Shown here piece by piece: positions 1 to 36,345 of a stretch of 36,345 bases of DNA. Below the pieces are notes generated by a model. It was not told where the DNA came from, did not search any database, and worked only from the letters and a program-made list of their open reading frames with translations. Position numbers and translations under genes: made by a program. This DNA comes from an uncultured Bacteroidia bacterium (GTDB lineage: Bacteria; Bacteroidota; Bacteroidia; Bacteroidales; F082), in NCBI GenBank assembly GCA_902783365.1, contig CACZQL010000098.1:1-36345 (forward strand), in the 5' to 3' direction. Numbering within the stretch: position 1 is the stretch's first letter; each line of letters begins with the position of its first letter.

Positions 1-133
1 CGCTTGTTTACGTGGGCATCTGCCGCTACTTTGCTTTTGATCAGGGCTGTTGAATTTCCAAGGTTCAATGAGACCAAAAACAAGCGTTGGCAAACGCTCT
101 CTCTATGTCCATGCCGTTTTCTCTCGGCTTGGT
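1..133 (-). ncRNA. Candidate structured RNA or leader, runs off left edge
   Basis: A good Bacteroidota promoter reading leftward (TAnnTTTG at 139-146) should start a transcript near position 133. The first ATG in the transcript opens only a 15-codon frame. Two short perfect hairpins are visible: GCCG/CGGC at 113-116 and 125-128, and AGCGTT/AACGCT at 83-88 and 93-98. These fit a structured non-coding RNA, with a 6S-like RNA as one possibility, or the leader of a gene beyond the window. An open frame with a TTG start is also present on this strand and cannot be excluded as a gene start. The 3' end is not in the window, so no family is assigned. Confidence 0.33.
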
Positions 134-138
134 AAGTG

Positions 139-167
139 CAAAGATAGCGTTTTTTTTATATGCGCAA
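139..167 (-). promoter_or_regulatory. Bacteroidota promoter for leftward transcript
   Basis: On the minus strand the -7 element TATCTTTG lies at 139-146 and a -33 TTG at 165-167, with 18 bases between them. Both match the Bacteroidota primary sigma-factor consensus. Confidence 0.6.
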
Positions 168-170
168 GTT

Positions 171-392
171 TTTTTGAAGATATTAGCTTATTTTTGCATG
201 AAAAAAAATCTATCTGCAAAAAGAAGAAGAAGATATAAAAGCAAGCATTGACGGAATCTCGATGCCCGTCTTAATCCCTATCAAAAATAGGGCCTTCGCT
301 TTGCCACCATGGTCGGACATCAACATCCAAGTAATTTCTTTAACCTCCTTGGCCAGCTGATGGGTAATCATTAACCCTTGAGACAAAGGCAA
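171..392. other. No supported gene between leader RNA and IS
   Basis: This stretch lies between the leftward promoter and the insertion sequence. Before insertion it was the DNA just downstream of the AtoE-type transporter. A 60-codon frame with a TTG start exists on the minus strand (210-392), but it has no recognisable motif and I do not call it a gene. A weak hairpin (CCCTA/TAGGG) lies near 280-296 without a clear T-tract. Confidence 0.4.
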
Positions 393-400
393 TGATTCCT
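393..400. repeat. Left copy of 8-bp target-site duplication
   Basis: TGATTCCT at 393-400 is repeated exactly at 1771-1778, immediately outside the two terminal inverted repeats of the insertion sequence. Eight to nine bases is the usual duplication length for IS256-type transposases. Confidence 0.85.
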
Positions 401-428
401 GGCTTATAGGTCATTTTGCAGGCTGAGA
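401..428 (+). repeat. Left terminal inverted repeat of the IS
   Basis: It begins GGCTTATAGGTCATTTTGCA and matches the complement of the right end at 24 of 28 positions. Confidence 0.85.
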
Positions 429-511
429 CATCATCAAAATGCCAATAAACACTAGTGATACGGGCGATTGAAACGTTTCAGGGACAAAATCGAGCTTCAA
501 AATCGCTCTAT

Positions 512-529
512 GGTTCAAAATGCAGGCTG
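512..529 (+). repeat. Left subterminal repeat of the IS
   Basis: GGTTCAAAATGCAGGCTG resembles the terminal repeat core and matches the right inner copy at 16 of 18 positions. It may be a second transposase-binding site. Confidence 0.6.
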
Positions 530-595
530 CGGCAAGGCTGACTGGCCGATAGTTGCTATAATTGCGCCTTGTTGAAAATCTTAAAAATTGGCTTT

Positions 596-1560
596 ATGAA
601 TAAAAAAAGTGTCCTTCTTGCCATTCGCCCATAACGAAGAAAAACGGCACGAGAAACGGTGTCCAACTATACAAATGCCAAGTGTGCGGACGCCAGTTCA
701 GGGCAGGTGCTGAAGTGTCAGCCGAAGAGGTGTGGACGATGTACCAGGAGGACAAGCAGACGGTCGCCGAGATAGCCCGCAAGGCGGATGTGAGCCCGTC
801 AACGATCAAGCGTGTTTTGAGGAAGATAGTCATCAGCTGGGAGCAGCCGGACCTGACGGGCAGAAGTGGCTTCGTCCATCTGGACGTGACCTACTGGGGA
901 CACAACTGGGGCGTCTTTCTGGCGCTGGAGGACGAGAGCTGCCGCCCGCTCTACATCGCCTTCATCAACCACGAGACCATCGCGGACTACGAGAAGGCCG
1001 TAAACACCATCACGGGGCACGGCTATGTCGTCAGAGGCATCATCATTGACGGGATGCGGAGCTTGTTCGACACCTTTTCCTCGTACAGGATCCAGATGTG
1101 CCAGTACCACATGCTGTGCATTGTGGAGCGCTATCTCACCAAGAACCCGCACCTGAAAGCGGCCCGGGGCCTCAAGGATCTCATGAAAAGGCTCGTCGGC
1201 ATGAAAAAGGACGACTTCCTGCGGGAGTACGCCCAGTGGAAGGAGGACCACAGCCAGACCCTGAACCGCCGCTCCGTCAGCAAGCGCGACGGGAAATCCC
1301 GCTACACGCACAAGCGGCTGAGAACGGCCATGAACAGCGTCGACTTCTACCTGCCCTACCTGTTCACCTATCAGGACGGAGACTGTCAGGGGATGCCCAA
1401 CACCAACAACAAGATAGAGGGTGTCTTCACCGACCTGAAGAAGAACCTGAACAACCACAGCGGCATGAGCGAGTCGAACCGCAGGAGGTTCATCAGTGGG
1501 TTTTTCTTGGCATTGGAAGATAATCAAACATGTCAGGGGAAGAAGAAAGCCGGCCGTTGA
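596..1560 (+). CDS. IS256-like transposase, zinc-ribbon variant (-1 frameshift)
   Basis: This protein would cut and rejoin the ends of the insertion sequence. From about 607 onward the frame encodes a two-knuckle zinc ribbon (CPSC then CQVC), a helix-turn-helix-like stretch, and a DDE core. The acidic residues are seen in LDVTYW, IIIDG and NNKIEG, with a CQYH motif typical of IS256/MULE enzymes. No ATG in this frame lies upstream of the zinc ribbon. The only suitable ATG, at 596, is one frame away and would stop after 12 codons. A -1 shift on the A7 run (602-608) joins them into a 321-residue protein starting MNKKKCPSC. A GTG at 682 would remove half of the zinc ribbon, so I reject it as the true start. 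Whether the shift is programmed or a mutation cannot be told from sequence. Confidence 0.82.
602..609 (+). promoter_or_regulatory. A7-G slippery site for -1 frameshift in transposase
   Basis: Seven A residues followed by G lie four codons after the ATG at 596. Slippage of the AAA-decoding tRNA by one base, or insertion of one extra A by RNA polymerase, joins the start codon to the zinc-ribbon frame. Without it translation ends at the TAA at 632-634. No clear stimulatory stem-loop was identified. Confidence 0.5.
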
Positions 1561-1704
1561 TGGACGGTCGGCTCCCTGACTTGTCGTCATATCTTCGCAG
1601 CCTATTCCTCACGGGGTTGCTCCCCAGCAGAGCCCCGCTATGCTTCAGCTGCGGCGCAAAGATAAACAAACAACTGTAGCCTTCGGCATTTGACCCTAAA
1701 TTTT

Positions 1705-1722
1705 CAGCCTGCAATTTGACCC
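1705..1722 (-). repeat. Right subterminal repeat of the IS
   Basis: Read on the minus strand this is GGGTCAAATTGCAGGCTG, matching the left inner copy at 16 of 18 positions and resembling the terminal repeat core. Confidence 0.6.
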
Positions 1723-1742
1723 ATTGAACAACAACACCTATT

Positions 1743-1770
1743 TTTCAGCTTGCAAAATGACCCATACGCC
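1743..1770 (-). repeat. Right terminal inverted repeat of the IS
   Basis: Read inward on the minus strand it begins GGCGTATGGGTCATTTTGCA and matches the left end at 24 of 28 positions. Confidence 0.85.
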
Positions 1771-1778
1771 TGATTCCT
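1771..1778. repeat. Right copy of 8-bp target-site duplication
   Basis: TGATTCCT, identical to 393-400. Two of its bases form part of the TAG stop codon (1777-1779) of the minus-strand transporter gene. Confidence 0.85.
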
Positions 1779-3126
1779 ACGCCCAAAGCAACAACCCACC
1801 GCAGATGATCAAGCCGGTGACAAACAGGTCGATGATGCAGAACCCCATGATGTCCTTGGCGTTCAGCTTGGCGATGGCTAAGGCGGGTAAGGCCCAGAAA
1901 GGCTGAATCAAGTTGGTCCAGGCGTCACCCCACGAGATGGCCATGCCCGTCAAACCGGGATCCACCCCCAAGGCGGCTCCGGCAGTGAACATGATGGGCG
2001 CCTGAATGGCCCAGTGACCGCCTCCCGATGGGACAAACATGTTCAAAATGGCGGCGCAAAGGAAGGTGAACAGCGGATAGGTCTTGGGCGTGGAGATGGC
2101 CACACAGGCGTTGCTGATCACCGTGCCCAAACAGATGCCGGAAGCCCCGACTCCCGTGATGATGCCCATGATGCCGGCATAAAACGGAAACTGCAACAGA
2201 ATGCCCGCCGCGCCGCTCACCGACTTCCCAAAGGCCTTCACGTAAGCCAACGGCGTGCCGTGGAGGATGATGCCCGTGAACAAAAACAGCATGATGACGG
2301 CTCCCAAATCGAAGGTGCCACCCCTGAAAAACAATTTGATGACCAAGTAGGAGAGCCCCAACAGGGCGATGATCCAAGCCAGCACCCGACTGTTTTCCAT
2401 CTTTTCGGCAGGGGTGTTCCCCTTGGGGGTAGGCGCAGGCTCCTCTTCATATAATAAGGTGGGCTCGATGGCAATCACCTGATCTCCTTTGGGATGCATC
2501 AAGGCATTGACCACCACAATGGCAATGATGACGACACCTACCATGAGGAGGTTTTGTGGCGCTAAGATGGTCTGACTCACAGGGACTGGGTTCGTCAAGG
2601 CTCCTTTGGTGATCTCTTTCAAACCGGACCCCGGAGTGGCCATGGTCAAAGGGATGGAACCGGAAAGGCCGGCGTGCCACACCACGAAACCACTGTAGGC
2701 CGAGGCAATGAGCAAACGATAGTCAACCCCGCGGAGTTTCTTGGCGATCTCCTTGGCGAAGATGACGCCCACGATGAGTCCGAAACCCCAGTTGATCCAG
2801 CAGGCGAGGGCGGAGATGACCGTCACCAAGGCGATGGCCCCGGCAGGGGTCTTGGGCATCGAGGCCATGGCGCTGATGCCTTTCTTGATGGAAGGCGCGG
2901 CGGCCAAGGCGGAACCGCTCACCAGCACCAACGCCATCTGCATGGCAAAAGCCAACAACGACCAGACGCCGTTGCCCCAATGCTCGATGACTTCAATGGG
3001 GGTCTGATGGCAAACGGGGATGGCGATGGCAAAGGCCAACAAGGTGAGTACCACCGCGAAGATGAAAGGTTCGGGAAGGTATTTCTGGACTACCTTGACG
3101 CAGAATCGGATGAGTCTTTGAAACAT
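1777..3126 (-). CDS. AtoE-family (short-chain fatty acid type) transporter
   Basis: This is a 449-residue polytopic inner-membrane protein of the AtoE/short-chain fatty acid transporter family (PF02667). It is close in length to E. coli AtoE (about 440 residues) and has roughly a dozen hydrophobic segments. The Gly-rich motif MFVPSGGGHWAIQAPI near the C-terminus is characteristic. I start it at the ATG at 3126 (MFQRLIRF), because the longer frame back to 3387 lies inside the upstream gene. It begins 4 bases after that gene ends, so it is the last gene of the cysteine-desulfidase operon. Its substrate is not shown by sequence; the setting makes a product or precursor of cysteine breakdown worth considering. 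The insertion sequence abuts its stop codon. Confidence 0.88.
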   Translation of the reverse strand: MFQRLIRFCVKVVQKYLPEPFIFAVVLTLLAFAIAIPVCHQTPIEVIEHWGNGVWSLLAFAMQMALVLVSGSALAAAPSIKKGISAMASMPKTPAGAIALVTVISALACWINWGFGLIVGVIFAKEIAKKLRGVDYRLLIASAYSGFVVWHAGLSGSIPLTMATPGSGLKEITKGALTNPVPVSQTILAPQNLLMVGVVIIAIVVVNALMHPKGDQVIAIEPTLLYEEEPAPTPKGNTPAEKMENSRVLAWIIALLGLSYLVIKLFFRGGTFDLGAVIMLFLFTGIILHGTPLAYVKAFGKSVSGAAGILLQFPFYAGIMGIITGVGASGICLGTVISNACVAISTPKTYPLFTFLCAAILNMFVPSGGGHWAIQAPIMFTAGAALGVDPGLTGMAISWGDAWTNLIQPFWALPALAIAKLNAKDIMGFCIIDLFVTGLIICGGLLLWA

Positions 3127-3130
3127 GTCG

Positions 3131-3625
3131 CTAACGGATGGGGGTTGAGGGTAGTTTTTGAAGCTCCTCGCCGATGAAGGTGGCCGACATCCTGACCAGC
3201 TCGACGCAAGGACGTTTCTTGTAATAGGTTTCAGAACGAGGGGAGGGGACGGGCGACTCTTTGACAGGGGCGACGCCCAGCAGCTCCCGGCAGATGATGC
3301 TGCCGTTTTCCTGGCGGAACCGCTCGGCCACTTGTTGCACCAGCGCGTAGCAGCGTGTCTTGGAGGCGATGTCGGAGGTGTTGTCACAAGGGATGGCTAG
3401 CCCGGCGACGAGCGCTGCGCCACTCACGGCGCCGCACACCTCGCGCATCCTTCCCATGCCCGCGCCCATGGGGGCGGCGATGATGGCCGCCGTCCTGGCA
3501 TCCATACCGAAGAGGTCGGCGTAAGCCATATAAACGGCTTGGGCGCAGTTATAACCACTTTTGAAGTTGTTGACGGCTTGCTCGGCGCGTTCTGTAACGT
3601 TGATGGAGGCGTAGTCTGGGGTCAT
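3131..3625 (-). CDS. C-GCAxxG-C-C family putative redox protein
   Basis: This 164-residue soluble protein belongs to the C_GCAxxG_C_C family (PF09719, TIGR01909). The defining cysteines are visible: Cys27 in GYNCAQAV, Cys64 in REVCGAVSGA, then Cys111 and Cys139 in the C-terminal half. Family members are thought to be redox-active or to bind a metal cluster, but no reaction is established. Its ATG overlaps the TGA of the upstream desulfidase gene (ATGA at 3622-3625), so translation is probably coupled. Placement in a cysteine-breakdown operon suggests a role in handling sulfide, persulfide or electrons; that is inference. Confidence 0.87.
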   Translation of the reverse strand: MTPDYASINVTERAEQAVNNFKSGYNCAQAVYMAYADLFGMDARTAAIIAAPMGAGMGRMREVCGAVSGAALVAGLAIPCDNTSDIASKTRCYALVQQVAERFRQENGSIICRELLGVAPVKESPVPSPRSETYYKKRPCVELVRMSATFIGEELQKLPSTPIR

Positions 3626-4893
3626 TCCACCATGATTTTGAGGATTTCCACATCGGTCTCCTTCATGCCGTAGCGGCCTAAGCGTCCGATATGGTCGATG
3701 GTCTCTTCCACGTCGTTGCCCACGATGCCGTCGCCGCCCAGAAGCTCATTGCCTTTCTTGGCCATCTCATAGCCGAGGATGCCCGACTCCACAGAGACGG
3801 CGATTTTGCCAGCGCAGGAAGGCTTGGCACCATCGCAAACGATGCCGGCGGCGATGCCAAGGGCGTTCTCCAAGGTGTGCTCGATGACGCTCAGGGGCTC
3901 ACCCATGAGGTAAGCGATGCCGCATCCCGAGGCACATCCGGCACTGACGGCACCACAGTAGGCTGATAATCTTCCGATACCAGTCTTCTGATGGATGGCC
4001 ACCAGGTTCGACAGGGCGATGGCACGGATGCAGCGTTCTTCGTCGATGTGGTATTCCTCGGTATAGGCGAGGATGGGGAGACTGACGGTCATGCCTTGGT
4101 TGCCGCTGCCTGAGTTGATGATGACGGGCATCTCGCATCCGCTCATGCGGGCGTCGCTGCCCGCCGCGGCCCAGGCTCTCGCCTTGATACGAATGTCGTC
4201 GCCAAAACTCAAGATGGTGCTGCCGATGTTGGCGCCCCAGTCGTTCTTCAAGCCTTCCATGGCGATGGCCTTGTTGCACTCGATTTGCGGTCCGATAATG
4301 GGCTTCAGCTCCTCAATATCAACCGTGTTGACGAAGTCGTAGATCTTCTTCATGCAGAGACACTTGCGGTCGGTAAGCTTCGCATTGGCGTCGGCTTCGT
4401 AACCTGAGTCGAATAACACTTGTTCGTTTTTCTCTATTTTTACTATATTAGTATGGTGTCCTGCTATGCGAACACTGGAGGACTGGTTGCCGTCGTAAAG
4501 GGTCACGGTGACATCGAGTTGCGCAATGACGTTGAGGGGCACGATGGTCATCAGGGTGTCTTCGAGGAACTGCGAGATGGCTTTTTTCTGTTCCGGGGTG
4601 ACTTCCGCGATGACTTCCAAAGCCTTGTCGGGGTTGCCGGCGACGATGCCTGCCGCGACCGAGGCTTTCAGTCCCTTCATGCCCTTGGTGTTGGGCACAA
4701 TGACGCTTTTCACATTTTTGATGATATTGCCGCTGGCTTTGATTTCCACTCTCTTGGGCATGGAGCCTAAGACTTCACGGGCTTTGGCGGCGGCGTAGGC
4801 CAGACAAATGGGTTCGGTGCAGCCCATGGCAGGCACCAGTTCCTCTTTCAGGATGTTCAGGTAATTCTGGTAACAACAATCGCTTTTATCCAT
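3622..4893 (-). CDS. cyuA: L-cysteine desulfidase family (CyuA/YhaM, UPF0597)
   Basis: This family breaks L-cysteine down to pyruvate, ammonia and sulfide with a [4Fe-4S] cluster instead of pyridoxal phosphate. The 423-residue protein has the N-terminal GCTEP motif with Cys25, which as I recall is the catalytic position in the archaeal enzyme. Cys313, Cys353 and Cys360 have the 40- and 7-residue spacing I remember for the cluster ligands. The motif IINSGSGNQG is also family-typical. I start it at 4893 (MDKSDCC), because the promoter -7 element at 4911-4918 lies just upstream and the longer frame reads through it. It is the first gene of a three-gene operon. The related L-serine dehydratase alpha fold means serine is a possible alternative substrate. 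Confidence 0.85.
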   Translation of the reverse strand: MDKSDCCYQNYLNILKEELVPAMGCTEPICLAYAAAKAREVLGSMPKRVEIKASGNIIKNVKSVIVPNTKGMKGLKASVAAGIVAGNPDKALEVIAEVTPEQKKAISQFLEDTLMTIVPLNVIAQLDVTVTLYDGNQSSSVRIAGHHTNIVKIEKNEQVLFDSGYEADANAKLTDRKCLCMKKIYDFVNTVDIEELKPIIGPQIECNKAIAMEGLKNDWGANIGSTILSFGDDIRIKARAWAAAGSDARMSGCEMPVIINSGSGNQGMTVSLPILAYTEEYHIDEERCIRAIALSNLVAIHQKTGIGRLSAYCGAVSAGCASGCGIAYLMGEPLSVIEHTLENALGIAAGIVCDGAKPSCAGKIAVSVESGILGYEMAKKGNELLGGDGIVGNDVEETIDHIGRLGRYGMKETDVEILKIMVE

Positions 4894-4910
4894 AAAATCG
4901 AAATTTTGGG

Positions 4911-4940
4911 CAAAGGTATAAAAAGATGATGGAAATCCAA
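4911..4940 (-). promoter_or_regulatory. Promoter of the cysteine desulfidase operon
   Basis: On the minus strand TACCTTTG lies at 4911-4918 and a -33 TTG at 4938-4940, separated by 19 bases. The start codon at 4893 leaves a leader of only about 10-15 bases. Confidence 0.65.
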
Positions 4941-4954
4941 GGTTTTTTATGATT

Positions 4955-6658
4955 TCACTTTTCAGTTTGGGTATTTGTCTCATACAGCAACACTCCCGAC
5001 ACCATCCAGTGGCTGAAACTGCCTCCTTCGTCTTTGCCTTGAGGGATGGCCACACGGAGGGTGTGTTTTCCGGGCTTCAACCCGCTGAGGTCGAACCAGA
5101 TAGGGTTGGTTGCGGTGCCAGGGCACCAGCCGGAGCGGGAATAGTCGGAGGACGACACTCCATTCCAGAAGTTGCCCGAGACGGGGTTTTGGTCACGGAA
5201 AGTGGCGCAGTCGCATCGCCAAGGGGTATGCGTGAAACGTTTCTCCCCATCGATAGATAGGACGTTTTCCTTGGGGTTGAACTCATCGCCGTTACCCCAT
5301 CCGCCATGCCCGGTGCTGAGATAGCGGAGCCGTGGATTCACGGCGTCTTCAGGAAGCTCAAAAGTGACTTCAAGGGTGTCGGTCGCAAAGAGTCGTCCGT
5401 AGTTTTGTCCCGACATCTCCAGCACGTTGCAGGTGTTGAAGAGGGGCAGGGAATGCTGTCGGCATGGCTGCTCGTCCCATTCATAGTCGCCAGGATAGGC
5501 GAGGAGGTCGAGCGAGAGAATATGCCCGCCTTTGTCATAATTCCCGATGAAGGCCCCGATGAGCACATCACCTTGGAGAAGATTTCTTAACTCGCTGACT
5601 TCCTGCTTGTAATAGTTTTCATCGGTCCATGTCAGACCATCAATCTTCACGCGGTCGTTGAAGTGTCCGGCCCCAAACGAGGTGAAGAAACGCACCAGCT
5701 CCACGGGAGGCAGATAGTCGTTTTCTGCCTTGATGCCTTGGTATTCCTGGCCATCGCTACCCACGAACACGGGCAGGGCTTGCGTGCCTTCCATCAGTCC
5801 TTGAAGGAAACTCTTTTTGGCTTCGGTGGGGATGACAAAAACTGACGCTGAGCGGTCGTAGGCATCACCATTGGAGCGTTGGTGGATCTCGGCGAAGAGT
5901 TGGTAGTGCTCGGGCAGTTGGGGGAGGTGTACCCGTTTCAAAATTACCGTACCGTGACTGAAATGAAGGGTCGTGTCGAAAGGTATCTCTCCAGTAATGG
6001 CTTCGTAATCAGAAAAATGGATTTTTTCGTCATGGAAAATAGGGATGCGCATCACCAGTTTGTCTTTACGCAACTGGCTCATCTCGCGTGGACTTAACCG
6101 TTTCCCTTTATTGCTGGGAATCAAAGGAGTAGGTTTTTTTCTGTCTTTGGCAATCTTTTTCAGGTCGGTGATGTAAATCCCGTTTCTCATGCAGCGCACC
6201 ATCACACCTTTGAGGTTCCCGAGGGAAGGCATGGGAGTGGCGTCGAATCCAGGTCGTTCGGTCATCCACACTTCGATGGTGTTGGAGTTGATGCTGGTTT
6301 TGTATTTCTTGCAGGGATATCCCAGCAGTTTTTCTTCACCTTCTTCGCTGAAAACCACGTCGTTGTTATTTAATTCGGAGGCACTGTAATAGCTTTCGTC
6401 GGGGTGTTGCAGCAGGGTGAACACCGAGTCTTGAAGGTAGTTGACGTAGGTGATGCTTTCGGCGTAGCCGGGGATAGGGTGAACCACTTTATTGTCAGGT
6501 TGCTCAATCTTCAGACAGCCTTTTTGTTCCGTGATGCAGGTATGGGTGGTGTCGCCATCCACCACGTCTTTGGCGTAGCTAATATATGTGAGGGTATGTT
6601 GCCCGAAGGTCATTCCGGTCCATAACAAAGCAAAGATGAAGAGAACGTTTCTTTTCAT
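4955..6658 (-). CDS. Secreted PNGase F-like peptide-N-glycosidase
   Basis: PNGase F-type enzymes release intact N-glycans from glycoproteins by cleaving the glycosylamine bond to Asn. This 567-residue protein has a cleavable signal peptide (about residues 1-19, ending TFGQ). An N-terminal domain of roughly 180 residues ends with a GYPCKKY segment recalling GLPGLI/DUF4412-type envelope proteins. The two PNGase F jelly-roll domains (PF09112, PF09113) occupy about 200-567. The region STGHGGWGNGDEF and the later NFWNGVSSSDYSRSGWCPGT closely match Flavobacterium PNGase F. Glu459 in NGDEF corresponds to its active-site Glu206. The start at 6658 gives the signal peptide and follows a promoter at 6679-6686. 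With the GH20 enzyme near 33 kb it suggests use of host glycoproteins. Confidence 0.88.
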   Translation of the reverse strand: MKRNVLFIFALLWTGMTFGQHTLTYISYAKDVVDGDTTHTCITEQKGCLKIEQPDNKVVHPIPGYAESITYVNYLQDSVFTLLQHPDESYYSASELNNNDVVFSEEGEEKLLGYPCKKYKTSINSNTIEVWMTERPGFDATPMPSLGNLKGVMVRCMRNGIYITDLKKIAKDRKKPTPLIPSNKGKRLSPREMSQLRKDKLVMRIPIFHDEKIHFSDYEAITGEIPFDTTLHFSHGTVILKRVHLPQLPEHYQLFAEIHQRSNGDAYDRSASVFVIPTEAKKSFLQGLMEGTQALPVFVGSDGQEYQGIKAENDYLPPVELVRFFTSFGAGHFNDRVKIDGLTWTDENYYKQEVSELRNLLQGDVLIGAFIGNYDKGGHILSLDLLAYPGDYEWDEQPCRQHSLPLFNTCNVLEMSGQNYGRLFATDTLEVTFELPEDAVNPRLRYLSTGHGGWGNGDEFNPKENVLSIDGEKRFTHTPWRCDCATFRDQNPVSGNFWNGVSSSDYSRSGWCPGTATNPIWFDLSGLKPGKHTLRVAIPQGKDEGGSFSHWMVSGVLLYETNTQTEK

Positions 6659-6678
6659 GTTTGATAAGGATTGAAACG

Positions 6679-6686
6679 CAAAATTA
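6679..6686 (-). promoter_or_regulatory. -7 element of the PNGase F-like gene
   Basis: TAATTTTG on the minus strand, about 20 bases upstream of the start codon at 6658. No clear -33 TTG is visible. Confidence 0.5.
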
Positions 6687-6738
6687 GTTTTTTTGTGTGT
6701 TTCGGGGATTAGAATGACATTTTTTTTTGATTTTTGCC

Positions 6739-6746
6739 TATTTTTG
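6739..6746 (+). promoter_or_regulatory. -7 element of the ATPase/DUF4276 cassette
   Basis: TATTTTTG on the plus strand, 21 bases before the ATG at 6768, embedded in a very AT-rich divergent intergenic region. Confidence 0.55.
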
Positions 6747-6767
6747 CAAAAAATACTGTTTTGATAT

Positions 6768-8162
6768 ATGATTACCAAGATTGAAATCGATGGTTTCAAG
6801 TCCTTTTCCAAGTTCAAAATGGAGTTTTCTCCACTGACAGTCATTGTAGGAACCAATGCTTCAGGGAAGAGCAACTTGTTCGATGCGTTACATCTGCTCT
6901 CTAACCTCTCTCAAATGGATTTACGTTCCGCTTTTTCGAGCAAACAGTTGCGAGGTGAAGTGTCCGAGTTGTTTACTAAATTCGATGATGAGCATTCAGC
7001 TTCTGAGATGAGTTTCGTGGTTGAAATGTTGGTACCACGAGCCATCTGTGATAAATGGGGCGGAAAGGATGAGGTAAAGACTCCAAGGCTACGTTACGAG
7101 CTGAAAATTGTGAAATCACATAATGAATTAGGCTATGATGATTTATCTGTCGTTCGTGAAGAGTTGTCACGAATTGCTACAGATAAGGATGAGTGGTCAA
7201 AAAGATACTTAAAGAAACATGTCGGTATCTGGAAAAGCACAAAGAGTGGAGGTAGCGGAAAGCCCTATATTTATACAGAAGAGGAGAAAGGAAGACCTAC
7301 CATACGAATCCGACAGGATGGTAAACAGGGGGGGCGGTCGGTGTTGGCCAATGCGGTGAATCAAACTGTGTTGGGAAGCATTAATTCAGTGGATTTTCCT
7401 CATGTATATGCAGCTCAACAGGAAATGGCGAGTTGGAATTTCATGCAACTTAATCCTGAATTGTTACGGGAGCCAACACGTTATGATGCAAATTATTCTG
7501 GTGACACAATAGGTCATGCTGGAGAAAATCTTTCAGCGGCTTTGTATAGACTGAAGAACCAAGATCCATTCAATATGCAACAGATAGTACTTAAACTCTC
7601 TTCGTTTCTTCCAGAATATACTAAGCTGAATGTAAGGGATGACAAGGCCAACAAGCAGTTTGTCTTCGACCTGCAAAATAGTGACGGAAAGACATTTTCA
7701 TCGAGAGTGCTTTCAGAAGGCACTTTGCGTTTGCTGGTTCTATGTGTACTGCTTTTTGATGACCAATATCAGGGGTTGCTTTGTTTTGAAGAACCGGAAA
7801 ATGGAATTCATCCAGCACGGATGAAGGCAATGGTTTCATTGTTACGCTTACTATCATCGGATTTTGATGACGAAGAGACTTCGTTGCGTCAAGTCATTGT
7901 CAATTCACACTCTCCTGTTCTTTTGAAATACCTCTATCGGGATTATTCCGATTCAGACAACGCAGTTAGTATCTGGTTCTCCAAACTCATCTCTAGTTCG
8001 GTTCTTGTTGAAGATCAGAAGAAAAGTTTACGTATCAGCAGGATTACTCCGCTCACCAAATCATTCCAATATTCTTTTACAGAAGCGGAAAATAAAATGA
8101 CGATAGCAGATGCCGTTGATTATTTGAAAACAGAAGACAATTATCTTGAGAAGACGTTATGA
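6768..8162 (+). CDS. AAA_21/SMC-type ATPase of putative defence pair
   Basis: This 464-residue ATPase has the ABC/SMC head architecture seen in OLD nucleases, RecF-like proteins and several anti-phage ATPases. Visible motifs are the Walker A GTNASGKS (residues 28-35), an ABC-signature-like LSEGTLR near residue 314, Walker B with catalytic Glu in LLCFEEPENGIHP near 337-349, and the H-loop NSHSP near 380. The region between Walker A and the signature (about 50-300) is variable, as is usual for sensor or coiled-coil insertions. Its TGA overlaps the ATG of the next gene by 4 bases (8159-8162). Base composition is clearly more AT-rich than most neighbours, which suggests acquisition. It probably forms a complex with the DUF4276 partner; a defence role is inferred from this architecture. 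Confidence 0.85.
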   Translation: MITKIEIDGFKSFSKFKMEFSPLTVIVGTNASGKSNLFDALHLLSNLSQMDLRSAFSSKQLRGEVSELFTKFDDEHSASEMSFVVEMLVPRAICDKWGGKDEVKTPRLRYELKIVKSHNELGYDDLSVVREELSRIATDKDEWSKRYLKKHVGIWKSTKSGGSGKPYIYTEEEKGRPTIRIRQDGKQGGRSVLANAVNQTVLGSINSVDFPHVYAAQQEMASWNFMQLNPELLREPTRYDANYSGDTIGHAGENLSAALYRLKNQDPFNMQQIVLKLSSFLPEYTKLNVRDDKANKQFVFDLQNSDGKTFSSRVLSEGTLRLLVLCVLLFDDQYQGLLCFEEPENGIHPARMKAMVSLLRLLSSDFDDEETSLRQVIVNSHSPVLLKYLYRDYSDSDNAVSIWFSKLISSSVLVEDQKKSLRISRITPLTKSFQYSFTEAENKMTIADAVDYLKTEDNYLEKTL

Positions 8163-8827
8163 GACAGTTGTTTATAGGGTTAGTTGCAGAAGGTACAACC
8201 GATGTTAGATTCCTGAAAAGTGTCATATACAAGTCGGCATTGGAGCTGTCTTGGCAATGTGATTCCATGGTGGAAGTTTTTGATATTAGGGAGATATATC
8301 CTCAAGGGGATGGTTTTGCAGAAAAGATGCTCAATGCTTCGAAGGTCGCACAAGATAAATATAGTATTTCGATGCTATGTATCCATGCGGATTCTGATAG
8401 TAAAACCATTACCGATGTTATGGAGAACAAGTTCTTCCCTTTTTATGAAGCTTTAAAGGCTAAAGATGATAAAGATTTTTGTAAGTGTATTGTTCCGACA
8501 ATTCCGATACAAATGATTGAATCATGGATGTTGGCTGACAAGTTGTTGTTAAAACAACTCATCGATGCAGAAGGAATAAGTGATTCTGATTTAGGTATTG
8601 ATAGACCCCCCGAATCATACGCTGATCCGAAAGAAGCCATTAATAATGCTATACGCATTGCCTTTGAAGGGAAACCAAAGCGGAAAAGAGACCAAATCAA
8701 AATATCCGACCTGTATGAAGTTTTAGGCAATCAGCTGGATTTGGATAGTTTACGCTCAATACCTTCTTTTCGTAGTTTCGAAGACGGTATGTTAAATGCT
8801 TTTAAAAGGTTGAATTTGATAAGATAA
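8159..8827 (+). CDS. DUF4276 TOPRIM-like protein, partner of the ATPase
   Basis: This 222-residue protein fits DUF4276. The N-terminus has the TOPRIM-like acidic pattern: Glu11 in VAEGTTDVRFL and an Asp-x-Asp in HADSD (Asp78, Asp80). These are the positions that bind metal in OLD-family nucleases, so it may be a nuclease or an RNA-cleaving effector. A central segment IQMIESWMLAD is typical of DUF4276. Translation is coupled to the ATPase by an ATGA overlap. The ATPase plus TOPRIM organisation resembles PARIS (AriA/AriB) and, as separate chains, Gabija GajA. I cannot match it to a named system. A 3-copy heptamer repeat follows the stop codon. Confidence 0.8.
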   Translation: MRQLFIGLVAEGTTDVRFLKSVIYKSALELSWQCDSMVEVFDIREIYPQGDGFAEKMLNASKVAQDKYSISMLCIHADSDSKTITDVMENKFFPFYEALKAKDDKDFCKCIVPTIPIQMIESWMLADKLLLKQLIDAEGISDSDLGIDRPPESYADPKEAINNAIRIAFEGKPKRKRDQIKISDLYEVLGNQLDLDSLRSIPSFRSFEDGMLNAFKRLNLIR

Positions 8828-8833
8828 ACTTTC

Positions 8834-8854
8834 CCTTCTGTCTTCTATCTTCTG
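8834..8854. repeat. Heptamer tandem repeat, 3 copies
   Basis: Three copies of a 7-bp pyrimidine-rich unit (CTTCTGT, CTTCTAT, CTTCTGT) fill the gap between the convergent ends of the DUF4276 gene and the TPR gene. Confidence 0.75.
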
Positions 8855-8857
8855 TCT

Positions 8858-10945
8858 TTAATTGCTCCTCGAAATCTCCACCATGCTCACTTCCACATCG
8901 TCGTTCTCGGAAATCAGCTCGATCCAGGTGTTGTCTTCGCTGAACCACTTGTACTGCGAGCCGATGCGGAAGAGATAGGTCTTGGTTTCCTCGCTGTCGG
9001 AGATGGCCAGCACAAAGCCTCCGTTCTTGCCGTTCTCGCTGCCGAAGGAGACAATCATCGGGAAGCTCTTGCCCGGGGTGAGGTTGCGGGCTTTCAGGAT
9101 GATGTAGTTGGATCGGCGGGAGGCCACGTCAACGGGGTTGAAGGTGAAGCGTCGGGGCGTGTTGGCCGTCATGGTGAAGGCCTCGGTGTTGAGCTCATAC
9201 AGCTTGTTCTCCTCGATGATGCGACTGATGCGCTCGATCATCTCGGAGGGGTAGGGCTCGCCCAAGCCAAGCTCCTCGGCTTTGATGTAGTTCTCCACGG
9301 CCTTGTCGAGTGCCTTGGCGTTGAATTGTTTGTCGCCTTCTTTAATAAAGCTGTTGTATTGGGCGCGCAAGGCTGACACCCGGTCGGATTCCATGCGTTG
9401 GGCAGCTTGCAGTTGGGCGGTGGCCTCGGCGTCGTCGGGTTTGGCCACCAGGGCCATCTGATACTGGGCGATGGCGTTCTTAAAGTCTTCTTCGTTCATG
9501 TAACGGGCTGCGGCGGCCATGGCCTCGTCATAGCGCTGTTGGGCTTCCGCGGCGATCTGAGCGAAGATGCCGTCGATTTCGTTGATCTTGGCGGTGGCGG
9601 TGGCGTTGCCTTCGTCGAGGGTGAACACCTCTTGGTATTTCGCTTTGGCTTCCACGTATTTCTCTTCGGCGAAGAGACCGTCGGCGACGCCGAGCATCTG
9701 CTGGATTCGCTCCTGGCGCTCGGCTTCGGCGGCTGCCTCGGCAGCCAGTCGTGCGGCCTCAGCCTCAGCGGCCAAACGAGCGGCCTCGGCTTCGGCAGCG
9801 AGCCTTGCGGCTTCTTCGGCGGCGGCTTGCTCCGCGGCGAGACGGGCGGCCTCGGCCTCTTCCTCCAAACGTCTGATGGTGGCGGATACTTCGTTCACCT
9901 TTTGGGTGGCGGCAAGGTCGCCAGGCTTATAGGTCAGGGCCTCCTGATAGGTGTTGAGGGCCATCTGCCACTGCTCCTGGGTCTCCAGGCCAGCGCCTCT
10001 TTCCATGGCGGCGAGGTAGTTCTGCTCGGCGATGTATTCCGGACTCTCGAACAACTCGTTGATACGGCGGATCATGTCGGTGGCGTAGGCGTCGCCTGGC
10101 ACCAAGGCGAACACACCTTGGTAAGCGGTGCGGGCCTCGGTGTATTGCTTGTTCTCGTACAGCTGGTCGGCCTCGGCGATGAGGGTGTTGTAGCGGTCGT
10201 TGAGGTCTTTGGCGGATTGGTATTCTTGAATCTTGTTGGGCACTTGGGTGTCATTGGGGAAGAGCTCCAGGGCCTGGTTGAGTTTGGCAATGGCGTCGTT
10301 GAAGTTCTTGCGAAGTGCCAGCTGGTCGGCGTCGGCGACCAGCTTGTTGAACTGGGCGGTCTTGTCGTTATAGATCTGCTGCAACCGGCGCGCCTCGGCG
10401 ATGCGGTCTTTGGGCAGCTTGTCGTTGGGGAAAATCTTGGCCGCAGCCTCGAACTGGAGGATGGCGGCGTCGAAGTTCTCGCCTTCGAGCAGGGCGTTGC
10501 CTTGCTCGATGGCCCGGTTGTAGGCCTCCTGGTTGTCCTGGCGCTCTTTCAGGATGGCTCTGATGGACTCGGCTTGGGCGCCCACGTACTTGTCGTCAGG
10601 GAAGATGGCGAGGGCTTTGTCGTATTCGGCGAGGGCCTCCTCGTACTTGTTTTCGGCATGGAGGGCGTCACCGGCGTCGAGATGGGCGTAAAACACTTCC
10701 TGCCGCTCACTGTCGGCCTGGATCTTCACCAAGGTCTCGTTGAGTTTCTGCTGGGCCTCGGCGTCTTTCGGCTTCTGCTTGAGGGCCATCTCATAATACG
10801 TCTTGGCACTGATATAATCTTTCGCCGTGAACTTGGCGTTTCCGCTCCTCATCAGCGACTCGTAGGATTCAGGCGCTTGAGCCATGATGCCGTTGGAGCA
10901 CAGCAGGGCAGTTCCTAATAAAATACCGTATAATATCTTTTTCAT
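8858..10945 (-). CDS. Secreted TPR and coiled-coil protein, Ala/Glu repeat
   Basis: A 695-residue exported protein with a signal peptide (residues 1-22, ending IMAQ). From about 28 to 340 it carries successive tetratricopeptide-like helical repeats with recurring AL..YP.D patterns. These are followed by a charged helix near 355-410 made of repeated AEAARLA units, more TPR-like repeats to about 585, and a C-terminal beta-rich domain of about 110 residues. No enzyme motif is visible. The design suggests a periplasmic or outer-membrane scaffold. It follows lolD by 39 bases and probably shares its transcript, since no promoter is seen in the gap, only heptamer repeats. I do not recognise a specific family. 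Confidence 0.8.
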   Translation of the reverse strand: MKKILYGILLGTALLCSNGIMAQAPESYESLMRSGNAKFTAKDYISAKTYYEMALKQKPKDAEAQQKLNETLVKIQADSERQEVFYAHLDAGDALHAENKYEEALAEYDKALAIFPDDKYVGAQAESIRAILKERQDNQEAYNRAIEQGNALLEGENFDAAILQFEAAAKIFPNDKLPKDRIAEARRLQQIYNDKTAQFNKLVADADQLALRKNFNDAIAKLNQALELFPNDTQVPNKIQEYQSAKDLNDRYNTLIAEADQLYENKQYTEARTAYQGVFALVPGDAYATDMIRRINELFESPEYIAEQNYLAAMERGAGLETQEQWQMALNTYQEALTYKPGDLAATQKVNEVSATIRRLEEEAEAARLAAEQAAAEEAARLAAEAEAARLAAEAEAARLAAEAAAEAERQERIQQMLGVADGLFAEEKYVEAKAKYQEVFTLDEGNATATAKINEIDGIFAQIAAEAQQRYDEAMAAAARYMNEEDFKNAIAQYQMALVAKPDDAEATAQLQAAQRMESDRVSALRAQYNSFIKEGDKQFNAKALDKAVENYIKAEELGLGEPYPSEMIERISRIIEENKLYELNTEAFTMTANTPRRFTFNPVDVASRRSNYIILKARNLTPGKSFPMIVSFGSENGKNGGFVLAISDSEETKTYLFRIGSQYKWFSEDNTWIELISENDDVEVSMVEISRSN

Positions 10946-10952
10946 ATTCTTA

Positions 10953-10987
10953 CTTCTTTCTTCTTACTTCTGTCTTCTGTCTTCTTA
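10953..10987. repeat. Heptamer tandem repeat, 5 copies
   Basis: Five consecutive 7-bp units of the form CTTCTNN lie between lolD and the TPR gene. The last unit supplies the TAA stop codon of lolD (10985-10987). Confidence 0.75.
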
Positions 10988-11638
10988 CAAACTGATTTTT
11001 CCGTCTTTTATTGTGATGGTCCTGTCCGACATGGCCGCCAATGTGGGATTGTGCGTCACGATGACGAAAGTTTGTCCCAGCTCGTCGCGGAGTCGGAAAA
11101 ACAGCTGGTGCAGCTCTTCGGCGGATTTGGAGTCGAGGTTGCCCGATGGCTCGTCGGCAAGCACCACGGCGGGGTTGTTGATCAAGGCACGGGCCACGGC
11201 GACTCGCTGCTGCTCACCGCCCGACAACTGCGAAGGCTTGTGGTCTTTCCTGCCTGTGAGATTCAGATAATCAAGGAGTTCCATTCCACGCTTCATGGCT
11301 TGATCTTTGGGCGTTCCCCCAATGAAGGCAGGGATGCAAACGTTCTCGATAGCGGTGAACTCGGGCAGAAGGTGGTGGAACTGGAATACAAATCCAATTT
11401 GTAGGTTTCTAAAACTGGCCAAACTCTTATCGTTGAGCCTGTTGACTTCTGTCTCGTTGATGATAAGCTCTCCTCGGTCGGGACGGTCGAGGGTCCCGAG
11501 AATATGGAGCAGGGTGGTTTTCCCGGCCCCCGAGGCGCCAACGATGCTCACAATCTCTTTCTTGGCGATGTGCAAGTCGATGCCTTTCAGTACCTCGAGA
11601 TTGCCGAACGATTTGTGTATGCCTGTCGCTTGAATCAT
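10985..11638 (-). CDS. lolD: LolD-like ABC transporter ATP-binding protein
   Basis: A 217-residue ABC ATPase of the LolD/MacB branch, which powers extraction of lipoproteins from the inner membrane or other transport driven from the periplasmic side. Walker A is GASGAGKT (34-41), the Q-loop is in [11 protein letters not shown], the signature is [15 protein letters not shown], and Walker B is [12 protein letters not shown] followed by VTHN. HHLLPEF is typical of LolD. No LolC/LolE-type permease lies next to it, which is common in Bacteroidota. It starts 9 bases after the EamA gene ends and may also have its own promoter inside that gene (11659-11666). A MacB-type function cannot be excluded. 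Confidence 0.87.
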
Positions 11639-11647
11639 TTGCTGTGA

Positions 11648-12595
11648 TTATTTGGCCGCAAAGGTACGGATTTTTTCCTTTTTCCCGCTGACATTCAACA
11701 TCACGATGGCAAAGAGCATCACGAAAGCGGCGATCCATTGCACGGGAGAATAGACCGTGTGATTCACAAAATAATCCAACACCACGGCAGTAATAGGATA
11801 CATCAATTCTAAAAACGTTGATAACGAGGCTTTTACATTACGCAATCCGTAGTAATACAGAAAGATGGCTCCAGAGCCCGTGGTCAATCCAATCAAGGCG
11901 ATGAAGAGCCAGTTGCGCGAGGTGATTTGCGAGAAGTCGCCGAGATGCCCCGTCAGTAGCACGATGAGAAGCATGATCGCGGTGGTGAAGCCGTAGCGGA
12001 AGAAAGTCGAACTGACGAAGGAATAGTTGCCCAGGATCTTTTTTGAGAACACTGTGGAACTACCGAAAGAGAAAGCCGCCAATAGGGAGAGCAACGCGGC
12101 ATAGAAAGTGGTGATTCCTTCGGTGCTGAAGTCGGGAAGCGACCAGCCGAAGGTGAGGAAGTACCCTGAGACCAAGGCGAGGCTGGCCCAAAGCACAAAA
12201 TGCCTTTTGATCCGCTCTTTCAAGATGATACGTGCCAAAATGACGGCGAAGACGGGCTGGAGTTTTTGCAGCAGCACGACGACGGAGAGGTGGTTGAAAT
12301 GCAACAAAAACAGCGATTTGACGATGGCCAACGTCCCCAACGCGCCGCCAAACAAGGCAATCAGGAAGAAAAACAGCAAATCGGAACGGGTCATGGTCTT
12401 GAGGAGCCGGTATTCTTTGAAAAAGAACAGGTTCATCAATAGGAAAGGGAAGAGGTGAATCACGAAGACCACGAAAGCTGTGTTCAAGTTGTAAAGCTGC
12501 GGAGTGAGCAGGATGCCATCCACTCCCCAAAGCATGGCGGATACAGCCACCGCCAAGGATCCCGCCAACCGCGGGTTATTGTTGATGCTCTTCAT
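11648..12595 (-). CDS. EamA-family (DMT) transporter
   Basis: A 315-residue inner-membrane protein of the drug/metabolite transporter superfamily. It has about ten hydrophobic helices arranged as two EamA halves (about 10-145 and 165-305). The substrate cannot be inferred; family members export or import amino acids, nucleotides or other metabolites. Its ATG overlaps the last codons of pnuC (12592-12595), so the two are co-translated. That makes a role linked to nicotinamide or another small metabolite conceivable, but this is only inference from position. The C-terminus ends in a short basic tail. Confidence 0.87.
   Translation of the reverse strand: MKSINNNPRLAGSLAVAVSAMLWGVDGILLTPQLYNLNTAFVVFVIHLFPFLLMNLFFFKEYRLLKTMTRSDLLFFFLIALFGGALGTLAIVKSLFLLHFNHLSVVVLLQKLQPVFAVILARIILKERIKRHFVLWASLALVSGYFLTFGWSLPDFSTEGITTFYAALLSLLAAFSFGSSTVFSKKILGNYSFVSSTFFRYGFTTAIMLLIVLLTGHLGDFSQITSRNWLFIALIGLTTGSGAIFLYYYGLRNVKASLSTFLELMYPITAVVLDYFVNHTVYSPVQWIAAFVMLFAIVMLNVSGKKEKIRTFAAK
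11659..11666 (-). promoter_or_regulatory. Possible internal -7 element for lolD
   Basis: TACCTTTG on the minus strand inside the last codons of the EamA gene, about 20 bases before the lolD start. It has no clear -33 partner. Confidence 0.4.
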
Positions 12596-13302
12596 TTCAG
12601 TAATTTATCATTTTCACAGGCTTCCTTTTCCCAACGGACGCACATGATGATGGAATTCACAAGATACACGACATACATGATCGTGATGGGGATATTGCCT
12701 GCTTTGACATAAAGGAAAATGCTGACGCAATTAATGGCGATCCAAAGCCACCATTGTTCACTGAACATCCTGACCATCAGTATCATGGCGATGATCTGCA
12801 TGACGGCTTTGGCGGCATCGGCAAAGGGCGCCAAGTCATCCGTGAATCGTTGCATGACCCATCCTACCACGAGGGTGCCAACCACAATAATCGCTAAACT
12901 GAGGATCCGAACCTTGTTCGAAGCATGGTTTTTCTTCACTTCATGGGTCTCCTTGTTCATGTGCTTTGCCCAAATGAAGAAGCCGACAAACTGCATGACG
13001 AAATTGTACAAGGTGACAGCCATGTCGGCGTAAAGTCTGGAAATCAATGTGATATAAATCATCAACGAACAATGGATGAAGCCGAAAAGGTAGTTGGAGA
13101 GTTTTCCTTTCCCGCCTAACACCACATTGATGATGCCACAAGCCGAGGCAACGATGTGAATCCAATAAAAACGGTCAGTGTGGTCGTATTTGAAAAGAAT
13201 CGACATCGTGGTGATGACCAGAAAAACCGTCACTAACCAGATGATATCGAAGGGCTTCCAACCAGAGAACTCTTCCTTGATGATTTCTTTGAATCTTTGC
13301 AT
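12592..13302 (-). CDS. pnuC: PnuC-family nicotinamide riboside transporter
   Basis: PnuC proteins move nicotinamide riboside or related vitamins across the inner membrane by facilitated diffusion, with intracellular phosphorylation trapping the substrate. This 236-residue protein has seven or eight hydrophobic helices. The C-terminal pattern WWLWIAINCVSIFLYVKAG followed by the Tyr/Asn-containing last helix is the PnuC signature. It is first in the run pnuC, EamA transporter, lolD, TPR protein. A promoter lies just upstream at 13328-13335. No vitamin riboswitch is evident, so nicotinamide riboside is the likeliest substrate, with related vitamins possible. Confidence 0.9.
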   Translation of the reverse strand: MQRFKEIIKEEFSGWKPFDIIWLVTVFLVITTMSILFKYDHTDRFYWIHIVASACGIINVVLGGKGKLSNYLFGFIHCSLMIYITLISRLYADMAVTLYNFVMQFVGFFIWAKHMNKETHEVKKNHASNKVRILSLAIIVVGTLVVGWVMQRFTDDLAPFADAAKAVMQIIAMILMVRMFSEQWWLWIAINCVSIFLYVKAGNIPITIMYVVYLVNSIIMCVRWEKEACENDKLLK

Positions 13303-13327
13303 GAAAAAAGCGTCTTATTTTGGCCGA

Positions 13328-13335
13328 CAAAGATA
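13328..13335 (-). promoter_or_regulatory. -7 element of the pnuC operon
   Basis: TATCTTTG on the minus strand, 25 bases upstream of the pnuC start codon. Confidence 0.6.
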
Positions 13336-13435
13336 AGAAGCTGTTTTGATTTTTTGTTTAAAGTTTTTGTTTTTTTCTTTTTCGGCTTCTAAAAAAATAA
13401 TGCGGAGGGAAGGAGCTAACTATCGGAAAAATGAA

Positions 13436-13443
13436 TAACTTTG
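13436..13443 (+). promoter_or_regulatory. -7 element of the Omp28-like gene
   Basis: TAACTTTG on the plus strand, 19 bases before the start codon at 13463. Confidence 0.58.
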
Positions 13444-13462
13444 CGGCAAATTCAATGATACT

Positions 13463-15091
13463 ATGAAGAAATCTATTCTATTTTTCATCGTTGCCATGAT
13501 GTTCATGTCGGCGATGTCTGCACAGACGAAAGAAAACGTGGCACGTGAATGCGTGCTTTTTGAGCTTTTTACGGGTGTGCGCTGCCCTTATTGCCCTGCT
13601 GCCGCCAACGCCGTGGCCCAGATGCTCGACGAAGGTCTTCCCATCGCCCCTGTGGCTTACCATACCACCGCCTTCTCCACGGCGGACTATTATACGGATG
13701 AGACGAATGCCCGTGCCAACTACTACAGCATCACCAGCTATCCGACCCTGAAAGCCGACGGCACGCTTACGATGAGTGGTGGCGGTAGCGCCAGCGAAAG
13801 CAACTACTCCGCCTACATGGCCAGGTATAATCAAAGAGTCAACGTCCCGAGCCCCTTCACCATCGACCTTACCGTGGAACCCCAAAGCGACGGCTCCTGT
13901 GTGGCACACTGCACAGTGACGCAGGTGGACGAATGCTCCGGCAACAATATCAAGGTGATGATGGCGCTGACCCAATGCAATATCAATGTCAATTGGCAAG
14001 GCATGCAAGGCCTTCACCATGTGTGCCGCGACATGATTCCCAACCAACTCGGCACCCCTTTCACGGGCCCCTCCATGACCATTGACGAGCCTTTTGAGCT
14101 CCTCTGGCCCAAAGAGGACTGCTATCTCACCGCCTGGGTGCAAGCCTACAGCGGCACCAAGGAGGTTTACCAGGCAGTGCGCCTCTCCCTTGCCATGGAC
14201 TTGGACTATGACCTTGCCATGAAAGGCGTCGAAAACTACTCCAACACCAACTGCTCGGGCATGATCGCCCCCAAGGTGACCGTGAAAAACCTCGGCCATG
14301 AGGAGATTCACAGCTTCGATGTGGTCGCCCTGGTGGAAGGCAACGAAGTGTATCGTGAATCCTGGACGGGCTCCTTGCCCAACGGTGAAAGCGTTGAATA
14401 CCAGATGAATGAATTCTCTATGGGAGACTGCTCCCAGCTGACGCTCATGGCGGTCAACCCCAACGGGAATGAGGATGGCTTCATGGCCGATAACAGGATG
14501 ACGGTGAATTTCGATGAAGTGGTGACCATCAACGGCTATCTGAAGATGCAATTCAAAACCGACACTCACCCGGAGGAAAACACGGTGCTGGTGGAGAATA
14601 CAACGACGGGTGAAGTGGTGTATGAGTTCCACTTCGACCAAGCCCACCACCTCTATACAGAAATCATGTCGCTGACACAAGCCGGTTGCTACCGCATCAG
14701 GTTGCTTGATTCAGGTGGTGACGGACTCGTGGGTAGCTCGGTTTACGGGTTCAGCGATGTGAATGGCAATATGCTGCTCTCCGGCGGTCCAAGCACTCAT
14801 ATAGGTTTTGGCATTTCGTACGAGCTGTATTGCGATGGCACGGTTTCGGTGGCGTCACAGGCATCTGAGCAAGTCGCCATCCTCCCCAATCCCTCCAACG
14901 GACGTTTCGAGCTGATGGTGGGCGAGGGTGCCTGGCAGGTGGAAGTGTTCGATGTCACCGGTCGCAAGGTGTATCAAAACGACCAGTTCACCCAAGGCGA
15001 GATTCATCTTGAAGGGAACGGGAAAGGTGTGTATTTCTTGCGCGCCACCAACGGCGTCGAGGAGTTTGTCAAAAAGCTGATGGTCTATTGA
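13463..15091 (+). CDS. Omp28-like thioredoxin-fold protein, type IX secretion signal
   Basis: A 542-residue exported protein with a signal peptide ending AMSAQ near residue 21. The N-terminal domain has a CPYC motif (Cys41, Cys44) in FTGVRCPYCPAA, the thioredoxin-like pattern of Omp28-related outer-membrane proteins of Bacteroidota. The middle is beta-rich with further cysteines. The last 70 residues form a type A type IX secretion sorting domain, including NPSNGRF, VFDVTGRKV and GVYFLRAT ending in KKLMVY. It is thus probably exported through the type IX system and may attach to the surface. Substrate unknown. It has its own promoter and is flanked by minus-strand genes. Confidence 0.86.
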   Translation: MKKSILFFIVAMMFMSAMSAQTKENVARECVLFELFTGVRCPYCPAAANAVAQMLDEGLPIAPVAYHTTAFSTADYYTDETNARANYYSITSYPTLKADGTLTMSGGGSASESNYSAYMARYNQRVNVPSPFTIDLTVEPQSDGSCVAHCTVTQVDECSGNNIKVMMALTQCNINVNWQGMQGLHHVCRDMIPNQLGTPFTGPSMTIDEPFELLWPKEDCYLTAWVQAYSGTKEVYQAVRLSLAMDLDYDLAMKGVENYSNTNCSGMIAPKVTVKNLGHEEIHSFDVVALVEGNEVYRESWTGSLPNGESVEYQMNEFSMGDCSQLTLMAVNPNGNEDGFMADNRMTVNFDEVVTINGYLKMQFKTDTHPEENTVLVENTTTGEVVYEFHFDQAHHLYTEIMSLTQAGCYRIRLLDSGGDGLVGSSVYGFSDVNGNMLLSGGPSTHIGFGISYELYCDGTVSVASQASEQVAILPNPSNGRFELMVGEGAWQVEVFDVTGRKVYQNDQFTQGEIHLEGNGKGVYFLRATNGVEEFVKKLMVY

Positions 15092-15097
15092 CAGGCT

Positions 15098-16069
15098 TTA
15101 TTTCACTCGTATTCTCTGTCCAATTTGCAGGGTGCTGGTTTTGCTGATGTGATTCAGCTCACAGAGTTTGTTCACAGTAGTATGGTACCGTGCGGCAATT
15201 CTGCCCAAAGTGTCACCCTTCTTCACGATATAGACTTCGGCGTCACCATCGTCCGATGAGGTGTCAGGAGAGGAGGGTTTGGAGTCTTTGATTTTTATCT
15301 TGTTGGTTTTCAAACCTTTATAGGCGTTGTCAAGCACCTCTTTGTTCATCTGGAATTCACGGTTCACCTTCCTTAAAGTGTCGGATAAGGAATGGGAGAA
15401 CAGCCAGTCGTAGGTCTGTTCCATATAGAAGACACGGGCCAAACGGGAGTGGTTTACCTTGTCGAGCTTGTCGAAGAGAAGGAGGCAGGTGTCGCCACAG
15501 GCGCACATCGAGTCAACGACCCTTTCCGAGCATCTGACGGGCACATGCTTGTCGGCAGTGCCGTGGATGATCCATAGCGGCACCTCGTTGAGGCCGCACA
15601 GCTCGTTTTTGGTGGAGCCTCCGCACAAAGCTATGGCAGCAGCCACTTTTTCGGGGTAGGTGGCTGCGAAGTCGAGGGTGCCGTAACCACCCATGCTCAT
15701 GCCTAACACATAGAGCCTGTTGGTGTCGATGGCGTATCGCTCTTTGACCCAGTCGTAAAGTTCAAGCACCTTCTTGGGATTCCATCCCGACGAGGTCTGG
15801 GGCGCGACCACAATAGCGTCAATGTCCCGACCCTTCTCTAATGCGTTGATGCAACCGTATTCCCTTACCTTGGCCAAGTTGTGACCACTCAGGCTTTTCC
15901 CGTGAAGGAACATCACCAAAGGCTTCTCGGCAGTGTCGGCGCGATAGTCTTCGGGAACATACAGCCAAAAGTCGTAGCCGTTCTTGATGGAGTCACGACA
16001 GGCATAGAGCTGCGCTGAAGCAAAAATGGGATATAGGCAAAGTGCTAGAATGAATAGAATGTGTCTCAT
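15098..16069 (-). CDS. Exported esterase-like alpha/beta hydrolase with C-terminal LysM
   Basis: A 323-residue exported protein with a signal peptide ending FASAQ (about residue 20). Residues 30-235 form an alpha/beta hydrolase of the polyhydroxybutyrate-depolymerase/feruloyl-esterase-like type. Ser125 lies in GMSMGG, Asp173 in HGTADKHVP and His207 in KVNHSR, giving a full catalytic triad. A linker rich in Ser, Asp and Lys leads to a LysM domain at about 278-322 (YIVKKGDTLGRIAARYHTT), which would bind peptidoglycan or chitin-like glycans. It follows the beta-propeller lipoprotein gene by 3 bases and is co-transcribed. The fusion suggests an esterase acting at the cell wall; its substrate is not shown. 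Confidence 0.86.
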   Translation of the reverse strand: MRHILFILALCLYPIFASAQLYACRDSIKNGYDFWLYVPEDYRADTAEKPLVMFLHGKSLSGHNLAKVREYGCINALEKGRDIDAIVVAPQTSSGWNPKKVLELYDWVKERYAIDTNRLYVLGMSMGGYGTLDFAATYPEKVAAAIALCGGSTKNELCGLNEVPLWIIHGTADKHVPVRCSERVVDSMCACGDTCLLLFDKLDKVNHSRLARVFYMEQTYDWLFSHSLSDTLRKVNREFQMNKEVLDNAYKGLKTNKIKIKDSKPSSPDTSSDDGDAEVYIVKKGDTLGRIAARYHTTVNKLCELNHISKTSTLQIGQRIRVK

Positions 16070-16072
16070 GAA

Positions 16073-17659
16073 TCATTCTAACGATATTTTATAAATTTTA
16101 TTGCCTCGGGAACCTAGGATAATATGGTCTTCCACGATGATGGGAGAGGACTCGAAATTGCCTCCAATTCTTTTAGTGTCCACAATCTCGCCGGTTTTTG
16201 CTTTGATGAGATAGACGTTGCCGGCACAGTCCGCTGTGAAGATGAACAACTCGTTGTCCTCATTGAAAAAGGGCACGGGCGACGACCAGCAATATTGTTT
16301 GGTGTTGGTCCGGTAAAGGATGTCGCCGTTGTTTTTGTCGAAAGCGATGAGCTGACCTTTGGCAGCCGTTGTGTTGATGCAGAAATGGCTGAAAATCATG
16401 TCGCTGCAATCGCCGGCTCCCAACAAGGGGGTGCTAAACATTCCCCCGTCAAGTGTTTTTTCGCCATAATGGAAGCGCTGGCATCTGATGGTGTCGTCCC
16501 AAACCAGGGCTCCCGTCAGTCCGTTGAGCTTGACGAAATGGGAGAGGCCCTCAGCGCCCTGCCGGTCAACTTCGCAGCCGGTATAAACGTAGGGAATACC
16601 CGCTTCTAGCTCCACGACAGGTGTGGCGTCGGTGTCGTCACGGTTTTTGTAGTGCCATACGGGACACAGGGTGTTGAGGTTGACACAGAGCACATTGCCT
16701 CCGTTGTCGGCAAGGTATCCGTAGTTTCCGCAAACGGCCATTGAGGCCTCGATGCCCTGGCTTCTCCGGCGTTTGGTCAACGAATAGCGCAAGGTGGAAT
16801 GCAAGCGGAATCCGCCGTCGGCGATGTAATATTTATATAAGGTGCCGTTCTCGCCCGGACGGAACAGGAAACCACCTGCCACGACAGGGGAGGAGTCGTA
16901 GGCCCCCCAACTTCGCCAGGCGTGGGAGTCTCTGCCAAAGGTATGGGTCACACGGTTGGTAAAAAGGTTATATACCAGATGCCCGAAGGGCCGCTGCTTC
17001 TGAACCCCGTGACCGATGTATAAGTCACCGTTAAGGGAGGGATTCAACGAAGGAGTGCCTTTGAGCACATTTTTCGTGTCAAATTCGTTTCTGGTCGGTT
17101 TGCCAGTCTCAAAGTCAATAAAATACACATATCCGCACAAAGAAGCCACGATGATTTCCTTTTGGGCAGGCACCCAGTCAAGCGAGTCGGCCTCCAAAAA
17201 TCTGGGCATCAGACTGTCAGGCCAATGGACAAACAAAGGCTGTCCTGTCCAGCCTGTGCCGCCTCCCCACTGTCCATGGAAGGTAGTCACGGTATCAAAG
17301 TCGGTGACGAATACCCAGTCGGTGTGGATGTTGATGGAGTCGCCATGAATCATGCCCCGGAAGTTAGGATTCCTCGATGGTGCCCCCCTGAACGTGAAAA
17401 CCCCGGGCGCTCCCTCATAGTCGTCCCAAAGATGTGACAACACCCCGGGAATCTCCTTCTCAAAGGTGTCGATGACGAACATGATTCGCTCCGCGGAACC
17501 CATCGTGGTGTCGGGAAAAGGGAATGGCGACATTGTTTCAACCGAACCATAAAGAGTGTCGCTCGCAACGATGTTGTCCGTCAAAGCCTCCACATGGGTG
17601 GTGCAGGAGGCTATGGCCAAAAAAAGGAAAAACAGGAGTGTCGAACAGGAAGTCCTCAT
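16073..17659 (-). CDS. PQQ-like beta-propeller lipoprotein (BamB-like fold)
   Basis: A 528-residue lipoprotein; the lipobox AIASC puts the lipidated cysteine at residue 19. The mature part shows repeated beta-propeller blades with the pattern D..tG..v..... found in PQQ/BamB-type repeats, for example YFIDFETGKPTRNEF, FDKNNGDILYRT and LIKAKTGEIVDTKR. The domain is longer than BamB (about 390 residues), so it is probably not the Bam lipoprotein itself. It is the first gene of a two-gene unit with the esterase-LysM gene. Its promoter -7 element lies at 17680-17687. A role in binding or organising surface material is possible but not shown. Confidence 0.84.
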   Translation of the reverse strand: MRTSCSTLLFFLFLAIASCTTHVEALTDNIVASDTLYGSVETMSPFPFPDTTMGSAERIMFVIDTFEKEIPGVLSHLWDDYEGAPGVFTFRGAPSRNPNFRGMIHGDSINIHTDWVFVTDFDTVTTFHGQWGGGTGWTGQPLFVHWPDSLMPRFLEADSLDWVPAQKEIIVASLCGYVYFIDFETGKPTRNEFDTKNVLKGTPSLNPSLNGDLYIGHGVQKQRPFGHLVYNLFTNRVTHTFGRDSHAWRSWGAYDSSPVVAGGFLFRPGENGTLYKYYIADGGFRLHSTLRYSLTKRRRSQGIEASMAVCGNYGYLADNGGNVLCVNLNTLCPVWHYKNRDDTDATPVVELEAGIPYVYTGCEVDRQGAEGLSHFVKLNGLTGALVWDDTIRCQRFHYGEKTLDGGMFSTPLLGAGDCSDMIFSHFCINTTAAKGQLIAFDKNNGDILYRTNTKQYCWSSPVPFFNEDNELFIFTADCAGNVYLIKAKTGEIVDTKRIGGNFESSPIIVEDHIILGSRGNKIYKISLE

Positions 17660-17679
17660 GGATTCGATGAAAAACGGTG

Positions 17680-17687
17680 CAAATGTA
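17680..17687 (-). promoter_or_regulatory. -7 element of the beta-propeller/esterase operon
   Basis: TACATTTG on the minus strand, 20 bases upstream of the start at 17659. Confidence 0.58.
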
Positions 17688-17721
17688 TGAAATCAAATTG
17701 GATGGATTGACAAAATATGAA

Positions 17722-17729
17722 TATCTTTG
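17722..17729 (+). promoter_or_regulatory. -7 element of nth
   Basis: TATCTTTG on the plus strand, 20 bases before the start codon at 17750. A TTG lies 14 bases further upstream, closer than usual. Confidence 0.6.
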
Positions 17730-17749
17730 CGCCATGATACCCTATTGCT

Positions 17750-18403
17750 ATGAGAAACACTAAGATTCAGCAAAAATACGATGCCTTTGTGCGCTATTTT
17801 GAGGAACATCTGCCCGTGGCCGAGTCGGAACTGCAATACAAAAACCCCTACGAATTGCTTGTGGCGGTCATCCTGTCGGCACAATGCACTGACAAGCGGG
17901 TGAACATGACTACCCCCGCGCTGTTTGAGCGTTTCCCCACCGTGAACGACATGGCAAACTCGTCGCAGGAGGAGATTTACGCCTACATCAAGTCCATCTC
18001 TTATCCGAACAACAAGTCTAAAAACCTGTTGGGAATGGCCCAAGCCGTGGTCAACGACTTCGGCGGGATGGTGCCCGACAACTTGGAGGACCTGCAAAAA
18101 CTTCCCGGGGTGGGACGTAAGACGGCCAACGTGATGATGGCGGTGGCTTTCCGGAAACCGGCCATGCCCGTGGACACCCATGTGTTCCGTGTGGCCAACC
18201 GCATCGGTTTGACCAAAAACTCCAAAAACGTGCGTGAGACCGAAAAAGCTTTGGTGGCGCATTTTCCCCAAGAGGTGCTGTCGAAAGCGCATCACTGGCT
18301 CATCCTCCATGGCCGTTATGTGTGCCTCGCCCGTAAACCCAAGTGCGACCAATGCGGCATCAGCGACCTTTGCGACTACCGAAAAAAGATTTGTAAGGAT
18401 TGA
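17750..18403 (+). CDS. nth: Endonuclease III (DNA glycosylase/AP lyase)
   Basis: Removes oxidised pyrimidines and cuts the abasic site in base-excision repair. The 217-residue protein has the helix-hairpin-helix LPGVGRKTA with catalytic Lys124, the catalytic Asp142 in VDTHVFRV, and the four-cysteine [4Fe-4S] loop at Cys192, 199, 202 and 208 with the standard C-x6-C-x2-C-x5-C spacing. Length matches E. coli Nth (211 residues). It is driven by its own promoter, divergent from the beta-propeller operon. recA follows 64 bases downstream with a separate promoter, so two DNA-repair genes are adjacent. Confidence 0.95.
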   Translation: MRNTKIQQKYDAFVRYFEEHLPVAESELQYKNPYELLVAVILSAQCTDKRVNMTTPALFERFPTVNDMANSSQEEIYAYIKSISYPNNKSKNLLGMAQAVVNDFGGMVPDNLEDLQKLPGVGRKTANVMMAVAFRKPAMPVDTHVFRVANRIGLTKNSKNVRETEKALVAHFPQEVLSKAHHWLILHGRYVCLARKPKCDQCGISDLCDYRKKICKD

Positions 18404-18421
18404 GTTTTTTGCTTATCTTTG
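18391..18421 (+). promoter_or_regulatory. Promoter of recA
   Basis: TATCTTTG at 18414-18421 with a -33 TTG at 18391-18393, 20 bases apart. The -33 element overlaps the end of nth. I see no obvious LexA-type palindrome. Confidence 0.65.
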
Positions 18422-18467
18422 CAGTATGGATGAATAGTGGAATAATAATAATTAAAAATATACAGTT

Positions 18468-19493
18468 ATGACGACAGAAAAATCACAAGAAGATGCCCAA
18501 AGAATCCGGCAGGAAAAGCTGAAGGCCTTGGAGGCCACCTTGGGCAACATTGAGAAGAATTTCGGCAAGGGCAGCATCATGCGTCTTGGCGCCGAGGCGG
18601 AAAAGATGGAGTCCATCTCCACCGGGTCGCTGGGCCTCGACTACGCCTTGGGCGTGGGCGGTCTGCCGAAGGGAAGAATCATCGAGATCTACGGTCCCGA
18701 GAGCTCGGGTAAGACAACCCTCGCCCTGCACGTGATCGCCGAATCCCAAAAGAAAGGCGGTATCGCGGCCTTCATCGATGCGGAACATGCCTTTGACCGT
18801 TTTTATGCGGCCAAACTCGGTGTGGATGTGGAAAACCTCCTGATCTCACAACCCGACTACGGCGAACAAGCGCTCGAGATCGCAGAAAACCTGATCCGTT
18901 CAGGCGCCATCGATGTCATTGTGGTGGACTCCGTGGCAGCTTTGACCCCCAAAAGCGAATTGGAAGGGGAGATGGGCGATAGCAAGATGGGTCTCCAAGC
19001 CCGACTGATGTCGCAGGCCATGCGTAAACTCACGGCCACCATCAACAAAACAGGATGCATCTGCATCTTTATCAATCAGTTGCGTGAAAAACTCGGCGTC
19101 CTCTTCGGCAACCCGGAGACTACCACCGGCGGCAACGCCCTCAAGTTCTACAGCTCGGTTCGCCTCGACATCCGTAAGGTGAGCCAAATCAAAGACGGCG
19201 AAAACGTCATCGGCAGCCGCGTGAAAGTCAAAGTGGTGAAGAACAAGGTGGCCCCGCCTTTCCGCAAAGCGGAGTTTGACATCCTTTACGGCGAAGGCAT
19301 CTCCCGCACAGGCGAAATCATCGACCTCGGCGTGGAGACCAACATCATCAAGAAAAGCGGCTCCTGGTTCAGCTATGGCGACTCCAAACTGGCTCAAGGC
19401 CGCGACGCTGTGAAACGCCTCATCGACGATAATCCCGAACTGGCGGACGAACTGTCGGAAAAAATCATGGAAGCACTCGAAAAGGCTGAGTAA
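18468..19493 (+). CDS. recA: Recombinase RecA
   Basis: RecA forms filaments on single-stranded DNA, drives homologous strand exchange and stimulates LexA/UmuD-type cleavage. The 341-residue protein has Walker A GPESSGKT (residues 76-83), the Walker B strand [12 protein letters not shown], the L1/L2 DNA-binding region including [21 protein letters not shown], and the usual acidic C-terminus. The start at 18468 gives a standard N-terminus. A lipoprotein gene begins only 2 bases after its stop, so recA is the first gene of a two-gene transcript, an unusual partner for recA. Confidence 0.97.
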
Positions 19494-19495
19494 CG

Positions 19496-20533
19496 ATGAA
19501 AAAAACACTGCTTTGCTTGTGCGTGGGCCTGGCTTTGATGGCCGTCTCATGCGACCACCAGAACAAGAACGACAAGCAGGAGGATGACACTCAAAAGGTC
19601 GAACAGGCGGAACTCCCCAAGAACCCCATCGACCTTTTGAGCGATTCCATCGCTGCTGATGGAACCCGTGCCGACTTGTACCTCAAACGGGCGCAAGCTT
19701 ATATCAACAATGAGCAAGTGGGCCTGGCCATGATGGATGTCAACCAAGCCCTCCAGCTGGATCCTCAGAACGTGGACGCCCTCCTGATTCTGTCGGACAT
19801 CTATTACATGCTCGGCGATGAGTCCAATATCACGGCTACCCTGAACAAAGCCCTCGAAGCCGACCCCTACGACAGTCGCCCCATGGTCAAACTGGCGGAA
19901 CTCAATCTGCTCCAACAGAATTATAACCTGGCGATCGGTTATACCGACAACGCCTTGAAAACCAGTTCTTACAATCCACGAGCCTATTTCGTAAGGGGAA
20001 TGGTGTATATGGCCAAACAAGACACCGCGTCGGCGTTGCGTAACTTCCTGCTTGCCCGTGAGCAGGATGGCGACTTCTTCGACCCCCAGCGTGAGATCTG
20101 CAAAATCTACATGGCCCAGCATAACCCCGTGGCCGGCGACTTCATGCGCGCCACGGTGAGACACTTCCCCGAAGAACCGCTGGCCCGTTACGACCTGGCC
20201 TTGTTCCTCCAGGACAATGGCTACCCGGAAGAGGCCTTGGCGCACTACGACACACTGCTGACCCTGCAACCCGGCAACAGCCGCCTGTTGTTCAACAAAG
20301 GCTATGTCTATTTCATCTATCTTGGCGATAACGAACAGGCACTCAATTATTTCAACCAATCGTTGGAATGCGACCCCAATTACCTCGACGCTCTTTACAA
20401 CAAGGGACGCGTGTTGGAGCAGATGGGCAACTACGTGCAGGCCATGGAAATCTTCAAGAAAGTGCTGGAGAAAAGCCCCAACTATCAGCTGGCCATCGAC
20501 GCTATCAACCGCATCTCCAACCAAACGGAATAG
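19496..20533 (+). CDS. TPR-repeat lipoprotein downstream of recA
   Basis: A 345-residue lipoprotein with lipobox MAVSC (Cys19). After an acidic linker it consists almost entirely of tetratricopeptide repeats, roughly nine, each with the alternating small and hydrophobic residues of the family, for example YLKRAQAYINNEQVGLAM and ALYNKGRVLEQMGNYVQAM. It should form a superhelical protein-binding scaffold at the inner face of the outer membrane or on the periplasmic side. No enzyme motif is seen. It is 2 bases after recA. Its stop codon lies inside the perfect hairpin at 20529-20558. Confidence 0.88.
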   Translation: MKKTLLCLCVGLALMAVSCDHQNKNDKQEDDTQKVEQAELPKNPIDLLSDSIAADGTRADLYLKRAQAYINNEQVGLAMMDVNQALQLDPQNVDALLILSDIYYMLGDESNITATLNKALEADPYDSRPMVKLAELNLLQQNYNLAIGYTDNALKTSSYNPRAYFVRGMVYMAKQDTASALRNFLLAREQDGDFFDPQREICKIYMAQHNPVAGDFMRATVRHFPEEPLARYDLALFLQDNGYPEEALAHYDTLLTLQPGNSRLLFNKGYVYFIYLGDNEQALNYFNQSLECDPNYLDALYNKGRVLEQMGNYVQAMEIFKKVLEKSPNYQLAIDAINRISNQTE

Positions 20534-20558
20534 AGACGGCGCAAGCACCGTCTCTATT
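20529..20558. terminator. Bidirectional hairpin terminator between convergent genes
   Basis: A perfect 11-bp inverted repeat (AATAGAGACGG and its complement) with an 8-base loop sits between the ends of the TPR lipoprotein and the phospho-sugar mutase. The tag of the lipoprotein stop codon is in the left arm. T-rich sequence after it is weak (TATTCTGGGATGTCTT), so it may act mainly as an RNA 3'-end stabiliser. Confidence 0.65.
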
Positions 20559-20568
20559 CTGGGATGTC

Positions 20569-22290
20569 TTAATCGATAAGCATCTTGGCAGCTGCCTCCA
20601 ACTTGTCGTCCAAAGCTTTCATGGACGAGTCAAGGCTGCCTTCGAGCTTGCCTTTCATGCTGAAATAGAACTTGATCTTCGGCTCGGTGCCTGAGGGACG
20701 GATGCTGATTTTCGACCCGCTCTCGGTGAAGAACTGCAACACGTCGGATTTGGGAAGGTCGATGACTTTGGTCTCGCCTGTCACCAGGTTGCGGGCCTCC
20801 GACACCTTGTAATCCCTGATTTCCACCACTTTCTCACCTTCAATCTCGGTGGGAGGGGTGTTGCGGAATTTGGCCATCATGGCCTTGATTTCCTCGGTGC
20901 CGCTGATGCCTTTCTTGGTCAGCGAGACGAGCTTCTCCTTGTACAACCCGAACTCACGGTAAATGTCGCACAGCAACTCGTAGAAGGTCTTGCCCTTCTC
21001 GGCGGCCCATGCGGTGGCTTCGGCCAAGAGGCTGGTGGCGATGACGGCATCCTTGTCGCGGACGAAGTCGCCGGCCAGGTAGCCATAGCTCTCCTCTCCA
21101 CCGCCGATGAACTGTTTCTTGCCTTCCAGCGACAGGATCTTGTCGGCAATGAACTTGAAGCCGGTCAGCACGTCGTAACGGTCCACCTTGTATTTGTTGG
21201 CAATCTCAAACAGCAGCTCGGTGGTGACGATGGTCTTGACCACGAACTCTTTTCCGGTGAGCTTGCCCAACTCGTTCCAGCGGGTGAGCAGGTAATAAAG
21301 GAACACGCTGGCGGCCTGGTTGCCGTTGAGCAGGATGAATTCTCCCTTGTCGTTTTTGACGGCGACGCCCACACGGTCGGCATCGGGGTCGGTGGCGAGC
21401 ACCAGGTCGGCATTGACTTCCTGGGCTTTCTTCACGGCCAGCGCCATGGCTGCCGGCTCCTCGGGGTTGGGAGATTTGACGGTCGGGAAGTCGCCGTCAA
21501 CCACCATTTGCTCTTCCACGCAATACACGTTCTCGAAGCCCTTGCGCCTCAAGATCTCAGGGACGAGTCTCCTGCCCGTGCCGTGGATGGGGGTATAGAC
21601 AATCTTCAGGTCCTTGTGTTTCTTGATGAGGTCGAGCGACAGGGAAAGGCCGAACACCTTGTCAAGGTAGATGTCGTCGAACTTCTCGTCGAGGACGGTG
21701 ATGAGCTCGGGGTTGCGTTTGAAGTTGACCATCGACGGGTCGGAGATCTTCTCCACCTCGGCGATGACGTTCTTGTCGTGAGGGCTGACCAGTTGCCCAC
21801 CGTCGTTCCAGTAAGCTTTATACCCGTTGTATTCCTTGGGGTTGTGTGAGGCGGTGACCATCACGCCGGCGTGGCAGTGCATCTCCCTCACGGCAAACGA
21901 GAGTTCCGGAGTGGGGCGGAGGCAGTCGAAGATGAACACCTTGATGCCGTTGGCTGACATGACGTCGGCGGTGATGTTGGCGAAGGCCGGACTGTTGTTG
22001 CGGCAGTCGTAAGCAATGGCCACACGCAGCTCCTTCTCGCCGGGATTCATCTTCTTGATGTAGTTGGCGAATCCCTGGGTGGCCATGGCCACCGTATAGA
22101 CGTTCATGCGGTTGGTGCCGACACCCATGATGCCACGAAGGCCTCCCGTGCCAAACTCAAGGTTACGGTAGAAGCTCTCCGTCAGCTCGTTGGGGTCGTT
22201 GTCGATAAGTTCCTGGACCTTCTTACGGGTCTCCTCGTCGTATTGATCGGTAAGCCAGCGTTGGGCTCTTTCTAAGATGTTAGGATCCAT
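20569..22290 (-). CDS. Phospho-sugar mutase (phosphoglucomutase/phosphomannomutase)
   Basis: Interconverts hexose-1- and hexose-6-phosphates, linking glycolysis to nucleotide-sugar synthesis. The 573-residue protein has the four alpha-D-phosphohexomutase signatures: phosphoserine loop TASHNP with Ser148, metal loop DPDADRVGV (Asp301, 303, 305), sugar loop GGGEESYGYL and phosphate-binding RPSGTEPKIKF. I start it at 22290 (MDPNILER), 8 bases after rfbD ends; the longer frame would overlap rfbD. It is the last gene of the yebC operon. The glucose versus mannose preference cannot be told, though the link with rfbD favours supply of glucose-1-phosphate for dTDP-rhamnose. Confidence 0.92.
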   Translation of the reverse strand: MDPNILERAQRWLTDQYDEETRKKVQELIDNDPNELTESFYRNLEFGTGGLRGIMGVGTNRMNVYTVAMATQGFANYIKKMNPGEKELRVAIAYDCRNNSPAFANITADVMSANGIKVFIFDCLRPTPELSFAVREMHCHAGVMVTASHNPKEYNGYKAYWNDGGQLVSPHDKNVIAEVEKISDPSMVNFKRNPELITVLDEKFDDIYLDKVFGLSLSLDLIKKHKDLKIVYTPIHGTGRRLVPEILRRKGFENVYCVEEQMVVDGDFPTVKSPNPEEPAAMALAVKKAQEVNADLVLATDPDADRVGVAVKNDKGEFILLNGNQAASVFLYYLLTRWNELGKLTGKEFVVKTIVTTELLFEIANKYKVDRYDVLTGFKFIADKILSLEGKKQFIGGGEESYGYLAGDFVRDKDAVIATSLLAEATAWAAEKGKTFYELLCDIYREFGLYKEKLVSLTKKGISGTEEIKAMMAKFRNTPPTEIEGEKVVEIRDYKVSEARNLVTGETKVIDLPKSDVLQFFTESGSKISIRPSGTEPKIKFYFSMKGKLEGSLDSSMKALDDKLEAAAKMLID

Positions 22291-22298
22291 GGTGTTCT

Positions 22299-23162
22299 TT
22301 ATTTTATGGTGAATTCTTTCAGACACTTGGCGAGGCTGTCTCTCCAGTGAGGGATTTCGATACCAAGCGCCTGCTTGATTTTTGTCTTGTCGAGTACACT
22401 ATAGGCGGGTCGGGTGGCCCGGGTAGGGTACTGGTTGGTGGTGATGGGAAGGACTTTGCACGGCTTTCCGGCAAGGTCGAAGATGGCGGCGGCGAAGTCC
22501 GCCCAGTTGGTCACGCCTTCGTTGGTGAAGTGGAACACCTCCGCCACGGGGCCGTTCCTGTATTTTCCGATGAGTAATGTCAGTGTCTGGGCAAGGTCGC
22601 CCGCCCAGGTGGGGGTGCCTTTTTGGTCGCATACCACGCTGACGGTGTCGTGCGTGTCAGCCAGGCGGAGCATGGTCTTGACGAAGTTCTTCCCCGTGGA
22701 GGAATAGAGCCAGGCCGTCCTCACAATGACATAATGACAGCCACTGTCGATGATGGCCAACTCTCCATCTCTCTTGGTGCGACCATACACCGAGACGGGT
22801 GCCGTGGGCTCGTCCTCCCGGTAGGGGTGGTCGCCCTGCCCGTCAAACACATAGTCGGTGGAGATGTGGAGCAGTGTGGCACCTTGCCGGAGGCAGGCAT
22901 GGGCCAGCAGCCTCGGGGCTTGCACATTCACCTTTTCGGCCAACTCCTTGTCATCTTCCGCTTGGTCCACAGCGGTATAGGCCGCACAGTTCACACAAAT
23001 CTCGATGTGATGGCGTTCAAAATAGGCCTCCACAGCGGTGGCATCACAGATGTCGAACGTGTCGATATCGGTGAAAAACCATTCATGCGATTCGTCGGTC
23101 GCGGCGATTTTCCGCATCTCCGTGCCGAGTTGTCCATTGCATCCTGTCACCAAAATGTTCAT
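22299..23162 (-). CDS. rfbD: dTDP-4-dehydrorhamnose reductase
   Basis: Final NADPH-dependent step of dTDP-L-rhamnose synthesis. The 287-residue short-chain dehydrogenase-type protein has the nucleotide-binding TGCNGQLG (residues 6-13), the catalytic STDYVFDG (Thr102) and YGRTK (Tyr126, Lys130). These are the family catalytic residues at the usual positions. The other rhamnose genes (rfbA, rfbB, rfbC) are not in this window. It lies between the cyclase-like gene (11-base gap) and the phospho-sugar mutase (8-base gap), all on the minus strand, so it is co-transcribed. Confidence 0.93.
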   Translation of the reverse strand: MNILVTGCNGQLGTEMRKIAATDESHEWFFTDIDTFDICDATAVEAYFERHHIEICVNCAAYTAVDQAEDDKELAEKVNVQAPRLLAHACLRQGATLLHISTDYVFDGQGDHPYREDEPTAPVSVYGRTKRDGELAIIDSGCHYVIVRTAWLYSSTGKNFVKTMLRLADTHDTVSVVCDQKGTPTWAGDLAQTLTLLIGKYRNGPVAEVFHFTNEGVTNWADFAAAIFDLAGKPCKVLPITTNQYPTRATRPAYSVLDKTKIKQALGIEIPHWRDSLAKCLKEFTIK

Positions 23163-23173
23163 GGCGGAGAAAG

Positions 23174-23896
23174 TTAAGCATCTTCCTCGAATTTTTTGAG
23201 GAAGTTAGTTTGATAGAAATGATGTTTTACATTTTCAAATTCATAACTCACTCTATTCCAAAGCTCCACCTGTTTTTTGAAGCCGATGATGCGTTTGGTG
23301 GTCACTTTCATGTCTTCGTCGAGGTGGTGGAACACGCTTCCGGAAACGCCAACGAAGAAGGGACGGTTGCACTCTCCACAGATGGTCTGTGCCTTGTGGA
23401 TGGTGTTTCCGAACCATATTGTTTGGTTGTAATTGGAGCCGTTAAAGACTCTCGTTCCCAAGATGTTGCCTTTGTCGATGCCCATGGCGAAGTTGATATG
23501 TCCTATCTTCTCGATGGTTTCGCGGAGGCTCACGCTGATGAGTTCTGCGGTTTTGATGGCGGTATCGACCACTTCGGACACTCCGTGAATCTCTTTGGGG
23601 TAGATGAGCAGAAAGCTGTCGGGGGAGTAGCAGTTGAGGTATCCTCCAGTTTCCTGGCAAACCATGTTAAGAATGTGGTAGTATATTTTGTAGAATCTTG
23701 TGGCAAGCCTCTTTCCGGTTTTGAGGAGGAGGGGGATGTTCTTGATTCTGAAATACACCACGGTGGCTTCCATGACGATGCCGTTGCATTCGTTGCCCAA
23801 ATTGGCAATTGCGTCGAAGTTGCTGGTGTTCGTGAACGCGAACTCTTCTTCGGCCAATGTCGGGATTTTTGATTGTGCTAATTGTAAGACACCCAT
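23174..23896 (-). CDS. Degenerate class III cyclase-like protein
   Basis: A 240-residue protein whose centre (about 40-185) aligns by eye with class III adenylate/guanylate cyclase catalytic domains. VVYFRIKNI matches the first beta strand, SPDSFLLIY the central GD.f strand, GIDKGNILGTRV the GI..G.v.. strand, and WFGNTIHKAQTI the G..VN.A.R segment. Key residues are changed: the first metal Asp is replaced by a basic residue and the usual Asn and Arg of the last motif are His and Thr. It is probably catalytically inactive and may bind nucleotides or regulate a partner. It sits 15 bases after yebC and 11 before rfbD. Confidence 0.66.
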   Translation of the reverse strand: MGVLQLAQSKIPTLAEEEFAFTNTSNFDAIANLGNECNGIVMEATVVYFRIKNIPLLLKTGKRLATRFYKIYYHILNMVCQETGGYLNCYSPDSFLLIYPKEIHGVSEVVDTAIKTAELISVSLRETIEKIGHINFAMGIDKGNILGTRVFNGSNYNQTIWFGNTIHKAQTICGECNRPFFVGVSGSVFHHLDEDMKVTTKRIIGFKKQVELWNRVSYEFENVKHHFYQTNFLKKFEEDA

Positions 23897-23911
23897 GCTA
23901 CAAAAGGTTTG

Positions 23912-24640
23912 TTAGTCCATGTTGGTATAGACGGCTTGGACGTCTTCGTCCTCGTCCAGTTTGTCGAGGAATTTCTCGATTTCCACCATTTGCTCGTCGG
24001 TGAAGCTGACGGTGCTGTTGGGGAAGCGTTGGAGGTTGGCCTTGATGATGTTGATTTTGCGTTCCTCCAGGGCGTCGTGCATGGTGCCGTAGTCGGTCCA
24101 GGCGGTATAGACGGTGGTGGTGCTGGTGCCTTCTTCCTCATCGGTTTCGGTCACGATTTCGTCGAGGCCGTAGTCGATGAGTTCGAGTTCGAGGTCGTCC
24201 TTGTCCATGTTGGCGGGCATTTCAATTTCGAAGACTGCCTTTCTGGTGAACATGAATTCCAGAGAGCCCATGGGGAGGAAGGAGCCTCCGCACTTGTTGA
24301 AATAGGACTTCACGTTGGCCACGGTGCGGGTGGTGTTGTCGGTGGCGCATTCCACCATGCACTGGATGCCGAAGGGGCCTTTGCCCTCGTAGGTAACCTC
24401 GACGAGGTTGGCAGCGTCCTTGTCGGTGGCGCGCTTGATGGCGGCATCGATGTTGTCCTTGGGCATGTTCTCAGCTTTGGCGTTGAGGATGGCCTGGCGG
24501 AGCTTGGGGTTCATATCCGGGTCAGGGCCGCCTTCCTTGGCAGCGATGGTGATTAACTTTCCGAGTTTCGGGAACACTCTTGACATGTGTCCCCATCTTT
24601 TCAATTTGGCCGCTTTGCGGTATTCAAATGCTCTTCCCAT
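23912..24640 (-). CDS. yebC: YebC/PmpR/TACO1-family translation or transcription factor
   Basis: YebC-family proteins assist translation of difficult sequences such as polyproline and have been reported as DNA-binding regulators. The 242-residue protein starts with the family-typical MGRAFEYRKAAKLKRW and includes PDMNPKLRQAILNAKAENMP. The three-domain YebC architecture extends to an acidic C-terminus. It is the first gene of a four-gene minus-strand unit (cyclase-like protein, rfbD, phospho-sugar mutase). A promoter at 24677-24708 precedes it. Two close start codons are not visible; the ATG at 24640 is standard. Confidence 0.94.
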   Translation of the reverse strand: MGRAFEYRKAAKLKRWGHMSRVFPKLGKLITIAAKEGGPDPDMNPKLRQAILNAKAENMPKDNIDAAIKRATDKDAANLVEVTYEGKGPFGIQCMVECATDNTTRTVANVKSYFNKCGGSFLPMGSLEFMFTRKAVFEIEMPANMDKDDLELELIDYGLDEIVTETDEEEGTSTTTVYTAWTDYGTMHDALEERKINIIKANLQRFPNSTVSFTDEQMVEIEKFLDKLDEDEDVQAVYTNMD

Positions 24641-24676
24641 TTTGTAGTGTTTTTATCTGTTTTTTAATTGAACTTG

Positions 24677-24708
24677 CAAAGGTAAGAAAAAAACTTTTAT
24701 TTTCGCAA
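24677..24708 (-). promoter_or_regulatory. Promoter of the yebC operon
   Basis: On the minus strand TACCTTTG is at 24677-24684 with a TTG at 24706-24708, 21 bases away. Confidence 0.62.
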
Positions 24709-24721
24709 ATAAATTGTGCAA

Positions 24722-25048
24722 ATGAAAATATTGGTCTTAAGCGAAAAAGATGATTGTCTCGGCCCGATGGCTGCCGCCTTCTTGTGCGACTACAGCATGA
24801 GTCTGGAGGCCGTCTCCGCCGGAAGGCATCCTGCCTCTGCCCTCAACCCCTTGGTCGTGCCGGCCATGAGGGAATGCCTCATCGACCTGGAAGGCTATAC
24901 CCCCCGCGACTTAGCCACAGTTGACAGGTCCTCTTTCGACGCCGTGTACGAATGTCCCGACCTCCCGATTCCGGAAACTCTTGACCCTTTCCGCGATCTA
25001 CGTGATTTTGTCAAAAACGCCGCTTATCTCTTCTTCCGCTCCCTCTAA
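24722..25048 (+). CDS. Low-molecular-weight phosphatase-like protein, catalytic loop lost
   Basis: A 108-residue protein with the layout of low-molecular-weight protein-tyrosine phosphatases and ArsC-type arsenate reductases. LVLSEKDDCLGPMAAAF lines up with the P-loop VLFVCxGNxCRSPMAEA, SAGRHPASALNPLVVPAM with the SAGT...NP segment, and TLDPFRDL with the C-terminal DPF motif. However the nucleophilic Cys is Ser7 and the loop Arg is Leu13, so it should be inactive. A weak promoter match (TATTTTCG, 24698-24705) precedes it. It is divergent from yebC and ends 25 bases before the convergent LuxR gene. A role as a phosphoryl-group binder or adaptor is only inference. I start at 24722; an ATG two codons earlier gives nearly the same protein. 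Confidence 0.72.
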   Translation: MKILVLSEKDDCLGPMAAAFLCDYSMSLEAVSAGRHPASALNPLVVPAMRECLIDLEGYTPRDLATVDRSSFDAVYECPDLPIPETLDPFRDLRDFVKNAAYLFFRSL

Positions 25049-25082
25049 CCTCTCACCTTTCACCTCTCACCTTTCACCTTTC
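25048..25082. repeat. Heptamer tandem repeat (ACCTYTC), about 5 units
   Basis: A 14-base unit ACCTCTCACCTTTC occurs twice at 25048-25075, followed by a partial copy. Internally it is a 7-bp ACCTYTC repeat. It lies between convergent genes and overlaps both stop codons (25046-25048 and 25074-25076). Confidence 0.7.
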
Positions 25083-25655
25083 CATAAGTCCTTTGATCAT
25101 CGCATAAACGGTCAATCCCGCCACCGACTTGATGCCGGTCTTTCTGGCGATGTTTTTCCGGTGGGTGATGACGGTGTGGATGGAAAGGTGCATCTGCTCG
25201 GCGATCTCCTTGTTCATCATGCCCTTGGCCACGGCCACTAGCACGTCGATCTCTCGCTTCGAGAGCTCCACATCCTCGTTGCCCTTCTCCTGTTTTCCGT
25301 GGTTTTGGACGATCTCGTTGAGCTTGTCGGTGATGGTAAGGCGCGAGTCGTTGATTTCAAAGACTCCGTGGTATCCTTTCAGCCAGGAAGCGTCGGTCAA
25401 GAGGGTCACCAAGGCGATGATGGTGAGCTGAGGATGCTCCTTTTGCAGCTGTGATATCCCGCCTCGATCGGGATGGCCGAGTAGGAGCGGGTTGATGACC
25501 AGTATGTTGGCGTCTGAAGAGATGATCTTCTCGTTGAGATGCTCAGGCGTGTCCATCCGCGCAACCACGTCGAACTTGGGGTGGCTTTGTATGATCTCCG
25601 TCAATCCCAAACTGATGATTTCAGATGGCTCGCAAATCAATACCCGGTTCGTCAT
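25074..25655 (-). CDS. LuxR/NarL-type regulator with atypical receiver domain
   Basis: A 193-residue regulator. Residues 1-120 have the receiver fold, but the phospho-acceptor Asp is Asn55 in ILVINPLLLG and the acidic pair is reduced to Glu9-Pro10, so classical phosphorylation looks impossible. Residues 128-190 form a LuxR helix-turn-helix (LSKREIDVLVAVAKGMMNKE then HTVITHRKNI). Its ATG overlaps the end of the hemerythrin gene (ATGA at 25652-25655), indicating coupled expression. It probably senses a signal directly or through the hemerythrin-domain partner. Target genes are unknown. Confidence 0.86.
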   Translation of the reverse strand: MTNRVLICEPSEIISLGLTEIIQSHPKFDVVARMDTPEHLNEKIISSDANILVINPLLLGHPDRGGISQLQKEHPQLTIIALVTLLTDASWLKGYHGVFEINDSRLTITDKLNEIVQNHGKQEKGNEDVELSKREIDVLVAVAKGMMNKEIAEQMHLSIHTVITHRKNIARKTGIKSVAGLTVYAMIKGLMER

Positions 25656-26350
25656 GGCAGGGAGCTTTCAAGGTTTTCAACGTAAGGGATGAGCACATAG
25701 TCCTCGATGCGGGAGTGGAAGCTGAGGTCGGCGGAGAGCTCCATGATGTCGAGCGAGATCTCGATGCGTTCCTTGGGCAGGATGTCTCCGGGAAGATATT
25801 TCAGAAGGATGTTCATCATGTCCTCAAGCACGTCTTGGATGTTGGTGTGGTTATGCCGGAACTCGTTGATGTGATAGCCGTTGGACTTCTCACCTTGGCG
25901 CAGGGCTTCGATGTAAGGGAACACCACCACCTCTTCATAGTATTGGATGTGCCTCATCACCTCTTGCTTGTAGTCGTCGTAGAAATGACGGAGCATGGGG
26001 CCGTATTGGGGTCCGCAGGCCTCGATGATGCGTTGCAGGTGCTCTTCGATGTGGGGGAAGCGCTCGTCGAGGTAATACTGGTGCGAGGCTTTCAGAAAGG
26101 GGAGGAGTCCGCTCATGTCGATGCGCTGGAGGTCGGCCTGGCTGGGCCTGAAGTCGTTGTCGGCATAGACGTGGCAGATGATGAGGAAGAGCTCGTGGCT
26201 CACACCGTTGAGACGGCATACCTCCTCAATGCTGCGGTCGCCAAAGCCAAGGCCGATGCCGAAACGCGGCAACAGCTGTAAGAGTCGGTGGTTGTCGGCG
26301 AGCAATTCGGCGAGCTTGGCCTTGCCGGTGAGTAGGTTTTGTTTTTTCAT
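25652..26350 (-). CDS. Hemerythrin-domain protein related to RIC/ScdA/YtfE
   Basis: A 232-residue cytosolic protein. Residues 10-65 resemble the ScdA N-terminal domain (LAELLADNHRLLQLLPRFGI) but lack its usual cysteine pair. Residues 85-225 form a four-helix HHE/hemerythrin domain with candidate di-iron ligands His90, His100, His104, His122, His134, Glu140, His166/168 and His212. RIC proteins repair iron-sulfur clusters after nitric oxide or oxidative damage, and hemerythrins can sense oxygen or NO. I start it at 26350 (MKKQNLL); a promoter at 26370-26377 lies inside the longer frame. Coupling with the LuxR gene suggests a sensing or stress-response pair. Confidence 0.85.
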   Translation of the reverse strand: MKKQNLLTGKAKLAELLADNHRLLQLLPRFGIGLGFGDRSIEEVCRLNGVSHELFLIICHVYADNDFRPSQADLQRIDMSGLLPFLKASHQYYLDERFPHIEEHLQRIIEACGPQYGPMLRHFYDDYKQEVMRHIQYYEEVVVFPYIEALRQGEKSNGYHINEFRHNHTNIQDVLEDMMNILLKYLPGDILPKERIEISLDIMELSADLSFHSRIEDYVLIPYVENLESSLP

Positions 26351-26369
26351 GGATGACGTTTTGAGGGTG

Positions 26370-26377
26370 CAAAGGTA
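26370..26377 (-). promoter_or_regulatory. -7 element of the hemerythrin/LuxR operon
   Basis: TACCTTTG on the minus strand, 19 bases upstream of the start codon at 26350. It supports that start over the longer frame. Confidence 0.6.
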
Positions 26378-26390
26378 GCAAAAAGGCACA

Positions 26391-26417
26391 AAAAAAGCCG
26401 CTTTCGGGCGGCTTTTT
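26391..26417 (-). terminator. Terminator of rpsP
   Basis: On the minus strand GCCGC-CCGAAA-GCGGC is followed by seven T residues, and the plus strand also ends in a T run, so it can work in both directions. It lies 23 bases beyond the rpsP stop and isolates it from the hemerythrin operon. Confidence 0.85.
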
Positions 26418-26439
26418 TATGGTGAGAAGCGATAGGAGG

Positions 26440-27009
26440 TTAGGCCTCGGTGTTCTCAGCGGGGGCTTCCTCAGCGGGAGCCTCGGCAGCTTCGGCGGCC
26501 TGGGCGGCGGCAAGAGCCTCAGCCTCGGCGGCTTTCTTGGCCTCAAGCTCGGCGAGACGCTTCTTGGCAAGCTCCTCGGCACGGGCATCGTTGACCTTCT
26601 TCTCAGCTTCCAGACGGACTTTCTTTTCACCTCTGGCCTTTTCCTCGGCGCTCTTGGCGATGTTGGCCAACTTGGCTTCCTTTTCCTTCATCCAGTTCTG
26701 GAACTTCACTTCTGCTTGCTCTTCGGTCATGGCGCCTTTTTTCACACCCTGGAGGAGGTGATACTTCAGCATGACGCCCTTCTTCGAAAGCAGGGAACGA
26801 ACGGTGTCGGTCGGGACAGCACCCACGGTGTACCAATACAAAGCTCTGTCAAACTTGAGGTTGATCTGAGCGGGTTCGGTAAGAGGGTTGTAAGTGCCTA
26901 TTTTCTCAATGAAACGGCCATCACGTGGCGAGCGAGTGTCGGCGACTACGATGTGATAGAAAGGTTGTCCTTTCTTGCCATGTCTTTGCAATCTGATTTT
27001 TGCTGGCAT
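26440..27009 (-). CDS. rpsP: Ribosomal protein S16 with long Ala/Glu-rich tail
   Basis: A 30S subunit protein that helps 16S rRNA assembly. The S16 core is in residues 1-80 ([20 protein letters not shown], then [12 protein letters not shown]). The protein is 189 residues, over twice the length of E. coli S16 (82). Residues 80-189 form a basic then acidic, Ala-rich helical tail ending in [11 protein letters not shown], as in many Bacteroidota S16 proteins. It stands alone, without rimM or trmD beside it. A promoter (27077-27106), a leader of about 60 bases and a strong terminator make it a single-gene unit. Confidence 0.95.
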
Positions 27010-27076
27010 AACTGATTTTGTTGTTTTTAAGTTGATTATGAATGAATTAACTAAAACCTACCCGAGGTTTCGGCGG

Positions 27077-27106
27077 CAAAAGTACAACTTTTTTGTGAAT
27101 TGGCAA
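27077..27106 (-). promoter_or_regulatory. Promoter of rpsP
   Basis: On the minus strand TACTTTTG is at 27077-27084 and TTG at 27104-27106, 19 bases apart. The leader to the start at 27009 is about 60 bases. Confidence 0.65.
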
Positions 27107-27126
27107 GGGGTTGCTTAAAAAAATGC

Positions 27127-27134
27127 TATTTTTG
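27127..27134 (+). promoter_or_regulatory. -7 element of the second EamA transporter gene
   Basis: TATTTTTG on the plus strand. Transcription would start near 27141, which is why the start codon at 27153 is preferred to earlier in-frame codons. Confidence 0.58.
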
Positions 27135-27152
27135 CGGCCATTTTTAAACGTT

Positions 27153-28034
27153 ATGGAAAAGAAGCATGGACTGCGATGGGGGTATCTCGCTGGCATAGTC
27201 TCGGGAATCACCTACGGGATGAATCCCCTTTTTGGGGTGCCTGTCATCAATAAGGGACTGGATGTCAATTCGTTGCTGTTTTACCGCTATGGGGTGGCTA
27301 CTTTGTTGATGCTCGCCTTTATGTTGTTGGCTAAGAAACAGATACGCATTTCCTGGAAACAGCTGGGACTGATGGTCATTCTCGGCATCTTGTTCACCGG
27401 TTGCAGCATCAGTTTGTTCGAGGCCTACAAATATATCCCCTCCGGCATCGCCACCAGCATCCTCTATGTGTATCCCATCATGGTGGCCCTGATCATGATG
27501 TGCCTGGGCCAGTTCCCGACTTGGCAAACCTGGGTCTCCATTTTCGCGGGCGTGGTGGGGGCGATATTGCTTTCGGTCAAGGCTGGAGGTGGTTTCATCG
27601 ATTGGCGAGGCATCCTCTTGGTGGTGGCTTCCGGGCTCTGCTACACCTTATTCATTGTGATGGTCAACCAAAGCAAGTCTGTCAAGGCGCTGCCCAATCT
27701 GACCTTGACCTTTTATTGTTTCCTTATCGGCTCGGTGATGCTGTTCGCCCTCTCTGGCTTTAGCATGCAACTGAATCCCGTTCCCGACAGGGTGAGCTGG
27801 CTCAATGTCTTGGGCTTGGCCATCCTACCCACCGCCATCGCCACCATCACCTTGGCGGCTGCCACCAAAGCCGTCGGAGCCACCAAATGCTCCGTCCTTG
27901 GCATCCTTGAACCGTTGACGGCCATCTTCATCGGCACCCTCGTCTTTCATGAACCGTTCACCCTGCATGTGGCGGTGGGCGTGGTGCTGATCCTGTTCGC
28001 CATCCTGTTTATGATCCTCACAGACAAAAAATAA
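27153..28034 (+). CDS. EamA-family (DMT) transporter
   Basis: A 293-residue inner-membrane protein with ten hydrophobic helices in two EamA repeats (about 8-140 and 155-290). It includes the family-typical ATKCSVLGILEPLTAIFIG near the second repeat. The start is placed at 27153 (MEKKHGLRW) because the promoter -7 element lies at 27127-27134, downstream of earlier in-frame codons. The substrate is unknown. It is unrelated in operon position to the other EamA gene at 11.6 kb and ends 18 bases before the convergent MscS gene, with heptamer repeats between. Confidence 0.88.
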   Translation: MEKKHGLRWGYLAGIVSGITYGMNPLFGVPVINKGLDVNSLLFYRYGVATLLMLAFMLLAKKQIRISWKQLGLMVILGILFTGCSISLFEAYKYIPSGIATSILYVYPIMVALIMMCLGQFPTWQTWVSIFAGVVGAILLSVKAGGGFIDWRGILLVVASGLCYTLFIVMVNQSKSVKALPNLTLTFYCFLIGSVMLFALSGFSMQLNPVPDRVSWLNVLGLAILPTAIATITLAAATKAVGATKCSVLGILEPLTAIFIGTLVFHEPFTLHVAVGVVLILFAILFMILTDKK

Positions 28035-28035
28035 C

Positions 28036-28118
28036 CTTCTATCTTCTGTCTTCTATCTCCTGTCTCCTGTCTTCTGTCTCCTGTCTTCTGTCTTCTGACT
28101 TCTGACTTCTGTCTTCTG
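28036..28118. repeat. Heptamer tandem repeat, about 12 copies, partly translated
   Basis: About twelve imperfect copies of a 7-bp unit (CTTCTGT, CTTCTAT, CTCCTGT, CTTCTGA) run from the end of the EamA gene into the 3' end of the MscS gene. Because three units equal 21 bases, the translated part encodes a periodic Arg/Gln/Lys/Asp tail (SQKTEDRRQKTGDRR). Confidence 0.85.
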
Positions 28119-30665
28119 CTCTTCTGTCACCACATGAATGTCGCATTGCGGGAACGGGATGGTGATGCCATTTTCGTTCAAGGCATTGTAAATGACCTCT
28201 TTGGCCTTGTCGATGTAGGCAATATGCTCCGCTGCCAACACATACTGCTTCACGGCGATATTCACGGAATTGTCGCCGAAATCGCCGACACGCACATAAA
28301 CACCGAACCTCGGGTCCACCACGTCGCGCCCCACTTCATCCTGCGTACACATCACCTGCATGGCCTTCTCAATCACATCGCGAACAAAATTGACATCGGT
28401 TCCGTATGCCACTCCGACGACAATCTTGAGCAGCTCGTAGGCGTTGTTTTTGGTGAGGTTGGTGAAATTTTTCGCAAATAGCGAGGAATTGGTGAAGGAG
28501 ACGGAAGTGTTGTTTATTGTCTCTACTTGTGTTGTTTGGTAATTGATGCTTGTCACTTTGCCGCGGATGCCGTCGCACTCAATCCAGTCGCCGACTTTCA
28601 GGCGTCCCGACATCAGCTGGATGCCGTAGATGAAGTTGTTGAGGATATCCTTGAGGGCGAGACCAATACCTGCGGAGAAACCTCCCGCCACGAGACTGAG
28701 CGAGCCGGTGGGGATGTGCAGCACAACGAAGATGACCACGATGTAAGTCAGCCATACTGCCCCATTGATGATACTGTTGCCCAAAGAGAGGTTGACTTCG
28801 TCCTTGTGGATGGTCGCCCTGTGGGTCTTCTTCAGGAAACGGGCAAAACGGTATTGCTGCCAGAAGGCATGGATGGCGCGGTTGACATAACGGAAGATGA
28901 AGAAGAGGTTCACCAACAGGATAATGGTGTAGAAGGAAACCCTGAAAGTACTGACCCCCTCCGCGTTTGTAATCTGGATGAAAGGCTTGTAAAAGATGCT
29001 TTCGTACAAGTCTTTGAAATCAAACACGTCCATGGCGAGATGGAGGCACAAGGGGAAGGAACTCAACATCAGGATGGGTAATACGACTTCCTTGATAAGG
29101 TCGTAGAACCAAGTCACGGAGAACAGATATGACTTTTTGTTTTGTCCGGTCACCTTGGTGATTTTTTCAAGGTATTGGGTGATGCGGGGATTCATCCGTT
29201 TTTCTTTGTACTTGACAATCAAATGGATGATAGTGTTGATGGTGAGGACGGCGGCCAGTTGGAAGAACCACCACACGAGGATGAGTAGGGAGGCGAAAAT
29301 GAATCCCGCAATGGCCACAAGCATGGCGATACCCGTCACCGACAAGGAAATCCATGCGAAGACACGGTCGCTGACATCGGCTTTTTTGGCGCGCCGGAGG
29401 ACCGTCAGGAGTTGCCAGATGAAGAAAATAATCAGTAAGGGCGGGAAGATGACGTTCATCAGCGAGTTGGGCAAGAAAAGGATGCGGCAACCGATGACAG
29501 CAATGGCGGTGAAAATGGTGGGTAAGTACAGCTTGACCCCGTTTTTGAGCTGGTCGGGTTTCAACCGGATGAGCAGGGCGGTGATGATGGCACCCAGCAG
29601 CCACATAAACGTGTTGGAAAGGCTGAAAGCCTTGGCAATGATCATGTTGGTTTTGATGGAACCCATGTTGAGAAGGATAAAGAACAAGATGCCGAGGAGC
29701 AAAGTGTAGAATCGCACCTGCTCTTTGGCGATCACGCGCTTCACAGGTTTAACCCATTTATAGATGGGAAGGAACAACAGGTAGGCAAGTAGCCAACAGG
29801 CAAGAAACAAAAAGACCAGGAAAACCAGGATGAAAACTTGGAAGAAATATTGGAATTTGGAAAACTTGTCAATGTCCTGGTTATCGATGGGGGTGTCGGC
29901 AGTTCCGATGGTGACGGTGAGGGGCGCTTCGGCCATCAATGTGTCGTTGAGAACAGCCTCTTTCACCAACGAGTCGATGGGAGGCACAGCGTTGTTCTTG
30001 TAATGTTGGGCTAATTCATCGAAAGCATATTTCTCATACGTGTCCTCCTTGGCGCGCCTCCAATAGCGTTGGTGGTTGGCAAGGATGACAGGCCAAGGGG
30101 TCTGCCCTTCAACGAAAATGCGGTGCTGGAGCAGTTTGTAGTAGTTGCTCGCATAGTCGTACGACTCTTTCAGGCGAAGGTAGGTCTCACTGTAATGAAT
30201 GCTATCAGCTACGACGATGGACTTGCTCTCGAAATACATCTTCAGCAGTTCCTTGGCGTAAAAGATGCAAGTGTCGCGGTCTTGCTCCCCAAGGCTGTCG
30301 AGGACAAACGGCAGGGCGATGGTGTCGTTAAGGGTGGCGGCTTCCATGGCAAGCTCCAGCTGGGAGGTGCTTAACAGGTGGTGCTTGTTGATAGAGTCGT
30401 TCCGGTAGAGCAGACTGTCGGCCAAGCCTTGGATGGTGTCAAGCTCCGGGGGAAGACGGCGCAACGCCTCCAGGAGACGGGCGTAACGGTCGATCTCAAG
30501 GTCGAGATTGCCCACAATGCGGTCGTAAGGCATGCGGTCCTCCTCGAAATCGTTGTATTCGTTTGTGACTTTCTCAAGGGTGTAGCAAAGGTCGAAGGTG
30601 AATTCCTGCTTTTGCGAGTACAGCATCAAAGATAGCTCGTTGCATTGCTTCATGATGTCCACCAT
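28053..30665 (-). CDS. Large MscS-family mechanosensitive channel, main frame
   Basis: MscS-type channels open under membrane tension to release solutes on osmotic down-shock. The main frame (870 codons from the ATG at 30665) has a soluble extracytoplasmic region of about 270 residues, then some eleven hydrophobic segments. The MscS pore and beta domain follow: GGFSAGIGLALKDILNNF, MSGRLKVGDWIECDGIRGKV and SFTNSSLFAKNF. The same frame continues upstream to 30851 and encodes a signal peptide, but a TAG at 30675-30677 separates them. The intact gene would be 932 residues. Translation from 30665 would lack the export signal. The last 20 or so residues come from heptamer repeats. Thus the gene may be a fresh nonsense pseudogene or be read through. 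Confidence 0.83.
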   Translation of the reverse strand: MVDIMKQCNELSLMLYSQKQEFTFDLCYTLEKVTNEYNDFEEDRMPYDRIVGNLDLEIDRYARLLEALRRLPPELDTIQGLADSLLYRNDSINKHHLLSTSQLELAMEAATLNDTIALPFVLDSLGEQDRDTCIFYAKELLKMYFESKSIVVADSIHYSETYLRLKESYDYASNYYKLLQHRIFVEGQTPWPVILANHQRYWRRAKEDTYEKYAFDELAQHYKNNAVPPIDSLVKEAVLNDTLMAEAPLTVTIGTADTPIDNQDIDKFSKFQYFFQVFILVFLVFLFLACWLLAYLLFLPIYKWVKPVKRVIAKEQVRFYTLLLGILFFILLNMGSIKTNMIIAKAFSLSNTFMWLLGAIITALLIRLKPDQLKNGVKLYLPTIFTAIAVIGCRILFLPNSLMNVIFPPLLIIFFIWQLLTVLRRAKKADVSDRVFAWISLSVTGIAMLVAIAGFIFASLLILVWWFFQLAAVLTINTIIHLIVKYKEKRMNPRITQYLEKITKVTGQNKKSYLFSVTWFYDLIKEVVLPILMLSSFPLCLHLAMDVFDFKDLYESIFYKPFIQITNAEGVSTFRVSFYTIILLVNLFFIFRYVNRAIHAFWQQYRFARFLKKTHRATIHKDEVNLSLGNSIINGAVWLTYIVVIFVVLHIPTGSLSLVAGGFSAGIGLALKDILNNFIYGIQLMSGRLKVGDWIECDGIRGKVTSINYQTTQVETINNTSVSFTNSSLFAKNFTNLTKNNAYELLKIVVGVAYGTDVNFVRDVIEKAMQVMCTQDEVGRDVVDPRFGVYVRVGDFGDNSVNIAVKQYVLAAEHIAYIDKAKEVIYNALNENGITIPFPQCDIHVVTEEQKTEVRSQKTEDRRQKTGDRR

Positions 30666-30674
30666 CGTTTGGTG

Positions 30675-30851
30675 CTAGTGCTCATAGTTTTCCGAGAGTC
30701 GGCCCTGAATCCTCGACATCTGTTCGTAATCACGTTTCAAACTGGATCTCAGGTTGGAAAGCGTGTTGCTTAAATTGTCATTGGTGAATGCGGCAAATAC
30801 CGGCATAGCGAAAAGTAGCGCCAACAAAATGGAAAGTCGTCTCTTGTTCAT
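30675..30851 (-). pseudogene. N-terminal fragment of the MscS channel gene (amber-interrupted)
   Basis: A 58-codon frame starting at 30851 begins MNKRRLSILLALLFAMPVFA, a clear signal peptide. It continues with a helical segment ending SENYEH before an in-frame TAG, then resumes directly as HQTMVDIMKQC in the main MscS frame. No frameshift is needed. The promoter at 30871-30878 lies upstream of this fragment, so it is the natural 5' end of the gene. TAG serves as an ordinary stop codon for other genes here, such as the AtoE-type transporter. Confidence 0.8.
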
Positions 30852-30870
30852 GACACTTCTGTTTTTGGGA

Positions 30871-30878
30871 CAAAAATA
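30871..30878 (-). promoter_or_regulatory. -7 element of the MscS gene
   Basis: TATTTTTG on the minus strand, 19 bases before the ATG at 30851. It supports 30851 as the original start of the channel gene. Confidence 0.58.
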
Positions 30879-30921
30879 GGAAAAAAACTTGGATGTTTTT
30901 TCCGTGCTACCCTTTTTTGCC

Positions 30922-30929
30922 TATCTTTG
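30922..30929 (+). promoter_or_regulatory. -7 element of the TlpA-like gene
   Basis: TATCTTTG on the plus strand, 27 bases before the start codon at 30957. Confidence 0.6.
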
Positions 30930-30956
30930 CATTCGTTTCCTATTATTATTACTATC

Positions 30957-32048
30957 ATGAACAAGAATCTCTTTATCATTCTCGCAGCCATGCTGTTCTT
31001 CTTCGGCTGCAACAAATCCAACCAGTTCAAGGTAACCTTGAACATTGATGACGCCGATAATCAATCGGTCTATCTTTTCAAAAATGTTGACGGGAAAAGC
31101 GTGTGTATCGACTCCGCGGTCTTCGCGGGCAAAAATGCCGTGATGAAAGCGGATTTCGACGATCCTTTGACCGAATACTGCATCAAGTTTGATAAATCAG
31201 AACGTTGCGAGGCGCTCCCATTCTTTACGGAAAACCAAAACACGACTTTTACGGGTAATCGCAATGAAATGCAGAAATGGACCGTGAAAGGCTGTCCTAT
31301 CATGGATGAATGGATGGCTTATCGTGAAAGCCTCCTGCCAACGGAAGAAAAGATCATGGCACTTTACAATGAATCGAATGACCTTGCCATGGCTGGTGAC
31401 ACTGTGAAGGCTGCCGAATTATTCGGACAAGTCAATGCGATGATGGACGATTACACCAACATGCGCCTTGACTATATCAAAAACCATCCTGACAGTTTTC
31501 TTGCCCAATACATCCTCGATCAGGACAAAGAGGAGTTTGAGTTTGAGGATGTCAGAGAGATTGCAGATAAGATTACCACCGAATCGACTTACAGCGAGAG
31601 TGTAAAAGAATATGTCGCGAAGAACATGCTTGTTCAGGTAGGCCAGCCCTTCATCGATTTCACACTGCAGACCGTTGACGGAAAGGATGTCAACCTCGGC
31701 GAGGTCATCAAGAACAACAAGGTGACGATGATCGATTTCTGGGCTTCATGGTGTGGTCTCTGCCGCGCGGAGAACCCCAATGTGAAAGCCGCCTACGAGA
31801 AATACCATGCGAAAGGTTTGGAAATCATCGGCGTCAGTGTGGATCAGGACGAAGCGGCATGGCTCAAGGCGGTGGAGGCGGATGCGCTTCCCTGGACCCA
31901 TGTGCGTGATGTCAATGGCGACGCCGGCAAACAATACATGGTGATGTACATTCCCAGCAGCTTCCTCTTCGACCAAAACGGCGTGATCATCGCCAAGAAT
32001 CTCCGTGGCGAAGAACTGGAGGCCAAACTCGCTGAAGTACTGCCATAA
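30957..32048 (+). CDS. TlpA-like thioredoxin lipoprotein with DUF4369 domain
   Basis: A 363-residue lipoprotein, lipobox FFFGC with Cys18. The N-terminal region (about 20-120) matches DUF4369-type domains. Residues 215-363 are a TlpA/ResA-like thioredoxin domain with the active site WCGLC (Cys266, Cys269), followed by a typical IPSSFLFDQNG cis-Pro region. It should act as a thiol-disulfide reductant in the periplasm. I start at 30957 (MNKNLFII), since the promoter at 30922-30929 overlaps the longer frame. A TIGR04076 gene follows 13 bases after its stop, probably on the same transcript. Confidence 0.9.
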   Translation: MNKNLFIILAAMLFFFGCNKSNQFKVTLNIDDADNQSVYLFKNVDGKSVCIDSAVFAGKNAVMKADFDDPLTEYCIKFDKSERCEALPFFTENQNTTFTGNRNEMQKWTVKGCPIMDEWMAYRESLLPTEEKIMALYNESNDLAMAGDTVKAAELFGQVNAMMDDYTNMRLDYIKNHPDSFLAQYILDQDKEEFEFEDVREIADKITTESTYSESVKEYVAKNMLVQVGQPFIDFTLQTVDGKDVNLGEVIKNNKVTMIDFWASWCGLCRAENPNVKAAYEKYHAKGLEIIGVSVDQDEAAWLKAVEADALPWTHVRDVNGDAGKQYMVMYIPSSFLFDQNGVIIAKNLRGEELEAKLAEVLP

Positions 32049-32061
32049 AGCTCTCAGGGCA

Positions 32062-32367
32062 ATGAAGAACGTCCGCATTACCGCCATCCGCCAAACGGTC
32101 TATCCTGACCTGATGGCGAGATTCGAGAATCCCATCGAGCACACCTGCGATGTGAGGGAAGGGGACCAATGGATCTCGGTGGACGGCCAGCGTCCCGAAG
32201 GCTTGTGCCCTTCGGCCTGGGACTCCATGCGTCCTTTTGTGGAGGCATTGGCCCGGGGCGAAGGCAACTTTTTCGATGGCTGGATGCAGAATCCCATGAG
32301 TGCCATGATCAGCTGCAACGACGGATTCAGGCCTTTCAGTTTTTACCTTGAAGCGTTGGATGCTTGA
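32062..32367 (+). CDS. TIGR04076 family protein
   Basis: A 101-residue protein of the TIGR04076 family, function unknown. Conserved features seen are a Cys after the first strand (EHTCDVREGDQW), PEGLCPSAWDSM, and the C-terminal CNDGFRPFSFYLE. The three cysteines suggest metal binding or redox activity. I start it at 32062; a longer frame from 32005 would overlap the TlpA gene. Its TGA is back to back with the stop codon of the convergent hexosaminidase gene, forming a TGATCA palindrome at 32365-32370. Confidence 0.82.
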   Translation: MKNVRITAIRQTVYPDLMARFENPIEHTCDVREGDQWISVDGQRPEGLCPSAWDSMRPFVEALARGEGNFFDGWMQNPMSAMISCNDGFRPFSFYLEALDA

Positions 32368-34218
32368 TCAATGCCTGTAAGCATAGCCTTGTTTTTCCCA
32401 TTCGGGCATCTCGTGGTTGCGGAGGATGCCATAAAACCGGTCGAAGTCCTCGTGAAAGTCTTTTTCGGAGGCCCATTCTTTATGCGTGTTCCAAGCGCGC
32501 TCAGCCACACCAAGGCCTTTGGGAAGCATCTGGTAAGTGACGTCGTCGAAGCTTCGGAGCTGTGAGGACCATAATGCTGCCTCCACGCCGATGATGTCGC
32601 CAATGTAAGCGTTGGGTTGTAAGGAGAAGGCTTTCCGTTCGTCCACATAACCTGCCCAGTGGAGCCCCATCTCGGTAGGGTCGGGACTGTAGGCGAGGTC
32701 AAGATAGGTATAGGCGGCAGGGCAGAGCACTACGGGGAAGCCTTCGAGGCCCTTGGTGTTCCAAACGTTGATGAAATAGAGCGAACGCTTGAGACGCGCT
32801 TCGGTGGCGGGCTCCAGTCCTCTTGCGATGTCTTCCCAGCCCGCCAAACGGATGCCTCTTTGTTCGGCGAGGTCCAACATGCCGTTCATGAACCGCTCTT
32901 TTTGCGCATGTCGGTCACGGCCTGCCCAGGCGCCCTGTGGCACCTCGTCGCCTCCGATGTGGATGGCGGGGAGGGGGACCTCGGCCTCTCGATGCAGCCG
33001 GATCACCTCGTCGAAGACGATTCCGTAGAACTTGTAAACACTTGGGAGTTCCACACTCAACACGTTGTCGGTGAAATCCTGCGCCGACCAGTAATGCGAG
33101 GTGTCGGCAGGGTCTTGAAGGCGGAGTGAGGCGTCGCCAGTGCGTTGCTCATAGACTTGCATGGCCTTGATGGAAGCCCTTGAATGGCCGGGGGTGTCGA
33201 ATTCCGGCACCACCTTGATACGGCGTTCCCAGGCATATCGGAGGATGCGTTGGTATTCCTCTGCAGTATAATAGGAGGTGTTGCCGATACGCCCGTTGGC
33301 CGAAGGCTTCAAGGCTGTGGTCTCGTGGAGGTTCCAGTCGGGGAGGGCATGATGTGCCCCGTAGTCGGTGAGGTCGGGCAAGTCTTTGATTTCGAGGCAC
33401 CACGACTCGTCATCGGCGAGATGGAAATGCAGGGTGTTTAGCTTCCAGGAAGCCATGATATCGATGATTTTCAGCACCTCATCGACAGAGCGGAAGTCAC
33501 GTGCCACGTCGAGCATGAATCCTCGATAGTCGTGGTCGGGCCAGTCCTCGAGGGTCATGGGGGCCAAGGGCTTCGGTAGTTTTTCGAGGGTGGTTTGGGC
33601 ATAGAAGGCGCCGTCTTCCTCGTCGGCTTCCACGTGGGCGGCTCCGTTGGCGTTGATGGTGATGCGGTACCATCCATCGGGGTGTGTCTCGGTCATTGGG
33701 AAGTTTTTGCCCTTGGTGTCGCCGAGGGTGTCTTGCTCATTCTCAATGTTATAGTGGATGCTTTTCACTTGGGGAAGGATGTCGGCGGGTTGAACCTCAT
33801 AGTGGCTGTTGAAGTATTTCGAGGCTGTTTCCATGGCGGGCAGATTCCGGAAGTGGTAAGTCGTTTCCAAGGGTTTGTCGGGTTTGCCTTTCTGTTGAAG
33901 GATAAAGGCTTCCGGTGCCCAGCGTTGTCGGGGTAGGGGACGTCCCAGGTATTTTATGGTAATGGTTCCGCTTGAGGGCAGGTCGATATACCATGAGGTG
34001 CCTTGGTAGTGGTTCATGGCGGGGCCTTCCAGGATTGTTTTGCCGTCGAAGAGCTCCTGAAACCACACGCGGCCTCCTCGGGGCATGTTGTGCAGCACCA
34101 AGGTTTGCAGGGCGTGACCTTCGGGGTCGGTTTCGCCTTCAGTCCATTCCGCCCAGGGTGTCGTCGCGCAGGCGGTCGTCAGAAAAGCGAGAAGGAGGAT
34201 GATAGCGGGCTTGCGCAT
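32368..34218 (-). CDS. GH20 beta-N-acetylhexosaminidase, lipoprotein
   Basis: Removes terminal N-acetylglucosamine or N-acetylgalactosamine from glycans. A 616-residue lipoprotein (lipobox TTAC, Cys17). The N-terminal region (about 20-120) is a beta-rich accessory domain, followed by the GH20b domain (about 125-215) and the catalytic barrel. Asp424-Glu425 in HIGGDEVPQGAW form the substrate-assisted catalytic pair. The segments RGFMLDVARDFRSVDEV and HFHLADDESWCLEI are GH20-typical. It follows ybaK by 38 bases on the same strand and probably shares its transcript. It complements the PNGase F-like enzyme in glycan degradation. No SusC/SusD pair is in the window. Confidence 0.92.
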   Translation of the reverse strand: MRKPAIILLLAFLTTACATTPWAEWTEGETDPEGHALQTLVLHNMPRGGRVWFQELFDGKTILEGPAMNHYQGTSWYIDLPSSGTITIKYLGRPLPRQRWAPEAFILQQKGKPDKPLETTYHFRNLPAMETASKYFNSHYEVQPADILPQVKSIHYNIENEQDTLGDTKGKNFPMTETHPDGWYRITINANGAAHVEADEEDGAFYAQTTLEKLPKPLAPMTLEDWPDHDYRGFMLDVARDFRSVDEVLKIIDIMASWKLNTLHFHLADDESWCLEIKDLPDLTDYGAHHALPDWNLHETTALKPSANGRIGNTSYYTAEEYQRILRYAWERRIKVVPEFDTPGHSRASIKAMQVYEQRTGDASLRLQDPADTSHYWSAQDFTDNVLSVELPSVYKFYGIVFDEVIRLHREAEVPLPAIHIGGDEVPQGAWAGRDRHAQKERFMNGMLDLAEQRGIRLAGWEDIARGLEPATEARLKRSLYFINVWNTKGLEGFPVVLCPAAYTYLDLAYSPDPTEMGLHWAGYVDERKAFSLQPNAYIGDIIGVEAALWSSQLRSFDDVTYQMLPKGLGVAERAWNTHKEWASEKDFHEDFDRFYGILRNHEMPEWEKQGYAYRH

Positions 34219-34256
34219 GGTGGTTGTGTGTTAGGGTTTTGAAGGGTTGGCGAGGT

Positions 34257-34742
34257 TCATTCGCAGAGGTCGGCCACCGTCATGTTGGCGGCTTGGATGA
34301 GGTCTTGGGGGTTGATTTTGAACTGGAGTCCGCGGACGCCGGCGCTCACATAGATGAAGTCGAATAGCTCGCAGGTCTCATGGATGAAGGTGGGGAAGGG
34401 CTTCTTCATGCCGATGGGGGAGCAACCGCCTCTAATGTACCCCGTCAGCGGCAGCAGTTCCTTCATCGGGATGAGGTCGCAGCTTTTGTTGCCCGTGACT
34501 TTGGCGGTTTTTTTGAGTTCCACTTCCTCGTTGCCCGGGATGACGCAGACGAAATAGCCCGTTTTGTCGCCTTTCAGCACCAGGGTCTTGAACACTTGGT
34601 CGATGTCCTCGCCGAGTTGGTCGGCGATGTGTTGCGCCCCGAGGTCGTTCTCGTCCACCTCGTAGGGAATCAGCTCATACTGGATTTTCTTCTGGTCCAG
34701 GAGTCGGCACGCATTGGTTTTGTTGATTTTTTCTTTCGGCAT
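34257..34742 (-). CDS. ybaK: YbaK-type Cys-tRNA(Pro) deacylase
   Basis: Hydrolyses mischarged Cys-tRNA(Pro) (or other mischarged tRNA) in trans. The 161-residue protein has the YbaK/EbsC fold with VFKTLVLKGD, the family Lys-containing VELKKTAKVTG and the GYIRGGCSPIGMKK segment, whose Gly-Gly-Cys-Ser-Pro is typical. Length matches E. coli YbaK (159 residues). It is driven by its own promoter and followed by the GH20 gene. The grouping with a glycosidase has no evident metabolic logic. Confidence 0.93.
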   Translation of the reverse strand: MPKEKINKTNACRLLDQKKIQYELIPYEVDENDLGAQHIADQLGEDIDQVFKTLVLKGDKTGYFVCVIPGNEEVELKKTAKVTGNKSCDLIPMKELLPLTGYIRGGCSPIGMKKPFPTFIHETCELFDFIYVSAGVRGLQFKINPQDLIQAANMTVADLCE

Positions 34743-34763
34743 GATGGGATTTGTTTAATGACG

Positions 34764-34793
34764 CAAAAGTAAGGATAATTCGAGAAAACTCAA
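34764..34793 (-). promoter_or_regulatory. Promoter of ybaK
   Basis: On the minus strand TACTTTTG lies at 34764-34771 and TTG at 34791-34793, separated by 19 bases. Confidence 0.65.
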
Positions 34794-34803
34794 ACAATTT
34801 CCA

Positions 34804-34811
34804 TATCTTTG
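34804..34811 (+). promoter_or_regulatory. -7 element of the acyltransferase gene
   Basis: TATCTTTG on the plus strand, 22 bases before the start codon at 34834 and back to back with the ybaK promoter. Confidence 0.6.
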
Positions 34812-34833
34812 CTTCATCATTTGTTTTTCGTTT

Positions 34834-35808
34834 ATGGAAAAGAGAATAAGCACACTGGATACCATAAGGGTTGTGGCAATCTTTATGATTTTACTTTGCC
34901 ATTTTTTTCTGTTCAGTGATTTGAATTCTTGCATTGGACGTTATTTTGCGGGGGTGGGCAATATGATATTCTTCTTGGTATCGGCGTTTTTGTATGGTAC
35001 AAAGTATGGCGGGGCATTGCAAGAGATTGACTATAAACAATTCGTCGTAGGTAGAATAAAGAAACTGGGGTCGCCAGTATGGCTTTTTCTCATCATTCTT
35101 ATCTTGTTGTATTTGGTGTTGGGGGTACGTTTTTCGTGGTTTGATGCAGCATTGAACTTTTTGTTTTTAGGCTATTTTGGGAAGTTGCCTGGCAACGGGC
35201 ACCTGTGGTTCCTTACGGTTTTGGTGGCTTGTTATGCCGAGATGCTGTTGCTGTTGAGGTATAAGGCCAAGGTTGGAGCTGTCCCGTGGGTGATTCTTGC
35301 TGTCTCGGTATTGTTGGTTGTGTCGGGCGAGCGGTTTGGGATTCCGAGCGGAGCTTTTTTTACCATAGGGCTTTATGGTTTTGTGTTTTTGAAAAGCAGA
35401 TGGTTTTTACAAAAGTCAAAGTCGATGACATGGTGGATGGCTGCAATGATACTGGCACTCAATGTGGTATGTTTCTTTTTTGAGTATAAAGGCTTGTTTC
35501 AATGGTCACGTTCAACACATTTCCTTTTGAGTGGTTTGTGTGGTTTTTCGTTGTTTTCATTGATGTTGCGGTTTATTCCTGATAAAAGCAACAAAGTGAT
35601 TTCTTTTTTGGGAGGAATCAGTTTTGAGATATACCTTGTGCATCATACCTTGTGCGCAGGACCGTTTGTTAGTGTGGTGCGTTGGCCATTTGGTTATTTT
35701 ATGAACTTCATTGTTTTGATTGTTTTGTCGATGGTTCTTGCGATTGTGTTGAAAACAGCGGCAAGTATGATGGTCAAAAAAACAGTCCTCCTTTTTGGAA
35801 AAAAGTAG
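34834..35808 (+). CDS. Acyltransferase 3 family membrane protein
   Basis: A 324-residue integral membrane protein of the acyltransferase-3 (OafA/NodX-like) family, which transfers acetyl or other acyl groups to surface sugars. It has about ten hydrophobic segments. The catalytic-region start LDTIRVVAIFMILLCHFFLF carries the conserved Arg and the His after it. A second His is in NGHLWFLTVL and another pair in YLVHHTLCAGPF. Codon use and base composition are more AT-rich than most of the window, as is common for surface-polysaccharide genes. It has its own promoter. The acceptor sugar cannot be inferred. Confidence 0.87.
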   Translation: MEKRISTLDTIRVVAIFMILLCHFFLFSDLNSCIGRYFAGVGNMIFFLVSAFLYGTKYGGALQEIDYKQFVVGRIKKLGSPVWLFLIILILLYLVLGVRFSWFDAALNFLFLGYFGKLPGNGHLWFLTVLVACYAEMLLLLRYKAKVGAVPWVILAVSVLLVVSGERFGIPSGAFFTIGLYGFVFLKSRWFLQKSKSMTWWMAAMILALNVVCFFFEYKGLFQWSRSTHFLLSGLCGFSLFSLMLRFIPDKSNKVISFLGGISFEIYLVHHTLCAGPFVSVVRWPFGYFMNFIVLIVLSMVLAIVLKTAASMMVKKTVLLFGKK

Positions 35809-35854
35809 CCTGTGCTTCAATTCGGCTAAAACACATTCTATCTTGTCCACTCCG

Positions 35855-36345
35855 TTAAAGGCGGTTTTTATCCGTCTCCTGTCCCTCCACAAGCAACCTC
35901 CCCATCTCATTGAGTGCAACAAAACGATACCGCAAAGAATCGGTTGCGACAAGCTTGTATTCGAGATGCTTGGCCTCCGCCTTGCGGCGAAGCGTTTCCT
36001 CGACAGATTGACGGATGAAAGGCGCACTGAACGCCCGATCCGTTGGTTCCAAAAGCAAAAGCTTTCCTTTGGAACACGCCTCAAAATAAACGCCACCCGG
36101 CTTGTAATACCGCTCATGCGGCGCACCTTCCTCGGGGAAACCTTCATTGAGAAGGACGACCAAAGGGAAACCATGAGTCCGAAGCGTCCGTGCAATGAGT
36201 TGCTCACCCTTGCTAATGGAAGCCGTATAGGTTACCGCTCCATTTTGTGCTGCTCGCGACACCGCTTTCAGCCTTTCTTGGACTTGCTCGTCCGTGGCAT
36301 TGCGCGACATTTCCACCAATTGACGCTCTGGCCAGTCGAGAAGGA
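35855..36345 (-). CDS. Conserved Bacteroidales protein, 5' end cut by window edge
   Basis: The frame is open to the right window edge, so only the C-terminal 163 residues are visible. It begins in frame with LLDWPERQ. It shows a Rossmann-like pattern with SISKGEQLIARTL, FPLVVLLNEGFP and KGKLLLLEP, followed by a charged C-terminus. This region recalls, from memory, a domain found in Bacteroidales proteins related to DprA/LOG-type folds or attached to REP-associated transposases, but I cannot confirm either. It converges on the acyltransferase gene. Confidence 0.55.
   Translation of the reverse strand, partial: LLDWPERQLVEMSRNATDEQVQERLKAVSRAAQNGAVTYTASISKGEQLIARTLRTHGFPLVVLLNEGFPEEGAPHERYYKPGGVYFEACSKGKLLLLEPTDRAFSAPFIRQSVEETLRRKAEAKHLEYKLVATDSLRYRFVALNEMGRLLVEGQETDKNRL

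What the first reader, a model, noticed from the sequence alone, without database searches (positions are those of the whole stretch)
6768..8827. AT-rich SMC/ABC ATPase + DUF4276 TOPRIM pair, possible unnamed defence system
Two translationally coupled genes encode an ATPase with complete Walker A, signature, Walker B and H-loop motifs and a small TOPRIM-like protein with Glu11 and an Asp78-x-Asp80 pair. The split ATPase/TOPRIM layout parallels PARIS and, as a fusion, Gabija and OLD. The cassette is more AT-rich than its neighbours, has its own promoter, sits alone between unrelated housekeeping and glycan genes, and is followed by a tandem repeat. These are features of an acquired module.
Basis: partly seen in the sequence, partly recalled or inferred. 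Interest (0 to 1): 0.8.

Follow-up and report, generated by a model that had tools for sequence, protein, structure and literature searches.

The report
Acquired ATPase–nuclease phage-defence gene pair
Two overlapping genes, dropped into a chromosomal spot where related bacteria keep other anti-virus systems, look like a two-part alarm-and-nuclease phage defence that a database already lists as a candidate.

Summary
Window 6768-8162 encodes a 464-aa OLD-type ABC ATPase (A) with complete motifs, overlapping by 4 bp a 222-aa DUF4276 protein (B, 8159-8827). The pair is AT-rich (GC 0.41/0.37; neighbours 0.52-0.59) and rare: B in 2 of 99 congeneric and 3 of 173 family genomes, A in the same 3. It is absent as a unit in relative G013, where the flanking PNGase F and TPR genes lie 36 bp apart. 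"Unnamed" is wrong: both match PADLOC's candidate system HEC-01 (E 2.9e-131, 1.9e-49). New here: the junction beside the TPR gene is variable, and in 5 of 8 other occupied copies holds defence or defence-candidate genes (type II CRISPR-Cas, type I and II restriction, Avs4, CBASS-like, Fic). In three relatives the pair lies among restriction-modification genes, in one beside an integrase. B is Toprim-like: Glu11, Asp78 and Glu121 are nearly invariant, and its DUF4276 kin match RloB and OLD Toprim profiles above 23 controls; direct matches are weak and Foldseek found none. Best reading: an abortive-infection module, the ATPase sensing and restraining, the Toprim protein cutting nucleic acid. Defence role likely; trigger and substrate inferred. 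A new member of a known kind.

The parts
6768..8162 (+). gene A: 464-aa OLD-type ABC ATPase (PADLOC HEC-01A; Pfam AAA_21/AAA_15)
8159..8827 (+). gene B: 222-aa DUF4276, Toprim-like putative nuclease (PADLOC HEC-01B)
6849..6872 (+). Walker A GTNASGKS (A residues 28-35)
7710..7724 (+). ABC signature LSEGT (A residues 315-319)
7776..7799 (+). Walker B LLCFEEPE (A residues 337-344)
7902..7913 (+). H-loop NSHS (A residues 379-382)
8189..8191 (+). B Glu11, first residue of the E-G-T-T-D stretch (Toprim motif 1)
8390..8398 (+). B Asp78-x-Asp80 (Toprim motif 2)
8519..8521 (+).
6739..6746 (+). TATTTTTG, promoter-like box of Bacteroidota type
   Evidence: match to a consensus only
6644..8857 (.). stretch absent in relative G013, where PNGase F and TPR matches are 36 bp apart (approximate bounds)
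4955..6643 (-). left neighbour: PNGase F-like glycosidase
8858..10945 (-). right neighbour: TPR-repeat protein; its stop codon is the fixed edge of the variable site
3622..4893 (-). serine-dehydratase-alpha-like gene; under 100 bp from the TPR gene in 27 of 33 congeneric stretches that hold both
8835..8858 (+). CTTCTGT heptamer array; dispersed in the genome, not part of the module

Best explanation
A horizontally acquired two-gene anti-phage module of the ATPase-plus-Toprim kind (PADLOC candidate HEC-01). The ATPase (A) most likely forms a multimer that binds the small Toprim-like protein (B) and keeps it quiet; a phage product or phage-caused change, plausibly one that disables host restriction, is sensed by A, which frees or activates B; B, using Glu11, Asp78/Asp80 and Glu121 to hold metal, then cuts nucleic acid (RNA or DNA) and stops the infected cell. 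Shown here: gene structure, motifs, coupling of the two genes, rarity and absence from the same site in a near relative, residence in a defence-rich site, conserved acidic residues. Inferred: complex formation, sensing, nuclease activity, substrate and outcome.
For: HEC-01A E 2.9e-131 and HEC-01B E 1.9e-49. A precedes B in all 9 loci compared, window included (A of L007 is cut by the contig start), and in 3 more, L060, L062, L064. In the family the A search (E<=1e-30) and the B search each hit 3 of 173 genomes, the same three. Of 30 DUF4276 loci examined, window included, 26 have a Walker-A ATPase just upstream (23, three more). Empty site in G013 and composition. The same junction in 5 of 8 other occupied congeners holds defence or defence-candidate genes. 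The pair lies among type IIG or methylase genes in L003, L004 and L058 and next to a primase/HTH/integrase set in L008. Acidic residues: E11 31 of 33, D78 37 of 37, E121 40 of 40. The B model (pLDDT 90.1) puts Glu11 after strand 6-10 and Asp78/Asp80 after strand 72-76. DUF4276 profile against RloB 91%, against OLD Toprim 68%; 23 controls at most 9.4%. Passages: PARIS ATPase plus Toprim (PMC9122126; PMC12409363); RloB/AbiLii are OLD-Toprim related and an AAA partner neutralises such toxins (PMC10440598).
Against: Foldseek found no PDB match of B below E 0.04 (1065 matches at E<=10, 50 shown; query TM of those shown at most 0.33). HEC-01B directly against OLD Toprim or RloB is weak (E 0.012 and 0.066; best control E 0.037). 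Asp80 is Tyr or Phe in 9 of 37 rows, so DxD is not universal. The model of A is poor (pLDDT 61.2). No complex was modelled. G267 has a B-like frame with no A found by tblastn at E 1e-3. In G133 A and B lie on different contigs, so adjacency is not shown there. In L002, L006 and L064 the neighbours scanned are not restriction genes. Three of eight other occupied sites gave no defence match. No activity data.
Confidence: 0.6

Rival explanations
1. A toxin-antitoxin pair that mainly keeps itself (or a linked element) in the genome: A neutralises a toxic B; phage defence is incidental.
For: AAA-neutralised OLD-Toprim toxins are reported (PMC10440598 passages); overlapping two-gene layout; B mostly comes with an A; in L008 the pair lies at the edge of an integrase-bearing stretch.
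Against: Residence in a site rich in defence genes fits defence better. For PARIS, the closest tested analogue, loss of either gene was harmless, which excluded a toxin-antitoxin pair (PMC9122126 passage); this was not tested for HEC-01.
Confidence: 0.17
2. A restriction-linked accessory that acts directly on incoming DNA (ATP-dependent nuclease), not an abortive effector.
For: The pair lies among type IIG or methylase genes in L003, L004 and L058; OLD and GajA Toprims cut DNA (PMC10568477 passages).
Against: In the window and in L002, L006 and L064 the neighbours scanned are not restriction genes, though not every neighbour was scanned; AriB, a well studied separate Toprim, cuts tRNA.
Confidence: 0.15
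3. A chromosomal maintenance or cell-cycle ATPase pair (RecF/SMC-like), not defence.
For: A matches SMC_N and RecF N-termini; one archaeal OLD-family ATPase is reported to work in the cell cycle (PMC12796447, start of abstract in the listing only).
Against: B is in 2 of 99 congeneric genomes and the pair is missing from the same site in a near relative: not housekeeping.
Confidence: 0.05
4. B is a Rossmann-like protein without nuclease activity (structural or regulatory partner).
For: Foldseek's best matches are unrelated proteins at low score; Asp80 not universal.
Against: Glu11, Asp78 and Glu121 nearly invariant over diverse rows; DUF4276 kin match Toprim profiles.
Confidence: 0.12

Closest known systems
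HEC-01 (PADLOC-DB; 'Hma-embedded candidate' 01)
   Same: Both proteins match nearly full length (A 1-445 to model 1-449 of 464; B 1-221 to 1-221 of 222), adjacent and overlapping.
   Different: Nothing seen that would set it apart. I found no experiment on HEC-01 in the searches.
PARIS (AriA ATPase + AriB DUF4435 Toprim)
   Same: Separate ATPase and Toprim-type protein; A matches AriA models (E 8.3e-34); a Glu is essential in both designs (AriB E26; here Glu11, by conservation only).
   Different: B has no DUF4435 (PF14491) match in Pfam at E 0.1; it matches DUF4276.
RloA-RloB / AbiLi-AbiLii
   Same: ATPase plus separate small Toprim-related protein, also seen in type I restriction operons (PMC10440598 passage); A matches AbiLi at 2.7e-22; DUF4276 profile matches RloB at 91%, and an E-x-W stretch aligns in HEC-01B and RloB.
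   Different: B itself has no RloB (PF13707) match at E 0.1; its direct profile match to RloB is weak (E 0.066).
Gabija GajA and OLD nucleases
   Same: OLD-type ABC ATPase working with a Toprim domain.
   Different: Not fused; neighbours are PNGase F and TPR genes, no helicase.
MADS MAD3 ATPase
   Same: A matches the MAD3 model (NCBIfam E 1.8e-45).
   Different: 155.8 bits against a cut-off of 420; the neighbours named by Pfam are not MADS genes.

Membership tests
HEC-01 (PADLOC) | HEC-01A ATPase match | tested here: met
   PDLC04184 E 2.9e-131
HEC-01 (PADLOC) | HEC-01B match | tested here: met
   PDLC04212 E 1.9e-49; Pfam DUF4276 32.5 bits, cut-off 30.2
HEC-01 (PADLOC) | A and B adjacent | tested here: met
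   4-bp overlap; PADLOC's own rule file was not seen
HEC-01 (PADLOC) | embedded in an Hma locus (origin of the name) | not tested
   the name tells how candidates were found (PMC12988326 passage); whether each copy must be embedded is not stated there
PARIS | AAA_15 or AAA_21 ATPase | tested here: met
   rule from PMC9122126 methods passage
PARIS | DUF4435 partner | tested here: not met
   no PF14491 hit at E 0.1; rule
OLD / Gabija | ATPase and Toprim in one chain | tested here: not met
   two genes
Gabija | adjacent UvrD/PcrA/Rep-like helicase | tested here: not met
   flanking genes are PNGase F and TPR
RloAB / AbiL | RloB (PF13707) partner | tested here: not met
   no hit at E 0.1; distant profile link only through DUF4276
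Toprim superfamily (B) | Glu after the first strand and DxD after a later strand | tested here: met
   Asp80 replaced by Tyr/Phe in 9 of 37 rows of the wider family
Toprim superfamily (B) | Toprim fold by structure comparison | tested here: inconclusive
   good model but no confident Foldseek match; pdb_via not available
Anti-phage system | protects cells from phage | not testable with these tools
   needs phage challenge

The most novel reading that the evidence does not exclude
DUF4276 proteins are a third separate-chain Toprim effector lineage, beside AriB and RloB, with an E / D(xD) / E metal site that tolerates loss of the second Asp of DxD. Their ATPase partners act as guards of restriction systems, which would explain copies set among restriction genes and in a chromosomal defence site where type I restriction genes come and go and leave scars.
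Probability: 0.3. Interest if true: 0.65.

Novelty: new member of a known kind. Interest (0 to 1): 0.42.

Why it matters
If it works as read, it gives a compact, testable example of an uncharacterised pair whose B family is common (DUF4276 in 19 of 118 sampled genomes of the window's phylum, 17 of them over the Pfam cut-off). It names residues to mutate, including a Glu outside the usual Toprim motifs. And it supplies a bait locus: the gene junction beside the TPR gene collects defence systems in this genus, so unknown genes found there are fair defence candidates.

Tried and rejected
Viral contigs: three scans (B alignment, A alignment, a distant B) found no relative. Plasmids: no match to B. 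The single 'phage' hit, MT836135, carries a DNA-alkylation-repair gene and ruvB on either side of the pair, so it reads as a bacterial piece, not as phage carriage. DUF4435 in 61 genomes: no match, so no AriB profile could be built. PDB sequence search with B: no relative, one chance hit at E 0.72. The tandem repeat as a mark of the insert was rejected. MADS membership was rejected on score. The model of A had low confidence, so I drew nothing from it. Papers on HEC: the main texts of the two PADLOC papers do not hold the string.

Rows dropped: in the 40-row alignment L148 was left out as a duplicate of L050; rows are not independent (near-duplicate pairs L004/L005 and L007/L008) and several N-terminal parts are missing or shifted. 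In one search the DUF4276 set (23 rows) also left out L143, L144, L150, L151 and L152; the OLD set held 14 of 15 loci (L169 left out) and the RloB set 13 of 15 loci (L182 and L183 left out). A first pass at upstream genes picked some wrong frames; redid it by hit frame but skipped the hit's own frame, so three loci rest. The control junctions were chosen after looking at the data.

Full report
What is there. ORF A runs 6768-8162 (464 aa) and ORF B 8159-8827 (222 aa) on the plus strand, overlapping by ATGA. Pfam gives AAA_21 (E 3.9e-33) and AAA_15 for A, and DUF4276 (32.5 bits, cut-off 30.2) for B. PADLOC gives HEC-01A for A (E 2.9e-131) and HEC-01B for B (E 1.9e-49), both nearly full length. 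So the pair already carries a candidate name. NCBIfam gave nothing for B at E 0.1; A's best is MAD3 at 155.8 bits, far under its cut-off of 420.

Acquisition. GC is 0.410 and 0.374 against 0.52-0.59 in the three neighbouring genes measured, GC3 0.40 and 0.35 against 0.63-0.79. B occurs in 2 of 99 genomes of the genus (window's own included), 3 of 173 of the family and 4 of 395 drawn from the phylum. A, at E<=1e-30, occurs in the same 3 of 173. The congener G065 has only a 41%-identical B, on a contig other than its TPR gene, while an uncultured Prevotellaceae genome has one at 70%. In G013, whose PNGase F gene is 85% identical to the window's, the PNGase F and TPR matches are 36 bp apart: the pair is absent as a unit. 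Loss in G013 is formally possible; rarity, composition and the nature of the site favour gain in the window's lineage.

The site. I fetched the stretch behind the TPR gene from 66 of the 81 other genomes with a TPR match. In 33 of the 66 the serine-dehydratase-like gene lies on that side within the stretch; in 27 of these 33 the two matches are under 100 bp apart, which I take as the empty state. Six of 33 carry more than 500 bp between them, as does the window; in two more (L056, L103) foreign genes begin at the TPR stop and the dehydratase gene is not reached. The other 31 have other neighbours or too little sequence. Contents of these eight: L073 type II CRISPR-Cas (Cas9, Cas1, Cas2); L100 a type II methylase, a HindVP-type nuclease, Avs4, a transposase-like ORF (read by eye) and 198 residues of HsdR; L056 HsdR and a SoFic-type Fic; L103 HsdR, HsdS, a CD-NTase, a 2TM effector (SLATT), TIR-TM, a SoFic-type Fic and a PDC-S01 candidate; L054 a Fic protein (candidate PDC-S72) and a 31-residue HsdR scar; L053 PNGase F only; L101 a DUF4886 protein; L099 a 150-aa ORF; the last three without a PADLOC match. 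So five of eight hold known or candidate defence genes. Of 18 other gene pairs looked at in the same stretches, 12 conserved junctions show an insert over 500 bp in 2 of 199 cases in all; the six set aside are variable or not adjacent (c1-c3 10 of 26, c1-c24 6 of 9, c1-c27 3 of 7, c27-c24 1 of 4, c5-c6 10 of 18, c6-c11 11 of 17). c1 is the dehydratase gene, so its far side varies at least as much as the TPR side: the variable region may be the whole surroundings of that gene.

The pair elsewhere. A precedes B in 9 of 9 loci compared, window included, and in L060, L062 and L064. A type IIG gene lies directly before the pair in L003 and two genes before it in L004; methylase/type IIG genes follow it in L058. 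In L005 the locus holds a weak PDC-M11A match and a gene after the pair with a weak match to the SIR2-containing Aga models. In L008 the genes after it, on the other strand, match a primase, an HTH protein and a phage-type integrase, a sign of a mobile element. In G133 a B fragment at a contig end is followed by a type III restriction gene, with the A copies on other contigs. In L002 the gene before is an AAA-ATPase/PDDEXK protein without a PADLOC match and the gene after has none either; in L006 the gene after is a formyl transferase; in L064 the flanks are DNA-alkylation repair and ruvB. Over 30 wider DUF4276 loci, window included (30 of the 31 rows), 26 have a Walker-A ATPase just upstream (23; L136, L138 and L139); L143, L144, L150 and L151, all partial matches, do not.

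What B is. The AlphaFold2 model from 8 sequences is good (pLDDT 90.1, pTM 0.88): strand 6-10 leads to Glu11, helix 17-31, strand 72-76 leads to Asp78-x-Asp80, helix 84-100, strand 111-114, and Glu121 sits in the next helix. This is the order expected of a Toprim domain (recalled). In a 40-row alignment of DUF4276 proteins, counting rows with a letter: Glu11 31 of 33, Asp78 37 of 37, Asp80 24 Asp and 4 Glu of 37 (8 Tyr, 1 Phe), Glu121 40 of 40. Profile comparison: the HEC-01B set (12 rows) against the other DUF4276 set (23 rows) 97%, E 3.8e-11; DUF4276 against RloB 91%, E 1.2e-6; against OLD Toprim 68%, E 4.7e-5; 23 control families at most 9.4%, E 0.0035. Directly, HEC-01B against OLD Toprim gives only 3.5%, E 0.012, and against RloB 0.8%, E 0.066, with the best control at E 0.037; the OLD alignment puts E-G-T-T-D and D-x-D in register. 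Foldseek against PDB gave nothing below E 0.04. I take B as Toprim-like with fair confidence, by a two-step link, not by direct proof.

What A is. ABC motifs complete and nearly invariant across relatives; by sequence its PDB kin are SMC proteins and an OLD nuclease, in the N-terminal part only. Its model is poor (pLDDT 61.2), so I say nothing on its arms.

How it most likely works. By analogy with PARIS, where an anti-restriction protein triggers the system and growth stops (passages of PMC9122126) through tRNA cleavage by the Toprim partner (passages of PMC12409363), and with AAA proteins that neutralise OLD-Toprim/RloB-type toxins (passages of PMC10440598), A should hold B and release it on infection. 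Copies among restriction genes make a guard role plausible. No step of this was tested.

What is known. PADLOC lists HEC-01; 'Hma-embedded candidates' are tied to a guilt-by-embedding screen, and several, HEC-06 among them, had antiviral activity (passages of PMC12988326). Of 15 papers with the string HEC-01, one is about phages by its title; it lists HEC-01 among systems annotated in Desulfovibrio piger (passage of PMC12724379); the other 14 were set aside by title. 'DUF4276' was in no paper of the library. These searches cover open-licence PubMed Central only, so a test of HEC-01 in print elsewhere cannot be ruled out. A 2026 survey treats ATPase-Toprim pairs as known backup effectors near BREX (passages of PMC12839542).

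Verdict. A real, acquired, probable defence pair; a new member of a known candidate kind. The fresh parts are the defence-collecting site in this genus, Glu121 of the wider family, and the profile link of DUF4276 to RloB and OLD Toprims.

Noticed in passing
window 8835-8858, 10967-10986, 28043-28118: CTTCTGT heptamer arrays are scattered through this genome in both orientations (81 near matches to one 20-base stretch, 52 for the backward control); their role is unknown.
   Followed up: partly
L054, L056, L073, L100, L103: The junction beside the TPR gene is a defence-gene turnover site in this genus, with HsdR scars in L054 and L100.
   Followed up: yes
L056:165-2573, L004:2337-3833, L004:6704-9262: Three large proteins (803, 499, 853 aa) inside defence loci without a PADLOC match; the first two also without a Pfam match, the third with only a weak AAA_19.
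   Followed up: partly
G000:C119:2169-2741 (L181): The window's own genome also has an RloB-family gene, with a Walker-A-bearing open frame just upstream on the same strand: a second ATPase-Toprim-type pair.
   Followed up: partly
L064 (MT836135.1): A record deposited as 'Bacteriophage sp.' reads as a bacterial chromosome piece; the pair lies there between DNA-alkylation repair and ruvB genes.
   Followed up: partly
L061 about 8162-8545 (G267): A DUF4276 frame with no A found in front of it by tblastn, perhaps a decayed copy.
   Followed up: no
L008:6692-10292: Beside the pair: primase-like, HTH and phage-type integrase genes, a likely integrative element.
   Followed up: partly
window 4955-6643: A PNGase F-like N-glycanase shares this variable junction with the pair; of 66 congeneric stretches only G013 (L053) has it there, though 83 of 99 genomes have some match, many of them weak.
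   Followed up: no
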